From Marilutibacter aestuarii (lineage in GTDB: Bacteria > Pseudomonadota > Gammaproteobacteria > Xanthomonadales > Xanthomonadaceae), in the NCBI RefSeq assembly GCF_006546775.1, contig NZ_VICE01000017.1, positions 1-64,000 on the forward strand: a stretch of DNA of 64,000 bases. The letters run 5' to 3'. Each line of letters starts with the position of its first letter. Positions within the stretch are counted from its first letter, which is position 1. The notes under the pieces were generated by a model. The model was given only the letters and a program-made list of their open reading frames with translations, ran no database searches and had not been told where the DNA came from. Positions 1 through 64,000 of the stretch are shown in pieces. The translations under genes were made by a program, and so were the position numbers.

Positions 1-1685
1 CCCGAGGCCGGCTCGCACTGGGCATGCTCGCCGCAGCGGGGGTGCTGGTCGTGGTGGCACTGATGCTGACGCGCGGCCTGTCCGACCCGCGGCCGCCCGT
101 GGGCGAGGCCTCGGTCGCGGTGATGCCCTTCCGCAGCCTCAGCGCCGATCGCGGCGACCGCTACTTCGCCGAGGGCCTTGCGGTCGAGATGCACGGCGCG
201 CTGGCGGGCGTGCCGGGCCTGAAGGTGGCCGCGCTGGTCCCGGGCCGCGACGACGACACCCCCGGCGACCCCCGCGAGCTCGGCAAGCGACTCGGCGTCG
301 CCCACGTGCTCGACGCCAGTGTCCGGCGCGAGGGGCCGCGCGTGCGCATCAGCGCCCGCCTCACCGACACGCGAAGCGGCTTCGTGCTCTGGAGCCAGAC
401 CTACGACCGCCAGAACAGCGACATCTTCAGCACCCAGGCCGAGATCGCCAGCAAGGTGGTCGAGGCGCTGATGGGCGTGCTGCCGCCCGATCCACCGGCA
501 CTGGCCCGGCGCCTGCACCCGACTTCGAGGCTTTCGGCCTACGAGCCCTACCTCAAGGGCCTGCAACTGCTGCAGGGCACGGCCTCCACCGAACAGCTGG
601 CCGAGGCCGTCGGCCACTTCGAACAGGCCCTGCAGCAGGACCCCGCGTTCGCCCGCGCCCAGGCCGGCATCTGCCGGGCGCGGATCCGCGCATTCGAGCT
701 GACCCGCGACGCCGGGATCTACGCGCGCGCCCAGGCCGCTTGCCTGCAGGCCGCGCGCCTGGACCCACGGCTGGGCGAAGTGCACCTGGCAATGGGCGAC
801 CTGCATCGCGCGCGCAATGAACTCGACGCGGCGCGCGAGTCGTATACCCAGGCGCTGCAGGACGTGTCCCTGCGGCCGGCGGCTTACATCGGGCTGGGCC
901 GGATCGAGGGCGAGCAGGGCCACGACGCCCTGGCGCTGGACTACTTCGACCGCGCCCGCCAATTGCGGCCGGGCGATGCGGTGGTCCATCGCGAGATCGG
1001 CTACCAGCACTACCTGGACGACCGCGTCGCCGAGGCGATCGAGTCCTACCGCGTCGCCACGACCCTGGAGCCCGACGATGCCGGCCTGTGGAGCAGCCTC
1101 GGCGGCCTGTATCTCGCCGATGGGCAGCGGTCGGACGCGGAAGCGGCCTTCGAGCGCTCGCTGTCGATCAAGCCCGGCTTCGGCGCGCTCAGCAACCTGG
1201 GCACGCTGCGCTTCGAGCAGGGCGACTATCCGCGCGCAGCCGAGCTCTACGCGCGCGCCGCCGCGATGAGTCCCGGCGACTACCGGCCGGTGGGCAACAC
1301 CGCCGACGCGCTGGCCGCGATCCCCGGGGCGGCGGGCAATGCGCGCAGTACCTACGCCCGCGCCGCGGACATGGCCGAGCGCTACGTCGCGATCAAGTCC
1401 GGCGATGCCGAAGCCATGGCCTGGCTGGCCTGGTACCGCGCCAACCTGGGCGAGGCGGCTGCCGCCCGTGATTGGCTGGACCGGGCGCGCGCCGCGGGCA
1501 CCGCGCAGTCGGAGGTGGCCTTCCTGTCGGCCCAGGTCCACGCGCGCCTGGGCGAGGTCGACCTCGCGCGGGCGGCGCTGGCCGACGCGCGCGCGCTGGA
1601 GGTGGCCGAAAGCAGGATCCGGGCCTCGCCGGTGCTGAAGTCGTTGTCAGGGGGATCGGAAGTGGCATCGCAGGGAGGCTCCTGA
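1..1685 (+). CDS. TolB-like/TPR membrane protein, 5' end outside window
   Basis: The frame is open from base 3, so the gene starts before the window; the first internal ATG is at 24. From that ATG, residues 1-20 form a hydrophobic membrane segment. Residues about 30-150 resemble the TolB/FlgO-like domain (AVMPFRSLS, YFAEGLAVEM, LWSQTYDR) that often follows an N-terminal winged-helix or kinase domain plus one membrane span. Residues about 170-540 are tandem tetratricopeptide repeats (A.A..Y..A....P pattern). By family analogy the missing N-terminus is probably a cytoplasmic DNA-binding or kinase domain, with the TPRs outside the inner membrane; that is inferred. The stop at 1683-1685 lies 43 bases before the next start on the same strand. 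Confidence 0.75.
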   Translation, partial: RGRLALGMLAAAGVLVVVALMLTRGLSDPRPPVGEASVAVMPFRSLSADRGDRYFAEGLAVEMHGALAGVPGLKVAALVPGRDDDTPGDPRELGKRLGVAHVLDASVRREGPRVRISARLTDTRSGFVLWSQTYDRQNSDIFSTQAEIASKVVEALMGVLPPDPPALARRLHPTSRLSAYEPYLKGLQLLQGTASTEQLAEAVGHFEQALQQDPAFARAQAGICRARIRAFELTRDAGIYARAQAACLQAARLDPRLGEVHLAMGDLHRARNELDAARESYTQALQDVSLRPAAYIGLGRIEGEQGHDALALDYFDRARQLRPGDAVVHREIGYQHYLDDRVAEAIESYRVATTLEPDDAGLWSSLGGLYLADGQRSDAEAAFERSLSIKPGFGALSNLGTLRFEQGDYPRAAELYARAAAMSPGDYRPVGNTADALAAIPGAAGNARSTYARAADMAERYVAIKSGDAEAMAWLAWYRANLGEAAAARDWLDRARAAGTAQSEVAFLSAQVHARLGEVDLARAALADARALEVAESRIRASPVLKSLSGGSEVASQGGS

Positions 1686-1728
1686 GCCGTTCGACCCGCC
1701 CCGTCGTGGGCACAGATGAGGAGGTCCC

Positions 1729-2160
1729 ATGCACATGTCGCCATCCGGGCTGCTGGTCGTGCCCGTCCTGCTGTCGTTCGCCGCGTGCCAACCGGTCTTT
1801 CGTGGTACCGGCACCGATCCCGACGGGCCTGCCTGCCAGGCCTCCCTCGCCCAGGGCGGCGTCGTCCATGTCGACGTCGCCTACGCGCCCGACGGCATGC
1901 CATCGGCCAGTCCCGACACCTGCAAGGTGGCGAGCGGCACGCGGATCGTGTTCAGGACGCCCCCGGGCGAGGCCCGGACCTTCTCGATCGAGTTCAGCGG
2001 CCCCCCGCCGGGCGCTCGTGCCGCCGGGCGGCTGCCCTCGGTCGCGCGCGGCAGCCAGCGGGTCGTCGAACTGCTCGCCGACGGTGCCCCGGGGAGCTAC
2101 AAGTACGACATCCATGCCAACGGCCGGACCCTGGACCCGGTCATCATCATCGATCGCTGA
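1729..2160 (+). CDS. small putative lipoprotein, function unknown
   Basis: A 143-residue protein with a strong Shine-Dalgarno (GAGGAGGT, 1718-1725) just before the ATG. The N-terminus is a signal peptide ending in a lipobox-like LSFAAC with Cys20, so it is probably lipidated. Two further Cys, at residues about 35 and 64, could form a disulfide. The C-terminal half (GSYKYDIHANGRTLDPVIIID) is beta-rich and recalls cupredoxin-like folds, but no metal-ligand set is evident. It probably forms a unit with the upstream TPR gene and converges on rnhB, whose stop is 3 bases away. I do not recognise the family. Confidence 0.7.
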   Translation: MHMSPSGLLVVPVLLSFAACQPVFRGTGTDPDGPACQASLAQGGVVHVDVAYAPDGMPSASPDTCKVASGTRIVFRTPPGEARTFSIEFSGPPPGARAAGRLPSVARGSQRVVELLADGAPGSYKYDIHANGRTLDPVIIIDR

Positions 2161-2163
2161 GCC

Positions 2164-2784
2164 TCAGGCCGGGGCCAGGGCCTGAAGTGCGCGGTGTACC
2201 GGTGCGAAGCTGCGCCGGTGCGCCGCGCAGGGGCCGTGCAGCGCAAGCGCGGCCAGGTGGTCCGGGGTGGGATAGCCCTTGTGGGCATCGAAGCCGTACT
2301 GCGGGAAGCGCGCGTGCAGCTCCAGCATCCAGCGATCGCGCGCGACCTTGGCGAGGATGGACGCGGCCATGATCGCGGGGTCCAGGGCATCGCCGCCGAC
2401 CAGGGCTTCCCCCGGGCAGGGCAGCCCCGGCGGTACCTTGTTGCCGTCGATCCGGGCGAGGCCCGCGCAAGGCCGCAGGGCCGCGACCGCCCGGGCCATC
2501 CCCTGCAAGGTGGCCTGCAGGATGTTGATGCGGTCGATCTCGCTGGCATCGACGAGCTCGACGTGCCAGGCCAGGGCACGCGACTGGATCAGCGGGAACA
2601 GGGCGACGCGGCGCTTCTCGCTCAGCTTCTTGGAATCGTCGAGCCCTTCGATCGGACGGGCTGGGTCGAGGATCACCGCCGCCACCGCGACCGGGCCAGC
2701 CAACGGCCCGCGGCCGGCCTCGTCGACGCCGGCGACATGGCGTGCGTCGCCGACCACCGCGAACAGGTCGCCGCCCTGCCTCAT
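2164..2784 (-). CDS. rnhB: ribonuclease HII
   Basis: Cleaves the RNA strand of RNA-DNA hybrids and single ribonucleotides in DNA; cytoplasmic and metal dependent. The 206-residue protein has the type 2 RNase H signature [13 protein letters not shown] at residues 19-31 with acidic residues D21 and E22, DDSKKLSE at 49-56, D113 in RIDGN, and D150 in KVARDRWM. These match the expected active-site acids. The start ATG overlaps the end of lpxB, so it is translationally coupled as last gene of the lpx cluster. In E. coli dnaE follows; here a convergent lipoprotein gene follows instead. Confidence 0.96.
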
Positions 2785-3986
2785 GGCCTGGCTGCGTCCG
2801 GCGCGGCATGCACCAGTTCGGCGATCGCGGCTGCCGCCTCGCGGGACGCGTCGCGGCGAAGCGTCTCGTGGATCTCGCGGAAGCGCTGCGAGAGCCCCTC
2901 GTTCGCGGCCCCTTCGCGCAAGGCGAGCACGGTCGCCGCCGAAAGCGCTTCGACGGTGCAGTCGTCCTGCATGAGCTCCGGCACGACCGCCTCGCCGGCA
3001 AGGACGTTCGGCAAGGCGTAGTGGTCGACCTTGAGCAGGCCCAGCCCCTTCACGATGCGATAGGTCAGTGGCGCCACCTTGTAGCCCACCACCATCGGCC
3101 GCTTCGCCAGGAGCGCCTCGAGGGTGGCGGTCCCGGACGCCAGCAGGACCGCATCACTGGCGATCATGGCCCGGCGCGCCTGGCCATCGATCAGGCGTGC
3201 CGCCGGAAAGCCGGCGAGCATGGGTTCGAGTGCGGCGCGGCAGGCCGCGTTCGCCGCCGGTACGATCACCTGCAGCCCGGCGACGGCGTCCGTCACCGCG
3301 CGTGCCGCTTCGATGAAGGTCGGGCCCAGCCTCGCGATCTCGCCCAGGCGCGAGCCCGGCAGGACGGCCAGCGCCGGACGATCGTTTGCCAGCCCGAGTC
3401 GCTCACGCGCGGCGTCGCGGTCGGGCTCCAGTGGCATCTCGTCGGCGAGCGGGTGGCCGACGAAGCGCGCGTCGACGCCATGGCGCGCGTAGATCGGCGG
3501 CTCCATCGGGAACAGGCACAGCACGCGGTCGGCGGATTGGCCGATCCTGGCGGCCCGTCCCTCGCGCCAGGCCCACACCGAAGGACTGACGTAGTGGACG
3601 GTGCGCAGCTTGCCGTCGCGGGCGCGCCGCTGTTTCAGCCAGCGCTCGACCGGGAGGTTGAAGTCCGGCGCGTCGATGCCGACGTACACGTCCGGGCGCC
3701 AGTCGAGCAGGCGCCGCCGCAACGCGCGCCGCAGGGCCAGCAAGCGTGGCAGGTGGCGCAGCACTTCGGCCAGGCCCATCACGGCCAGTTCGTCGGAGTC
3801 GTGCCAGGCATCCAGGCCCGCCGCGCGCATCCGCGGCCCCCCGATGCCTGCGAACTCGGCGTGCGGGAACCGTTCGCGAAGTGCGTCCACTAGGCCGGCA
3901 CCGAGCAGGTCGCCGGAAGCCTCGCCGGCCACCAGGGCGAAGCGCACCGGTCGGTGGTCGGCGGATTGTCCAGTCGGTGCGTTCAA
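2781..3986 (-). CDS. lpxB: lipid-A-disaccharide synthase
   Basis: Condenses UDP-2,3-diacylglucosamine with lipid X to form the tetraacyl disaccharide of lipid A, at the inner face of the inner membrane. Recognised by [18 protein letters not shown] near the N-terminus, then [24 protein letters not shown] and LPGSRLGEI in family order. The start is uncertain: no ATG lies near the conserved N-terminus. I chose TTG at 3986 (401 residues, leaving about 13 residues before [11 protein letters not shown]); GTG at 3947 is the main alternative. Neither has a clear Shine-Dalgarno. lpxA ends 76 bases upstream, and rnhB overlaps the 3' end. Confidence 0.95.
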
Positions 3987-4062
3987 GGCAAGGCGGCCAA
4001 CGAAGGAAGGTGCCAGTGTGCCCGATCGCGCCTGGCGTCGCAGGCGCCGGGGCGGGCGGGGG

Positions 4063-4845
4063 TCAGCGCAGCAGCGGCCGCTCGCCGCTGTCGATGAAGT
4101 CGAGCAGTGCCCGCACATCCTCGCTCTCGCCGGCCATCTCAAGCAGCTTCGCGCGTGCATCGTCCAGCGACCCGCCGGCGACGTACAGCGCCCGGTAGGC
4201 ACGCTTGATCGCGCTGATGCGCCCGCTGTCGAAACCGCGGCGCTTCAGGCCCTCGCTGTTGATGCCGCGAGGCCGGCCGTACCCGTCCTGGGCGACCATC
4301 ACGAACGGAGGCACGTCGCCGTTGACGAAGGCACCCATGCCGATGAACGCGTGCGCGCCGATCCGGCAGAACTGGTGGACGCCAGCGAAGCCGCTGAGGA
4401 TCACGTGGTCGCCGACGCTGACGTGGCCGGCGAGGGTGGCATTGTTGGAGAACACACAGTGGTCGCCGACGGTGCAGTCGTGGGCGACGTGGGTATAGGC
4501 GAGCAGCCAGTTGTCGTTGCCCACGCGGGTGATGCCGCCACCGGTGCCCGTGCCGCGATTAATCGTGACGAACTCGCGGAACGTGTTGCGGTCGCCGATG
4601 ACCAGCTCGACGCGCTCGCCGGCGAACTTCTTGTCCTGCGGCTCGCCGCCGATCGCGCAATGCCCGATGAAACGGTTGTCGGTGCCGATCGTCGTCGGAC
4701 CCGCGACCGAGCAGTGCGGTCCGAACTCGCAGCCGTCGCCGACCACCACGTCGTCGCCGATGTGGCAGAACGCGCCGATCCGCACCCCCTTGCCCAGGCG
4801 GGCGCCGGCTTCGACGACGGCGGTGGGGTGGATCACGGCGTCCAT
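4063..4845 (-). CDS. lpxA: UDP-GlcNAc acyltransferase
   Basis: First enzyme of lipid A synthesis: transfers a 3-hydroxyacyl chain from ACP to UDP-GlcNAc. The 260 residues begin [18 protein letters not shown] and continue as hexapeptide repeats forming a left-handed beta helix. The catalytic histidine is H122 in [12 protein letters not shown]-terminal helical region ends the protein. Length matches the family (about 260). The ATG lies 2 bases after the fabZ stop, so the two are tightly coupled. Confidence 0.97.
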
Positions 4846-4847
4846 GC

Positions 4848-5303
4848 TCAGGACTTGACCTCGGCGCAGAGGATGTCGGCGCAGGCGGCCTGCTCGCCGT
4901 CGACGCGTGCGACGCCACAGTACAGGGCCATGTTGCGGATGGTCCGCTTCAGCGTCACTTCCAGTTCCAGCCGGTCGCCCGGCACGACCATGCGGGAGAA
5001 CTTCGCGTTGTCGATCTTGACCAGGTAGAACAGCTTGCCGTCGGTGTTGCCGTTGTTGGACAGCTGGGTCAGCAACCCGCCGGCCTGGGCCAGGGCCTCG
5101 ATCACCAGCACGCCCGGCATGACCGGGTGGTTGGGGAAATGCCCGTTGAAGAAGTGCTCGTTGATGGTCACGTTCTTGTAGGCGAGCACGCGCTTGTGCG
5201 GATCCAGCTCCGTCACCCGGTCGACCAGCAGGAAGGGGTAGCGGTGCGGGATCAGCGCCTGGATGGCGGTGACGTCGATCGGCAGTTGTACGGTCGAACT
5301 CAT
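4848..5303 (-). CDS. fabZ: 3-hydroxyacyl-ACP dehydratase
   Basis: Dehydrates 3-hydroxyacyl-ACP in fatty acid elongation and so competes with LpxA and LpxD for their shared 3-hydroxyacyl-ACP substrate. The 151 residues carry the hot-dog-fold active site [21 protein letters not shown], with catalytic H55 and E69. It sits between lpxD and lpxA, the usual arrangement, which ties fatty acid and lipid A synthesis together. The start is ATG followed by SSTVQLPID, 66 bases after the lpxD stop. Confidence 0.97.
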
Positions 5304-5369
5304 CGATGTTTCCTTGCAGGGTGAGGCCCGCCATGCCGTCCCGGGGGACGGTGCATGCCGGTGGGTGCG

Positions 5370-6383
5370 TCAGGACTCCGCGCGCGGGACGCGGCGGGCG
5401 AGCGCATCGAGTTGCTTGAAGCGGGCGGCATTCTTGCGCCAGCTCCGATTGTCCATCAACGGGGTGCCGGATGAATACTCGCCCGGTTCGCGTATCGAGG
5501 CCGTGACCAGGCTCATGGCGGTCACCACGACGCGGTCGCAGATCTCGATGTGCCCCACGATCCCGGCCCCCCCGCCGATCAGGCAGTAGCGTCCGATCCG
5601 CGCGCTCCCCGCCACGGCCACGCAACCGGCCATCGCCGTATGGGCGCCGACCACGACGTTGTGGCCGACCTGTATCTGGTTGTCGAGGCGGACATCCTCG
5701 CCCAGGACAGTGTCCTCGATGGCGCCGCGGTCGATGCAGGTGTTGGCGCCGATCTCGCAGTCATCGCCGACCACGACCCCGCCCAGCTGCGGCACGTTGA
5801 GCCAGCGGCCCTCGTCCATCGCAAGGCCGAAGCCGTCGGCGCCGAGCACCGCGCCGGGGTGCACGCGCACGCGCTCGCCCAGGCGGACGCGGGTGACCAG
5901 GGTGACGCGCGCGACCAGCTCGCTGCCGGCGCCGACGACGCAGTCCTCGCCGATCACGCAGCCCGGGCCGATCGAGGCACCGGCTTCGACGCGGCTGCGC
6001 GCGCCAATGCTGACGAACGCGCCGACATGCGCATCGTCCGCCACCCATGCGCCGGGATCGATCGACGCGGAGGGATGGATGCCGGGCGCCCGCTCCGGGC
6101 GCGGGGCGAACAGCGCGGCGATCCGCGCGAACGCCGAATACGGGTCGCGGGCGACCAGCGCATCGCCCTCGAAGCCCTCGGCGTCGGACTCGCGCATGAC
6201 CACCAGACCCGCGCGGGTCGTGGCCAGTTGGCCGCGATAGCGCGGGTTGGCGAGGAAGGCCAGCTGGTCCGGCCCGGCCGAGGCGAGGGTGCCGACCCCC
6301 GCGATGCGGGCGTCGGCACGACCATGGACCCGGAGCCCGAAGCGCTCGGCCAGCTCGTTCGCCGTATGCGAGGTCGCACTCAT
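5370..6383 (-). CDS. lpxD: UDP-3-O-acylglucosamine N-acyltransferase
   Basis: Third lipid A step: adds the N-linked 3-hydroxyacyl chain. The N-terminal uridine-binding domain (about residues 1-100; [11 protein letters not shown]) is followed by hexapeptide repeats and a C-terminal helix. The catalytic histidine is H241 in [13 protein letters not shown] used the second ATG (MSATSHT, 337 residues); an ATG three codons earlier at 6392 is possible. bamA ends 34 bases upstream with no skp/ompH between them, unlike enterobacteria. Confidence 0.96.
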
Positions 6384-6417
6384 GCCCGCCAAGGCTCCGG
6401 TGTCGTGTCGGACGGCG

Positions 6418-8973
6418 TCAGAACGCGCCGCCGAAGGTGAACTGCAGGCGCTCGATCTCGTCGCCGTCTTCCTTCTTGAAGGGGTAGGCGTAGCTGATCG
6501 AGATCGGCCCCATCGGCGAACGCCACAACAGCGCGACGCCCGCCGACGCGCGCAACTCGCCGGCGTCGAAGGCGTCGACGTCGCGGAAGACGTTGCCGAA
6601 GTCGACGAAGGAGGAGACGCGCGCGCCCGGGCTGTCGAACAGCGTCGGGAAGATCATCTCGAACGAACCCACCGTCTTGAACGCACCACCCACCGGCTGG
6701 TCGTAGGAGCTGCCCTCGAACGGCGTCTCGCGCGGGCCCAGGGTGTTGTCGCGGAAGCCGCGGACCGAGCGCACGCCGCCGGCGTAGAAGTTCTCGAAGA
6801 ACGGCAGGCCGTCGGCGGTGAGGGTTTCGACGTAGTCGGGCGAGTTGGTCTCGCAGGGCTCGGTCGGGTCCGGACCGGGCACGAAGGTGTCCAGCCTGCC
6901 GTCGCCATCGCTGTCGATGTACGTGCCTGCGGTGAAACAGACGTTGCGGACCACCGCGTCCTGGTAGCTGTCGCCGTAGCCCAGCTCGGCGCGGGTGTTG
7001 AGCACCAGCCAGCGCGAGACCGGCCAGTACTTGGAGATGTTGTAGTTGATCTTGAAGTACTCGACCGTCGAGCCGGGCAGGGTCGCTTCCAGCCACAGGC
7101 GCTGGGTGGTGCCGCGGGTCGGGGTGAGGGCATTGTTGAGCGTGTTGCGGGCCCAGCCGATCTCGCCGCGCCAGGCGTGGAAGGTGCGCTGGCCGATCGC
7201 GTCGATGTAGTCGACGATCGATTCGGGGGTCTGGCCGCGGAACGCGGTGATGGTGTTCTTGTCGATGCCGAACAGGCCGGTGATGGAGCCGGTCTCCGTG
7301 ATCGGGATCCCGAAGACCGCCTGCGCCGCGCCGTTCTCGCTGTTGTACTGCGCGGTGTTGTACTCGCCGTAGTCGTAATCGCGGAACCACAGGTTGTAGC
7401 CCAGCGAGACGCCGCTGTCGGTGAAGTAGGGATTGACGTAGGAGAAGTCGTAGCGGTTGTAGTAGTCGCTGCGCTGCGCCTGCACGGTCATCCGGTTGCC
7501 GGTGCCCAGGAAGTTGTTCTGCGACAGCTGCACCTGCGCGCTCAGGCCGCCCAGCTGCGAGTAGCCCAGGCCGAACACGAAGCTGCCGGAGGTGGTTTCC
7601 TTGAGGTTGTAGACCACGTCGACCTGGTCGTCGCTGCCGGGCACGGGCTGCGTCTCGACGTCGACGGTCTCGAAGAAGCCCAGGCCCTGGAGGCGGATCT
7701 TGGAACGGTCGATCGCCGCCTGCGAGTACCAGGCGCCCTCGAACTGGCGCATCTCGCGGCGCAGGACCTCGTCGCCGGTCCGGGTGTTGCCCTTGAAGAC
7801 CACGTGGCGCACGTTCACGCGCGGGCCCGGCACGACCTGGAGGTTGATGCCGACGGTCTTTTCTTCGCGATTGATGTCCGGGATGGTGTTGACCTGGGCG
7901 AAGGCGTAGCCGACGTTGCCCAGGGTGGCGGTGATCGAGTCGGAGCTGACCTCGAGCAGGCGGCGCGAGAAGGTCTGCTCGGGCTGCACCAGCACCATCC
8001 GCTCGATCTGCTCCTTCGGCAGGACGGTGTCGCCGGTGACCTCGACGCTGGACACCGTGTACTTCTCGCCCTCGGTGAGGCCGGCGGTGATGAACATGTC
8101 CTGGCGGTCGCCGCTGATCGCCACCTGCGGCGTGTCGATGCTGACGTCGACGTAACCGCGGTCCAGGTACCAGGAGTTGAGCTTCTCCAGGTCGCCGGAG
8201 AATTTCTCGCGCGAATACTGGTCGTCGCGGCGGTACCAGCTGAGCCAGTTGCTCTCGCGCGACTCCCACGACTCCAGGATGTCCTTCTGCTCGAAGCTGT
8301 CGTTGCCGATCAGGTTGACGTGGCGGATCTTCGCCGCCTTGCCTTCCTTGATGTCGATGGTCAGGTCGACGCGGTTGCGGTCGAGGGTGGCCACCGAGGG
8401 CGTGATCTCGACGTTGTACTTGCCGCGGTTGTTGTACTGGCGGGTCAGTTCCTGGGTGACGCGGTCCAGCGCCAGACGGTCGAAGGTATTGCCCTCCGAC
8501 AGGCCGATGTCATTGAGGCCGGCCATCAACTGCTCGGTCTCGATGTCCTTGTTGCCCTTGAGTTCGAGCTTGTTGATCGCCGGGCGTTCGCGCACGGTGA
8601 CCACGAGGATGTCGCCCTGGCGCGAGAGGCTGATGTCCTCGAAGAAGCCGGTCTTGTACAGCGCGCGGATCGCCTCGCCGGCCTTGGCCTGGTCGAGGGT
8701 GTCGCCGCGCTCGACCGGCAGGTAGGTGAACACCGTGCCGGCGGCGATGCGCTGCAGGCCATCGACGCGGATGTCGCTGACGCGGAAGGCGGTCGCGCCC
8801 GGCATTGCCGCGGGGGCGGGGGATGCTTCGGGCGTGGCGTAGTCCGGCGAGAACGGACTGGGCAGGGCCTGTCCGGCCGACTGCGCCATTGCGGGAAGCA
8901 CCACGGCGGGATACAGGGCAGTGGTCAGGGCAAGGGCAAGCAGGCGGCGATTGGGTGTTCGCGTCATCATCAC
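6418..8973 (-). CDS. bamA: outer membrane assembly factor BamA
   Basis: Core Omp85 protein that folds and inserts beta-barrels into the outer membrane. The 851 residues comprise a signal peptide (cleavage near VLPAMAQ), a short Pro/Ala-rich linker, five POTRA domains (about residues 60-460) and a C-terminal barrel ending in Phe. The diagnostic VRGF is present in RSVRGFRDNTLGP, and FSYVNPYFTDSG marks the barrel start. Compared with the E. coli sequence as remembered, an insertion of roughly 45 residues with DSDGDGRLD and two Cys precedes the FFENFYAGG segment, in the loop 6 region. Followed by lpxD; rseP is upstream on the same strand. Confidence 0.97.
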   Translation of the reverse strand: MMMTRTPNRRLLALALTTALYPAVVLPAMAQSAGQALPSPFSPDYATPEASPAPAAMPGATAFRVSDIRVDGLQRIAAGTVFTYLPVERGDTLDQAKAGEAIRALYKTGFFEDISLSRQGDILVVTVRERPAINKLELKGNKDIETEQLMAGLNDIGLSEGNTFDRLALDRVTQELTRQYNNRGKYNVEITPSVATLDRNRVDLTIDIKEGKAAKIRHVNLIGNDSFEQKDILESWESRESNWLSWYRRDDQYSREKFSGDLEKLNSWYLDRGYVDVSIDTPQVAISGDRQDMFITAGLTEGEKYTVSSVEVTGDTVLPKEQIERMVLVQPEQTFSRRLLEVSSDSITATLGNVGYAFAQVNTIPDINREEKTVGINLQVVPGPRVNVRHVVFKGNTRTGDEVLRREMRQFEGAWYSQAAIDRSKIRLQGLGFFETVDVETQPVPGSDDQVDVVYNLKETTSGSFVFGLGYSQLGGLSAQVQLSQNNFLGTGNRMTVQAQRSDYYNRYDFSYVNPYFTDSGVSLGYNLWFRDYDYGEYNTAQYNSENGAAQAVFGIPITETGSITGLFGIDKNTITAFRGQTPESIVDYIDAIGQRTFHAWRGEIGWARNTLNNALTPTRGTTQRLWLEATLPGSTVEYFKINYNISKYWPVSRWLVLNTRAELGYGDSYQDAVVRNVCFTAGTYIDSDGDGRLDTFVPGPDPTEPCETNSPDYVETLTADGLPFFENFYAGGVRSVRGFRDNTLGPRETPFEGSSYDQPVGGAFKTVGSFEMIFPTLFDSPGARVSSFVDFGNVFRDVDAFDAGELRASAGVALLWRSPMGPISISYAYPFKKEDGDEIERLQFTFGGAF

Positions 8974-9039
8974 GTCCGGTTGGGATTCACTGCACGCCCG
9001 GCATTGCGGGCGCCACGGGGTCGAAGGCGGTGGCCGTCA

Positions 9040-10401
9040 TCAGCGCACCAGGTTGTTCACGATGTCGTTGTAGAACGCCAGGCCCATCAGCCCGGCGATC
9101 AATGCAAGGCCGACGTATTGCCCGGCGGCCATGACGCGCTCGCTCACCGGGCTGCCCTTGACCAACTCGATAAGGTAATACAGCAGGTGCCCGCCGTCCA
9201 AGATCGGGATCGGCAGCAGGTTCAGGATGCCCAGGCTGAGCGACAGCAGCGCCAGGATCGACAGGTACCAGGCCGCGCCCTGGCCGGCGAAGGCGTTGGT
9301 GGCGCGGGCGATGGTGATCGGCCCGGCGACGGTGTTCTCGACCGAGACGCGGCCGGTGAAGGCGCGGCCGATCATCGCGAACAGCTCCCGGGCCTGGTGG
9401 GTGGCCTCGGTGAATGCCGCCGGCACGGCCTGCACGGGCCCGTAGCGCAGCAGGGCATCGTGTTGGGGGTCGCTGCGGCCGGTCGACTGCACGCCCAGTG
9501 CCCAGTAGGCCTCGCCTGTCTCCATCTCGGCTCGCCGGGGTTCGATCTCCAGGGCCAGGCGCTCGCCATCGCGTTCGACCTCGATCATCGCCGGTCCGCC
9601 GTGTTCGCCCAGGGCCTGCACGAGGGGGCCGATGTCTCGCCAGTCCCGCACCGGTTCGCCGTCGATCGCCGTGATCCGGTCACCCTCGGCCAGCACGCCC
9701 CAGGCCGCGGTGTCGGGGGCGACCCGGCCCACGATGGCGGGGACCCGCGCATGGCGCGGCATCAATCCGATCACCCCAATGGCGTTGCGCTCGTCGAAGT
9801 GTTCCGGAAGGCGGCTCAGGGGCAGGCGGACGGTACGGTCCGCACCGTCGGTCCCGGCGACCTGGAGGTCGATGTCGGCACGGTCCAGTGCGGCCGGAAG
9901 CAAGGCCATCTGCACCTCGCTCCAGGTCGGCGTGGCCCGGTCGCCCACCGCGCGCACGGTGTCGCCCTCGCGCAGGCCGGCCTGCTGGGCGATGCGCCCC
10001 ACCTGGCCGACCACGGGCGCGAAGTCCGGGCGCCCGATCACGAACATGCCCCAGAACAGCGCCACGCACAGCAACAGGTTGGCAACCGGACCGGCGGCGA
10101 CGATCGCGATGCGTTTCCAGACCGACTTGCGATTGAAGGCCTGGCCGACCTGCTCGGCGGCCACATCGCCTTCGCGCTCGTCGAGCATCTTCACGTACCC
10201 GCCCAGGGGCAATGCGGCGATGGCGTACTCGGTGCCGTCGCGTCCGCGCTTCATCCACAGCGGGCGTCCGAAGCCGATCGAGAAGCGCAGCACTTTCACG
10301 CCGCAGCGTCGGGCCACCCAGAAGTGCCCGTATTCATGGATCGTGACGAGTACGCCGAGGCTGACGATCAGCCACCAGATCGAGCCGATGAACTCACCCA
10401 T
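9040..10401 (-). CDS. rseP: RIP metalloprotease RseP
   Basis: Inner-membrane site-2 protease that cleaves anti-sigma factors such as RseA after DegS-type cleavage, releasing the envelope stress sigma factor; also clears signal-peptide remnants. The 453 residues have HEYGH at 22-26 in the first membrane segment, a periplasmic region with tandem PDZ domains (about 120-310), and the third zinc ligand in PIPILDGGH (LDG about 401-403). Its position between dxr and bamA is conserved in many gammaproteobacteria and fits a role in outer-membrane protein stress. Confidence 0.96.
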   Translation of the reverse strand: MGEFIGSIWWLIVSLGVLVTIHEYGHFWVARRCGVKVLRFSIGFGRPLWMKRGRDGTEYAIAALPLGGYVKMLDEREGDVAAEQVGQAFNRKSVWKRIAIVAAGPVANLLLCVALFWGMFVIGRPDFAPVVGQVGRIAQQAGLREGDTVRAVGDRATPTWSEVQMALLPAALDRADIDLQVAGTDGADRTVRLPLSRLPEHFDERNAIGVIGLMPRHARVPAIVGRVAPDTAAWGVLAEGDRITAIDGEPVRDWRDIGPLVQALGEHGGPAMIEVERDGERLALEIEPRRAEMETGEAYWALGVQSTGRSDPQHDALLRYGPVQAVPAAFTEATHQARELFAMIGRAFTGRVSVENTVAGPITIARATNAFAGQGAAWYLSILALLSLSLGILNLLPIPILDGGHLLYYLIELVKGSPVSERVMAAGQYVGLALIAGLMGLAFYNDIVNNLVR

Positions 10402-10500
10402 GGCGGCTACCCGTGTCGTGCGGCGTCATCTGCGTGCTCAGGAGGGGGGCGGCGTGCTCCCAGTCTAACCGGGATCGCGGTCGCGTCCGGAACGGGACGT

Positions 10501-11676
10501 TCATGCGAAACGGGCCAGGGCGGCGGTGGCATGGCGCCGCGCGGCGGCGTCGGCCTCGGCCAGTGCATCGAGCGTGCGGGCTGGAGCCGGGGGCAGGGCC
10601 GTCATGGCATCTTCGATCAGGCGGGGGATGCTCAGGAAACCCACCTGCCCCTGAAGAAAGGCTGAAACCGCGATTTCGTTGGCCGCGTTGAGCACGGCCG
10701 GGGCGGTGCCGCCGGCGGCGAGGGCGTCGAAGGCCAGGCGCAGGCAGGGGAAGGCCTCCAGGTCGGGCGGCTCGAATTCCAGGCGGCCGCCCTCGGCCAG
10801 CAGGTCGAGCCCGGCCACGCCGGATGCAATCCGCTCAGGCCACGCCAGGCCAACGGCGAGCGCGGTGCGCATGTCGGGCAGGCCCAGTTGGGCGAGGGTG
10901 GAGCCGTCGACGAACTCGACCAGCGAGTGGACCAGGCTCTGCGGATGCACCAGCACGTCGATCCGCTCGCCGGGGACGGCGAACAGGTGGTGCGCCTCGA
11001 TGACCTCCAGGCCCTTGTTCATCAGGGTCGCGGAGTCGACCGAGATCTTCGGGCCCATCGACCACTTGGGATGGGCGATCGCCTGGGCGGGCGTCACGTC
11101 GGCGAGCGAGGCGCGGCTGCGGCCGCGGAACGGCCCGCCGGACGCGGTCAGTACCAGGCGTCGCAGGCCGGCGTGCGCGTGCCGGTCCGGCAGGCACTGG
11201 AAGATCGCGTTGTGTTCGCTGTCGATCGGCACGATGGTCGCGCCGCCTTCGCGGGCGGCGGCCATGAGCAACGCGCCGGCGAGCACCAGGGATTCCTTGT
11301 TGGCCAGCAGCAGGCGCTTGCCGGCGCGGGCGGCGGCCAGGGTGGAGGGCAGTCCGGCGGCGCCGACGATCGCGGCGACCACGGTGTCGCAGGCATCGCC
11401 CGCGACCAGGGCGTCGAGCGCGTCGCCGGGGTGGGCGGTCGTCTCGAGCCCGGCCTCGCGCAGGCCATCGCGCAGCGCCGGGAACGCCGACGCGTCGGCG
11501 ATCACCGCGTGACGGGGGCGGTGCCGCCGGCACAGGTCGAGCAGCGCTTCGACGTTGCTGCCGGCAGCCAGCAGGCCTACCTTCAACCGCCCGGGGTGGC
11601 GGGCGATGACATCGAGCGCCGAGGTGCCGATCGAGCCCGTCGCGCCAAGGACGGCGATGTCGCGTGCCGGGGCCAT
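10501..11676 (-). CDS. dxr: 1-deoxy-D-xylulose 5-phosphate reductoisomerase
   Basis: Converts DXP to 2-C-methyl-D-erythritol 4-phosphate with NADPH, the first committed step of the MEP isoprenoid pathway. The 391 residues show the NADPH-binding motif GATGSIG (11-17), LANKESLV (125-132), the metal/substrate segment [12 protein letters not shown] (from 151) and [18 protein letters not shown]. The ATG ([11 protein letters not shown]) was chosen because it places GATGSIG at the usual distance; it directly follows the cdsA stop. It supplies the pathway leading to UppS in the same cluster. Confidence 0.97.
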
Positions 11677-11678
11677 GC

Positions 11679-12518
11679 TCAGAATCCGAGGACGGCCTTG
11701 GCGACGGCGAAGGCCGGCAGCGCGGCGAGGACGCCGTCGAGGCGATCGAGGATGCCGCCGTGTCCGGGGATCAGGTGCCCGGAGTCCTTCACGCCGGCGT
11801 GGCGCTTGAGCAGGCTCTCGAACAGGTCGCCGACCACCGAGAACAGCACGGCGAACACGATCGCCAGCGCGATCCATGGCAGCTGTGCCAGGCTGGCGCC
11901 TGCGAACAGGCTCAGGCCGAGGCCGGCGACCAGGCCCGCGAGGACGCCGCCGACCAGCCCTTCGATGGTCTTGTTGGGGCTGATGCGGGGCGCCAGCTTG
12001 TGCTTGCCGAGCGTGCGGCCGGCGAAGTAGGCCCCGGAGTCGGCGGCCCAGACGATGCCCAGGGCCACGAACACCCAGCGAGGGCTGTTGGGGTCCGCGC
12101 CGCCGTGGATCCACGCCAGCGCGCACCAGGCTGGTACCAGGCTCATGGTGCCGGCGGCGAGCTTGATCGCCCGGGCATGGGAATCCGGGTCGCTGGCGAA
12201 GTCGTAGCGCCCAAGCCACAGCAGCGCGAGCAGCCACCAGGCCACGCCGAGCACCGAGACCAGTTGCAGGAGGACGAAGCTGAAACCCGCTGCCGAGCGC
12301 GAGGCCCAGACCAGCGCCACCATCAGCGCCAGGTTCGCGGCCAGCAGGACGGCACGGGCCAGGTTGTCGCTGACGTCCGCCAGGTCGAACCACTCCCAGA
12401 GCCCCCCCAGGAAGACCACCGCGGCCAGTGCCATGAACCATGGGGTCGGCAGCAGCAGGATGGCGGCGATGGCGAGCGGGGCCATCACCAGGGCGGCGAT
12501 CAGGCGGGTACGGGTCAT
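11679..12518 (-). CDS. cdsA: phosphatidate cytidylyltransferase
   Basis: Makes CDP-diacylglycerol from phosphatidate and CTP for phospholipid synthesis, in the inner membrane. The 279 residues are mostly membrane segments, starting [20 protein letters not shown]. The CTP-transferase signature lies near the C-terminus ([29 protein letters not shown], in two parts here: [12 protein letters not shown] then [16 protein letters not shown]). The start overlaps the uppS stop in an ATGA junction, and the stop is 2 bases before the dxr start. Confidence 0.96.
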
Positions 12519-13282
12519 GCGGAGGTCTCGGTTCGGGGCGCGGCCACCTGGGCGCCGGTCAGGCCGAAACGGCGCTGGCGGCGGGCGTAGTCGTCCAGGG
12601 CGGACTGCAGGGTGGCGGTGTCGAGCTCGGGCCACAATGCCTCGGTGAACCACAACTCGGTGTAGGCCAGCTGCCAGAGCAGGAAATTGCTGATGCGCAG
12701 GTCGCCGCCGGTGCGGATGAACAGGTCCGGCGGCGGCAGTTCGGCCAGGCAGGTGCGCGCATGCAGGGCATGCTCGTCGATCGCGTCCGGCGACAATCGG
12801 CCGGCGGCCACGTCCTCGGCGAGCGCTCGCGCGGCCTGGGCGATGTCCCAGCGCCCGCCGTAGCTGGCGGCGATGCTCAGGTGCAGCCGGTCGTTGCCCG
12901 CGGTCACCGCCTCGGCCTCGTCCATGCGCTGGCGGATCGCCTCGCTGAAGCGGGTGCGCTCGCCGATGAAGCGTACGCGGACGCCGCGGCGGTCCAGTTC
13001 CTCGACTTCGCGCTCGAGCGCGTTCATGAACAGTTTCATGAGCGCGCCGACCTCGTCCTCCGGACGCCCCCAGTTCTCGCTGGAGAACGCGAACAGGGTC
13101 AGGGCCTGGATGCCGCGCTCCAGGCAGAAATCGATGCACACGTTGACCGCGCGCGCGCCGGCGCGGTGGCCGATCATGCGGGGCCGGCGCCGGCGCTCGG
13201 CCCAGCGGCCATTGCCGTCCATGATGACGGCCAGGTGGCGCGGGATGCCGGTGCCGGGGCCGTTGGCGGGCTCGGGGGACAT
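12515..13282 (-). CDS. uppS: undecaprenyl diphosphate synthase
   Basis: Cis-prenyltransferase that adds eight isopentenyl units to farnesyl diphosphate to give the C55 carrier for peptidoglycan and O-antigen. The signature [13 protein letters not shown] places catalytic Asp at about residue 22, followed by [19 protein letters not shown] and the C-terminal [23 protein letters not shown] used ATG 13282 (255 residues); a TTG at 13306 overlapping the frr stop would add 8 residues. Neither start has a convincing Shine-Dalgarno, so coupling to frr is likely. Confidence 0.95.
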
Positions 13283-13302
13283 GCTGTCGACGGACGTTGC
13301 CG

Positions 13303-13860
13303 TCAAACCGCCATCAGTTCCTGTTCCTTGGCCTTGACCACTTCATCGACGTCCTTGATGGCACTGTCGGTGAGCTTCTGGATGTCGTCCTCGGCGCGGC
13401 GCACGTCGTCCTCGGTGATCTCCTTTTCCTTGAGGAGCTCCTTGATCTGGTGGTTGGCGTCGCGGCGGATGTTGCGGATGGCGACCTTGGCGTCCTCGCC
13501 GGTGGCGTGGACCACCTTGGACAGCTCGCGGCGGCGCTCCTCGGTCAGCGCCGGCAGGTTGATGCGGATCACGGTGCCGGCGGTGTTGGGGGTCAGGCCC
13601 AGGTCGGAATTGATGATCGCCTTCTCCACCGCGGCCACCATGGGCTTCTCCCACGGGGTGATGGTCAGCGACCGGGCGTCGGTCACGGCGACGCTGGCCA
13701 CCTGGGTCAGCGGCATGTCCGAGCCGTAATAGTTGACCTTGAGCCCGTCGACGAGCGCGGTCGAGGCCCGGCCGGTCCGCACCTTGGTGAGGTCCTGCCG
13801 GAGCGCTTCCACGCTCTTGTTCATGCGGGTCTTGGCGTCTTGGTTGATCTCGTTGAGCAT
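13303..13860 (-). CDS. frr: ribosome recycling factor
   Basis: Splits the post-termination ribosome together with EF-G. The 185 residues begin [20 protein letters not shown], with the conserved KVRTGRAS near residue 30 and the helical C-terminus ending in [10 protein letters not shown]. Length equals the E. coli protein. It is normally next to pyrH; here a cation-efflux gene lies between the two. Confidence 0.97.
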
Positions 13861-13951
13861 CGCCGGCTCCGGTCCTGTGTCGGTAACCGCCGGATTATAT
13901 GCGATGCGGGGCCGAAGGCCGCGAGCTCGCCCGCCCGACCTGCCGCCGGGT

Positions 13952-14860
13952 TCAGTCGGCCGGGTGCCCGTGCGGTGCCCGGACATGCTGGTCGTGTTCG
14001 CATTCGCGCCCATGCTCGACCTGCAGCGTCGGGTGGTTGATGCCGAAACGCGCGTCGAGCTCGCGGTTGAGGCGGTCGATGAAGCCATCGTGGTCGGCGT
14101 CCGGCGGTCGCACCAGGTGCGCGGTCATCGCGATCTCGCCCGCGCCCAGCGACCAGATGTGCAGGTGGTGGACCGCACCGACCCCGGGTTGCTGCTGCAG
14201 GAATCGCTGGACCTCGGCCTGGTCGATGCCGGCGGGCACCGCGTCCATCGCGGCGTTGAAGCTCTCCCGCAGCAGGCCGAAGGCGCTGAAGGCGACGACC
14301 GCGCCGATCAGCAGGGCAGTGGCGGGGTCCAGCCAGGCCCAGCCCTGCCATGCCATCCCCAGACCGGCCAGGACCGCGGCCACCGACACCGCGGCGTCCG
14401 CCAGCAGGTGCAGGAACGCGCCTCGCCGGTTGAGGTCGTGGTCGTGCCCGTCACGGACGAGCCACGCTCCGCCCAGGTTCACGACGATGCCGATCGCCGC
14501 GACCACGATCACGGTCGTCGCGGGGATCTCGGGCGGCTGGGTGAAGCGACGCACGGCTTCCCAGGCGAGTGCCCCGGAAAAGGCGACCAGCAACAGGGAG
14601 TTGGCGAGTGGCGACAGCAAGGTGGCGCGGCGCCACCCGTAGGTGTGGCGCTCGGTCGGTGCTCGCCGGGCCAGCACCGCCGCGCCCCAGGCCAGGCCCA
14701 GCCCCAGCACGTCGCCGAGGTTGTGCAGTGCGTCCGAGAGCAGCGCCAGCGAGTTGATCGCGAAGCCATAGCCGGCCTCGAGCGCGGTATAGGCCAGGTT
14801 GATCAGGGTGACCGCGGCGAAGGCGCGCGTGCCGTCATGGTGATGGTGGTGTCCGTGCAT
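13952..14860 (-). CDS. CDF-family divalent cation efflux protein
   Basis: Cation diffusion facilitator that probably exports Zn2+ or a similar metal in exchange for protons across the inner membrane. About 302 residues with six membrane segments. The start [10 protein letters not shown] gives a histidine-rich N-terminus. The transport-site HxxxD motifs are in the second span (SDALHNLGD) and fifth span ([10 protein letters not shown]), the arrangement of ZitB/CzcD-type members. A cytoplasmic C-terminal domain ([11 protein letters not shown]) ends in a second His-rich tail. It lies between frr and pyrH, which are usually adjacent. Exact substrate cannot be read from sequence. Confidence 0.88.
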
Positions 14861-14962
14861 GGGGGGATCGTCCCATGCCCGCGACGGGGACACTATTACA
14901 GGCCACTACAGGTAGGGGCGAGCACAGGCGCCGCCGGTACCGACCCCGCCCGGGGCGCAGGC

Positions 14963-15685
14963 TCAGCCGCGGCCGCTGACCAGGGTGCCGATGTGCTCGC
15001 CCTGCAGGATCCGCAGCAGCATGCCGGGTTGGCTCATGTCGAAGATGCGCAGCGGCAGGCCGCTGTCGCGGCACAACGCGAAGGCCGCGGTGTCCATGAC
15101 CTGGAGATCGCGCTGGATGACCTGGTCGTAGGTCAGGGTGTCGTAGCGGACCGCGTCGGGATGCTTCTTGGGGTCCTTGTCGTATACGCCGTCGACCTTG
15201 GTCGCCTTCAGCAGCAGGTCCGCGCCGATCTCGATCGCGCGCAGCGCCGCGCCCGAGTCGGTGGTGAAGAACGGGTTGCCGGTGCCGGCGGCGAAGATCA
15301 CCAGGCGGCCCTTCTCCAGATGGCGGATCGCACGACGGCGGATGTAGTCCTCGCAGACGTCGTTGATCTTCAGCGCGCTCATCACCCGCGCCTTGCCGCC
15401 GAGCTTCTCCAGCGCGTCCTGCATGGCAAGCGCGTTGATGACCGTGGCCAGCATGCCCATGTGGTCGCCGGTGACGCGTTCCATGCCCGAGGCCGCCAGG
15501 CCCGCGCCGCGGAAGATGTTGCCGCCGCCAATCACCAGGGCGACCTCGGCCCCGGCCTGCTGCGCTTCGATCACTTCGCGCGCCAGGCGGCCGATCATCT
15601 TCGGATCGATGCCATAGTCCTCGTCTCCCATCAGGGCCTCGCCGGAGAGTTTCAACAGGACGCGGCGGTGGGCGAGTGCGGACAT
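14963..15685 (-). CDS. pyrH: UMP kinase
   Basis: Phosphorylates UMP to UDP for pyrimidine nucleotide supply; hexameric cytoplasmic enzyme of the amino-acid-kinase fold. The 240 residues begin [20 protein letters not shown], with [37 protein letters not shown] and [13 protein letters not shown]. Length is typical. The usual neighbour tsf is 9.5 kb away because an accessory block is inserted upstream. Confidence 0.97.
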
Positions 15686-15707
15686 TGAGGTCTCGATGGT
15701 GGGTGAA

Positions 15708-15743
15708 CGCGACGATTCTAGCCGAGGTAGGGGGGCGGGCACG
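15708..15743 (-). promoter_or_regulatory. possible pyrH promoter
   Basis: Reading the minus strand, TAGAAT (15720 down to 15715) matches the -10 consensus at five of six bases and would start transcription about 23 bases before the pyrH ATG. The -35 at 17 bases spacing (CGTGCC) is poor, so this rests on the -10 and position only. Confidence 0.4.
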
Positions 15744-15977
15744 AGATGCGTTGTCGTGGGTGTGCAGTGCGGTTCGCGCCGCTGCGGCCCGTTCCCGCCG
15801 GGGCGGCCCGTCGTGCGGGCGCCACCGCGCTGGACGGGCGGCCGCCGGCCGTGGCGACGGGCTATCCTGCGGGGGCCGGGCGCCGGCAAGGCGTTTCCAG
15901 GAGGCGGGACCACGCATGATCCACTTCGACAGGGCTTGCAGCGGGCGGTGGACCGGGCCGGCCGCGGGGCGATCGGC

Positions 15978-16562
15978 TTGAGCGATCGGCCCGTGGGCCA
16001 GGACGGGGCGGGCACGCCCGGGCCGGGACGCGAGTCCGACGGCTTCGACGCGTTCGTCCGCGACCAGCGCAAGGTGCTGGTGGGTTACCTGTGCCGCCGG
16101 CTGCCTGAGGAGGACGCCAAGGACGTGGCCCAGGAAGCCCTGGTCCGGCTGATGCGCTATCGCGGGCTGCCGGACGACCAGCTGCGCCGCCTGATGTACC
16201 GGATAGCGACCAATGCACTGCTCGACAGGGGGCGAAGGATGGCGACAAGCGTGGACGCCCAGGCGCAGGTGAGCCTGTCCGAACAACACGACTGGCTGCC
16301 CTCGGGCGAGCCCAGTCACGAACAACGCGTGGACACGCAACAGCAGTTGGCGCGCATGCGCGAACTGATCCTGCTACTGCCGGATCGCTGTCGCGAGGTC
16401 TACCTGCTGAACAGAATGGAAGGCATGAGCTACACCCAGATCGCGGAACGCTGCGGCATTTCCGTCAAAGCCGTCGAGAAGCACGTCAGCCGTGCCCTGA
16501 AGGGCCTGCGCGAAGGCATGCTGCCGGACGAGGCTGCCTTGTCGCAGGGAGGGAACCGATGA
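15978..16562 (+). CDS. FecI-like ECF sigma factor
   Basis: RNA polymerase sigma factor of the ECF class, 194 residues from TTG 15978. Region 2 spans about residues 23-90 ([23 protein letters not shown], then [16 protein letters not shown]). Region 4 spans about 125-180 ([37 protein letters not shown], a helix-turn-helix). No ATG lies in frame near the N-terminus: TTG 15978 and GTG 15993 are both possible. The stop overlaps the FecR-like ATG (ATGA at 16559), and a TonB receptor with a signalling domain follows. That is the layout of cell-surface signalling systems in which receptor occupancy activates the sigma factor through FecR. Confidence 0.9.
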
Positions 16563-17545
16563 ACGTCGTGGCGATGGCGCATCATGAAATGGCGGCCGAC
16601 TGGCTCGCGCGCCTTGAATCCCCCGAATGCACGCCTGCCGAGCGGGCTGCGTTCGAGGACTGGCTTGCCGAGTCCGTGCAACACGTGGACGCCTTCCTGG
16701 AGGCCGAGCGGTTGCATGCGATGGCAGCGAGCCTGCGGGCGGATCCGGCGCTGCGCGCAGCATTGCCGGGGGCGCCGGTATCGGCCCTGCGTCCGCCTCG
16801 CCGCGGGCGCCCGGCTTCGCGACGCTGGCCGATGGCGCTGGCCGCCAGCCTGGTGATGGCGATCGGCGTGCTGGGCTGGATGCGCCTGCAGCCCGGCCCG
16901 GTCGCGACGGCGGAATACGCCACCGCGGTCGGCGAGATGCGACAGGTGGTGCTCGAGGACGGCACCCGCATGACGCTGGACACCGGCACCGTCGTCGCAA
17001 CTGCCTTCGACCGTGACGCGCGCGAGGTCGAGCTGGTCCAGGGGCGCGTGCGCTTCGAAGTCGGCGAGGATCCCGAGCGCCCGTTCCGCGTGCGGGCGGC
17101 CGCCAGCACCATCCGCGACATCGGCACCACGTTCCAGGTCACCCGGCGCGGAGACGATGTCGACGTCGGTCTGGTGGAAGGGATCGTGGACGTGGGTCGC
17201 AAGGACGGTGCAGCCTCGGTGCGGCTGGCACCGGGTGAGCGCGTCCGGGTCGACGCGCAGGGCCGCTTTTCCAGCGTCGAGGCGCTCGACCTGCCGATGG
17301 CCGAAGGCTGGCCGCGGGGCGAGCTGGTGTTCCGCGATCGCCGCCTGGAGGACCTGGTCCTCGAAATGAACCGGTATTCGGCCAAGCCGCTGCGCCTGGG
17401 CGATCCCTCGCTGGCGGGTCTCTCGGTCAGTGGCGTGTTCCGCGCCAATGCCCAGGGCGAGCTGGTCGCCGCCCTGCAGGAAGGCTGGGGCCTGGGCGTC
17501 GAAGAGGAAGGCGACGCCATCGTGTTGAGAGCAGCGCCACGCTGA
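16559..17545 (+). CDS. FecR-like sigma regulator
   Basis: Inner-membrane regulator of the adjacent sigma factor, 328 residues. The cytoplasmic N-terminus (about 10-50, ADWLARLESPECTPAERAAFEDWLA) is the DUF4880-type sigma-binding region. One membrane span lies at about 90-110. The periplasmic FecR domain covers about 120-215 (VGEMRQVVLEDGTRMTLDTGT, IRDIGTTFQV), with a C-terminal DUF4974-like domain at about 255-328 that resembles an STN fold. It is translationally coupled to the sigma gene. Whether it acts as anti-sigma factor, co-activator or both cannot be told from sequence. Confidence 0.92.
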   Translation: MNVVAMAHHEMAADWLARLESPECTPAERAAFEDWLAESVQHVDAFLEAERLHAMAASLRADPALRAALPGAPVSALRPPRRGRPASRRWPMALAASLVMAIGVLGWMRLQPGPVATAEYATAVGEMRQVVLEDGTRMTLDTGTVVATAFDRDAREVELVQGRVRFEVGEDPERPFRVRAAASTIRDIGTTFQVTRRGDDVDVGLVEGIVDVGRKDGAASVRLAPGERVRVDAQGRFSSVEALDLPMAEGWPRGELVFRDRRLEDLVLEMNRYSAKPLRLGDPSLAGLSVSGVFRANAQGELVAALQEGWGLGVEEEGDAIVLRAAPR

Positions 17546-17645
17546 ACAGCAGGGAGGGTCCGAGGTGGCGCGGGCCCCCGGGCGGAGGTCGTTCGTGGGG
17601 ACCGGTGCGTTGCGCCGCAAGGGCTGCGCCGCTTAATGTTAACGG

Positions 17646-20495
17646 ATGGTGACGGCTCCCTCCGCGTGGCGACGGTCAAGTCTGGTCCTCGCGATGAGCG
17701 GGCTGCTGGCGCTGCCGCCATGGGGTTGGGCCGCCGAGCCGCAGGCCGCGCGCATGCTGGACCTGCCTGCGGGCACCCTCGACGAGGCCTTGAAGCGACT
17801 CGCGCTGCAGGAGGGACTTCAGGTGCTGTACGCGCCGTCCGTGGTCCGTGGCCGCCAGGCGCGCGCGCTGCATGGCCGGATGGACGTCGAGCAGGCCCTG
17901 CGCCACCTGCTCGAGGGCAGCGGTTTGAGGGCGATCAGGAGCGCGCCCGGCACCTACGTCCTGCGTGAGGTCGCGCAGGCGCCTGCACCGGCGCCCGCCG
18001 CGGCCCGCGAGCCCGATCCGCCGCCGCGCCAGCGGACGGTCGACATGGCCCGTCTGGAAGTGATCGGCTCGCGCATCCCGAGGGTCGACATCGACGCGGT
18101 GACCACCTCGCCGATGACCTTGATCGGGCGCGACGAGATCGAAGCCAGCGGCTACCAGACGCTGTTCGAGCTGCTGCGTTTCCAGCCGGGCATGACCGGC
18201 CACCATCCCGTCGCCGTGGCCGCCGACGGCGGACCCAATTTCCAGCAACCCTTCAATATCGCCGCGACCACCAGCCTCAACGCACTGGGACCGCGCGCCA
18301 CGTTGTTCCTCGTCGATGGCCGGCGCGTCGCCAACTATGGGCTCACATCCTCGGAGCTGGGCGGCCTGACCGACCTCGACGTGATTCCGCTGAGCATGGT
18401 CGAGCGGGTCGAGATCCTCCGCGGCGGCGCCTCGGCGATCTATGGCGCCGACGCGATGGCCGGGGTCGTCAACATCATCCTGCGCAAGCAGCAGGATGGC
18501 GGCGAACTGATCGTGCGCCACGGCCAGTCGGGCGAGGGCGACGCACAGGAGCAGCGGGTGTCGCTCAGCCACGGCTTCGCGACCCCGCGCGGCGGCAACG
18601 GCCTGGTGGCGCTGGACTGGTTCGACCGCGACGCCCTGGCCGGCGACAGCCGCGACTGGCACACCTACGACCACAGCCGCCATGGGCTCCCGGACTGGCG
18701 GATCCCGCTGGGGTATCGCGATGCCAACCTGCGCCTGGTGCGCCTGCAGTGCGGCAATGCGCCGCCCGCCATCGCCGCGACCTGCCTGTTCGATCCGGCA
18801 CGCTACATCAGCCTGCAACCCGAAAGCCGGCGCACGTCGGTCTACGGCGCGCTTGCCGAACCCTTGTGGGAAGGCACCACGTTCGAGCTCGACCTGCGTT
18901 ACAGCGAAGCCCGCCAGGCCCTGCAGAACCCGCCGTTCCGCGCCCGGGTGAACCTGCCGGCGGGCCATCCCGACAGCCTCCCGGGCGGCTCGCTCGACTA
19001 TGCGTACTTCGAGGTGGGGCCCGTCCGAAACCGCAATCGCAACCACAGCTTCGACGGGACCGCGTCGGTGACGGGCTGGCTGGGCGACTGGACCTGGGAG
19101 GCCGCCCTGTCTCACCACGCCAATGTCGTCGAGAGCCGCATCGACGGACTGGTGAGCACCCGGGGCGTGGAACAGTCGGTGTTCGTCGACCGCTATCGCT
19201 TCGATGGCACGCCCAACCCGGCATCGCTGCTGGGCATGGTGTCGCCGACGTTTGCCTTGGACGGCCGCGCGCAGGTAGCCCAGGTTTCGCTGGGCTTCGA
19301 AGGGCCGCTGTTCTCGCTGCCGGGTGGCCCCGCGCGCCTGGCCACCGGCGTGGAAGGAACGCGCAACCGCCTGGTCCACGAACCCGACGCCCGCCTGCAG
19401 CAGGATGACCTCGCCCTGGGCACGCCCAAGCGCGCGCTCGACAGCCGGCGCGACGGTGGTGCGGTCTACGCCGAGATGGTGTTGCCGCTACGCAAGGGGC
19501 TGGAGGCCGAGCTGGCGGTCCGTTACGACCGCCAGCAGGGGTACGACAGCCGGTACTCGCCGAGGTTCGGCCTGAAATGGTCGCCCTGGCAGTCGCTGAC
19601 ACTGCGCGCGACGGCGGCGACGGGTTACCGCGCGCCCTCGCTGTTCGAGCTGCGGCGCCCGAACGTGTTCGAAAGCCAGACCTTCGTGCGCAAGGTGCCG
19701 GTGGTCGGCGACTGCGCCGTGGAGCTCGAGATTTCCCGAGACCTGGCCTATTGCCTGGTGGACGTGGGCGCCTTCGAGAATCCCGACCTCGAGCCGGAGA
19801 CCTCGCGCAGCCACACGCTCGGCTTCGTGTGGGCACCGTCGGCCGACTTCAGCCTGAGCTTCGACCATTTCCGCATCCGCCGCGACAACGAGATCCTGGC
19901 CGGCAACGCATTCGACGACGTCGATGCCTTCCCCGATTCATTGCGCCGCGATGCTCTGGGGCGCCTGGTCGCGATCGACAGCTACTTCGAGAACACCGGC
20001 CGCACCGACGTGCGCGGGTGGGAAGCGGAGATGCGCACGCAGCTCGACGCCGGCGACGCGGGGCGCTTCTCGCTACTGGTGTCGGCCCACCACACCTCCA
20101 GCATCGAACGGCAGAGCTGGCCGAGCGCACCGCGGGTGGACAGCGCCGGTTACGACGCGCCCAACACCCAGTTGCTCGCATCGGTGCAGTGGCTGAAGGG
20201 CCACTGGACGAGCACGCTGGGCCTGCGTGCCCGCGGCCCCTTCCACGTCACCGGCGGCGACAGCGCACTCGCGTGCCCCGGGTACAACGGCAATCGCTGC
20301 GAGACGCCCGGGCGTGGCGTCGTCGACTTCGACCTGGCCTACACCGGCTTCCCGAACCTGCGCCTGAGCCTGAACGTGCGCGACCTCGCCGATCGCGACC
20401 CGGTCAACTACGACACGCGGCAGGATGGCTACAACGTCGCGTTCGATGATCCGCGTGGGCGATTCTTCCTGCTGAGCGCGCGTTACCGCTTCTGA
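17646..20495 (+). CDS. TonB-dependent receptor with STN signalling domain
   Basis: Outer-membrane ligand-gated transporter, 949 residues. It has a signal peptide (about 1-30), a secretin/TonB N-terminal short (STN) domain at about 38-110 (LDLPAGTLDEALKRLALQEG, LLEGSGLRA), a plug domain from about 135 (RLEVIGSRIPRVD, FLVDGRRVANYG, VERVEILRGGASAIYGADAMAGVVNIIL) and a 22-strand barrel ending SARYRF. The STN domain is the part that contacts FecR periplasmic domains. It lies 100 bases after the FecR-like gene. The ligand is unknown. The RGGASAIYGADAMAGVVNI plug is of the type seen in receptors for oligosaccharides, peptides or siderophores. Confidence 0.93.
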   Translation: MVTAPSAWRRSSLVLAMSGLLALPPWGWAAEPQAARMLDLPAGTLDEALKRLALQEGLQVLYAPSVVRGRQARALHGRMDVEQALRHLLEGSGLRAIRSAPGTYVLREVAQAPAPAPAAAREPDPPPRQRTVDMARLEVIGSRIPRVDIDAVTTSPMTLIGRDEIEASGYQTLFELLRFQPGMTGHHPVAVAADGGPNFQQPFNIAATTSLNALGPRATLFLVDGRRVANYGLTSSELGGLTDLDVIPLSMVERVEILRGGASAIYGADAMAGVVNIILRKQQDGGELIVRHGQSGEGDAQEQRVSLSHGFATPRGGNGLVALDWFDRDALAGDSRDWHTYDHSRHGLPDWRIPLGYRDANLRLVRLQCGNAPPAIAATCLFDPARYISLQPESRRTSVYGALAEPLWEGTTFELDLRYSEARQALQNPPFRARVNLPAGHPDSLPGGSLDYAYFEVGPVRNRNRNHSFDGTASVTGWLGDWTWEAALSHHANVVESRIDGLVSTRGVEQSVFVDRYRFDGTPNPASLLGMVSPTFALDGRAQVAQVSLGFEGPLFSLPGGPARLATGVEGTRNRLVHEPDARLQQDDLALGTPKRALDSRRDGGAVYAEMVLPLRKGLEAELAVRYDRQQGYDSRYSPRFGLKWSPWQSLTLRATAATGYRAPSLFELRRPNVFESQTFVRKVPVVGDCAVELEISRDLAYCLVDVGAFENPDLEPETSRSHTLGFVWAPSADFSLSFDHFRIRRDNEILAGNAFDDVDAFPDSLRRDALGRLVAIDSYFENTGRTDVRGWEAEMRTQLDAGDAGRFSLLVSAHHTSSIERQSWPSAPRVDSAGYDAPNTQLLASVQWLKGHWTSTLGLRARGPFHVTGGDSALACPGYNGNRCETPGRGVVDFDLAYTGFPNLRLSLNVRDLADRDPVNYDTRQDGYNVAFDDPRGRFFLLSARYRF

Positions 20496-20707
20496 AGTCG
20501 CGGCCGACATGGTCGCGCCCGGCGCATGCCTTGCCCCGCCCCGTGCCTGCGCCCGGTCCTGCCGCCAGGCGATCGGGGTAGGGGGCGCCACGCCAACTGC
20601 GTTGACACTCCTGCCGCCCACGACGGGCCGGTGCAGGTACACGGTCGCGGCACGGGTGCACGCGCGGCCGCGACGACCTGCCTTTCCATCTGAAGGGGAG
20701 TACGGGT

Positions 20708-23700
20708 TTGAAGCAGTACAGCAGGGATTTCGCGAGCACCGGGCGTGGCCAGGTGCGTTCGGTGCTTTCGTCGGCGATCGTCGTCGCGTTGTTGCTCGGC
20801 AGTGCGGGCAACGCGCTCGCGCAGGACGCCGCCGATTACCAGGAAGAAGGCCGCGTCGGCGACGCCGACAGCTGGCACAGCGACGAATTCAAGGCCGACT
20901 GGGGCCTTGCGGCGATCGGTGCCGACCACGCCTACGCACGAGGCCTCACCGGCCGAGGCATTCGCCTGGGCGTGTTCGACAGCGGCGCGGACCAGCGCCA
21001 CGGCGACTTCGCCGGCAAGGACCACCGCTCGATCCGCATGGCCGACCCCGACTGCACCACCGAGGCAGTGCTCGCCGGCCCCGACGCCTGCTTCAGCAGC
21101 GACGGCGACCGTGCGCAGATCGAAGTCCTGTTGTACACCGAGGCCGATCGCGAGCTGGTCGACCTGCTGATCCAGTTCGGCTGGCTGGTGCCGGATGCGA
21201 ACGAGATCCTCGAGGGCCTGGCCGGCGTGTCCTACAACACGCACGGGACCCACGTCGCCGGCACCATGCTGGCCAACCGCAACGGCAGCGGCACCCATGG
21301 CGTGGCCTTCGGTTCGGACCTGACCACGGCCCGCCTGTTCGGCAACAGCTACCAGGACGTGACCTCGCTGCTGTCGGACATCTTCGGCATCGATTTTGGC
21401 GGCACCCGCCTGGGCATCGGTCCGGGTGGCGACGCGGTCAATGCCATGTACGAGCAGATGGCCGCGCAGGGCGTGCGCGCGATCAACCACAGCTGGGGCC
21501 TGGCCACCGAGCCGACCACGGTCGAGGACATGGACGCGCTCTATGGCTCCGAGGGCGCGGCCGAGTACCTGTCCACCTACACCAATGCTTCGCTGCGTGA
21601 CGGCATGCTGCAGGTCTGGGCGGCGGGCAACGGGTCGGGCGACATCGCCGGGCTCTATGCCAGCCTGCCGCGCTGGGTTCCCGAGGCGGAGAAATACTGG
21701 TTGAGCGTGGTCAACATCAACCAGGGCGGCGGCATCGACGGCAGTTCGAGCATCTGCGGCCAGACGATGGACTGGTGCGTCGCGGCGCCGGGTACCGACA
21801 TCACTTCGACGGTCATCGGCGGCGATGTCGAGATCGAGCTGATGCATGACGCCGACGGCAACGTGATCGGCTTCCAGCCCAACGCGGAGAACCCGCAGTT
21901 CGGCTACGGCGACCTGACCGGCACCTCGATGGCGACCCCGCATGTCACCGGCGCACTGGCGCTGCTGATGGAGCGCTTCCCGTACCTGGACAACCCACAG
22001 GTCCGCGACGTGCTGCTGACCACCGCGACCGACCTGGGCGCGAAGGGCATCGACGAGATCTACGGCTGGGGCCTGATCGACCTCAAGAAGGCGATCGACG
22101 GCCCGGGCATGCTGCGCGTCGACACCCGAGTCGAGATGAACGTGTTCGCCGGCGGCCAGAAGGTCTGGGACGGCCCGGCATGGGACGACTGGCGCAACGA
22201 CATCAGCGGTCCGGGTCGCCTGACCAAGTCCGGCATTGGCTGGCTGCGCCTCAGCGGCGACAACAGCTTCGCCGGGCTGAGCGTCGAGGAGGGCGTGCTC
22301 GAACTCGATGGCGACAATGCATTGGCTGGCGCGGCCGAGGTCAACGGCGGCTTCTTCGTCCTCAACGGCACCCTGCGCGACACCGACCTGACGGTCAACG
22401 ACGGCCTGGCCAGCATCCAGGGCACGGTCAGCGGCGGCCTGACCACCGTCGGCGTCGATGGACGCCTGCATGGCACCGGCGTGCTCGGCGACACCCGCGT
22501 GGCCGGAACGATCGCCCCGGGCAACTCGGTCGGCACGCTGCGCGTGGATGGCGACTACACCCAGCTGGCCGGCTCGGTGTTCGAGGTGGAGTTCGAGGCG
22601 CCTGGCGCGGTCGATCTGATCGACGTCAGCGGCAGTGCCGACCTGCAGGGTGGCACGGTCAAGCTGCTGCGCGGCGCCGATGCCTACCTGCTCGGCCGCC
22701 AGTACAACATCCTCAGCGCCAGCGGCGGCGTCACCGGCGCCTTCGACGGGCTCGATGCCAGTGCGATCTCGCCGTTCCTCTCGTTCTCGTTCTCGTACCT
22801 GGACGACCGCGTGGCGCTCGACGTCCTGCGCGGCCAGTTGCTCGCCGACGCGGCCGGCACCCGCAACCAGCGGGCCGTGGGCGCGGCGGTCGACGGCCTG
22901 GCCTTCGACCAGGCGCTCGCGCAGCGCCTGACCCAGCTGTTCCCGGCGCAGGCGATGGATGCGTTGGACCAGTTGAGCGGTGAGCTGCACGCAAGCGCAC
23001 GTTCGGTGATGGCCGAAGGCCAGCGCCAGCTTCGCGACAGCGCGCTCGCGCGTGCCGCCGCCGGACAGGGCGGGTTCGCGCACCAGGACGAGGCCGGGTC
23101 CTCGGCCTGGGTCCAGGCATCCCGCGACGGCGGCACGCTGGAGGGCGACGGCAACGCGGCCCGCGTCGAGTACAGCGGCAACACCACGCTGGTGGGCTAC
23201 GACTACCGCTTCGACAATGGCCTGCGGCTGGGCGTGATGGGCGGCACCGGTCGCAGCGACCTCAATGCCCGCGACCGCGCAAGCAAGGGCGACCTGACCG
23301 GCTATCGGGTGGGCCTCTACGCAGGCAAGGCCTGGGGCGGCCTGGGCGTCCGCGGCGGCGTCACCCACGACAGCAGCGAGGTCGACGTGCGCCGCAACAT
23401 CGCGTTCCCGGGCCTCATCGATGCCACCTGGGCGGAGTACGACGCGACCAGCACCCAGGCCTTCATCGAGGCCGGCTACCGGTTTGGCCGCGGTGCCTGG
23501 GAAATCGAGCCCTACCTGCAGTACGCCCATGTCACCGTCGATACGGACGGCTTCGAGGAGGCGGGAGGGATCACCGCGCTGCATGGCGATGCAGCCGATG
23601 GGGACGTCAACCTCGCGACCGCCGGCCTGCGCTTCAACGCCAACCTCAAGGCCGCGCACCAGGCCGAGAGCTGGCTGAGCCTGCGCGGTGGCATCGGCTA

Positions 23701-23926
23701 TCGCGATGCCAGTGGCGACCTGCAGCCGACCACGCGCGTGGCCTGGGACAGTGGCGATGCGTTCGTGGTGGCCGGTGCGCCGCTGGCCGAGGACGCGACC
23801 GTCGCCGAGCTGGGCCTGGCCGCCCGCCTGGGCGAGAACAGCCTGCTGGAGTTCGGCTACAGCGGCCAGTTTGGCGACGCCGCCGATGCCCACGGGCTGA
23901 ACGCGCGCTACTCGTTGCAGTTCTGA
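20708..23926 (+). CDS. subtilisin-like serine protease autotransporter
   Basis: Secreted or surface S8 protease, 1,072 residues, with TTG start 20708 preceded by a strong Shine-Dalgarno (AAGGGGAG, 20693-20700). An extended signal peptide ends near residue 39 (GNALAQ). The protease domain (about 60-460) has catalytic D91 (GVFDSGAD), H179 (NTHGTHVAG), oxyanion N308 (AAGNGSG) and S407 (GTSMATPH). A beta-helix linker with passenger repeats (about 480-640) and a C-terminal autotransporter barrel (about 790-1072) ending in Phe complete it. It lies 212 bases after the receptor on the same strand. Possible roles include degrading host or environmental protein to feed the receptor; that is inference. 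Confidence 0.94.
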   Translation: MKQYSRDFASTGRGQVRSVLSSAIVVALLLGSAGNALAQDAADYQEEGRVGDADSWHSDEFKADWGLAAIGADHAYARGLTGRGIRLGVFDSGADQRHGDFAGKDHRSIRMADPDCTTEAVLAGPDACFSSDGDRAQIEVLLYTEADRELVDLLIQFGWLVPDANEILEGLAGVSYNTHGTHVAGTMLANRNGSGTHGVAFGSDLTTARLFGNSYQDVTSLLSDIFGIDFGGTRLGIGPGGDAVNAMYEQMAAQGVRAINHSWGLATEPTTVEDMDALYGSEGAAEYLSTYTNASLRDGMLQVWAAGNGSGDIAGLYASLPRWVPEAEKYWLSVVNINQGGGIDGSSSICGQTMDWCVAAPGTDITSTVIGGDVEIELMHDADGNVIGFQPNAENPQFGYGDLTGTSMATPHVTGALALLMERFPYLDNPQVRDVLLTTATDLGAKGIDEIYGWGLIDLKKAIDGPGMLRVDTRVEMNVFAGGQKVWDGPAWDDWRNDISGPGRLTKSGIGWLRLSGDNSFAGLSVEEGVLELDGDNALAGAAEVNGGFFVLNGTLRDTDLTVNDGLASIQGTVSGGLTTVGVDGRLHGTGVLGDTRVAGTIAPGNSVGTLRVDGDYTQLAGSVFEVEFEAPGAVDLIDVSGSADLQGGTVKLLRGADAYLLGRQYNILSASGGVTGAFDGLDASAISPFLSFSFSYLDDRVALDVLRGQLLADAAGTRNQRAVGAAVDGLAFDQALAQRLTQLFPAQAMDALDQLSGELHASARSVMAEGQRQLRDSALARAAAGQGGFAHQDEAGSSAWVQASRDGGTLEGDGNAARVEYSGNTTLVGYDYRFDNGLRLGVMGGTGRSDLNARDRASKGDLTGYRVGLYAGKAWGGLGVRGGVTHDSSEVDVRRNIAFPGLIDATWAEYDATSTQAFIEAGYRFGRGAWEIEPYLQYAHVTVDTDGFEEAGGITALHGDAADGDVNLATAGLRFNANLKAAHQAESWLSLRGGIGYRDASGDLQPTTRVAWDSGDAFVVAGAPLAEDATVAELGLAARLGENSLLEFGYSGQFGDAADAHGLNARYSLQF

Positions 23927-23989
23927 CCGTCGAAGCCGACGGACGCCGGGCACATGCCCGTGCCCGGCGTCTTTCTGCACAGGGTCGGC

Positions 23990-24370
23990 GTTCGCCCTTC
24001 GTCGTGGCCACGAGCCGAGGTGGGTATCGACTTCGGCTCGACCCACCCTACGGCGCCGGACTCAAACCGGGACACCGGGTGCGCTTCGCTTGCGAGGGCT
24101 GCGCGGGTGGCCGGTCACTACGCCGTCATCCCAGCGAACGCTGGGATCCAGCCTTTGACAAGGCCCGGGAGTTCTCCCCGGCCCAGCGCAGCGCGCTGGG
24201 CGTTCGGCCAGACCGCGCGGCAGTGCCGCGCAACCGGTCCACCTCACCCCAGCGTTCGCTGGGATGACGAGGGGTGGTGGCGCAGGGTCGCATGGTGGGT
24301 CGAGCCGGAGGCGATACCCACCGCTTGCTTCGGACCACTCATCCTGCGGTGCTGGACCGGAAGTCACGAC
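23990..24370. repeat. REP-like hairpin cluster downstream of autotransporter
   Basis: This stretch holds no credible gene. It contains imperfect palindromes: 24019-24051 (GTGGGTATCGACTTCGG... CGACCCACCCTAC, a GTAG-headed element in minus orientation), 24128-24147 (ATCCCAGCG aa CGCTGGGAT), its inverted partner at 24248-24267, and 24294-24322 (GGTGGGTCGAGCC... GATACCCACC). The same GGTGGGT/ACCCACC motif recurs at 24653 and 54063. They look like REP-type elements, possibly mobilised by a RAYT transposase elsewhere; none is in the window. Confidence 0.7.
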
Positions 24371-24640
24371 AAGGTCAAAGGCTTTCGCCCGCTGCGCGTG
24401 CGAGTCCCTTTTGTCTTGTCAAAAGGAACCAAAACCGCGGGCTCCATCGGCCGCCGGTCCGGCTTCGCCGCACCGGTGCCCTGTGCTCCTCGGCCATGGC
24501 GGCACGGCGCCCAAACTCGCTTTGCTCAGACAAGGGCGCCTCTTCGGCCGCCACGCCCTCCGGTGCTCGGCGGCCTCAAAGTCGCGAAGGTCAAGATCAA
24601 GATCAAGTTCAACGGCAACGGCAACGGCAACGGCAACACG
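24371..24640 (+). repeat. dispersed repeat copy 1 (220 bp block plus hexamer tail)
   Basis: Starts AAGGTCAAAGGCTTTCGCCC and matches 53805-54056 without gaps over about 215 bases; the first 70 bases differ at one position. It contains an inverted repeat CCTTTTG-tcttgt-CAAAAGG type hairpin near 24407-24426. It ends in short tandem hexamers (AAGATC then AACGGC units, 24588-24636) whose number and sequence differ in the other copy. Reading frames are not conserved between copies, so it looks non-coding. Confidence 0.8.
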
Positions 24641-24652
24641 ACGCGTAGCCTC

Positions 24653-24935
24653 GTAGGGTGGGTCGAGCCGAAGGCGATACCCACCATCGCTGCCGGCTGC
24701 GACGCACGATCGGTCTTGCTTGGCGCAGCGCGCAGCCCCGGTAAGCGAAGCGCACCCGGGCCCCGGTTTGAGGGTTGCGGCTCGAAGCGAGCCCGTCGAT
24801 TGACTGTCATCGCGCGCGGCGGCGGGACCTTGCGCGGTGCAATGCGCTGCGCTTATTGCACCCTGCGGATCTCGCCAAATGCCGCGGGGCGAGGGTTGGA
24901 CGCAAAAGCTGGATCCCCGCTTGCGCGGGGATGAC
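24653..24935 (+). repeat. REP-like hairpins after repeat copy 1
   Basis: Three palindromes follow the block: 24653-24685 (GTAGGGTGGGTCGAGCC... GATACCCACC, starting with GTAG), 24736-24760 (CCCGG taagcgaagcgca CCCGGG type) and 24913-24932 (ATCCCCGC ttgc GCGGGGAT). The first two occur in the same order after copy 2 at 54063 and 54180. No gene is seen here; the tsf terminator follows at 25097. Confidence 0.7.
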
Positions 24936-25096
24936 GATGCGAGCGAGCGGAGGGACAAGAGGCGATGAACCAAGCGCATCGCTCCAAGCCTCCTGCCGGC
25001 GCCGCCCCTGGTCGCCCCAGCGTGTCGCCCTGGGCATCCGCAGGCGGTCCGGGCCAGCCGTGCGCCTTTCTCCGGTCAGCTGGAAGAGGAGCCAAA

Positions 25097-25126
25097 GAAA
25101 AAGCCGCGGATCGCTCCGCGGCTTTT
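25097..25126 (-). terminator. rho-independent terminator of rpsB-tsf
   Basis: Reading the minus strand, a 12-base-pair stem (AAAAGCCGCGGA / TCCGCGGCTTTT, loop 4) is followed by TTTTTCTTT, 26 bases after the tsf stop. This is a textbook intrinsic terminator. Confidence 0.93.
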
Positions 25127-25151
25127 CGTGTCCGGCGAGGGACGGGCAGGG

Positions 25152-26024
25152 TCAGGCGAGGCCGGCCTGCTTCATCACTTCGGCGGCGTAGTCCTCGACC
25201 ACCTTCTCGATGCCTTCGCCGACGGCCAGGCGCTCGAACTTCACCACCTCGGCGCCGGCGGCCTTCAGCACGGCCTCGACGTTCTGGTTGGTGTCCAGCA
25301 CGTAGGGCTGGCCGTACAGGGTGACTTCGTTGACGATCTTGGCGATCTTGCCGCCGATGATCTTCTCCAGGATGTCGGCCGGCTTGGACTTGTCCTTCTC
25401 GGACATCTTGGCCAGCTCGATTTCCTTTTCCTTCTCGATGAAGTCGGCCGGCACGTCGGACGCCTTGACGTGCGGGGGGTTCATCGCGGCGATGTGCATC
25501 GCCAGGCCGCGCGCCAGGTCGGTGTCGCCGCCCTGCAGCTCGACCAGGACGCCGATGCGGCCGCCGTGCACGTAGGCCGCGACGGTGTTGTCGGTGTCGA
25601 TGCGGACCATGCGGCGCAGCTGCACGTTCTCGCCGACCTTGGCGATCAGGGCGGCACGGATTTCCTCGACGGTCTTGCCGTCGATGCTGGTGCCCTTCAG
25701 CGCCTCGATGTCGCTGGCGCCCAGTGCGGCGTTGGCGACCAGGTCGGTGAAGGCGACGAAGTTCTCGTCCTTGGCGACGAAGTCGGTCTCGGAGTTGATC
25801 TCGACCAGCACGGCCTTGCCGTCGGCCTGGGCCATCGCGACGCGGCCTTCGGCGGCGACGCGGCCGGCCTTCTTGTCGGCCTTGGCCAGGCCCGACTTGC
25901 GCAGGTGCTCGGCGGCGGCGTCGATGTCGCCTTTGGTCTCGGTCAGCGCCTTCTTGCACTCCATCATGCCGGCGCCGGTGCGCTCGCGCAGTTCCTTGAC
26001 GAGGGATGCGGTGATTTCAGCCAT
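25152..26024 (-). CDS. tsf: elongation factor Ts
   Basis: Nucleotide exchange factor for EF-Tu. The 290 residues begin [27 protein letters not shown], with the EF-Tu contact motif TDFVAK ([11 protein letters not shown]) and the two core subdomains. Length is typical. It follows rpsB by 149 bases, which contain a strong hairpin, and ends at an intrinsic terminator. The usual downstream partner pyrH is displaced. Confidence 0.98.
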
Positions 26025-26134
26025 GGGGGTACCTCAAAAATGGGGTTGGGTCGCGGTGCGACTTGCGGGCGATGCCCGGCCGTTCAGGCGCGGGCATGCG
26101 CGGTGTATCCATCCCGCCGGTCGCGGCGGGAGCG

Positions 26135-26162
26135 CGCAGCCACGCAGTATCGCGTGGCTGCG
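26135..26162 (-). promoter_or_regulatory. hairpin between rpsB and tsf
   Basis: An 11-base-pair perfect stem (CGCAGCCACGC / GCGTGGCTGCG, loop of 6) lies just after the rpsB stop and 110 bases before tsf. There is no U-tract, so it is more likely an mRNA processing, stability or partial-termination element than a full terminator. Confidence 0.55.
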
Positions 26163-26173
26163 TGACGGCAGCC

Positions 26174-26995
<822 letters not shown>

Positions 26996-27268
26996 TGCAG
27001 GTAACTCCAAGGCAGTGGAACCCGGCCGCCGGAAGGGTTGGGGCGGCTGCCGCGCCGGCTGGCGTGGCATGGGTTCCGGGGTTGGGCCTCCCCGCTGCTT
27101 CCGTGGCCGAACCCGTCCTGCCTGGCCGGGGCGCGAGGCTCCAGGCGGCGATCGGGGCACCCCGGCACGGTGCGTGGCAGCGGGTGTGTATTCGCCTGCG
27201 ACCGGGCCTGGGGCCCCGTGCTTGCCGCCCGGCGTGGGCGCCTGTGCCGGGAAAGGGTCCCCGGACAG
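26996..27268 (-). promoter_or_regulatory. long 5' leader of rpsB
   Basis: If transcription starts at the predicted promoter, the rpsB mRNA has about 270 untranslated bases. They are GC-rich and could form several stable hairpins (for example around 27200-27250, CCGGGGACC... and GGGCGGC... segments). S2 autoregulation through the rpsB leader is known in E. coli; the sequence here is not obviously alike. No reading frame of note is present on this strand. Confidence 0.4.
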
Positions 27269-27275
27269 CCGACGG

Positions 27276-27304
27276 AGTATAGCCGCCGGCCGGCCTGTGG
27301 ACAA
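27276..27304 (-). promoter_or_regulatory. sigma-70 promoter for rpsB-tsf
   Basis: Minus strand: TTGTCC (27304 down to 27299), 17 bases, then TATACT (27281 down to 27276). Both hexamers and the spacing are close to consensus, in the interval divergent from map. Confidence 0.8.
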
Positions 27305-27344
27305 GTTCCCGCCGCCCCGGGGCCCGAATGCGCAATAATGGGCC

Positions 27345-28121
27345 ATGGCCATCACCCTCAAGACCCCAGAAGACATCGAGAAGATGCGCGTCGCCGGCCG
27401 CCTGGCCGCCGAAGTGCTCCAGGTCGTCGCCCCGCACGTGAAGCCGGGCGTCAGCACCGAGGAGCTGGACCGCATCTGCCACGACCACATCGTCAACGTA
27501 CAGAAGGCGATCCCGGCCAACGTCGGCTACAAGGGCTTCCCCAAGACCGTGTGCACCTCGGTGAACAACGTGATCTGCCACGGGATCCCCAGCGAAGCCA
27601 AGATCCTGAAGGAAGGCGACATCGTCAACATCGACGTCACCGTCATCAAGGACGGCTGGCACGGCGACACCAGCCGCATGTACATCGCCGGCAAGCCCTC
27701 GGTGATGGCCCAGCGCCTGGTGGACGTCACCCGCGAAGCCATGTTCCGCGGCATCCGCGCGGTCAGGCCGGGGGCGACCCTGGGCGACATCGGGCATGCG
27801 ATCCAGGCGTACGCGGAGTCCGAGCGCTTCTCGGTGGTGCGCGAGTACTGCGGCCACGGCATCGGCAAGGTCTACCACGACGAGCCGCAGGTCCTGCACT
27901 ACGGCCGCCCCAGCACGGGGGTGGTCCTCCAGCCGGGTATGACCTTCACCATCGAGCCGATGATCAACGAGGGCGGGCGGCACACGCGCCTGCTGCCCGA
28001 TGGCTGGACCGTGGTGACCAAGGACCGCAAGCTCTCGGCGCAGTGGGAGCATACGGTCGCGGTGACCGACGATGGCGTCGAGATCCTGACCCGCCTGCCG
28101 GGCGACGACAACGACCTATGA
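27345..28121 (+). CDS. map: methionine aminopeptidase, type I
   Basis: Removes the initiator Met from nascent proteins; cytoplasmic metalloenzyme. The 258 residues show the pita-bread fold motifs: H at [13 protein letters not shown], the metal-ligand Asp pair in [43 protein letters not shown] and the final [11 protein letters not shown]. It lies divergent from rpsB. No good Shine-Dalgarno precedes the ATG. An AATAAT box at 27334-27339 sits only 6 bases before it, so a leaderless or near-leaderless transcript is possible. The stop overlaps the glnD start (ATGA at 28118). Confidence 0.97.
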
Positions 28122-30739
28122 GCCCGCCGCATGCCGGCGAGGCGCCCGCGGCCGGCTCCGACGCGGAGTGGGCCGCGACCGCGCGCGAAGCCCTGGGCCG
28201 GCATGCCGAGGCACTGGCCGAGCGTTTCGACGCGGCGGTGGACGTCGACCGCCTGGTCGCCGAGCGCGCCCGGGTCGTCGACCGCCACGTGACGGAAGCC
28301 TGGCAGCGCTGCATCGCGGACGACGGTCCCCTGGCCCTGTTCGCGGTCGGCGGCTACGGCCGCGGCGAACTCTTCCCCCATTCCGACATCGACCTGCTGG
28401 TGCTGGCCGAGCCCGACGCCCAGCGCCAGCACGAGGACGCGCTGGCGCGCTTCTTCAGCCTGCTGTGGGACGCCGGCCTGCCGCTCGGGCACGCCGTGCG
28501 TTCGGCGAGCCAGTGCACCGAGGCGGCCGGGGCCGACATCACCGTGATGACGGCCATCCTCGAGTCGCGCCCGCTGGCGGCGCCGTTGCCGGTGCGACAG
28601 GCCCTGGAGGCGGCGATCGCGCCGTCCCTGGTGTGGCCGGCACGGGCGTTCTTCCAGGCCAAGCGCCAGGAACTGCGTGAGCGCCACGCCCGCCACGGCG
28701 ACACCTCCGACAACCTCGAACCCAACCTCAAGGACGGCCCCGGCGGCCTGCGCGACGTCCAGACCCTGCACTGGATGGCCCTGCGCATCATCGGGACTTC
28801 CGACCTCGAATCGCTGATCGCGGTCGGCCAGCTCGGCGCCGACGAAGTAGCCTCGCTCGAGCGCGAGCGCCGCTTCCTGTCGCGCCTGCGTTTCGGCCTC
28901 CACCTGCTCGCCCGCAAGCACGAGGAGCGCCTGCGCTTCGACTACCAGAAGATCCTCGCCGAACGCCTGGGCTACACCGACAGCGATGGCGTGCTCGCGG
29001 TCGAGAAGATGATGCAGGGCTTCTATCGCAGCGCTTCGCTGGTGCAGCGCATCGGCGAGCGTCTGTTGCAGCGTTTCGAGGAGCAGATCGAGGGCGAGCC
29101 GGTCGCCGAGCCGATCGATGCCGATTTCGAGCTTCGCCGTGGCTACCTCGCCGCCCGCGACGAGCAGTGGCCCGAGAGCCCGGACGACGTGCTGGCGCTG
29201 TTCTCCACCTGGGCCTCGCGCAGCGACGTCCGTGGCCTGCACTCGCAGACAGCGCGTGCGCTGGCCGAAGCCTTGTCGGCGTTCCCCGACTATGCCTCGG
29301 CGCCGCCCGCGCTGCATGCACGCTTCATGCAGTTGCTGCGGGGACCGCAGCCTGTCGCCACGCTCACGCGGATGGCGCGGCTGGGCGTGCTCGGCCGCTG
29401 GATCCCCGCGTTCGCGCGGGTGTCGGGGCGGATGCAGTTCGACCTGTTCCACGTCTACACCGTCGACCAGCACACGCTGGCGGTGCTGAAGAACCTGGCC
29501 TCGTTCGCGTCCGAGGAGCACGACGAGCGCTTCACCCTGGCGCACGAGGTCTGGCCGCGCCTGCGCAAGCCGGAACTGCTGCTGCTCGCAGGCCTGTTCC
29601 ACGACATCGGCAAGGGGCGGGGCGGCGACCACTCCGAACTCGGCGGCGACGACGCGCGCCTGTTCTGCGACACGATCGGCCTCAACCCCGCCGAGGGCTC
29701 GCTGGTCGAATGGCTGGTGCGCAAGCACCTGCTGATGTCGACCACCGCACAGAAGCAGGACATCACCGATCCGGAGGTGATCCACCGCTTCGCCACCCAG
29801 GTCGCCGACCGCGACCGCCTGGACCATCTCTACCTGCTGACCTGCGCCGACATCGCGGGCACTTCGCCCAAGCTGTGGAACGCGTGGAAGGACCGGCTGA
29901 TGGCCGATCTCTACACCGCGACCCGGCTGGCCTTGCGCCGTGGCCTGGAACACCCGCTGGCGGCGACCGAGCGCGCGTCGGAGAACCGCGAGGCGGCGCG
30001 GGCGATGCTGGCCGCCTTCGGCACCGAGGACGATGAGATCGAAGCGCTGTTCGCGCGGATGCCCGACATCGGCTTCCAGCGCGGACGCCCGGACCACCTG
30101 GCTTGGCAGGCGGTGTCGCTGCGCGGCGTCCGTCCCGGCGACGTCCGCGTCCGCGTGCGACCGGTGGCCGCCCATGCCAGCGCGATGGAAGTGTTCGTGC
30201 ATTCGCCCGACCGCGACGGCCTGTTCGATGCGATCGTCGCCACCCTCGACCGCCTGGGCCTGGCGATCCAGCAGGCCCGCGTCCACGACGGTCCCGACGG
30301 CACGATCTTCGACAGCTTCGAAGTGATCCCGGCCGACAGCCGGCACATCCCCGCCGGACAGGACGTCGAGCAGAAGCTCGAATCCACCCTGTCGGGCACG
30401 CTGGAGGACGTGCGGCCGCCGCGTCGCACGCAACCCCGCCACCTGCGCCACTTCCGCATCGCGCCGCAGATCGGCTTCGACGATACCCGCGGCGGCCGCA
30501 CCCAGCTCAGCCTGGTCTGCACCGACCGGCCAGGACTGCTCGCCGACGTCACCCGCACGCTGCGCACCCAGTCGCTGCGCGTGCACGATGCCCGGATCGC
30601 GACCTTCGGCGCGCGCGCCGAGGACCTGTTCCAGGTCACCGCCGTCGATGCGGACGGCAACGACCAACCCCTTGATGAAACCCGGCGGCAGGCCCTGAGG
30701 GATGCACTGCTCGCCTGCCTGGAAGGAGATGCCCGATGA
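28118..30739 (+). CDS. glnD: bifunctional PII uridylyltransferase/UMP-removing enzyme
   Basis: Nitrogen sensor that uridylylates PII when glutamine is low and deuridylylates it when glutamine is high. The 873 residues comprise a nucleotidyltransferase domain ([19 protein letters not shown], residues 78-95), the GlnE/GlnD helical region, an HD domain ([17 protein letters not shown], about 493-510) and two C-terminal ACT domains (about 705-785 and 800-873) that bind glutamine. It is coupled to map upstream and to dapD downstream by ATGA overlaps. Confidence 0.97.
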
Positions 30740-31617
30740 CCCCCAAGTCCCTCAAGGACGCCCCCGGAACCGCCCGCCTGGACGGTGCCGATGAACTCAG
30801 GTTCGTGATCGAAAGTGCCTTCGAGCGCCGCGCCGCGCTGACCGGCGACGAGATCGACGGCTCCACGCGTCCGGCGGTGGAACGCGTGATCGACGGCCTG
30901 GAAAGCGGCGAGTTCCGCGTCGCCGAGCCCGACGGCGCGGGCGGCTGGAAGGTCAACGAATGGTTGAAGAAGGCGGTGCTGCTGTACTTCCGCACCCAGG
31001 AGATGGAAGTCGTCGACGCCGATCCGGCGCCGTTCTGGGACAAGATCCCGGCGCGGTTCGAAGGCTACGACGAGGCCGCGTTCCGCCAGCTCGGCGCGCG
31101 CGTGGTGCCGGGCGCGATCGCGCGCCGCGGCGCCCACATCGGCAAGGACGTGGTGCTGATGCCGAGCTTCGTCAATATCGGCGCCCATGTCGGCGAAGGG
31201 ACCATGGTCGACACTTGGGCGACCGTCGGCTCCTGCGCACAGGTCGGCGCGCACTGCCACCTGTCCGGCGGCGCCGGCATCGGCGGCGTCCTCGAGCCCC
31301 TGCAGGCCACGCCGACCATCATCGAGGACCACTGCTTCATCGGCGCGCGCTCGGAGGTCGTCGAGGGCTTCGTCGTCGGCCACCACAGCGTGATCGGCAT
31401 GGGCGTGTTCCTGGGCCAGAGCACCCGCGTGTACAACCGCGCCACCGGCGAGATCAGCTACGGCTCGGTACCGCCCTACAGCGTGGTCGTGTCCGGCCAG
31501 CTGCCCGCCGCCGACGGCAGCCACTCGCTCTACTGCGCGGTGATCGTCAAGCAGGTGGACGCCAAGACGCGCTCGAAGACCAGCATCAACGATCTCCTGC
31601 GCGGTCTGGCGGATTGA
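30736..31617 (+). CDS. dapD: tetrahydrodipicolinate N-succinyltransferase
   Basis: Succinyl-CoA dependent step of the lysine/diaminopimelate pathway. The 293 residues have an N-terminal helical part (about 1-110) and a left-handed beta helix of hexapeptide repeats: [42 protein letters not shown] spans about residues 133-175, with [13 protein letters not shown] after it. The succinylase branch is confirmed by dapE two genes on. The start overlaps the glnD stop. Confidence 0.96.
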
Positions 31618-31619
31618 AC

Positions 31620-31973
31620 ATGGCCACGCTCTACGGACTGAAGAACTGCGATACCTGCCGCAAGGCGCGCAAGTGGCTCGATCGCTTCGGCATCGAGCAT
31701 GCGTTCATCGACTACCGCGAGGCGCCACGCAGCCCCGAGACCCTGGTCGAGTGGAAGGATGCGCTCGGCGGCTGGGACGCAATGGTCAACAAGTCCTCGA
31801 CCACCTGGCGCCAGCTGCCGGAGCAGCGCAAGTCGCCCGGCTCGGACGCGGAGTGGAAGCTGCTGTTGCGCGAGCATCCGCAACTGGTGCGGCGTCCGGT
31901 CGTGGTGACCGCCGACGGCGCGATCAGCCAGGGCTTCAGCGACAACGGCTTCAAGAAGCGCTTCGGCGCCTGA
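31620..31973 (+). CDS. yffB: ArsC/Spx-family protein (YffB-like)
   Basis: A 117-residue thioredoxin-fold protein of the ArsC/Spx family. The N-terminal [15 protein letters not shown] carries a CxxC pair (Cys11 and Cys14 region); the central part has [12 protein letters not shown] and the C-terminus [10 protein letters not shown]. In E. coli the homologous gene also sits directly upstream of dapE, which supports the name. Its biochemical role is unknown; reductase or glutathione-linked activity is only inferred from the fold. It starts 3 bases after dapD. Confidence 0.88.
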
Positions 31974-31990
31974 GTGGCATGGAAACGCGC

Positions 31991-33121
31991 ATGAGCGAGG
32001 TTCTCGAACTGGCCTGCGAGCTGATCTCGCGGCCGTCGGTGACGCCGGACGATGCCGGTTGCCAGGCCCTGCTCGCCGCGCGCTTGCAGGCCGCCGGCTT
32101 CGCCTGCGAGCACCTGCGCCTGGGCGAGGTCGACAACCTGTGGGCGACGCATGGCGCGGGCGACGGCCCGACCCTGGTCCTGCTGGGCCACACCGACGTG
32201 GTGCCGCCGGGACCGCGCGAGGCCTGGCACAGCGATCCGTTCGTGCCGACGCTGCGCGACGGCCTGCTCCATGGTCGTGGCGCGGCCGACATGAAGGGCA
32301 GCGTCGCGGCGTTCGTCGTCGCGGCCGAGCGCTTCGTCGCCGCCCATCCGGCGCACCGGGGCCGGCTTGCGGTGCTGCTGACCTCGGACGAAGAGGGCGA
32401 CGCGATCGATGGCGTGCGCCGCGTCGCCGACCTTTTCCGCGAGCGCGGCGAGCGCATTGACTGGTGCATCACCGGCGAGCCCTCCTCGAAGACGCGGCTG
32501 GGCGACCTGCTGCGCGTGGGCCGGCGCGGGAGCCTGTCGGCGCGCCTGGTCGTCCACGGCGTCCAGGGTCACGTGGCGTATCCGGACAAGGCGCGCAACC
32601 CGATCCACCTCGCGCTGGGCGCGCTCGACGGGTTGGCGTCGCGGCGCTGGGACGAGGGCTACGAAAGTTTCCCGCCGACCAGCCTGCAGATCAGCAACAT
32701 CCATGCCGGCACCGGCGCGAACAACGTGATCCCGGGCGAGCTCGAGGTGCTGTTCAACCTGCGCTACAACCCGCACTGGAACGCGGACCGCCTCGTCGCC
32801 GAATGCGAGGACATGTTGCATGCCCAGGGCCTGTCCTTCGACATCCACTGGCATCGCAGCGGCGAACCCTTCTTCACGCCCGAGGGGCCGCTGCGAGTGG
32901 CGGCGCGTGAGGTGTTGGCGAAGTTCTCCGGTGCCGACCCGGAGGAAAGCACCGGCGGCGGCACCTCCGACGCGCGCTTCATCGCCCCCCTCGGTGCCCA
33001 GTGCATCGAGGTCGGGCCGGTCAACGCCAGCATCCACCAGGTCGACGAGCACGTGGCGCTGGCCGACCTCGAGGCATTGCCTGGCCTGTACGGCGCGCTG
33101 CTGGAACGCCTGCTCGCCTGA
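31991..33121 (+). CDS. dapE: succinyl-diaminopimelate desuccinylase
   Basis: Hydrolyses N-succinyl-L,L-DAP to L,L-DAP for lysine and peptidoglycan synthesis; two-zinc M20 peptidase. The 376 residues hold the metal and catalytic residues H67 and D69 ([11 protein letters not shown]), D100 (GRGAADMKG), E134/E135 (TSDEEGDA), E163 (TGEPSS) and a late His in [12 protein letters not shown] used ATG 31991 ([19 protein letters not shown]), with GGAAA upstream; ATG 31979 would add four residues. It converges on the acylase gene 16 bases away. Confidence 0.96.
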
Positions 33122-33137
33122 GACGCCGGCCCCGCCC

Positions 33138-35546
33138 TCAGCGGACGGGGGCCAGGGTCAGGGTGTAGCGCACCGGTCCCGGCAGGAAGGGCGTCGGCCT
33201 GCCCTGCACCCAGTCCTCGTGGCCCGCGCCCCAGAACGGGGAGAGCAGGTGGCCGCTCTGGCCGCCGGGCATGTGCGCGATGCCATCGTCCTCGTGCCCC
33301 GGTGAGACCACCATCCGTTCGGAGGCGCCCATGTCCGGTGCCTGCACGCGCGGCATGTGGCTGTCGCCGGGCAAGGGGTCGGCGGGCATGCACAGCCAGT
33401 GGCGGGCCAGCGCGGGCAGGGCGCGTTGCAGCGGATGGCAGATGCTTGCGGTGTTGCGCTCGCCCCAGCTGCGTCCGGCCAGCGGCCCCTGCGCGTTCAG
33501 CTCATCGCGCAACTGGATCGCCGCGTCCTCGAACAGGGCCTGCCAGGACTCGAACCGGGGCGGCAACAGGTGCGCGGGCTGCTGGCTCACCATCGGCCAG
33601 GCCACGCCTTCGAGCTGCGGGAGGTTGGGCATCAGGAAGGCGTCGCCCAGCGCGGCCCGTGCCGGGCCGGTCAGGCCGTCGGCGATGCGCTCGTGGACAT
33701 GCTGGCGCCAGCCGCGGACCAGGCGGTAGCTGACCGAGTCGACGTCCGCGCGGCCCGACCAGTCGCTCGCGGCCGCGGCGACCTCGCGCAGGGCCGGCGC
33801 GTCGCCGCGCGCGGCCTCGGCCTGCAGCAGCCGCCACCAGCGTTCCAGGAATATGCTGCGGTCGTCGAGCTGGATGTCGAGCAGCGCGCGCTCATCGAAG
33901 TGCTCGCGGGCGCCCAGGCCATCGCGGATCTGCTTCGCGCGCGCGCCGAGCACGTAGCCGCCGTCGCCGATCTTCGCCAGCGCCTCGCCATCGGCGACGC
34001 GGTTGTTGGCCGTCCACAGGCGGCCATCGTCGGGCGCCACCCGCGCGACGCCGGCCGACGTGCCCAGTTCCCAGGGCGGGCAGCGGGCCGGGGGATCGAG
34101 TGGCGCATCGGCCGCGGCATGCACCGGTGTCGCCCGGCAGGCGTCCTCGCGCCGTGGCAACACGCCCAGCAGTCGCCAGGCGATCGTGCCGTCGCGATCG
34201 CCGACCAGCAGGTTCTGCGCCGGGATCGCCGAGCGGTCGGCGATCTCCAGCGCCGATGCCACGGACCCGGCACGAAGGAAGTCCATCAGGCCGACGGTCA
34301 GGGCGCCTGGCTGGTGCGCGACCCAGCGCAGCGCCAAGCGCCGGCCATCCACGCTGCGGTGGAGGATCGGGCCCCAGTCGGTTTCCTCGATATCGAGCTC
34401 GACCGGGTCGCCGCCGGCGACATCGATGCGTTCGCGGAACCGCTGCACCGGCGGACAGGCCGGGTCGTCGGCCGTCGCCTCCGTGCCGCTCGCGCAGGCG
34501 GGCAGTTCCTGCCAGTCCAGCCAGTCGCCATAGCTGTTGGTGAAGGCCCAGGCGACGTGTCCGTTGCTGCCCACCACGATGGCCGGCAGTCCGGGCAGGG
34601 TGAACCCGGTCGCGTCGACCCGACCGCCGGGTGCGTCGGCGTCCGGGTATCGGAGCCGCGCACGAAACCAGATGTTCGGCACCCGCAGGCCCAGGTGCAT
34701 GTCGTCGGCGACGATCGCGCTGCCGGTGGCGCTCAGCGCGCCGGACACGGCGAAGTTGTTGCTGCCCAGCGCGGGGCGGTCGCCATGGCCGGCCGCGGCG
34801 ATCGGCGTGGCCGGCCGCGCCAGCGTCCGCAGGTCCAGTTCGCCGGGTCCTGGGAGGGCGGCATCGCCGCGCGGGCCGCCCATGATCGCTGCGTCCCAGC
34901 TGCTGCCGTCATGGACGAGCAGGTTCCAAAGCGGTGCGGGCAGGTGGGGGCGCGCCTGCCACAGCGCGAGTTCGTTGGCGTTACCAGCGTCCTGCAGGTC
35001 GAAGTACATCGCGAAGCCGGTCAGGGCGACGTCCTCGACCGTCCACGGTTCGGGCGTCCTGCGCACCAGCAGGTAGGGCCAGGGACGGGCGTCGAGCGCG
35101 GCCAGTCCGCTGTTGACGCCGGCCACGTAGGCGTCGATGGCTTCGCGCTGGCCCTGGGTGAACGACGCCAGGTGCGTGCGCACGCGCTGGCGCATGCGGT
35201 GCACGCGGCGCCGCTTGTCCGTCTCGACCGCCGCCGGGCCGAACAAGGCCGCCAGTTCACCGGCGGCGGTACGCCGCATCAGGTCCATTTCGAAGAAGCG
35301 CTCCTGGCCATGCACGTAGCCCAGCGCGCGCACTGCATCGAGTTGGTTGGCCGCGTCGATGGTGACGGTGCCGTTGGCGTCGCGGTCGATCCGCACCGGC
35401 GCCGCGAGGCCCGCCAGCGGGTGCTCGCCTTCCAGCGAAGGCAGGCTGCCGCGCAGTGCGAGACAGGCGGCCGCCGCCAGCAGGACCAGCAACAGCGCGA
35501 GCATGCCCGCGCCCCACGCCAGGATGCGCCTCGATCGTTTCACCAT
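33138..35546 (-). CDS. penicillin-acylase-family N-terminal nucleophile hydrolase
   Basis: Ntn-hydrolase that would mature by autocleavage, 802 residues. It begins MVKRSRRILAWGAGMLALLLVLL, a signal or membrane anchor, so the enzyme is probably periplasmic. The alpha-subunit region has RALGYVHGQERFFEMDLMRR (about 73-92). The nucleophile is S262 at the start of the beta subunit in ALGSNNFAVSGA. Downstream AIVVGSNGHVAWAFTNSYGDWLD and ERNTASICHPL fit the family. The family includes penicillin, cephalosporin and acyl-homoserine-lactone acylases; substrate cannot be assigned. GGGGGA precedes the ATG. It is divergent from the asnB leader. Confidence 0.9.
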   Translation of the reverse strand: MVKRSRRILAWGAGMLALLLVLLAAAACLALRGSLPSLEGEHPLAGLAAPVRIDRDANGTVTIDAANQLDAVRALGYVHGQERFFEMDLMRRTAAGELAALFGPAAVETDKRRRVHRMRQRVRTHLASFTQGQREAIDAYVAGVNSGLAALDARPWPYLLVRRTPEPWTVEDVALTGFAMYFDLQDAGNANELALWQARPHLPAPLWNLLVHDGSSWDAAIMGGPRGDAALPGPGELDLRTLARPATPIAAAGHGDRPALGSNNFAVSGALSATGSAIVADDMHLGLRVPNIWFRARLRYPDADAPGGRVDATGFTLPGLPAIVVGSNGHVAWAFTNSYGDWLDWQELPACASGTEATADDPACPPVQRFRERIDVAGGDPVELDIEETDWGPILHRSVDGRRLALRWVAHQPGALTVGLMDFLRAGSVASALEIADRSAIPAQNLLVGDRDGTIAWRLLGVLPRREDACRATPVHAAADAPLDPPARCPPWELGTSAGVARVAPDDGRLWTANNRVADGEALAKIGDGGYVLGARAKQIRDGLGAREHFDERALLDIQLDDRSIFLERWWRLLQAEAARGDAPALREVAAAASDWSGRADVDSVSYRLVRGWRQHVHERIADGLTGPARAALGDAFLMPNLPQLEGVAWPMVSQQPAHLLPPRFESWQALFEDAAIQLRDELNAQGPLAGRSWGERNTASICHPLQRALPALARHWLCMPADPLPGDSHMPRVQAPDMGASERMVVSPGHEDDGIAHMPGGQSGHLLSPFWGAGHEDWVQGRPTPFLPGPVRYTLTLAPVR

Positions 35547-35628
35547 CGGTCCCCCTTTTTCCTCCAGCTTAGCCCAACGGCGTGACGCCGCCTGGCGGCG
35601 GGGAACCGGTTTCACCTGCAAGCGTCGC

Positions 35629-35657
35629 TTGCGTCGTCCTGGAAGCTGGGGCAGGAT
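35629..35657 (+). promoter_or_regulatory. weak candidate promoter for asnB leader
   Basis: TTGCGT (35629-35634), 17 bases, CAGGAT (35652-35657). The -10 is poor, and the implied start would fall at about the ATG of the leader ORF. It is listed because a promoter must lie in 35547-35790 to supply the transcript that the terminator at 35819 acts on; the true one may differ. Confidence 0.25.
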
Positions 35658-35663
35658 CGGTCC

Positions 35664-35783
35664 ATGCATCCGCGCCACGCCAGCTTCGATCCGACCCGCC
35701 GCCGCCCCCGGGCAACGGCGCGTGTCGTGGCGCGTATCCGCAATGCGAATACCAACACCAGCCTCCATGGGGCCGGTGATTAG
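35664..35783 (+). CDS. putative asnB leader peptide with clustered Asn codons
   Basis: A 39-codon ORF (ATG 35664, TAG 35781-35783) with AGGA 7 bases before the ATG. Its C-terminal part reads RIRNANTNTSLHGAGD: three Asn codons (AAT 35742, AAT 35748, AAC 35754) within five codons, then 8 codons to the stop. A shorter in-frame GTG start at 35727 would give an 18-residue peptide with the same Asn run. It precedes an intrinsic terminator and asnB. This is the arrangement of leader peptides in his, leu, ilv, thr and trp attenuators, here with codons for the product of the downstream enzyme. Coding status is inferred. Confidence 0.6.
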   Translation: MHPRHASFDPTRRRPRATARVVARIRNANTNTSLHGAGD

Positions 35784-35846
35784 CGCGTAGTCGAAAGAAA
35801 AGACGTCGCTCTCCCCGGCCCACACTGCGAAGTGTGGGCTTTTTTA
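35769..35846 (+). promoter_or_regulatory. putative asnB transcription attenuator
   Basis: GGGGCCGG (35769-35776), inside the end of the leader ORF, can pair over 7 bases with CCGGCCC (35815-35821). The last three C of that segment are the foot of the terminator stem. A ribosome stalled at the Asn codons would leave GGGGCCGG free to form this antiterminator; a ribosome reaching the TAG would cover it and let the terminator form. The overlap with the terminator stem is only 3 of 8 base pairs, which is a weakness. Confidence 0.55.
35819..35846 (+). terminator. intrinsic terminator in asnB leader
   Basis: Stem CCCACACT (35819-35826) / AGTGTGGG (35831-35838), loop GCGA, followed by CTTTTTTATT. 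It lies 103 bases before asnB in the same orientation. The gene upstream is divergent, so no complete plus-strand gene needs it; it must act on the asnB leader transcript. Confidence 0.88.
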
Positions 35847-35948
35847 TTGCCTGCAGATCCCCGTCCCAGACAGCCCTCGCCACCATCGCAATGGACGCCG
35901 GCACCCGGGACCGGGTGCCCGCCCCGAACCACAAGGAACTCCACCCGC

Positions 35949-37658
35949 ATGTGCTCGATCCTCGGAATCTTCGGCCTCCAACCCGGCGACGACATTCCCG
36001 CCCTGCGCCGCCAGGCCTTGGAGCAATCGCAACGCCAGCGGCATCGCGGCCCAGACTGGAGCGGTGTCTACATGGACGAGGGCGCGATCCTGGTGCATGA
36101 GCGCCTGGCCATCGTCGACCCGGCCGGCGGCGCCCAGCCGCTGCGCTCGGGGGACGGTGGCCTGGTGCTGGCGGTCAATGGCGAGATCTACAACCACCGC
36201 GAGCTCGAGCAGGCCCTGGCCAGGCCTTACGACTTCCAGACCGGCTCGGACTGCGAGGTGATCAACGCGCTGTATCGCGAGTCGGCGGCCGCGGACGACG
36301 ACATCGCCGCCTGGCTGGACCGCCTCAACGGTATCTTCGCCTTCGCCCTGTGGGACGCCGGGCGCAAGCGCTACCTCATCGCCCGCGATCCGATCGGCGT
36401 CTGTCCGCTGTACTGGGGCCACGATGCCGATGGCCGGGTATGCGTGGCCTCCGAGATGAAGGCCCTGGCGAGCACCTGCGCCGATGTCGCGCAATTCCCG
36501 CCCGGGCACTATTACGACAGCGAAGTCGGCGCGCTGGTGCGCTACTACCACCGGTCGTGGCGCGACCACGACACCACCCGCGGGGTCGAAGTCTCCCGCC
36601 AGGCCCTGCGCGAGGCCTTCGAGGAAGCCGTGCACCGCCAGTTGATGTGCGACGTGCCCTATGGCGTCCTGCTCTCCGGCGGCCTGGATTCCTCGCTGGT
36701 CGCCGCCGTCGCCGCCCGTTTCGCACGGCGGCGGATCGAGGAGGACGACGCCTCCGAGGCCTGGTGGCCGCGCCTGCATTCCTTCGCGATCGGCCTGGAG
36801 GGCTCCCCGGACCTGGCCGCGGCCGAAGTGGCCGCCGCGGCGCTGGGCACGGTCCACCACGGCTTCACCTATACCTTCGAAGAGGGGCTGGACGCGCTGC
36901 CGGAGGTGATCCGCCACATCGAGACCTACGACGTCACCACCATCCGCGCGTCCACGCCGATGTTCCTGCTCGCCCGGCGGATCAAGGCGATGGGCGTGAA
37001 GATGGTGCTGTCGGGCGAGGGCAGCGACGAGGTCTTCGGCGGCTACCTGTACTTCCACAAGGCACCGGACGCACGCGAGTTCCACGACGAGACGATCCGC
37101 AAGCTCGACGCCCTGCACAATTACGACTGCCTGCGCGCGAACAAGTCGATGATGGCCTGGGGCGTGGAGGGCCGCGTGCCCTTCCTCGACGTCGACTTCC
37201 TGGACGTGGCGATGTCGATGGACGCCCGGCACAAGATGGCTGGCACCGGTCCGGACGGACGCAGGCGGATGGAGAAGGCGATCCTGCGCGAGGCCTTCGA
37301 AGGTTACCTGCCCGACTCGATCCTCTGGCGTCAGAAGGAGCAGTTCAGCGACGGGGTGGGATACGGCTGGATCGACGGTCTACGCGACCATGCCGCCGCG
37401 CAGGTCAGCGATCGGGTCTTCGCCGCGGCTGCCAGCCGCTTCCCTGTCAATCCGCCGCAGACCAAGGAGGCCTATCTCTACCGCCACATCTTCGAGCAGT
37501 ACTTTCCCGGTCCCGCCTGCGCGGCAACGGTGCCCGGTGGCAAGTCGATCGCCTGCTCCTCGCCGGCGGCGATCGCGTGGGATGCCGCGTTCGCCGAGGC
37601 GGCCGACCCCTCCGGGCGTGCGGTCGCCGGCGTGCATGCGTCCGCGTTCGCGGCCTGA
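35949..37658 (+). CDS. asnB: asparagine synthase (glutamine-hydrolysing)
   Basis: Makes asparagine from aspartate, ATP and glutamine. The 569 residues start MCSILGIFG, so Cys2 becomes the N-terminal nucleophile of the glutaminase domain (about 1-200; RHRGPDWSG, LAVNGEIYNHREL, GIFAFALWD). The synthetase domain has the ATP pyrophosphatase loop SGGLDSS (243-249), VLSGEGSDEVFGGYLYF, VEGRVPFLD and WRQKEQFSDGVGYGWI. It has AAGGAA before the ATG. The leader upstream suggests control by charged tRNA-Asn. It converges on tpm with a 42-base gap. Confidence 0.97.
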   Translation: MCSILGIFGLQPGDDIPALRRQALEQSQRQRHRGPDWSGVYMDEGAILVHERLAIVDPAGGAQPLRSGDGGLVLAVNGEIYNHRELEQALARPYDFQTGSDCEVINALYRESAAADDDIAAWLDRLNGIFAFALWDAGRKRYLIARDPIGVCPLYWGHDADGRVCVASEMKALASTCADVAQFPPGHYYDSEVGALVRYYHRSWRDHDTTRGVEVSRQALREAFEEAVHRQLMCDVPYGVLLSGGLDSSLVAAVAARFARRRIEEDDASEAWWPRLHSFAIGLEGSPDLAAAEVAAAALGTVHHGFTYTFEEGLDALPEVIRHIETYDVTTIRASTPMFLLARRIKAMGVKMVLSGEGSDEVFGGYLYFHKAPDAREFHDETIRKLDALHNYDCLRANKSMMAWGVEGRVPFLDVDFLDVAMSMDARHKMAGTGPDGRRRMEKAILREAFEGYLPDSILWRQKEQFSDGVGYGWIDGLRDHAAAQVSDRVFAAAASRFPVNPPQTKEAYLYRHIFEQYFPGPACAATVPGGKSIACSSPAAIAWDAAFAEAADPSGRAVAGVHASAFAA

Positions 37659-37700
37659 GCGGGATCGGGGACGGGCCGTCGCGGGGCGCGGCGGCCGGCT

Positions 37701-38357
37701 TCAGTGGCGCTGCAGCCGGTAGGCCGCGGTCCACAGCGTGGTGACGCCCTCGTCGATGAAGCGCGGCTGTTCGGCCAGGATGTCCTGCCGCTGCAGCGAC
37801 TGGATCGACCAGTCTGCCGCGAACAGGGCGTCGATCTCGGCGGGCCCGACCGGGAAGGGCGGGCCTTGTTTCTCGTGCGGGGGGTATTCCAGGCTGACCA
37901 GCAGGCCGCGGCAACCGCGGGGCAGCCGGCCGTAGACTTCGCGGGCATAGCGCTGGCGAATCGCCGCGGGCAGGGCGATCAGGGCTGCGCGGTCGAACAC
38001 CGCCTCGCAGTCCGCGAGCAGCGCGGGATCGAGGTCGAACACGTCGCCGCAGACCAGCTCGATGTCGCCTGCCCGGTAGTGCCGGGCGGCACCGACGGAC
38101 TCGATCGCCGGTTCGAGGCCTTGCGCCTGGAAGAACTGCTCCACGGCGAGCGACGACAACTCCACGCCCAGCACGCGATGTCCACGCGCGGCCAGCCAGG
38201 CCATGTCCAGGGACTTGCCGGCCAGCGGCACGAACACCCGGCTGCGCGCCGGCAGCGCCAGCGCGGGCCAGTGTTCGACCAGCAGCGGCGTCGGCACGTC
38301 CTGGTGGAAGCCGATGCGTCCCTCCTGCCAGCGCTGGTGCCAGAAGTCGGCGTGCAT
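37701..38357 (-). CDS. tpm: thiopurine/chalcogen S-methyltransferase
   Basis: SAM-dependent methyltransferase of the TPMT family; bacterial members methylate thiopurines and selenium or tellurium oxyanions. The 218 residues begin MHADFWHQRWQEGRIGFHQDVPTPLL, with VFVPLAGKSLDMAWLAARGHRVLGVELS as the SAM-binding motif I region, DRAALIALP, and RFIDEGVTTLWTAAYRL. Length equals the Pseudomonas protein. parC ends 21 bases upstream on the same strand. Confidence 0.92.
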   Translation of the reverse strand: MHADFWHQRWQEGRIGFHQDVPTPLLVEHWPALALPARSRVFVPLAGKSLDMAWLAARGHRVLGVELSSLAVEQFFQAQGLEPAIESVGAARHYRAGDIELVCGDVFDLDPALLADCEAVFDRAALIALPAAIRQRYAREVYGRLPRGCRGLLVSLEYPPHEKQGPPFPVGPAEIDALFAADWSIQSLQRQDILAEQPRFIDEGVTTLWTAAYRLQRH

Positions 38358-38377
38358 GGTCGTCCCCGCCGCCCCGG

Positions 38378-40621
38378 CTACTCGACCGACAGGTCTTCGA
38401 CCTTCTGCCAGCCACGCGGCAGCAGGCCGCCACGGGTGGCACGGCTGCCGACGTAGGCGTCGAGGTCCTTCCACGACAGGCTCATGGTGCGTGCGCCGGA
38501 CTTCACGCTCAGCGTCGCGCCGGGCGCGACCACGGCGACGGCGACCACGCGCTCGGTGCCGAGCTTGGCCTTCGGGATGTCGATCAGCTTGTTGCCCTTG
38601 CCCTTGTCGAGCTCGGGCAGCTCCGCGACCGGGAACGCAAGCAGGTGGCCGGCCGTGGTGGCGACGACCACCCGGTCCTGCGCCACGTCGCCAACGGCCG
38701 CCGGTTGTATGACGCGCGCGCCGGGGGTCAGCGAGAGCATCGCCTTGCCCGCCTTGTTGCGGCTGGTGAGGTTCTCGAACCGGGTCACGAAGCCGTAGCC
38801 ATGGCTGGACGCCAGCACGAAGCGAGTGTCGTTGTCGCCGCTGGCGACGGCCTGGAACGAGGCGCCGGCCGCCGGCGAAAAGCGCCCGGTCAATGGCTCA
38901 CCGTTGCCGCGCGCCGATGGCAGCAAATGCACGATGGTCGAGTACGCGCGTCCCGTCGAGTCGAGGAACGCGACCTGCTGCGTGCTGCGGCTGCGCGCGG
39001 CGGCCAGCAGGGCATCGCCTTCGCGGTAGCTCAGCGCGGCCGCGTCGATATCGTGGCCCTTGGCCGCGCGCACCCAGCCCTTCTCGCTGACCACGACGGT
39101 CATCGGCTCACTGGGAACCAGGTCGGACTCCGACATGGCCTGGGCCGCGTCGCGCGCCACCAGCGGCGAACGGCGCGCGTCGCCGAACTTCTTCGCGTCG
39201 GCCAGCAGCTCGTCCTTGACGACCTTCTTCAGCCTGGCCTTGCTGCCCAGGGTGGCGATGAGCTTGTCGCGCTCGGCGTCGAGTTCGGCCTCTTCGCCGC
39301 GGATCTTCATTTCCTCCAGCCTCGCCAGCTGGCGCAGGCGGGTCTCGAGGATGTAGTCGGCCTGTTCCTCGCTCAGCTTGAAGCGCGCGATCAGCACCGG
39401 GCGCGGCTCGTCCTCGCTGCGGATGATCCGGATCACCTCGTCGAGGTTGAGGAAGGCCACCAGCAGGCCTTCGAGCAGGTGCAGGCGGCGCTCGACCTTG
39501 TCCAGGCGGTGCTTGAGCCGGCGGGTCACGGTGTCGGTGCGGAAGACCAGCCACTCCGACAGGAAGGCCTTCAGGCCCTTGACCTGCGGGCGGCCATCAA
39601 GCCCGATGACATTGAAGTTGACCCGGTAGCTCTTCTCCAGGTCGGTGGTGGCGAACAGGTGCCCCATCAGTTGTTCGACGTCCACGCGGTTGCTGCGCGG
39701 CACCAGCACGATGCGCGTCGGCGTGGCGTGGTCGGACTCATCGCGCAGGTCTTCCAGCCAGGGCAGCTTCTTGGCGCGCATCTGCGCGGCGATCTGTTCG
39801 ATCACCTTGCCCGGCGAGGCCTGGTAGGGCAGCGCGGTGACGACGATGTTGCCGCCTTCCTTCTCGTAGACGGCGCGCGCACGCACGCTGCCCAGGCCGG
39901 TCTCGTACATGGCGAGGAGATCGGCCCGTGGCGTGATGATCTCCGCTTCGGTCGGGTAGTCCGGCCCGAGCACGTGCTCGCACAGGTCGCGGGTGCTGGC
40001 GTCGGGATCGTCGAGGAGGCGCACGGTGGCGCTGACCACTTCGTTGAGGTTGTGCGGTGGCACGTCGGTGGCCATGCCCACGGCGATGCCGGTGGTGCCG
40101 TTGAGCATCAGGTGCGGCAGGCGCGCCGGCATCCAGGTCGGCTCTTCCAGGGTGCCGTCGAAGTTGGGCGTCCAGTCCACCGTGCCCTGGCCGAGCTCGC
40201 CCAGCAGGACCTCGGCGATGGGCGTGAGCTTGGACTCGGTGTAGCGCATCGCGGCGAACGACTTGGGGTCGTCGCTGGAGCCGAAGTTGCCCTGGCCCTC
40301 CACCAGCGGATAGCGGTACGAGAAGGGCTGGGCCATGAGGACCATGGCCTCGTAGCAGGCGCTGTCGCCGTGCGGGTGGTACTTGCCGATGACGTCGCCG
40401 ACGGTGCGCGCGGACTTCTTGGGCTTGGCGCCGGCATTGAGGCCCAGCTCGCTCATCGAGTAGATGATGCGGCGCTGCACCGGCTTGAGGCCATCGCCGA
40501 GGAAGGGCAGGGCGCGGTCGAGCACCACGTACATCGAGTAGTCGAGGTAGGCGCGCTCGGCGTATTCCTTCAGGGGAATCTGTTCGAAGCCATGGAATGC
40601 CGGACGTACGGTTTCGGTCAT
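38378..40621 (-). CDS. parC: DNA topoisomerase IV subunit A
   Basis: Decatenates daughter chromosomes with ParE. The 747 residues begin [33 protein letters not shown] in family style. The breakage-reunion domain has the catalytic Tyr127 in FAAMRYTES. The quinolone-resistance region reads [14 protein letters not shown], with Ser and Glu at the usual drug-contact positions, so no classic resistance change is seen. The C-terminal beta-propeller (about 500-747) is present. parE is not in the window. Confidence 0.97.
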
Positions 40622-40708
40622 GTGCGGGACGGTCTGTGAGGCAAGGGGACATTCTATCGGGCCGCCACCGCCGGTGGAGGTGGCGGAGGGGTGGCCGCGA
40701 CGGAGGGC

Positions 40709-41122
40709 TCAGCGGTGCAGGTCGCCGGCGGCTTCGGGCGGGTAGCGGATGGACAGCACGGCCAGCCGGACGTGGCGTCCCCCGGGCAGCGGCCAGTCAA
40801 TCGATTCGCCCACGCGCATCCCCAGCAGGGCGCTCCCGATCGGTGCGAGGATCGACACCCGGTCCATGCTGCCGTCGGCGTCGCGCGGATAGACCAGGGT
40901 CATTTCGCGTTCCGCGCCACTGTCTTCGTCGCGGAAGCGCGCGGTCGAGTTCATGCTGATCACGTCGGCCGGCACTGCGTCGGGTTCGACGACCTCGGCG
41001 CGCGCGAGTTCGGCTTCCAGGGCCGATGTATCGACGCCGGCCGGCTGCGTTTCGAGCAGCGCTTCGATTCGCTGCACGTCCAGGCGGGAGAGGACCAGGG
41101 GCGGGGGGATGGGGCGGGTCAT
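40709..41122 (-). CDS. rnk: nucleoside diphosphate kinase regulator, GreA/GreB-like
   Basis: Rnk-type protein of 137 residues from MTRPIPPPLVLSRLDVQRIEALL. It has a short N-terminal helical part and a C-terminal FKBP-like Gre domain (VISMNSTARFRDEDSGAEREMTLVYP, ILAPIGSALLGMRVGESIDWPLPGG). Rnk lacks the long Gre coiled coil; it binds RNA polymerase and affects nucleotide pools in E. coli. An ATG 11 codons earlier (41155) is less likely. Single gene, with 87 bases to parC. Confidence 0.85.
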   Translation of the reverse strand: MTRPIPPPLVLSRLDVQRIEALLETQPAGVDTSALEAELARAEVVEPDAVPADVISMNSTARFRDEDSGAEREMTLVYPRDADGSMDRVSILAPIGSALLGMRVGESIDWPLPGGRHVRLAVLSIRYPPEAAGDLHR

Positions 41123-41385
41123 GGGGGGGCTCCAATACAGGACGGGCGGTGCCATGCCAGGCGCCGCCCGTGGAAGGTCGTTGAACCCCGACCATAGCCC
41201 CGGCCCACGCGTGCGGCAAGCGCGTGGCGAGGTGCGTGGACCAGTGGTTCATGACCGCACCGCGCATCCTTGCGGCGGGCCTCCAGGGGCGGCTGCGCGG
41301 AAGAAAAAAATTCTTCGCGGGGCATTGACAAGCCGGGCGACCCAACGCAACATACGCGGCTCGCACTGCTGCTGCAGCGCGATTT

Positions 41386-41472
41386 GCCCAGGTGGCGGAA
41401 TTGGTAGACGCACTAGCTTCAGGTGCTAGCGGGGGCAACTCCGTGGAGGTTCGAGTCCTCTCCTGGGCACCA
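41386..41472 (+). tRNA. tRNA-Leu (anticodon CAG)
   Basis: An 87-base gene with encoded CCA. The acceptor stem GCCCAGG pairs with CCTGGGC. The anticodon stem-loop CTAGC TTCAGGT GCTAG gives anticodon CAG. A long variable arm (GGGGGCAACTCC) marks class II, and GGTTCGAGTCC is the T arm. The determinant pattern fits leucine. An intrinsic terminator follows. Confidence 0.96.
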
Positions 41473-41509
41473 TACATTTCGCACTGGCACTACCAGCCAG
41501 GCGACAGGA

Positions 41510-41536
41510 AACCCCGCCCCGCGCGGGGTTTTTTGT
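41510..41536 (+). terminator. terminator after tRNA-Leu
   Basis: AACCCCGC / GCGGGGTT stem (41510-41530) followed by TTTTTTG. It ends the tRNA transcript 38 bases after the CCA. Confidence 0.88.
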
Positions 41537-41874
41537 ATCCCGACCCCGGCTCGGCCCGCGTGCCGGTCCGCCGGCTTCACCTCCGGTCCATGTGGCCGGG
41601 TCCACAGTGGCTCCAGCGGACAGGCGCTCGCGCCTGAGCCAAGGCGGTCACGACCCCTGGCATCCGCCCGGGCCGACGTGCCTTCCAACGCCTGCGCCGC
41701 GCCCGATCGCCGCCGCCGGCAGCGTGTCCCGCCTCATGCGGCGCGCGTCTCGACGCCCCACGATCCATGGCCCGCCCTCGCGTCCGGGCCGTCCTCGCCA
41801 CGCGCCGTACCGGCCGACGTGGCCCATTCCTCCTGCTGACGCCGGCTTCAGGCCGGTGTGCGACTATTGCCCAT
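41537..41874. other. gene-free interval before rnr
   Basis: No credible gene in about 340 bases. GACTAT (41861-41866) lies 8 bases before the rnr ATG and could be a -10 box giving a leaderless rnr mRNA, but no good -35 is seen. No repeat or riboswitch was recognised. Confidence 0.4.
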
Positions 41875-44322
41875 ATGACCAAGAAACCGACATCGCGCGG
41901 TAAATCCAAGGCCGCCTCCCAGGCGGACACACCCGGCGCCAAGCGTGGCGCCGCCAGTGGCCAGAAGGCCGGCAAGTCCCCGAAATCCAAGCGACCCGGG
42001 TGGATGCCCGAGCCACCGCCCAAGGGCTTCAAGCCGCGCGGCGCGTCCAGGCCGTCCGGCAGCGCCCTCAAGCCGGTCGAGGCCCCGGGCCGGCACGACC
42101 CACACGCCGCGCGCGAGGCCGCGCGCTATGAGAATCCGATCGCCAGCCGGGAAATGATCCTCGGCCTGCTGGTCGCCGCCGACGGCCCGATGTCGGGCGA
42201 GGCACTCGCCGCCCGCCTCTCGCTGGAGGAGGGCGACCGGCTCGACGCGCTCAACGCCCGCCTGCGGGCCATGGTGCGCGACGGCCAGTTGCTGCAGAAC
42301 CGCAAGGGGGACTATGCGCCCGCCGAGCAGATGGACCTGGTCCCGGGCGTGGTGATCGCCAATCCGGACGGCTTCGGCTTCCTGCGCCCGGATGCCGGTG
42401 GCGACGACCTGTTCCTGCCGCCTTACGAGATGCGGAAGGCCATGCATGGCGACCGCGTGCTGGCCAGCGTCACCGGCATGGACCGCCGGGGCCGTCGCGA
42501 AGGCGCGATCGTCGAGGTGCTCGAGCGCCGCCTCAACCGCCTTATCGGCCGCTTCACCGAAGAGGCGGGCATCAGTTACGTGGTCCCCGACGATCCGCGC
42601 ATCCAGCGCAACGTCATGATCCCCGCCGAGGCACGGGGCGAGGCCCGTGCCGGACAGCTGGTGGTCGCCGAGATCACCCAGCCGGCGGATGCCCGGCGAC
42701 CGCCGATAGGACGCATCCTCACCGTGCTCGGCGAGCGCCTGACCGCCTCGCTGGCGGTGCAGGCCGCGCTGCATGCCCACGACATCCCGCACGAGTTCCC
42801 GCAGGAAGTGCTCGACCAGGCCGCCGCAGTCCCGCTGGAGGTCGACGCGACCACGGCGTCGGCGCGGGTCGACATCCGCGCGCTGCCGCTGGTGACCATC
42901 GACGGCGAGGACGCCAAGGACTTCGACGACGCGGTCTGGTGCGAACCCAACCGCGACGGCTTCCGCCTGGTGGTGGCGATCGCCGACGTCTCGCACTACG
43001 TCAGGCCGGGCAGTCCGCTCGACGACGAGGCGCAGCTGCGCGCCACCTCGGTCTATTTCCCCGGCTTCGTCGTGCCGATGCTGCCGGAGACCCTGTCGAA
43101 CGGCATCTGCTCGCTCAAGCCGAAGGTCGACCGCCTGTGCTTCGTCTGCGACATGCAGGTGGACCGCGACGGCGAAGTGACCGACTCGCGCTTCTACGAA
43201 GCGGTGATGCATTCGCACGCCCGCCTGACCTATACCCAGGTGTGGAACGCGGTGGGCGAGGGCATCCCCGACGAGGACCACGCCGCGGCGCTGGCGACCG
43301 TCGGCGACCTGTTGCCCCAGGTGCAGCGCCTGCACCAGCTCTACGCCATCCTCGCCAAGGCGCGCGCGCGCCGCGGCGCGATCGAGTTCGAGAGCAGCGA
43401 AGTGCGCTTCGTGCTCGACAACACCGGCGACGTCGTCCAGGCCGGCATGCTCCAGCGCAACGATGCGCACAAGCTGATCGAGGAATGCATGATCGCGGCC
43501 AACGTGGAGGCGGCGCGCTTCCTGCTGTCGCGCGAGGTGCCCGCGCCGTACCGCATCCACGAGCGTCCGCCGGAACAGAAGTACGCCGACCTGCAGGAGT
43601 TCCTGAAGGAGTTCAAGCTGCGCATGCCGCCGTGGCCGAAAGTGCAGCCGCGCGACTTCACCAACCTGCTCAGGAAGATCCGCGAGCGGCCCGACGCGAC
43701 CCTGCTGGAGTCGGTGCTGCTGCGCAGCCAGAGCCTGGCGGTGTACTCGCCCGACAACCAGGGCCATTTCGGCCTCGCGCTGGAGGCGTACGCCCACTTC
43801 ACCTCGCCGATCCGACGCTATCCGGACCTCATGGTCCACCGCGCGATCAAGCACGCCCTGTCCGGCGCGGCGGCCGAGAAGTTCATCTATGCGCCCAGCC
43901 AGATGGCGGCCCTGTCGCTGCAGTGCTCGGAACGGTCTCGCCGCGCCGACGAGGCCCAGCGCGAAGTCGACGAGCGCTATCGCGCGGCCTGGATGGAAAA
44001 GCACGTGGGCGGCGAGTTCGCCGGCGTCATCAGCGGCGTGACCAGCTTCGGCCTGTTCGTGGAGCTGGACGAGTCCAAGGTCAACGGCCTGGTCCACGTC
44101 ACCCAGCTGCCGAACGACTTCTACCACTTCGATCCGATCCGCAAGACCCTGACGGGCGAGCGCTCCGGCCGTGAGTTCCGCCTCGGCGACCGCGTCGAGA
44201 TCGTGGTGATGAAGGCCAGCGTGGAGGATCGCAAGATCGACTTCCGCCTGGCCGAGGCGCGCGGCGTGCGCCCGCCGCCCCCCCGCGGCCAGCCCGCCAG
44301 GCGCGGCAAGCAGAAGTACTGA
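41875..44322 (+). CDS. rnr: ribonuclease R
   Basis: Processive 3'-5' exoribonuclease that degrades structured RNA and takes part in rRNA and tmRNA quality control. The 815 residues have a basic, low-complexity N-terminus (MTKKPTSRGKSKAAS...), a winged-helix region (about 85-150), cold-shock OB domains, the RNB catalytic domain (LVTIDGEDAKDFDDAVWCE with metal-binding Asp, then HAHFTSPIRRYPDL-like AYAHFTSPIRRYPDLMVH) and a C-terminal S1 domain (ISGVTSFGLFVELDESKVNGLVHV). The next gene rlmB is 70 bases on, as in E. coli. Confidence 0.96.
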   Translation: MTKKPTSRGKSKAASQADTPGAKRGAASGQKAGKSPKSKRPGWMPEPPPKGFKPRGASRPSGSALKPVEAPGRHDPHAAREAARYENPIASREMILGLLVAADGPMSGEALAARLSLEEGDRLDALNARLRAMVRDGQLLQNRKGDYAPAEQMDLVPGVVIANPDGFGFLRPDAGGDDLFLPPYEMRKAMHGDRVLASVTGMDRRGRREGAIVEVLERRLNRLIGRFTEEAGISYVVPDDPRIQRNVMIPAEARGEARAGQLVVAEITQPADARRPPIGRILTVLGERLTASLAVQAALHAHDIPHEFPQEVLDQAAAVPLEVDATTASARVDIRALPLVTIDGEDAKDFDDAVWCEPNRDGFRLVVAIADVSHYVRPGSPLDDEAQLRATSVYFPGFVVPMLPETLSNGICSLKPKVDRLCFVCDMQVDRDGEVTDSRFYEAVMHSHARLTYTQVWNAVGEGIPDEDHAAALATVGDLLPQVQRLHQLYAILAKARARRGAIEFESSEVRFVLDNTGDVVQAGMLQRNDAHKLIEECMIAANVEAARFLLSREVPAPYRIHERPPEQKYADLQEFLKEFKLRMPPWPKVQPRDFTNLLRKIRERPDATLLESVLLRSQSLAVYSPDNQGHFGLALEAYAHFTSPIRRYPDLMVHRAIKHALSGAAAEKFIYAPSQMAALSLQCSERSRRADEAQREVDERYRAAWMEKHVGGEFAGVISGVTSFGLFVELDESKVNGLVHVTQLPNDFYHFDPIRKTLTGERSGREFRLGDRVEIVVMKASVEDRKIDFRLAEARGVRPPPPRGQPARRGKQKY

Positions 44323-44392
44323 CGCTGCGGGCAGGCGTCGGCGGCCGCGGCCGCCGGCGCTACAATGGGCGCCCCCCGGACACCTCGTTCCC

Positions 44393-45160
44393 ATGAGCCA
44401 GAAACAATGGATCGCCGGCATCAACGCCGTCGCCGCCGCGATCGAACACGACGCCGACAATGTCCGTGAAGTGCTGATCGAAGCGGGCGCGAAGAACCCG
44501 CGCCTGGCCGAGATCGAAACCGCGGCCCGCCGCCGCGACATCGACGTGCGCCGCGTTGCCCAGCAGGCGCTCGACGGCGTCGCCGGTGGCCTGCGCCACC
44601 AGGGCGCGGTGGCGCGCTATGCCGCCGCGAAGACCTGGAACGAGAACGAACTGCAGGGCCTGGTGGAGGCCGCCGAAGGACGCGCCCTGCTGCTCGTGCT
44701 TGATGGCGTGCAGGACCCGCACAACCTCGGTGCCTGTCTGCGCAGCGCCGCCGCCGCCGGCGCCACCGCGGTGCTGATCCCCAAGGACAAGGCGGTGCAG
44801 GTCAACGCGACCGTGCGCAAGACCTCGGCGGGCGCGGCCGACCGCGTGCCCGTCGTCCCGGTGACCAACCTGGCCCGCGCCATGCGCGACCTGCAGAAGC
44901 TGGGCGTGTGGCTGTACGGGCTGGCCGGCGAGGCCAGTGCATCGCTGTACGACCTGGACCTGCGCGGCAACGTCGCCCTGGTGCTGGGCGGCGAGGGCGA
45001 CGGCCTGCGCCGGCTGACGCGCGAGAACTGCGACCAGCTGGTCAACATCCCGATGCCCGGCGCGGACGCCGAGGGCGGCGTCGAGAGCCTGAACGTTTCG
45101 GTAGCCAGTGGCGTGAGCCTGTTCGAAGCGGTGCGCCAGCGCCATGCCCGCGTGAAATAA
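44393..45160 (+). CDS. rlmB: 23S rRNA (guanosine 2251-2'-O)-methyltransferase
   Basis: SPOUT-family methyltransferase that modifies G2251 in the ribosomal P-site loop. The 255 residues have an N-terminal substrate-binding domain (WIAGINAVAAAIEHDADNVREVLIE) and the knotted catalytic domain (LVLDGVQDPHNLGACLRSAAAAG, ALVLGGEGDGLRRLTRENCD, IPMPGADAEGGVESLNVSVASGVSLFE). The rnr-rlmB pairing supports the assignment over other TrmH paralogues. Confidence 0.94.
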   Translation: MSQKQWIAGINAVAAAIEHDADNVREVLIEAGAKNPRLAEIETAARRRDIDVRRVAQQALDGVAGGLRHQGAVARYAAAKTWNENELQGLVEAAEGRALLLVLDGVQDPHNLGACLRSAAAAGATAVLIPKDKAVQVNATVRKTSAGAADRVPVVPVTNLARAMRDLQKLGVWLYGLAGEASASLYDLDLRGNVALVLGGEGDGLRRLTRENCDQLVNIPMPGADAEGGVESLNVSVASGVSLFEAVRQRHARVK

Positions 45161-45161
45161 T
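45153..45161 (+). promoter_or_regulatory. possible extended -10 for sugE transcript
   Basis: TGAAATAAT (45153-45161) reads TGn plus AATAAT across the end of rlmB and would start RNA at about 45168, just before the riboswitch. The -35 region is poor, so it would rely on the extended -10. Confidence 0.4.
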
Positions 45162-45178
45162 CGACTCACTCGAACGCG

Positions 45179-45221
45179 GCGGGGACGACCCCGCGACGCC
45201 ATCGCACCCGGGGACGGCCCC
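45179..45221 (+). promoter_or_regulatory. guanidine-II riboswitch (mini-ykkC)
   Basis: Two small hairpins with ACGR tetraloops: GCGGGG-ACGA-CCCCGC (45179-45194) and GGGG-ACGG-CCCC (45210-45221), 15 bases apart. This is the defining architecture of the guanidine-II riboswitch. It lies 20 bases before the AAGGAG Shine-Dalgarno of a SugE/Gdx gene, its commonest partner. Ligand binding by both loops would be expected to raise translation. Confidence 0.92.
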
Positions 45222-45256
45222 ACGAACGCCCGCCAAGGGCGCAAGGAGTCGCCACC

Positions 45257-45574
45257 ATGTCCTGGATCATCCTCTTCGTCGCCGGTTTGCTCGAGATCGG
45301 CTGGGCCATCGGCCTGAAGTACACCGAAGGGTTCACCCGCTTCTGGCCATCGGTCGGCACCGCTGCCGCGATGCTGGCCAGCGTCGGCCTGCTCGGCCTG
45401 GCGATGAAGTCCCTGCCGGTCGGCACCGCCTACGCGGTCTGGGTTGGCGTGGGCGCGGTGGGTACGGTCATCCTGGGCGTGGTCCTGTTCGACGAACCGA
45501 TGAACCTGCTGCGCGGCGCCAGCGTCCTGTTGATCGTCGCGGGCCTGGTCGGCCTGAAGCTGGCGACGCCCTGA
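45257..45574 (+). CDS. sugE: guanidinium exporter, SMR family (SugE/Gdx)
   Basis: Small multidrug-resistance protein that exports guanidinium in exchange for protons as a dual-topology dimer. The 105 residues form four membrane helices. The essential glutamate is E13 ([17 protein letters not shown]), with the Gdx-type [12 protein letters not shown] and W..GVGAVGT motifs. The start ATG has AAGGAG 9 bases upstream. The guanidine-II riboswitch upstream supports guanidinium rather than drug export. The product can also be called gdx. Confidence 0.94.
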
Positions 45575-45593
45575 GCGCGCCTGCGGGCCCCGC

Positions 45594-46256
45594 TCAGCCT
45601 CCCGCGCGGGGCCAGGCGTTGACGATGCGGCAGAACAGCTGCCCGGTGCGCTCGGTGTCGTAGACCGCCGAGTGCGCCTCGTCGCTGTTCCATTCCATGC
45701 CGGCCGCCTGCACCGCCCGCGCCAGCACCGTTTGCCCGTAGGCAACGCCCGCCAGCGACACCGTGTCGAACACGCTGAAGGGGTGGAAGGGATTGCGCTT
45801 GTGCCCGCAGCGGGCCACCGCGGCATTGAGGAAATTCAGGTCGAAGTGCGCGTTGTGGCCGACCAGGATCGCGCGCTGGCAGCCGTGCTTCTTGAGGGCG
45901 GCACGCACCGGCGCGAACACGCGCTCGAGCGCGGGCCGCTCGGGCAGGGCGTCGCGGAACGGGTGGCCGATGTCGATGCCGGTGACTTCCAGCGATTTGG
46001 GGTCGATCTCGGTGCCCTCAGCGGGCTCGACATGGCTTCCGATGACCTCGCCGACGACCAGTTGCCCATCGGCGTCGACATCGATGGGAGCGACCGCGAT
46101 CTCCAGCAGGGCATGGCGATTCCAGTCGAAACCGCCGGTCTCGACATCGACGATGACCGGCAGGTAGCCGCGGAACCGCGTCGCGAGCGGGGAAATGGCG
46201 GCGGCCCGGGCGCCGGTGGGGCGGACCGCGGCGGCGATTTCACGGGGGATCTGCAT
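45594..46256 (-). CDS. rnt: ribonuclease T
   Basis: 3'-5' exonuclease of the DEDDh family that trims tRNA and other stable RNA 3' ends. The 220 residues carry ExoI D37 and E39 ([21 protein letters not shown]), ExoII Asp in [14 protein letters not shown] and ExoIII His/Asp in [42 protein letters not shown] is typical of RNase T. It lies 53 bases after the bufferin operon on the same strand but is unlikely to be functionally linked. Confidence 0.95.
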
Positions 46257-46309
46257 CCGGAAAGCCTAGCAGACCCGCGTGGCCGGGCCCCACCCCGGTG
46301 GCGGGGCGT

Positions 46310-47083
46310 TCAGTCGGCGGTGCCCAGGACCACGCGGCTGGCGCGCATCTGCTCGAGCATGGCGCGACCCTGGGCGAGGAAGGCCGCGTCGCAGGCAATG
46401 CCGGCCTCATCGGCCAATTGCGTCAGGCATGCCCGGCCGCTGCGGCCGGGGGGCTCGCCCAGCAGCCCGGCCAGGCGGAAGGCGAGCGGGCTGAGTTCGG
46501 AGAAATGCACGCTGCCGTCCGCGCGCCGGCGCAGCAGCAGCAAGGTCGGCGTGTCGGGCGCCTGCGCGGGCTGCCAGTCCGGGCCGATCCGGTGCACCGG
46601 CCAGGCGTAGGCCAGCGGCCAGGCCAGCGGCGACAGGCAGGGGCGGCCCTCGAGGAGGTCGCCACCCGGATCGGCGGCGGCGTCCTCTTCGCGTGCCTCG
46701 GATATCTGCAGGGCCAGCTCGACCCATTCGTAGTGCGCCAGTTCGCCCAGCCATGGCCGTGCGGGGTCGGGATGCGTCTCCAGGTAACGCAGGAATTCCC
46801 GTGCGATCTCCGGGAACAGGGGCGTCTGGCAGCGGTGTTCGCGGAAGAAGTCGCGCACCAGCACGGGCCATTGCGCCCCGAAGATGCGCCGGATCACCGG
46901 GAAGTTCCCGGCCAACAGCGACTCGATGTTGTTGAACAGCAGTTCGCGATAGACCTGCAGCCGTCGCGCCTCGATGCCCTCGGGCGCGGGGGTGCCATCG
47001 GGGTCGCGCAGGTGGCGGGCGAGCGACCACTGCTGCTCGCGCAGGCGCGCCGGGGCGCCGATGTCAGGCGCGGGCGCGGTCAT
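46310..47083 (-). CDS. HvfC/BufC-type DUF2063 protein
   Basis: Partner of the MNIO enzyme in bufferin/Hvf-type RiPP biosynthesis. About 257 residues from [28 protein letters not shown]. The N-terminal DUF2063 part has [30 protein letters not shown] and [24 protein letters not shown]. The C-terminal part ([41 protein letters not shown]) is typical of the family. It is thought to recognise and present the precursor to the enzyme. The start overlaps the DUF692 gene by 20 bases; ATG 47113 is an alternative. Confidence 0.88.
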
Positions 47084-47936
47084 CGCGGGCGTGGCTGGCA
47101 ACGGGTCCGGCATGGCGCTGCATGCGGGCGCGCACCTGCTCCAGTTCGTCCAGCAGTTCACCGAACGGCGGGAAGTTGAAATCGCGCTCGAGCAGGGTCG
47201 GGTGGAGGCCGAAGCGCTGGAAGGCGACGTCGAGCAGATGCCAGACATCGGGCTTGACGGGTGCGCCGTGCGTGTCGACCTTCAGGTCCTCGGCCTCGTC
47301 GAAATGGCCTGCGACGTGGATGCTGGCGATGCGCTCGCCCGGCATGGCCGCGAGGAAGTCGGCGGCATCGTAGCCATGGTTGATCGCGTTGACGTAGACG
47401 TTGTTGACGTCGAGCAGAAGCTCGCAGTCAGCCTCCGCCAGTACCGCGTTGATGAACGCCGCCTCGCCCATGCCGGCATGCGGGGCCGCGTAGTACGACA
47501 CGTTCTCGACCGCGATGCGGCGGCCGACGATGTCCTGGGCCTGGCGGATCCGTGCGGCGACGTGGTGCACGGCCTCCTCGGTGAACGGGATCGGCAGCAG
47601 GTCGTAGAGCTGGCCGTCGTCGCTGCAGTAGCTCAGGTGTTCGCTGTACAGCGCGACGCGGTGGCGGTCGAGGAACTGCCGCGTGCGCTTGAGGAAGGTC
47701 TCGTCGAGCGGCAGGCAGCCTCCCAGCGAGAGCGAGAGGCCATGGCAGGTGATGGGGTGGCGGGCGCTGAGTGCATCCAGCGCCTCGCCGAGTCGACCGC
47801 CGACTCCGATCCAGTTCTCCGGCGCGCATTCGAGGAAGTCGAAGGCGCCGGCGTCCGCGCTGCGCAAGGGTTCGAGCAGGGCGCGCCGCAGGCCGAGGCC
47901 AACGGCATTGGACGGCAGGGATCGGAGGGCGGTCAT
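47064..47936 (-). CDS. MNIO-family (DUF692) peptide-modifying enzyme, HvfB/BufB type
   Basis: Multinuclear non-heme iron oxidative enzyme of a TIM-barrel fold, 290 residues. Visible landmarks are GVGLGLR-like [80 protein letters not shown] and IHVAGHFDE; the His, Asp and Glu in these supply iron ligands in characterised members. HvfB and BufB convert Cys of the precursor to oxazolone/thioamide or thiooxazole-type groups that bind copper. It lies between the precursor and the DUF2063 partner, 13 bases after the precursor stop. Confidence 0.92.
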
Positions 47937-47949
47937 CGCGCGGGCTCGA

Positions 47950-48366
47950 TCAGGCCATGCCGCCGCACTTGCCCTCGCCGCACTTGCCTTCGGCACCCTT
48001 GTCGCCGCCGCAGGAGCCTTCGGCGCCCTTGTCGGCACCGCAGGAGCCTTCGTGGCCGGCCTTGAACTCGTCGGCGCTGATCTGGCCGTCGCTGTTGGCG
48101 TCGTAGCGCGCGAAGCGGCTGTCGTCGCCGTCGTGGGCAGCGGCGAACTCGGCCATCGACACCGAGCCGTTCTTGTCCGCGTCCATCTTCTCGACGCCGC
48201 ACTTGCCTTCACCGCACTTGCCCTCGGCGGCCTTCTCGGCCTGGGCGCCGCCCTGCATGTAGCCGGCGGCAAGCTCGCTCATGGCGAAGGCGGAGGAGGA
48301 CAGGGCGAGGCCGCCCAGCAGGGTGGCGCCGACGGCGAGGGCGATGGGCTTCTTGTTGCTGTTCAT
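47950..48366 (-). CDS. bufferin/HvfA-like precursor with EF-hand pair
   Basis: A 138-residue secreted peptide precursor. It has a Sec signal peptide ([20 protein letters not shown], cleavage near residue 28) and six EG[KS]CG motifs: EGKCG at 48-52, 53-57, 126-130 and 131-135, EGSCG at 106-110 and 116-120. All six Cys (51, 56, 109, 119, 129, 134) lie in these motifs. Between the two clusters are two EF-hand loops, [13 protein letters not shown] (from 62) and [13 protein letters not shown] (from 89). Matches to HvfA-type precursors are in the EGKCG repeats; the EF-hand insert is unusual. Shine-Dalgarno GAAGGAAT precedes the ATG. Probable role: periplasmic copper buffering. Confidence 0.85.
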
Positions 48367-48491
48367 GACGGGATTCCTTCTGTGTTGGTGGGCGCACGTC
48401 GCGCCGATCCGTTGCGATTGAAGTCGTACAGCTGCATGTCGCGTGACCTGGCCGTCGGGGGAGGACGGCGGGCTTGCCCGACACAGTACTG

Positions 48492-48520
48492 CTTACGCAG
48501 GCCCGCGCCGGGCGGTTACA
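48492..48520 (-). promoter_or_regulatory. ECF-type promoter of the bufferin operon
   Basis: Minus strand: TGTAACC (48520 down to 48514), 16 bases, CGTAAG (48497 down to 48492), about 120 bases before the precursor ATG. This resembles the GTAACC-N16-CGAA promoter of the Caulobacter SigF regulon, which includes bufferin genes. The cognate sigma factor is not in the window unless it is the FecI-like gene at 15978, for which there is no evidence. Confidence 0.6.
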
Positions 48521-48540
48521 CCCCGGGGACATGATTGCGC

Positions 48541-48735
48541 TTCCGGCGATGGATGCGCAGGGCCTCGTTCAGTATCCGTTCACTGCGATCGCCGCTTCGC
48601 GGCGTGCTGCAATGCGTCATCGCCGCCGGACCGCCACGACGCAAAGGGCCGCGATGTACGCGGCCCCGTGTCGTGGCCGGGCGCATCGCGCGCCCGGACC
48701 CGGTTCGTGCTCCGCCCGCAGGCGGACAGGCCCCC
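48541..48735. other. phoU-bufferin intergenic region
   Basis: No gene is seen. Small GC-rich palindromes are present (for example GTCCGCC cgc GGCGGAC-like around 48712-48728, and GGGCGC... GCGCCC near 48679-48696), any of which could act in phoU transcript ending. None has a U-tract. Confidence 0.35.
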
Positions 48736-49446
48736 TCAGGGGCCCGTCGTCGTGCTCGATTCGTCGCGCTTCTCGCGCGGCGGCAGTTCGTCCTCGCCCT
48801 TCACCAGGAACCAGACGTTCTCGGCGATGTTGGTGGCGTGGTCGCCGATGCGTTCGATGTTCTTGGCCATGAACAGCAGGTGCGTGCACGCGGTGATGCT
48901 GCGCGGATCTTCCATCATGTACGTCAGCAGCTCCCGGAACAGCCCGGTGTAGGCGATGTCGATCTCGGCATCGCGGACGCGGATGTTCTTGGCCGCCTCG
49001 ACGTCGTTGTCGCGGTAGGCCACGAGGACGTCGCGGACCTGCTTGACGGCCAGCGTGCCGATGGCGTGCAAGCCGGTCACGTGCGGGAGGGCCGGCATCA
49101 GGTTCAGCGCGGTGGAGCGCTTGGCCACGTTGGCGGCGTAGTCGCCGATGCGCTCGATGTCGGAGGCGATCCGGATGGCGGCGAGGATCTCGCGCAGGTC
49201 GCGTGCCATCGGCCCGCGCAGCGCGAGCTTCATCACGTCGTGGCTGACTTCCTGCTCCAGGGCGTCGATGGCTTCGTCGTTGGCGATGATCCGCTCGGCG
49301 GCCTTGTCGTCGCGCCGCTCGACGACGTCGAGCGCGGCCTCCAGCTGTGACGCGGCCATCTCGCCCATGCGCAGGGTTTCGTCGAGGAGGCGCTTCTGCT
49401 CGTCGTCGTAGCTCTTGACGATGTGCTCGTGCATGTCGGTACTCAT
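48736..49446 (-). CDS. phoU: phosphate transport regulator PhoU
   Basis: Links PstSCAB to PhoR so that the Pho regulon is off in phosphate sufficiency. The 236 residues form two three-helix PhoU domains with metal-binding motifs ASDIERIGDYAANVAKR (about 93-109) and AKNIERIGDHATNIAE (about 194-209). It is last of pstSCAB-phoU, 91 bases after pstB. phoB and phoR are not in the window. Confidence 0.97.
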   Translation of the reverse strand: MSTDMHEHIVKSYDDEQKRLLDETLRMGEMAASQLEAALDVVERRDDKAAERIIANDEAIDALEQEVSHDVMKLALRGPMARDLREILAAIRIASDIERIGDYAANVAKRSTALNLMPALPHVTGLHAIGTLAVKQVRDVLVAYRDNDVEAAKNIRVRDAEIDIAYTGLFRELLTYMMEDPRSITACTHLLFMAKNIERIGDHATNIAENVWFLVKGEDELPPREKRDESSTTTGP

Positions 49447-49537
49447 GTGCGGCTCCAGTCTCGTGGCCCGGGATCGCGATGGGCAGGGCTTGGACGGGAA
49501 GGGTAGGGAGGCGCCGGAAGGCGGCGGGAGGGGCGTT

Positions 49538-50395
49538 TCAGCCGAAGCGCCCGGTGATGTAGTCCTCGGTCTGCTGCTTGGTTGGCGAGGAGAAGATGTC
49601 GTCGGTGCGGCCGTGCTCGATGAGGTCGCCCAGGTACATGAAGGCGGTGTAATCGGACACGCGCGCGGCCTGCTGCATGTTGTGGGTGACGATCGCGATG
49701 GTGTAGTCGACCTTCAGCTCCTCGACCAGCTGCTCGATGCGGCTGGTCGAGATCGGGTCGAGGGCGGAGGTCGGTTCGTCGAGCAGCAGCACGTCGGGGC
49801 GCAACGCGACGGCGCGGGCGATGCACAGGCGCTGCTGCTGGCCGCCGGACAGGCCGAGCGCGCTCTGCCCGAGCTTGTCCTTGACCTCGTCCCAGAGCGC
49901 GCCCTGGCGCAGCGCATGCTCGACGCGATCGTTCATGTCCGACTTCGACAGCTTCTCGTGGTGGCGGATCGCGTAGGCCACGTTCTCGAAGATGGTCATC
50001 GGGAACGGCACCGGCTTCTGGAACACCATGCCGACCTTGCTGCGCAGGCGGTTCATGGGGTACTTCGGGTCGAGGATGTTCTCGCCGTCCAGCAGCACCT
50101 GGCCCGTCGCCCGCAGTTTCGGATACAGCGCGTAGATGCGGTTGAAGATGCGCAGCAGGGTCGACTTGCCGCAACCGGACGGACCGATCAACGCGGTGAC
50201 GCGCTTCTCGGGAATGTCCAGGTCGATGTTCTTGAGCGCGTGGAACGCGTCGTAGTGGAAGTCCAGCCCGCGCACGGACAGCTTGACCGGGGCATCGGCC
50301 TGGGCGGCGGCATCGCGCTGCGGCGTGGCCAGGGAAATACGGGCGTCGTTCATGGCCGGGGTCCGTGAAGCGAAAGGAGAAGAGAGGTCAGTCAT
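49538..50395 (-). CDS. pstB: phosphate ABC transporter ATP-binding protein
   Basis: ATPase of the high-affinity phosphate transporter. About 285 residues from MTDLSSPF (ATG 50395, overlapping the end of pstA); ATG 50353 (MNDARISLA) would give 271 residues. It has Walker [10 protein letters not shown], the PstB-specific [30 protein letters not shown], signature LSGGQQQRL, Walker [14 protein letters not shown] and switch His in IVTHNMQQA. Confidence 0.97.
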
Positions 50396-51275
50396 GGGCG
50401 ATCCTCTTGCGCACCAGCAGGGCACGGGCGAGCAGGCTCACGACCAGTACGAACAGGGCCAGTATGAGCGCTCCGGCCCAGGCGAGGGTCTGCCAGGACT
50501 CGTAGGGGCTGCCGGCGAACTGGTACATCACCACCGGCACGCTGGCCATGGGCTGCATCACGTCGCTGCTCCAGTACTGGTTGCCGAAGGCGGTGAACAG
50601 CAGCGGGGCGGTTTCGCCGGAGATGCGCGCCAGCGCCAGCAGCACGCCGGTGATGATGCCCGCCGAGGCGCTGCGGTACATCACCTGCACGATCACCTTC
50701 CACTGCGGCACGCCCAGCGACAGCGCGGCCTCGCGCATCTGTCCGGGCACCAGTCGCAGCATCTCGTCGGTGGTGCGCACCACGACCGGCAGCACAATGA
50801 AGGCCAGGGCCACCGAACCGGCGAGCGCCGAGAAGTTGCCGCCGCTCTGCGCGACGATCAGGGTGTAGACGAACAGGCCCAGGACGATGGATGGCGCCGA
50901 CAGCAGGATGTCGTTGACGAAGCGCACCACGGTGCCGAGGCGGCGTCCGGCGCCGTACTCGGCCAGCCAGGTCCCCGCGGCGATGCCGAGCGGCGTGCCG
51001 ATGAGGATGGCCATCAGGCACATCACCGCGCTGCCGAAGAAGGCGTTGCGCAGGCCGCCTTCCTGCATCGGCGGCGGCGTGTCCTGGGTGAACAGCGCCC
51101 AGTCGATGCCGCCGATGGCCTTGGCGAACAGGGTCCACAGGATCCAGCCCAGGAAGAACAGGCCGAAGGCCGCGGCGCTGCAGGCCAGGACCATGGCCAG
51201 CGCGTTCATCAGTCGCCGCCGGCGGTACAGGGTGTCGGCGGTGCGCATCCGCGCGTCGTGGGTGGCGGTGGCCAT
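50388..51275 (-). CDS. pstA: phosphate ABC transporter permease PstA
   Basis: Inner-membrane permease, 295 residues from [21 protein letters not shown], with six predicted spans and the cytoplasmic EAA-like loop [46 protein letters not shown] is typical of PstA. The start overlaps the pstC stop (TGATG), and the stop overlaps pstB. Confidence 0.96.
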
Positions 51276-52243
51276 CAGTTGCCCTCCCGCTTGGACAGTT
51301 GGTGGAGCATGAGCCGCGCGATGGCAAGCACCACGAAGGTCACGATGAACAGCACGAAGCCCAGCAGGAGCAGCGCCGAACGATAGGTCTCGGTGGCCTC
51401 GCCGAAGTCGTTGGCGATCAGCGCGGCGATCGTGGTGCCCGGCTCGAGCAGCGACGGCGAGAAGCGGACGCTGTTGCCGACGACGAAGGCCACGGCCATG
51501 GTCTCGCCCAGCGCGCGGCCCAGGCCCAGGAAAATGCCGCCGATCACGGCCGATCGCGTGTAGGGCAGGACGATGTCCCAGCTGACTTCCCAGCGGGTGG
51601 CGCCGAGCGCGTACGCCGATTCCTTCAGCCGCGTGGGCACGGTCAGGAAGACCTCGCGCATCACTGAGGAGATGAAGGGGATGACCATGATCGAGAGCAC
51701 GATGCCGGCGGTCAGCATGCCGATGCCCAGCGGCGGGCCCTGGAACACCGCGCCCAGCACGGGCAGCGTGCCCAGGTGGTCGTTGAGCCAGGGTGTGACG
51801 TACTCGGTCATCACCGGCACCAGCACGAACAGGCCCCACATGCCGTAGATGATCGAGGGAATGCCGGCCAGCAGCTCGATCGCGGTGCCGATCGGTCCCC
51901 GCGCCCAGCGCGGCGCGACCTCGGTCAGGAAGAAGGCGATCCCGAAGCTCACCGGCACCGCGATCAGCATCGCGATGAGGGCGGTGACGATGGTGCCGTA
52001 GATCGGCACGAGCGCGCCGTACTTGTCCTCGACCGGGTTCCACTCGGTGGTGGTGAAGAAGTCCAGGCCGGACGTGGCCAGCACCTGCCGGCCGCCCCAG
52101 AGCATGGACAGCGCGGCGCCGGCCAGCGCGACCAGCACCAGCACGACGGTGGCCACGAGCAGGTAGCGGAACCAGCGGTCGTGTCGCGCGTCCTTGATGT
52201 CGCGGACGCTGGGGGCTGAGGCGGACGCAGTCGTCGCATTCAT
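51275..52243 (-). CDS. pstC: phosphate ABC transporter permease PstC
   Basis: Inner-membrane permease partner of PstA, about 322 residues from MNATTASASAPSVRD; a start 5 codons earlier at 52258 is also open. It has a large periplasmic loop with FFTTTEWNPVEDKYGALVPIYGT, then LLAGIPSIIYGMWGLFVLVP, and the EAA loop KESAYALGATRWEVSWDIVLPYTRSAVIGG. GLGRALGETMAVAFVVGNS is the conserved PstC segment. Confidence 0.96.
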   Translation of the reverse strand: MNATTASASAPSVRDIKDARHDRWFRYLLVATVVLVLVALAGAALSMLWGGRQVLATSGLDFFTTTEWNPVEDKYGALVPIYGTIVTALIAMLIAVPVSFGIAFFLTEVAPRWARGPIGTAIELLAGIPSIIYGMWGLFVLVPVMTEYVTPWLNDHLGTLPVLGAVFQGPPLGIGMLTAGIVLSIMVIPFISSVMREVFLTVPTRLKESAYALGATRWEVSWDIVLPYTRSAVIGGIFLGLGRALGETMAVAFVVGNSVRFSPSLLEPGTTIAALIANDFGEATETYRSALLLLGFVLFIVTFVVLAIARLMLHQLSKREGN

Positions 52244-52355
52244 CTGGGATACCGGCACTCGTCTTGTTCATGCCCGCGGGGGCGGGGTCCGCGCCCGCGG
52301 GGTCCTGGCGGGTTGGCGCTGGCCTCGTGCGCCATGCGCCGGCGGGAAAAGCAGG

Positions 52356-52416
52356 ATCCCGGCTTGCGCCGGGACGTCGGTCGGACCGGACCCCGTGCCC
52401 GCGGTGCGGGCACGGG
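52356..52416 (-). promoter_or_regulatory. hairpins between pstS and pstC
   Basis: An 11-base-pair stem CCCGTGCCCGC / GCGGGCACGGG (52392-52416, loop GGT) begins 9 bases after the pstS stop. A second palindrome, ATCCCGGC ttgc GCCGGGAC (52356-52375), resembles the REP element at 24913. No U-tract follows. They could stabilise pstS mRNA or cut readthrough, giving more binding protein than permease. Confidence 0.5.
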
Positions 52417-52424
52417 TCGGTGCA

Positions 52425-53519
52425 TTACTTGAACTCGGCCGCCCAGTACGACTCGATCTGCTGCACCAGCTCGGCCGGCAGCGGCACGTAGTGCAGCTCC
52501 GAGGCCTGCGACTGGCCGTTCTCGAAGGCCCACTTGAAGAAAGCCATGGCATCGGCGCTGCGCTTGGCGTCCTTGGGCTGCTTGTACATCAGGATGAAGT
52601 TGGTGGCGGTGATCGGCCACGCATCGGCACCCGGGGCGTTGGTGATCACCAGGTGGAAGTCCTGGGTGTTGGCCCAGTCGGCGGTCGCGGCCGCGGCCTG
52701 GAAGCTCTCCGCGCTCGGGGTCACCCAGTTGCCCGCCGCGTTCTGCAGCGTGGTGTAGGCCATGTTGTTCTGGATCGCATAGGCCAGTTCGACGTAGCCG
52801 ATCGAGCCCTTGATCTGCTGGACGTAGGAGGCGACGCCCTCGTTGCCCTTGCCGCCGACGCCGTCGACCCACTTGACCGACTTGCCTTCGCCGACGCTGT
52901 CCTTCCACGCCGGGCTGACCTTGGAGAGGTAGTTGGTGAAGTTGAAGGTCGTGCCCGAGCCGTCGGAGCGGTGCACGAGGGTGATCTTGACGTCGGGCAG
53001 GCTGACGCCGGGGTTGGCCGCGGCGATCGCCGGGTCGTTCCACTTGGTGATCTTGCCCAGGTAGATGTCGGCGAGCAGGGCGCCGGTCAGGCGCAGCTGG
53101 CCCGGGGCGATGCCCTCGACGTTCAGCACCGGCACGACGCCGCCGATGGCGGAGGGGAACTGGCCCAGGCCGGCCTCGGCCAGCTCTTCGGGGCTCAGCG
53201 GGGCGTCGGACGAACCGAAATCGACCGTGCCGCCCTTGATCTGGGCGATGCCGCCGCCCGAACCGATCGACTGGTAGTTCACCTTGGCGCCGGTCTGCGC
53301 GTTGTAGTCGCTGGACCACTTGGAGATCAGCGGGAAGATGAAGGTCGCGCCGGCACCGGTGATCTCGGCGGCGACCTTGTCGCCGGCAGTGGCGTCGCTG
53401 GTGGCCGGCGTGGTCGCGCCGTCGGCGGTGGCCGGGGCGTCGGTCGACGGCGTGCAGGCGGCCAGGGCCAGCGTGGTGGCGAGGGCGAGGACGGCGAAAC
53501 GGGCCGGGGAGGATTTCAT
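52425..53519 (-). CDS. pstS: phosphate-binding protein PstS
   Basis: Periplasmic phosphate receptor of the Pst transporter, 364 residues. The signal peptide ends in a lipobox LALAAC (Cys22), so it is probably a lipoprotein, followed by a Thr/Ala-rich linker (about 23-48). Phosphate-binding segments are ITGAGATFIFPLISKW, GSGGGIAQIKGGTVDFGSSDAPL and VHRSDGSGTTFNFTNYLS. It is first in the operon and has a Pho box 66 bases upstream. Confidence 0.97.
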   Translation of the reverse strand: MKSSPARFAVLALATTLALAACTPSTDAPATADGATTPATSDATAGDKVAAEITGAGATFIFPLISKWSSDYNAQTGAKVNYQSIGSGGGIAQIKGGTVDFGSSDAPLSPEELAEAGLGQFPSAIGGVVPVLNVEGIAPGQLRLTGALLADIYLGKITKWNDPAIAAANPGVSLPDVKITLVHRSDGSGTTFNFTNYLSKVSPAWKDSVGEGKSVKWVDGVGGKGNEGVASYVQQIKGSIGYVELAYAIQNNMAYTTLQNAAGNWVTPSAESFQAAAATADWANTQDFHLVITNAPGADAWPITATNFILMYKQPKDAKRSADAMAFFKWAFENGQSQASELHYVPLPAELVQQIESYWAAEFK

Positions 53520-53584
53520 GGTGACTCCGTGACTGGGGTTCGAGCCGGACTGCCCGGCGGATGGTGCTATGAAATGATGTTTTT

Positions 53585-53602
53585 GTTACACACCTGTTAC
53601 AC
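53585..53602 (-). promoter_or_regulatory. Pho box before pstS
   Basis: Minus strand: GTGTAAC AGGT GTGTAAC, two 7-base half-sites with a 4-base spacer, the PhoB-binding layout (consensus CTGTNAY repeats). It lies 66 bases before the pstS ATG. A poor -10 (CATAGC region near 53566-53572) sits at about the expected distance. Confidence 0.8.
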
Positions 53603-53759
53603 GCCGGGGACTAATATTCATCTACTTGATTTAAAAGGGCTTTCCGGGTCAAACGGAAGGCTTCCGCGCGGGCGGGCAGGACCGCCGGACACAAATCCTC
53701 CATCCGGGAAGAGAGGCTCCCCGGGTCCGCGATGCAAGGCATACGGCAGCCGCAGCCGC

Positions 53760-54209
53760 GTAAACCGGGTAAGCGAAGCGCACCCGGGGGGCCGGCATCT
53801 GGCCAAGGTCAAAGGCTTTCGCCCGCTGCGCGTGCGAGTCCCCTTTGTCTTGTCAAAAGGAACCAAAACCGCGGGGTACATCGGCCGCCGGTCCGGCTTG
53901 GCCTCACCGGTCCCCTCTGCGCCTCGGTCATGGCGGCATGGCGCCCAGACTCGCTTCGCCCGGACAAGAGCGCCTCTGCGGCCGCCATGCCCTGCGGTAA
54001 CCGGCGGCCTCAAAGTCGCGAAGGTCATGGTCAAGGTCAACTGCAACTGCAACGGCAGGACCGTAGGGTGGATAGAGCCGAAGGCGAAACCCACCGTCGC
54101 GGAGCCGCACGCATGACGGACGATGGGTTTTGCTTCGCGCTACCCATCCTACGAAGCCGCGAACGCCTGATCGCCCGCCGTAGCCCGGGTAAGCGGAGCG
54201 CACCCGGGG
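53760..54209 (+). repeat. dispersed repeat copy 2 with flanking REP-like hairpins
   Basis: The 220 bp block of copy 1 recurs in the same orientation at 53805-54022, followed by a shorter, diverged hexamer tail (to 54056). It is flanked by palindromes: 53765-53789 (CCGGG taagcgaagcgca CCCGG), 54063-54094 (GTAGGGTGGATAGAGCC... GAAACCCACC), 54122-54152 (minus-oriented GTAGGATGGGT... ACCCATC) and 54180-54209 (GTAGCCCGGGT aagcggagcgc ACCCGGG). No credible gene lies in 53603-54280. Confidence 0.78.
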
Positions 54210-54280
54210 CAGCGACGTGGCGAATCCGGCCGCCGCGGCGCACTGGCATTCGCCGCATGGCCGCCGCTGGCGCGCCGGGC

Positions 54281-54314
54281 AAAAAAATGGGCGCGATGCA
54301 GGCACCGCGCCCAT
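54281..54314 (-). terminator. terminator of the OprO/OprP porin gene
   Basis: Minus strand: ATGGGCGCG / CGCGCCCAT stem (54287-54314, loop of 10) followed by TTTTTTT, 29 bases after the porin stop. Confidence 0.92.
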
Positions 54315-54342
54315 CAAAGCCTTCAGGGGGAGAGTAGAAGGA

Positions 54343-55500
54343 TTACCAGTAGAACTGCGCGCGCGCCGCGACCAGGCTCGGGTCTTCGTCGATGCCGTTG
54401 CGTTCGGCGCTGACGTCGACATAGTCGAGGGCGAACTTGAAGTTGGAGCGCCAGTAGTAGTTGACCCCGAACGTCCACGCATCGAGCTTGCCCGGGCGGG
54501 TGTCGCCGTCGTTCAGGTCCAGCGTGTCGTAGCGGACGCCGAGCTGCCACATGCCGCGCGACGGGTTGGCGGGCTTGGCGGTGCCGGGGGTGCCGTCCTT
54601 GTTGCTCCAGGTCTCGCCGGTGACGTTCCACAGGCCGCTGAGGTAGCCGCCCTGGGTCTGGTAGTCGCCGCCGGGCTGGTCGGCGAAGCCGGTCTCGTAG
54701 CGGTCGACCGTATTGACCATGTACTCGGCCTGCAGCTTGAACGGACCGCGGACCCAGAAGCTCTCCAGGCCCAGCGTGGACGTGCCGTCGGCGTTGCGGA
54801 TGTTGGTGTCGACGAGGCGGTTGGACAGCTCGGCTGCCGGGCGGCTGCGGACGCGGATGGTGTCGTTGTAGGTGTCGTTGCTGACGTAGGACAGGCCGAC
54901 GTTGAAGATGTTGCCTTCCTCGTTGACCGGCGCCCAGCTGCCGCGCAGGCCGTAACCGGAACCGCGGCCACGACCCTCGGTGATCTCGCGGCCGAACCAG
55001 CCGCCGCTGACGTTCCAGTTGTCGGTGCGGTAGCCGTAGCTGGCGCCCATGCGGCGACCGACCGAGTAGAGGCCGGTCACGACGGCCTTGGAGATGAAGT
55101 CGTTGTTCTTGGTCGAGGACAGCTCTTCCATCGAATTGAACTGCTTGTACTGGCCGACCTGCACGTACTGGCGCTTGTCGTCGAAGCTGTACTTGATGTT
55201 GGCGTCGAGCCACTTGCCGTCGCCGGCGGCGTCGTAGCCCAGGACCCAGTCGACGTTGCCCGGTCCCTTGCCCTTGAGCACCAGTTCGGCGCGGCGCAGC
55301 TCGAAGTCGGTGTCGTCGCCGTCGTTCGGGTCGGCGTCGAGGTCGAAGCCATCGCTGTCGTACCAGGCACCGTCGGTCTGGACGAGGCCCTCGAAGCTCA
55401 CCTTCGAGCCGCCGATCTCGTCGATATCGACGGCGGCGTGCGCGGCAGGTGCCATGCAGGCGAGCAGGGCGACGGAGAGGAGGGTGGGGGAAATCTTCAT
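54343..55500 (-). CDS. phosphate-selective porin, OprO/OprP family
   Basis: Outer-membrane channel for phosphate or polyphosphate, 385 residues. The signal peptide MKISPTLLSVALLACMAPAAHAA is followed by FEGLVQTDGAWYDSD and the family motif DTDFELRRAELVLKGKGPGNVDWVLGYDAAGDGKWLDANIKY, here spanning about residues 64-104. It ends with the C-terminal aromatic AQFYW. A Pho box lies upstream and a terminator downstream. It stands next to pstS on the same strand, which fits uptake across both membranes. OprO and OprP cannot be told apart here. Confidence 0.92.
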   Translation of the reverse strand: MKISPTLLSVALLACMAPAAHAAVDIDEIGGSKVSFEGLVQTDGAWYDSDGFDLDADPNDGDDTDFELRRAELVLKGKGPGNVDWVLGYDAAGDGKWLDANIKYSFDDKRQYVQVGQYKQFNSMEELSSTKNNDFISKAVVTGLYSVGRRMGASYGYRTDNWNVSGGWFGREITEGRGRGSGYGLRGSWAPVNEEGNIFNVGLSYVSNDTYNDTIRVRSRPAAELSNRLVDTNIRNADGTSTLGLESFWVRGPFKLQAEYMVNTVDRYETGFADQPGGDYQTQGGYLSGLWNVTGETWSNKDGTPGTAKPANPSRGMWQLGVRYDTLDLNDGDTRPGKLDAWTFGVNYYWRSNFKFALDYVDVSAERNGIDEDPSLVAARAQFYW

Positions 55501-55550
55501 GGCGGTGCCGTTGGGGTGTTGGAAGAATGCGCGCAGCCTATGTAAAAAAA

Positions 55551-55568
55551 GTGACGGATGTATGACAG
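55551..55568 (-). promoter_or_regulatory. Pho box before the porin gene
   Basis: Minus strand: CTGTCAT ACAT CCGTCAC, near-consensus PhoB half-sites at 11-base spacing, with a third weaker TTTACAT one period on. It lies 51 bases before the porin ATG. Confidence 0.87.
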
Positions 55569-55775
55569 GACTGTCTTATTTCACTGGCTTGTCGGAAATG
55601 TGGCGGAATCGTGTAGAACGGGTCGGGCCCATTGAAATCAACGGTTTACCGGTCACCCCGGGTGCGGTTGCGCCGTGTGTCCGTTCGGCCATGGCGCGTG
55701 GGGCTCCGCCTCCGGAGCGCGATCGCGCATCCAGGACTGTCATGTGTCAATGCGTTGACAGCGATCAAGCGCCCG

Positions 55776-56528
55776 TCAGGGCAGCGCGTGCAGAAGGTCC
55801 CGGCGATGCATGCCCTCGGGCCCGGCTTCGAAGCCGGCCCGTTCCAGGGCGAGGCGGGCGGCGGGCACCTCGGTCGCGGCGACCGTGTCGATGGAGACGC
55901 CGCCGTCGGCATCGACGCGAAGCCGGCATTCGACGCGGTCGATGCCCGGGGGCAACGGGGAGACGGGCTGCAGCACCGCCGTGCCCTGCGCGCCATCGCA
56001 CGCGATCGGCCCTTCCATGCGCAGGCCTGCCGCCGTTTGCGACGGCGCGTCGGCGCTTGCCTCGGCGCGGCCACGAGACGGATCGGGGAGTGGCAGTTCG
56101 ACGCTGAGGCTGCCGCCCGCATCCTCGCAGCGGCCTGCGCGGAACAGCAGCCGCGCCTGCTCCAGGCCCAGCCGGGCCGGCGCCGCGAGCCCGGCCAGGT
56201 CGATCGCGATCTCGCCGGCGCCATCGCGCAGTCCCTGGCGGCGTCCCTGCACCCAGGTCGCCGAAAGTCCGGAGCTCTCGATCTCCCAACGGCGCTCGCC
56301 GATCACCAGCGGCAGTGGTTCGAGTGCGACATGCACGATGTCGAGGCGCAGCTTGCCCCACTGCAGCCCGCGCAGCGTGCCCCGCCACACGCTTCCGTCG
56401 ACGGCCCGCGCCGACCCGCCCGTGGCCGGCATGCCCGGGATTGCGAGCAGCAGGCGCAACGGCACCAGCATCGCCATCGAGACCGCGAGCAGCAGCAGGA
56501 AGAGCACCAGCAGGCGTCGCGTGCTCAT
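55776..56528 (-). CDS. gspN: type II secretion protein N
   Basis: Inner-membrane anchored T2SS component, 250 residues from MSTRRLLVLFLLLLAVSMAMLVPLRLLL. One N-terminal span is followed by a periplasmic domain (GSARAVDGSVWRGTLRGLQWGKLRLD, DRVECRLRVDADGG). The start overlaps the gspM stop. It is last in the gsp run; in Xanthomonas the secretin gene follows gspN, but here there is a 275-base gap and then the porin gene. Confidence 0.85.
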   Translation of the reverse strand: MSTRRLLVLFLLLLAVSMAMLVPLRLLLAIPGMPATGGSARAVDGSVWRGTLRGLQWGKLRLDIVHVALEPLPLVIGERRWEIESSGLSATWVQGRRQGLRDGAGEIAIDLAGLAAPARLGLEQARLLFRAGRCEDAGGSLSVELPLPDPSRGRAEASADAPSQTAAGLRMEGPIACDGAQGTAVLQPVSPLPPGIDRVECRLRVDADGGVSIDTVAATEVPAARLALERAGFEAGPEGMHRRDLLHALP

Positions 56529-57022
56529 CGCGCGCCCGCCCGCGGATCGACGGATTGCAGCGGAAGCCGGAGCCGGGCCGTCACGCCGGCCGGACGCCGT
56601 TCGACGTGCAGCGTCGTGGGCGCCGCCGAGTGGGCCAGTCGCAGGCGCTCCAGCCATGCGAACAGCGCAGCGGCTTCCACGTCCTGGAGTTCGATCTCGA
56701 CCTCGTCGCCGTCCAGACGGTGCGTTGCGTCAGCCAGCCCGGCATCGCCCAGGGTCTCGCGGACCGTCGCCAGGTCGAGGGGCCGCGTCGACGCGGACTG
56801 GCGCATCGCACGAAGCGCCCCCGCCTGCTCGCGTACCCGCAGGACGTCGGCCGCGGCCCGGTCGTACCGTGCACTGGCTTCGCGGCCCAGGGCGTTCAGG
56901 GGCAACAGCACGCCATAGGCGTAGGCGAAGGTCGCGAGCATCAGGCACATCGTGCCGACCAGCCACTGCTCGCGCCTGTCGCGGGCGGCCCACCAGCGGC
57001 GCAGGGAGGGGATCGGGTTCAT
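56525..57022 (-). CDS. gspM: type II secretion protein M
   Basis: Inner-membrane platform protein, 165 residues from MNPIPSLRRWWAARDRREQWLVG. One span (about 20-40, LMLATFAYAYGVLLPL), a coiled-coil stretch and a C-terminal ferredoxin-like domain (VEIELQDVEAAALFAWLERLR). It partners GspL. The start overlaps the gspL stop. Confidence 0.9.
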   Translation of the reverse strand: MNPIPSLRRWWAARDRREQWLVGTMCLMLATFAYAYGVLLPLNALGREASARYDRAAADVLRVREQAGALRAMRQSASTRPLDLATVRETLGDAGLADATHRLDGDEVEIELQDVEAAALFAWLERLRLAHSAAPTTLHVERRPAGVTARLRLPLQSVDPRAGAR

Positions 57023-58179
57023 CGTTCGGCTTCCGGAGAGAGTAGGACGGCACGGCCCGGGCAGTCGGCGGGCGCGGAGGCCTCCGGAGCGAGTGTCATC
57101 GGCAGCCCTTCGTGCGCCAGCCCTTCGCGCAGCGCCTCCAGGTCGGCCGGAGCGCCGGGCACGACGCAGACGACGACGGGCGCCCCGTCCCCCGCATCCA
57201 GTCGCTCGAGCCGAAGGCCGGGCACCTGGTCCACCGCGGCGAACAGCGGTGCGAGCGGGATCGTGCCGGGGGTGCCTGCATCGAGTGCGTCCTGTAACGC
57301 GGTGGCCGGCGGCAGGTCGGCTGCCGACGCCCCGAGCAGGTCCCGCGCAGTGTCCGTCGCCTCGCGTTCGAGCCGGCTGGCCGCGATCCCATGCCGGAGG
57401 GCGTCGCCCGCGGCCAGCAGCGCGGGCGACGCCACCAGCAGTGCGGCCAGCAGCGCCATGCGACGCAGGGGCGGCGGGCCGCTGTCGGCGCGCCGGGGCA
57501 CGAAGCGGTGCTGCAGCAGGTTGACGGAAGCCTGCATCGCGCCGGCCGCGAGGCGCGCATCGCTTGCATCGGGGACGGGGGCGAACGGCTCGCCCTGGCG
57601 GTCTTCCAGCAGCAGGCGCGCGAGCTCGGGCTCGGCGGTGAATGCCAGGCGGTCGCCGCGTACCAGCCACTGGCCCGCCCGCTCGAGGATCGTGATCGCA
57701 TCGCCCGCTGGCGCCAGGCGATCACCGCCCGCCCCAATGGGCGAGGGGAGCAGCATGTAGTCGGGCAGCATTGCGTCGGCTTCGATGCCCACGGCGCGTG
57801 CCGTGTCCAGCCAACGCTGCATCAGCGCCGCGTCGACGACCAGCGCCTGGCGCTCGGGCGCGCCTGCAACGGCCGGTGCCAGCACCACGTGCAGCGCGCC
57901 AGCGGCCGACGCATGCCGTCCTTCCAGGCGGTGGCGGGCCAGCGCGACGGCCTGCGCCTCGCTGGCGGCCTCGATCGCCAGCCACGTGCTGCCAACCGCG
58001 GCGCCGGGCACGGCGAGGACTTCGCGCACGGGCGTGTCGGGTCGCGCCGGCAGGCAGTGCACCGGCGGATCCAGTGACCATTGCTCGCGGGCGATGATCC
58101 GCCCTGAATCATCGAGGGTCAGGCACTGCGCGCTGGTGCCGGCAGGCGCCAACAGGTGCAGGCGGGTGAAGGCTGTCAT
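57019..58179 (-). CDS. gspL: type II secretion protein L
   Basis: Bitopic platform protein that recruits the GspE ATPase, 386 residues from MTAFTRLHLLAPAGTSAQCLTLDD. The cytoplasmic actin-like domain covers about 1-235 (DYMLLPSPIG is a family landmark), one span lies at about 245-265 (RMALLAALLVASPALLAAGD), and a periplasmic ferredoxin-like domain ends the protein. It overlaps gspK and gspM by 4 bases each. Confidence 0.9.
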   Translation of the reverse strand: MTAFTRLHLLAPAGTSAQCLTLDDSGRIIAREQWSLDPPVHCLPARPDTPVREVLAVPGAAVGSTWLAIEAASEAQAVALARHRLEGRHASAAGALHVVLAPAVAGAPERQALVVDAALMQRWLDTARAVGIEADAMLPDYMLLPSPIGAGGDRLAPAGDAITILERAGQWLVRGDRLAFTAEPELARLLLEDRQGEPFAPVPDASDARLAAGAMQASVNLLQHRFVPRRADSGPPPLRRMALLAALLVASPALLAAGDALRHGIAASRLEREATDTARDLLGASAADLPPATALQDALDAGTPGTIPLAPLFAAVDQVPGLRLERLDAGDGAPVVVCVVPGAPADLEALREGLAHEGLPMTLAPEASAPADCPGRAVLLSPEAER

Positions 58180-59180
58180 GGGTCCGGGTTCCATTGGCGG
58201 GCGCGCAGGAGCAGCGTGCCGGCGCGAAGTTCGAGCAGTTCGTCCAGCACCACTTGCGCGTCGCCGTACTCCACCCGGGCGCGGACGCCGAAGAAGCGGG
58301 TGCGCAGGGCGACCTGCTCGAGTACCGGGTTGGGCGGCGCGGCGGCGGCGAGCAGGGGCTGGCTCCAGAATGCGGCGGGGTCTTCCCAGCCGCCGGCCGG
58401 GCGTCCGGCGATGGTGCGCCGGGCCTGCGCCGCGTCCAGTGCACCCAGGGTGAGCATCGACAACAGGGGGCCGTCGTCGGGGCCCAGTGTGTTGAGGTTG
58501 AGCGGTGAGAGCCCGGCGTCCGGCAACGCACACACGTAGGGCCGGAGGCGCGCGTAGGCGGACGCCGAGTAGCCGGCGATCGCGCGCAGCTCGCTGGTGT
58601 CCGCGAGCAGACTGCCCGAGGTTCGGCTTGCCGGTTCGCGATGGGCGTAATGGGCATCCTCGGCGCCGGCGGACGAGGGCGTCGCGTCGCTGTCGATCCA
58701 GTCGACCAGCGCGTCCACCAGTTGCGTGGCCTGCGCATCGTCGAAGTCGAGTGCATGCAGCAGTGCGGAGTACTGGCGCGCGCCCAGCTCGCGTCGCTGC
58801 CACTGTTCGACGGCACCCTCGACGACGCTGTTGAGGTTGAAGCAATTGCCGGCATCGCGGATGCGCAGCGTTGCCATGCCGCCTTCACCGTCCTCGATGG
58901 GAAACGGCACCGTACGCCCGTTCCACCCACCTGCCAGGGTCGTGCGACCGGGCTGCGCCGCGTCCAGGCGCAGGATCGTCTGGCGCGCAAGCGCTCCGGC
59001 GCCCAGCGCATGCCACTGTGCCTGCGTCACCGATTGCACGTTGCGTGCGCGCCGCGTCGCGAACCGGATGTCGTCGAGCATGGACACCACCAGCACCGAC
59101 ATCACCGCGACCAGCAACAGCACCGTCAGCAGGGCGACGCCGCGTTGCACCGACGGCCGCCCCCGGCGTGCGCGGTTCAT
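58176..59180 (-). CDS. gspK: type II secretion minor pseudopilin K
   Basis: Tip pseudopilin, 334 residues. Prepilin peptidase site at RG14/VALLTVLLLVAVMSVL; as usual for GspK, Glu5 is absent. The large alpha domain and FNLNSVVEG (about 113-121), ALDFDDAQATQLVDALVDWIDSD and LNLNTLG follow family order. With GspI and GspJ it caps the pseudopilus. Confidence 0.93.
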   Translation of the reverse strand: MNRARRGRPSVQRGVALLTVLLLVAVMSVLVVSMLDDIRFATRRARNVQSVTQAQWHALGAGALARQTILRLDAAQPGRTTLAGGWNGRTVPFPIEDGEGGMATLRIRDAGNCFNLNSVVEGAVEQWQRRELGARQYSALLHALDFDDAQATQLVDALVDWIDSDATPSSAGAEDAHYAHREPASRTSGSLLADTSELRAIAGYSASAYARLRPYVCALPDAGLSPLNLNTLGPDDGPLLSMLTLGALDAAQARRTIAGRPAGGWEDPAAFWSQPLLAAAAPPNPVLEQVALRTRFFGVRARVEYGDAQVVLDELLELRAGTLLLRARQWNPDP

Positions 59181-59800
59181 GCGGGCACCGCCGGGACCAG
59201 GAACAATTGCTCGACGCGACCGAAACCGTCGAGCTCGAGGTCCAGCGCGATCGCGTCCGGCAGCGTGTCCGCGCCGCCCGGCCAGCCCTCGAGCCAGTCG
59301 CCGCGGAAACGGTAGCGCACTCGGGCCGAATGAACGCCCTCCAGCAGGACCTGCGGCGCGGACATCGCCGCGCCATCGAGCGCCGGGCGGGTACGCCGCT
59401 CCAGGCGGCCTTCGACGATGCGGTATTCCACGTACTGCATCGAGGCGCGCGCTTCGCCTTCCGGATTGTTCCAGCCGCGCCGCACGAAGCCCAGCAGTAC
59501 CGGCGCGTCGGGGCCGCCGGCGACGAACGCGCGGCGCGCGGCCTGTCCGTTGGCGTCGCGCACCCGCCGCACCGCTGCCTGGCCGAGGTCCGCGCGCAAC
59601 AAGGCGCGCGCACGCTGGAACGCAGCGACCTCTTCGGCGCGTCCGCGCACCACGTCCTGGTTGTCGATGGCATACGCCATCACCGCGACCGCGGACGCTG
59701 CGATGAGGCCGAAGACGAACAGGGCCACCAGCATCTCCACGAGGGTGAAACCCCGCTGCTGACTTGCCGGGACGCTGGGCGCGCGGACGCGGACCTTCAT
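59177..59800 (-). CDS. gspJ: type II secretion minor pseudopilin J
   Basis: Minor pseudopilin, 207 residues from MKVRVRAPSVPASQQRG. The prepilin cleavage site is G17/FTLVEMLVALFVFGLIAASAVAVM with Glu5 present. The C-terminal domain has VEYRIVEGRLERRTRPALDG and VRYRFRGDWLEGWP, typical of GspJ. Overlaps gspI and gspK by 4 bases each. Confidence 0.92.
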   Translation of the reverse strand: MKVRVRAPSVPASQQRGFTLVEMLVALFVFGLIAASAVAVMAYAIDNQDVVRGRAEEVAAFQRARALLRADLGQAAVRRVRDANGQAARRAFVAGGPDAPVLLGFVRRGWNNPEGEARASMQYVEYRIVEGRLERRTRPALDGAAMSAPQVLLEGVHSARVRYRFRGDWLEGWPGGADTLPDAIALDLELDGFGRVEQLFLVPAVPA

Positions 59801-60165
59801 GGTGGGGTCCTGTACAGCGTCAGCTCGGCGGCAATGCGATCCGAGTCCGGTGCCATGACGGTGACGTCCACCCGCATCACGCCGGGCACTTGCGTGGCCT
59901 CGAAGCGACGCGTCCACCGCCATTCCTGTCCGCCGGCCTCTTCCACGCCATCGCCCACGGCCATCATCGCGTCGAGCTCGGCGCGATCGGCGAGGCTCGC
60001 CTCGACCGCGCGGTTGTCGGCCACCACGCCGGCGAGGATCCGCTCGCGCATCCAGCCGGCGTTGCGCGTGCTCTCGCCCGCCAGGTTGAGCAGGGCAAGC
60101 ACGGCCAGGCCGAAGATGGCCATCGCCACCAGCACCTCGATCAGGGAGAAGCCCCGCGGGCGCAT
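59797..60165 (-). CDS. gspI: type II secretion minor pseudopilin I
   Basis: Minor pseudopilin, 122 residues from MRPRGFSLIEVLVAMAIFGLAVLALL, with cleavage at G5/F and Glu5. RNAGWMRERILAGVVADNRAVE fits GspI. In-frame ATGs at 60186 and 60210 would add 7 or 15 residues and overlap gspH; 60165 follows the gspH stop by 4 bases. Confidence 0.9.
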   Translation of the reverse strand: MRPRGFSLIEVLVAMAIFGLAVLALLNLAGESTRNAGWMRERILAGVVADNRAVEASLADRAELDAMMAVGDGVEEAGGQEWRWTRRFEATQVPGVMRVDVTVMAPDSDRIAAELTLYRTPP

Positions 60166-60169
60166 GGCG

Positions 60170-60634
60170 TCAGCGGCGCGCGGCATGCACCCGTACCTTG
60201 CCGGCGGCATCGACCTCGACGGTCAAACCGTCGGCCTCGTGCTCCAGGCGCAGTGACCGCGGCAGCGCCGCTCCGGTCGGATCGAACTGGAAGCGCTGGC
60301 GCTCATCGTTGCGCGGCAAGCGCGCCCGGACGCCGTCCTCCCAGAGCACGTTGCCGAACGGCGGCGCGTGCAGCGCCTGCCAGCCTTCGAACTGGCGCCG
60401 CGAGAAGCCGTACCCCTGCGAGGTCGCGGTGACTTCGATCGTGCGCGTGCCCAGGATGGCCTCGTCGCGGGCCAGTGCCAGGCGCGCCGCGAAGCGGTCG
60501 GCCTGTTCACGCAGCGGGTCCCGGCCCGGCGCGGTCATCGCCACGGCGGCCCCGGCCAGACCGATGATGAACAGCACCACCATCAGCTCCACCAGGGTGA
60601 AGCCACGCGAGTGCCGGGGCGCGCGCTGGTTCAT
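60170..60634 (-). CDS. gspH: type II secretion minor pseudopilin H
   Basis: Minor pseudopilin, 154 residues from MNQRAPRHSRG, cleavage G11/FTLVELMVVLFIIGLAGAAV with Glu5. The C-terminal domain has DRFAARLALARDEAILGTRTI and YGFSRRQFEGW, both family landmarks. The ATG overlaps the gspG stop. Confidence 0.92.
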   Translation of the reverse strand: MNQRAPRHSRGFTLVELMVVLFIIGLAGAAVAMTAPGRDPLREQADRFAARLALARDEAILGTRTIEVTATSQGYGFSRRQFEGWQALHAPPFGNVLWEDGVRARLPRNDERQRFQFDPTGAALPRSLRLEHEADGLTVEVDAAGKVRVHAARR

Positions 60635-61101
60635 TCCCAGTTGCCGATGTCGGCGTTGTCGCCTTCGCCGCCCTCGACGCCGTCGGCACCCAGGGAGTAG
60701 ACGTCGAACGGACCGCGACGGCCCGGCGCGCGGTACTGGTACGGGTGCCCCCACGGATCCTCGGGCAGGCGACGGATGTAGCCGCCGCGCCGGTAGCGCT
60801 CGGGCCGGGCGAGGCCGGCGGGCGCCTGCAACAGGGCCTGCAGGCCTTGCCCCGTGGTCGGATACGCCAGGTTGTCGAGGCGGTAGGTCTCGGTGGCCTG
60901 CTCAAGCACGGAGACATCGGCGCGGGCCTTCTCGACCATGGCGCGGTCCTGGCTGGGCATCACGTTGATCATCACCACCGTGGCGAGCAGGCCGATGATG
61001 ACGATGACGACCATCAATTCGACGAGGGTGAAGCCGGCGGCCGCGCGTCGCGGCCGGGCGGGGATCGGGCGTATCCGTTGGGGCGTGGCAGAGGGGTTCA
61101 T
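60631..61101 (-). CDS. gspG: type II secretion major pseudopilin G
   Basis: Major subunit of the pseudopilus, 156 residues. A 23-residue leader precedes the cleavage site G23/FTLVELMVVIVIIGLLATVV, with Glu5. The C-terminal part has YRLDNLAYPTTGQGLQALL, GYIRRLPEDPWGHPYQY and the terminal DIGNWE, with acidic residues for calcium as in other GspG proteins. It lies 37 bases after gspF. Confidence 0.96.
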   Translation of the reverse strand: MNPSATPQRIRPIPARPRRAAAGFTLVELMVVIVIIGLLATVVMINVMPSQDRAMVEKARADVSVLEQATETYRLDNLAYPTTGQGLQALLQAPAGLARPERYRRGGYIRRLPEDPWGHPYQYRAPGRRGPFDVYSLGADGVEGGEGDNADIGNWE

Positions 61102-61138
61102 GTCGGCATCGGGTCCGGGGTGGGCATGGGGACGCTTG

Positions 61139-62347
61139 CTAGAGGGCGAGCGAGTTGAACTGGAGGATGGGCAGCAGGATGGCCAGCACGATTACCGCGA
61201 CCACGCCGCCGAGCAGGACGATGATCACCGGCTCGAGCAGGCTCATCGCGGCCGTGGTGAAGGTGTTGAACTCGCGCTCGAGGTAGTCGGCCGCGCGGGC
61301 GAGCATCGGCGCCAGGCGCCCGCTGTTCTCGCCGCTGGAGGCCATGTAGAGCAGGGTCGGCGGGAACACCCCGGCACGCTTCATCGCCGCGGACAGGCTG
61401 CCGCCTTCGCGGATGGACGCCACCATGTCGTCGGTGGCGCCTCGCAGCACGCGGTTGTGCACGGTGCGCGCCGTGATCGCCAGCCCTTCCATGATCGGCA
61501 ATCCGCTGTCGACCATGATCGACAGCGTGCGCGCCATGCGCGCGGCGTGGACGTCGCGCACCAGCCGCCCCAGCAGCGGGGTGCGCAGGACCAGGGCGTC
61601 GAAGCGCAAGCGGAACGCGTCGCGCGCCAGCAGGCCGCGGAACGCCACCAGGCCGAGCGCGAGCAGTACCAGCGCCGGCAGCCCCCATTGGGTCATCAGG
61701 TCCGAGATCGTGATGATGGCGCGCGTCAGCGCCGGCAACTCGCGACCCATGGAATCGAACTGGTCGACCACCCGCGGCACGACGAAGCGCATCAGCGCGA
61801 TCACCACGCAAACCGCCGTCATCGCCAGTGCCGCGGGATAGACGAGTGCGGTGACGAGTTTTCCGCGCACCTGCTGCTCGCGCTCGAGCAGGTCGGCGAG
61901 GCGTTCGAGCACGTCGGGCAGGGCACCCGAACTCTCGCCGGCGGCGACCATCGCCCGGTACAGCGGCGGGAAGGCCTTGCCCTGGCGTGCCATCGCGTCC
62001 GACAGGCGGAAGCCTTCCAGCACCTGCGCGTGGGTGGCCATGACGACCCGGCGCACGGCGGGCTTCTCGGCCTGCGAGCCGATCGTGCGCAGTGCTTCCT
62101 CCAGGGGGGCGGCGGTGACCAGGGTGGCCAGCTGGCGGGTGAACAGGGTCGCGTCGCGTGCGCTGAAGCGATCGAGCAGGCTGCGTCCGCGCGCGGCGGG
62201 TCGTGAAGCGCTTGCCGGTTCGAGCCGGGTGGGCAGCAGGCGCCGCGCCTGGAGCCGTGCGCGGGCGGAATCGGGGTCAGCGGCGTCGACCACGCCCTGC
62301 CGTCGTCGCCCCCGTACGTCGAGCGCGGCGTACTCAAACCTGGCCAT
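61139..62347 (-). CDS. gspF: type II secretion inner membrane protein F
   Basis: Polytopic platform protein, 402 residues from MARFEYAALDVRGRRRQGVVDA. Two cytoplasmic GspF domains (about 65-190 and 270-395) alternate with three spans. LFTRQLATLVTAAPLEEALRTIG and the second-domain ARMARTLSIMVDSGLPIMEGL, with SGENSGRLAPML, are conserved. It overlaps the gspE stop by 14 bases. Confidence 0.95.
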   Translation of the reverse strand: MARFEYAALDVRGRRRQGVVDAADPDSARARLQARRLLPTRLEPASASRPAARGRSLLDRFSARDATLFTRQLATLVTAAPLEEALRTIGSQAEKPAVRRVVMATHAQVLEGFRLSDAMARQGKAFPPLYRAMVAAGESSGALPDVLERLADLLEREQQVRGKLVTALVYPAALAMTAVCVVIALMRFVVPRVVDQFDSMGRELPALTRAIITISDLMTQWGLPALVLLALGLVAFRGLLARDAFRLRFDALVLRTPLLGRLVRDVHAARMARTLSIMVDSGLPIMEGLAITARTVHNRVLRGATDDMVASIREGGSLSAAMKRAGVFPPTLLYMASSGENSGRLAPMLARAADYLEREFNTFTTAAMSLLEPVIIVLLGGVVAVIVLAILLPILQFNSLAL

Positions 62348-63830
62348 CGGCGCCTGTGTCCTGGTGGGTGACGCGCAATGCTTCCTCCAGCGTCGTGTGC
62401 CCGGCGAGCACGCAGTCGCGGGCGGCCCGGGACAGGCGCGCACCGTTGGCGAACGCCGCGCGGGCGATGCAGCCTTCGTCGGCGTTCTCGCCGATCAGGC
62501 GGCGCAGCGGTTCGTCGATGGTGATCGCCTCGTAGACCCCCAACCGGCCTGCGTAGCCGGTATGGTTGCAGGCCTGGCAGCCCGTCGCCCGGTAAAGCGT
62601 GGCCGGGACGGCGGTGCCGAGTACGCGCACCGCGAGGGCATCGGGCTCCCGTGGCGCACGGCAGGCCGGGCACAGGCGCCGCACCAGGCGCTGGGCCAGG
62701 ATCAGGCGCAGCGTCGAGGCGAGCAGGAAGGGTTCCACGCCCATGTCGCGCAGGCGGGTGATCGCGCCGACGGCGTCGTTGGTGTGCACGGTGGACAGGA
62801 CGAGGTGGCCGGTGAGGCTGGCCTGCACCGCGATCCGCGCGGTCTCCGGGTCGCGGATCTCGCCGACCATCACCGTGTCCGGGTCCTGGCGCAGGATCGC
62901 GCGCAGGCCGGCCGCGAAGCTCATGCCGACTTTGGCGTTGACCTGGGTCTGGCCGATACCGTCGATGGCGTACTCGACCGGATCCTCCACGGTGAGGATG
63001 GTGCGGCTGCCGTCGTTGAGCCCTGCCAGCCCGGCGTAGAGCGTGGTCGTCTTGCCCGATCCGGTCGGGCCGGTGACCAGGATGATGCCGTTGGGCACAC
63101 CGAGCGCGCGGTCGACCGCCTGCAGCACCTGCGACGGCATGCCGAGCTCGCGCAGCGAAAGAATTCCCTGCTCCTTGTCGAGCAGGCGCATCACCACGCG
63201 CTCGCCCCCGCGCGCGGGAAGCGTGGACACGCGCACGTCGAGCGCCTTTGCTCCCATTGACACGGAGATGCGACCGTCCTGTGGGATGCGTTTCTCGGCG
63301 ATGTCGAGCCGCGCCATCACCTTCACCCGCGACACCAGCAGCGGGGCGATGCGCGCGGGCAGGCGAAGCATCTCGCGCATGACGCCGTCCACCCGGAAAC
63401 GCACCCGCAGATGGGCTTCGGAAGGTTCGACGTGCACGTCGGATGCGCCCAGGCGCGCGGCTTCGGCGAGCAGGCCGTTGATGAGCCTGATGATCGGCGC
63501 GTCGTCCTGGCTCTCGAGCAGGTCGGCCGTCGCGGGCATGTCGTCGACCAGCGCGTCCAGGCTGCCGTGCGCATCGAAGGCGTCTGCGTCGGTCGCGCGG
63601 TCCAGTCCGGCATCGGCGTAGGCTTCCGACAGTTGCCGGTCGAAGCTGGCGCGATCGAGGCGCTCGACCTGCAGTGGCCGGTCCAGCGCACGACGGGCCT
63701 CGAGCAGCGCCTCGCTGTCGGCACCTTCGCGCAGGCCGATCCGCACGCGCGCCTCGTCGCTGTCGAGCACGACGATGCCATGGGCCTTGGCGAAGGCGTA
63801 TGCCAGGCGGGCGGGCGCGTCGATGGTCAT
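62334..63830 (-). CDS. gspE: type II secretion ATPase E
   Basis: Cytoplasmic hexameric ATPase that drives pseudopilus assembly, 498 residues. It has an N-terminal GspL-binding domain (about 1-100), SDVHVEPSEAHLRVRFRVDG, Walker A GPTGSGKTT (254-262), Asp box LTVEDPVEY, Walker B MVGEIRDPETA, His box TGHLVLSTVHTNDA and a zinc site with CPAC and CQAC pairs (about 405-440). The start overlaps the stop of the upstream gene. Confidence 0.96.
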   Translation of the reverse strand: MTIDAPARLAYAFAKAHGIVVLDSDEARVRIGLREGADSEALLEARRALDRPLQVERLDRASFDRQLSEAYADAGLDRATDADAFDAHGSLDALVDDMPATADLLESQDDAPIIRLINGLLAEAARLGASDVHVEPSEAHLRVRFRVDGVMREMLRLPARIAPLLVSRVKVMARLDIAEKRIPQDGRISVSMGAKALDVRVSTLPARGGERVVMRLLDKEQGILSLRELGMPSQVLQAVDRALGVPNGIILVTGPTGSGKTTTLYAGLAGLNDGSRTILTVEDPVEYAIDGIGQTQVNAKVGMSFAAGLRAILRQDPDTVMVGEIRDPETARIAVQASLTGHLVLSTVHTNDAVGAITRLRDMGVEPFLLASTLRLILAQRLVRRLCPACRAPREPDALAVRVLGTAVPATLYRATGCQACNHTGYAGRLGVYEAITIDEPLRRLIGENADEGCIARAAFANGARLSRAARDCVLAGHTTLEEALRVTHQDTGADGQV

Positions 63831-64000
63831 GGCGTGGACGACGATGGCGGTTCGGCACTCCCCGGGGCGGGTGCCGGGAGCGGTGCGGCGGGGAGGGGCA
63901 CGGGCGGGGCCACGGGCGGGCTCGCGCGCAGGTAGTCCTGGACGAGGGCATCGAGCGTGGCGCGCTGCTGCCGCGGGTCCTGCGCCTGCAGCTGGCGGTC
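63827..64000 (-). CDS. C-terminal end of an unidentified gene upstream of gspE
   Basis: The last 57 codons of a minus-strand gene are present; its start lies beyond the window. The visible sequence reads DRQLQAQDPRQQRATLDALV then a Pro/Ala-rich tail ending PPSSSTP. The stop overlaps the gspE ATG (ATGA), so it belongs to the same operon. By position it could be gspD or gspC, neither of which is found elsewhere here, but the fragment has no diagnostic motif. Confidence 0.7.
   Translation of the reverse strand, partial: DRQLQAQDPRQQRATLDALVQDYLRASPPVAPPVPLPAAPLPAPAPGSAEPPSSSTP

Follow-up and report, generated by a model that had tools for sequence, protein, structure and literature searches.

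A conserved leader with asparagine codons and alternative RNA pairings points to ribosome-mediated attenuation of asnB in the Xanthomonadaceae

The trp, his, leu, ilv, thr and pheA leaders of Proteobacteria are the classical ribosome-mediated attenuators. The element described here, which lies upstream of asnB in Marilutibacter aestuarii, shares with them a leader peptide that carries regulatory codons, four strands capable of alternative pairing, an intrinsic terminator and an amino-acid biosynthesis gene downstream, but differs from them in that the codon is that for Asn and the target is asnB. In Firmicutes, asparagine genes are preceded by T-box leaders; there, too, uncharged tRNA-Asn is the signal, but the tRNA binds the RNA directly, whereas a translated peptide would be the sensor here. 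The first-pass annotation of this DNA knew of no described asparagine attenuator, and we likewise found no description of one in the open-licence full text of PubMed Central. In particular, no asparagine example was found in the accessible portions of a genome-wide attenuator survey (PMC2965389) or of PMC3568101, and in the accessible portion of PMC3771888 an asnB2 of Xanthomonas is tested as a possible target of an sRNA, with no account of attenuation. Asparagine would be a new amino acid for ribosome-mediated transcription attenuation, itself a known mode of control, and would, if this reading is true, join the amino acids sensed in this way; such an attenuator would also explain how asnB is controlled in a range of bacteria, Xanthomonas, Stenotrophomonas and Lysobacter among them.

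The stretch of DNA that we analyzed (hereafter the window) comprises 64,000 nucleotides of contig NZ_VICE01000017.1, and contains the following features.

35618–35632, strand not given: inverted repeat GCAAGCG-T-CGCTTGC with perfect 7-base arms, overlapping the −35 element
35629–35634, plus strand: predicted −35 element, TTGCGT
35652–35657, plus strand: predicted −10 element, CAGGAT, 17-nt spacer from the −35 element, ending 6 nt before the leader ATG
35664–35783, plus strand: leader peptide ORF of 39 codons, MHPRHASFDPTRRRPRATARVVARIRNANTNTSLHGAGD, read directly and with counterparts in relatives; transcript predicted to start on its AUG
35742–35756, plus strand: regulatory Asn codons, AAT-GCG-AAT-ACC-AAC, assigned from sequence and positional enrichment
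35756–35778, plus strand: protector hairpin of strands 1 and 2 in the minimum-free-energy fold, overlapping the last Asn codon
35770–35776, plus strand: strand 2, GGGCCGG, the 5′ half of the antiterminator, in the last leader codons, with 7 pairs to 35815–35821
35815–35821, plus strand: strand 3, CCGGCCC, the 3′ half of the antiterminator, with 35817–35821 common to the 5′ arm of the terminator
35817–35845, plus strand: intrinsic terminator, arms 35817–35826 and 35831–35840, loop 35827–35830, T run 35840–35845
35933–35937, plus strand: Shine–Dalgarno sequence of asnB, AAGGA
35949–37658, plus strand: asnB, encoding asparagine synthase B (glutamine-hydrolysing) of 569 aa, with its ATG at 35949

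Direct reading bears out the annotated 39-codon ORF with its Asn codons near the end (AAT at 35742–35744, AAT at 35748–35750 and AAC at 35754–35756) ahead of asnB. The ORF ends with a TAG stop codon at 35781–35783, and its three Asn codons, the last of which begins 16 nt 5′ of strand 2, place it at the low end among the leaders we collected. An intrinsic terminator is present as annotated, first placed at 35819–35846 and here at 35817–35845; its hairpin has 10 pairs (35817–35840). The proposed pairing of the leader end with CCGGCCC at the foot of the terminator also stands, with 7 perfect pairs between GGGCCGG and CCGGCCC, but the overlap with the terminator arm is 5 bases and not 3. Nor is the overlap the weak point it had been taken for, since it measures 4–9 bases (median 7) in the 148 leaders considered below. 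Predicted fold energies in the window are −27.0 kcal/mol for the antiterminator and −18.8 kcal/mol for the terminator.

The leader, its Asn codons, the alternative pairings, and the spacing and conservation described below, all found by sequence and computation, make it very likely that asnB is controlled by ribosome-mediated transcription attenuation at this element, with charged tRNA-Asn as the signal sensed; the conserved leader, the pairings and the spacing thereby support the candidate tRNA-Asn attenuator of the first-pass annotation, whereas the behavior of the RNA, the transcript start and the response to asparagine are inferred. RNA polymerase would probably begin transcription at the AUG of the leader. 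With ample Asn-tRNA, translation would proceed to the stop codon, where the ribosome would cover strand 2 and leave strand 3 to pair with strand 4, and transcription would terminate before asnB. If Asn-tRNA is scarce, the ribosome would stall on the Asn codons and cover strand 1, in which case strands 2 and 3 would pair, no terminator would form and asnB would be transcribed. With no ribosome on the RNA, the 1:2 and 3:4 pairings would both form and transcription would end.

The identity of the target is clear: the asnB product scores 853 bits with the NCBIfam equivalog NF006949 (cut-off 499), and contains the Pfam domains Asn_synthase and GATase_7. The gene stands alone because both of its neighbors, a penicillin-amidase gene on its 5′ side and a TPMT-family methyltransferase gene on its 3′ side, are on the minus strand; the earlier statement that no complete plus-strand gene upstream would need the terminator is thus correct. 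The genome encodes an asparaginyl-tRNA synthetase (AsnRS; 630.7 bits), and a search of the genome for GatB did not find it, a combination with which Asn-tRNA would depend on free asparagine and its charging should report the asparagine level.

The combination of leader and terminator here is more than a chance occurrence. Among 253 short ORFs scanned on both strands of the window, 6 are followed by a terminator-like hairpin, and the leader ORF alone (1 of the 253) combines such a hairpin with at least three Asn codons in its last 22. Across the family, asnB is present in 133 of 149 genomes. Upstream sequences were taken from 130 of these 133 (30 as loci and 100 more; G101, G142 and G143 were left out), one of which, L096, came without upstream sequence. 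An Asn leader precedes 113 of the 114 asnB orthologues (about 70% identity or more), named relatives with the leader including Lysobacter, Luteimonas, Pseudoxanthomonas, Stenotrophomonas and Xanthomonas species, and Asn leader, antiterminator and terminator were recovered together by automatic tests in 105 of the 114 orthologue upstreams. A terminator kept in relatives without the Asn codons, the pattern named in the first-pass annotation as speaking against attenuation, is therefore not what was found. Nine orthologue upstreams failed the automatic tests: L121, L137, L159, L188–L191 and L211 have an Asn leader and, after it, a hairpin that our script rejected, and L166 has no Asn leader, the leader having been lost. 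(With the T run judged more strictly, 15 of the 114 fail, 10 of which show a hairpin by a looser rule or by eye.) Upstream of diverged asnB genes in the same family (62–66% identity), an Asn leader was found in 0 of 15 cases. Terminator hairpins are common, and our model of the element, R1, is unspecific when used alone, matching unrelated terminators at low scores, as might be expected if the hairpin served simply for ordinary termination or insulation and the Asn codons were incidental; however, the occurrence together of Asn codons, strand 2 and terminator at orthologous but not at diverged asnB genes, and the fact that no upstream plus-strand gene ends there, make such an explanation highly improbable.

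The attenuator candidate extends to other families of the same order. In families f12 and f2, where 23 genomes have an asnB match, the leader was present in all 10 upstreams examined by asnB similarity, and 11 further loci found by model match, partly from the same genomes, also have it; the leader of one f12 member (G311) is identical to that of Dyella subtropica (L079). Outside the clade with asnB at 71% identity or more, no such leader was found upstream of a 66% asnB in one f12 genome, nor in about 20 upstreams of 60–70% asnB genes from other families, among which L297 came nearest, with three Asn codons that lie scattered at 334 nt upstream. Two genomes of the family that lack asnB have no Asn leader before three other asparagine synthase genes that score above the cut-off. 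Model R1 matched 192 of 200 genomes of the order at E ≤ 0.01 and 41 of 229 genomes of the class at E ≤ 1e-5, with a best score outside the order of 37 bits. Inspection of 27 loci with weak R1 matches revealed no comparable Asn leader; at one of these (L347), three Asn codons lie near the match, but beside a terminator without asnB. Two records stand apart. In L165, the true Asn leader and attenuator are set back about 422 nt from asnB, the terminator being separated from the gene by extra sequence. L049, a record named Nannocystis pusilla, carries the attenuator together with an 83% asnB, a finding that points to contamination, a wrong name or transfer.

The same layout occurs with other codons. 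A leader with Leu, Val and Ile codons, not Asn, precedes ilvC in a relative (L265), is matched by model R1, and has a very similar arrangement of strand 2, stop codon and terminator; it serves as a positive control that the layout is used for attenuation in this group. Three further leaders (L263, L264 and L258) have Leu/Val/Ile runs and a stop–terminator layout like that of L265, the one of the four whose downstream gene was identified.

In an attenuator, strand 2 should be open when the ribosome stands on the regulatory codon and covered when it stands at the stop codon. The leaders compared are 148 distinct sequences, that is, 187 elements minus duplicates and minus L165 (omitted here and from the alignment because the script chose a false ORF), all of them selected for at least three Asn codons and a hairpin. 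At the residue encoded 12–18 nt 5′ of strand 2, a position at which a stalled ribosome would just leave strand 2 free, Asn occurs in 135 of the 148, and the next most common residue, Arg, in 27 of the 148. The last Asn codon starts 13–17 nt before strand 2 in 131 of the 148, a rule at the level of sequence that is directly testable, and in 144 of the 148 a ribosome that has reached the stop codon would have strand 2 in its footprint. These positions bear on whether the leader might respond to slow translation in general or to a different amino acid such as Arg. Arg does make up 18% of the last 22 leader residues, second to Asn with 25%, and a ribosome stalled at that place for any cause would antiterminate; but the predominance of Asn over Arg at the stall position, and the fact that the controlled gene makes asparagine, leave little room for a sensor of that kind, which we regard as very improbable.

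Folding predictions agree with the proposed switch between termination and antitermination. When the bases covered by a stalled ribosome were removed, the antiterminator was predicted to form in 133 of the 148 leaders, and with the ribosome at the stop codon the terminator was predicted in 143 of the 148. In folds of the full leader without a ribosome, the terminator formed in 141 of the 148 and strand 2 was paired upstream in 135 of the 148; the 1:2 protector hairpin is thus predicted to restore termination when the leader is not translated. (Note that these are single-strand equilibrium predictions with ribosome-covered bases removed, and do not describe kinetics.)

That the leader is translated is also suggested by its codons. 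Of the 809 Asn codons in the leaders, 407 are AAT, versus 67 of 688 in asnB of named relatives, and this freedom of the third base indicates that it is the amino acid that is kept and not a fixed nucleotide motif. (Counts of Asn codons by frame, 815, 4 and 11, are biased, the leaders having been selected for Asn.) The position of the element, before an amino-acid biosynthesis gene and with a terminator, could also be that of a T-box or riboswitch to which tRNA-Asn or asparagine itself binds, with no need of translation. The free exchange of AAT and AAC is as expected for a translated leader, however, and no Rfam leader family covers the element: the region has no match at gathering score, and weak matches fall far below the cut-off (Trp_leader reaches 14.6 bits, its gathering score being 41). 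We consider direct binding extremely improbable. An incidental terminator, a general stall sensor and a T-box or riboswitch were all rejected on the evidence of conservation, stall residue, Rfam and codons. At gathering score, Rfam reported only two elements in the 64-kb window, both elsewhere: a tRNA gene at 41386–41469 and a Guanidine-II riboswitch at 45177–45221 (39 bits).

Covariation was assessed in an alignment of 57 diverse sequences, using five measures and 500 shuffles. The terminator covaries strongly, with 97.9% of cells paired, changes on both sides in 7 of the 10 pairs, and values that exceed all 500 shuffles on 4 of the 5 measures (the fifth was reached by 1 of the 500). The core of the antiterminator (columns 32–36 with 100–104), which is paired in 54 to 57 of the 57 sequences, is kept with compensatory changes. 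In particular, the column pair 34/102 is G-C in 51 of the 57, A-U in 6 of the 57 and broken in none; of the 6 sequences with A-U, 4 have changed to U-G at the terminator pair, indicating that the antiterminator is kept at the cost of the terminator. The outer antiterminator pairs are variable, with 74.5% of cells paired overall, and on 2 of the 5 measures the antiterminator did not exceed the shuffles (157 and 492 of the 500 were at least as high).

The promoter of the element had been called poor. A strict consensus scan listed no promoter-like sites and so misses TTGCGT-17-CAGGAT, but the position of these elements is conserved in relatives, which mends that weak point. Among 146 distinct leaders, with distances taken from the ATG closest ahead of the Asn cluster (chosen without knowledge of the promoter), TTGC occurs 34–38 nt before the leader ATG in 124, a −10-like TAnnnT or CAnnnT ends 6–7 nt before it in 117, and both elements are present in 113. 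The base that precedes the ATG is C in 133 of the 146, and an SD-like motif precedes the leader ATG in 25 of the 146 versus 140 of the 146 for asnB. The AGGA before the leader ATG, noted at first as if for ribosome binding, lies inside CAGGAT and is better taken as part of a −10 element than as a Shine–Dalgarno sequence. With promoter elements at a fixed distance from the ATG, the transcript is predicted to start on the AUG, and the leader mRNA is probably leaderless. Transcripts of trpL of Sinorhizobium meliloti (PMC7298713) and of the ilvB leader of Corynebacterium diphtheriae (PMC5784534) begin on the leader AUG, according to the accessible portions of those reports; they are precedents for a leaderless leader peptide such as is predicted here from sequence only, but concern other amino acids and other phyla or classes. 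A bolder combination, which we think unlikely, is that of a leaderless Asn-specific class of attenuator in which the ribosome loads on the 5′ end of the RNA as it leaves the polymerase, and in which the RNA released by termination, about 180 nt long and itself a small leaderless mRNA, would have a second role in trans, as an RNA or as a peptide; such a role has been reported for trpL of S. meliloti. The leaders collected here form a natural set for the study of leaderless leader peptides. In several relatives, GTTGC/GCAAC repeats lie in the same area as the inverted repeat at 35618–35632 of the window, which is a possible operator.
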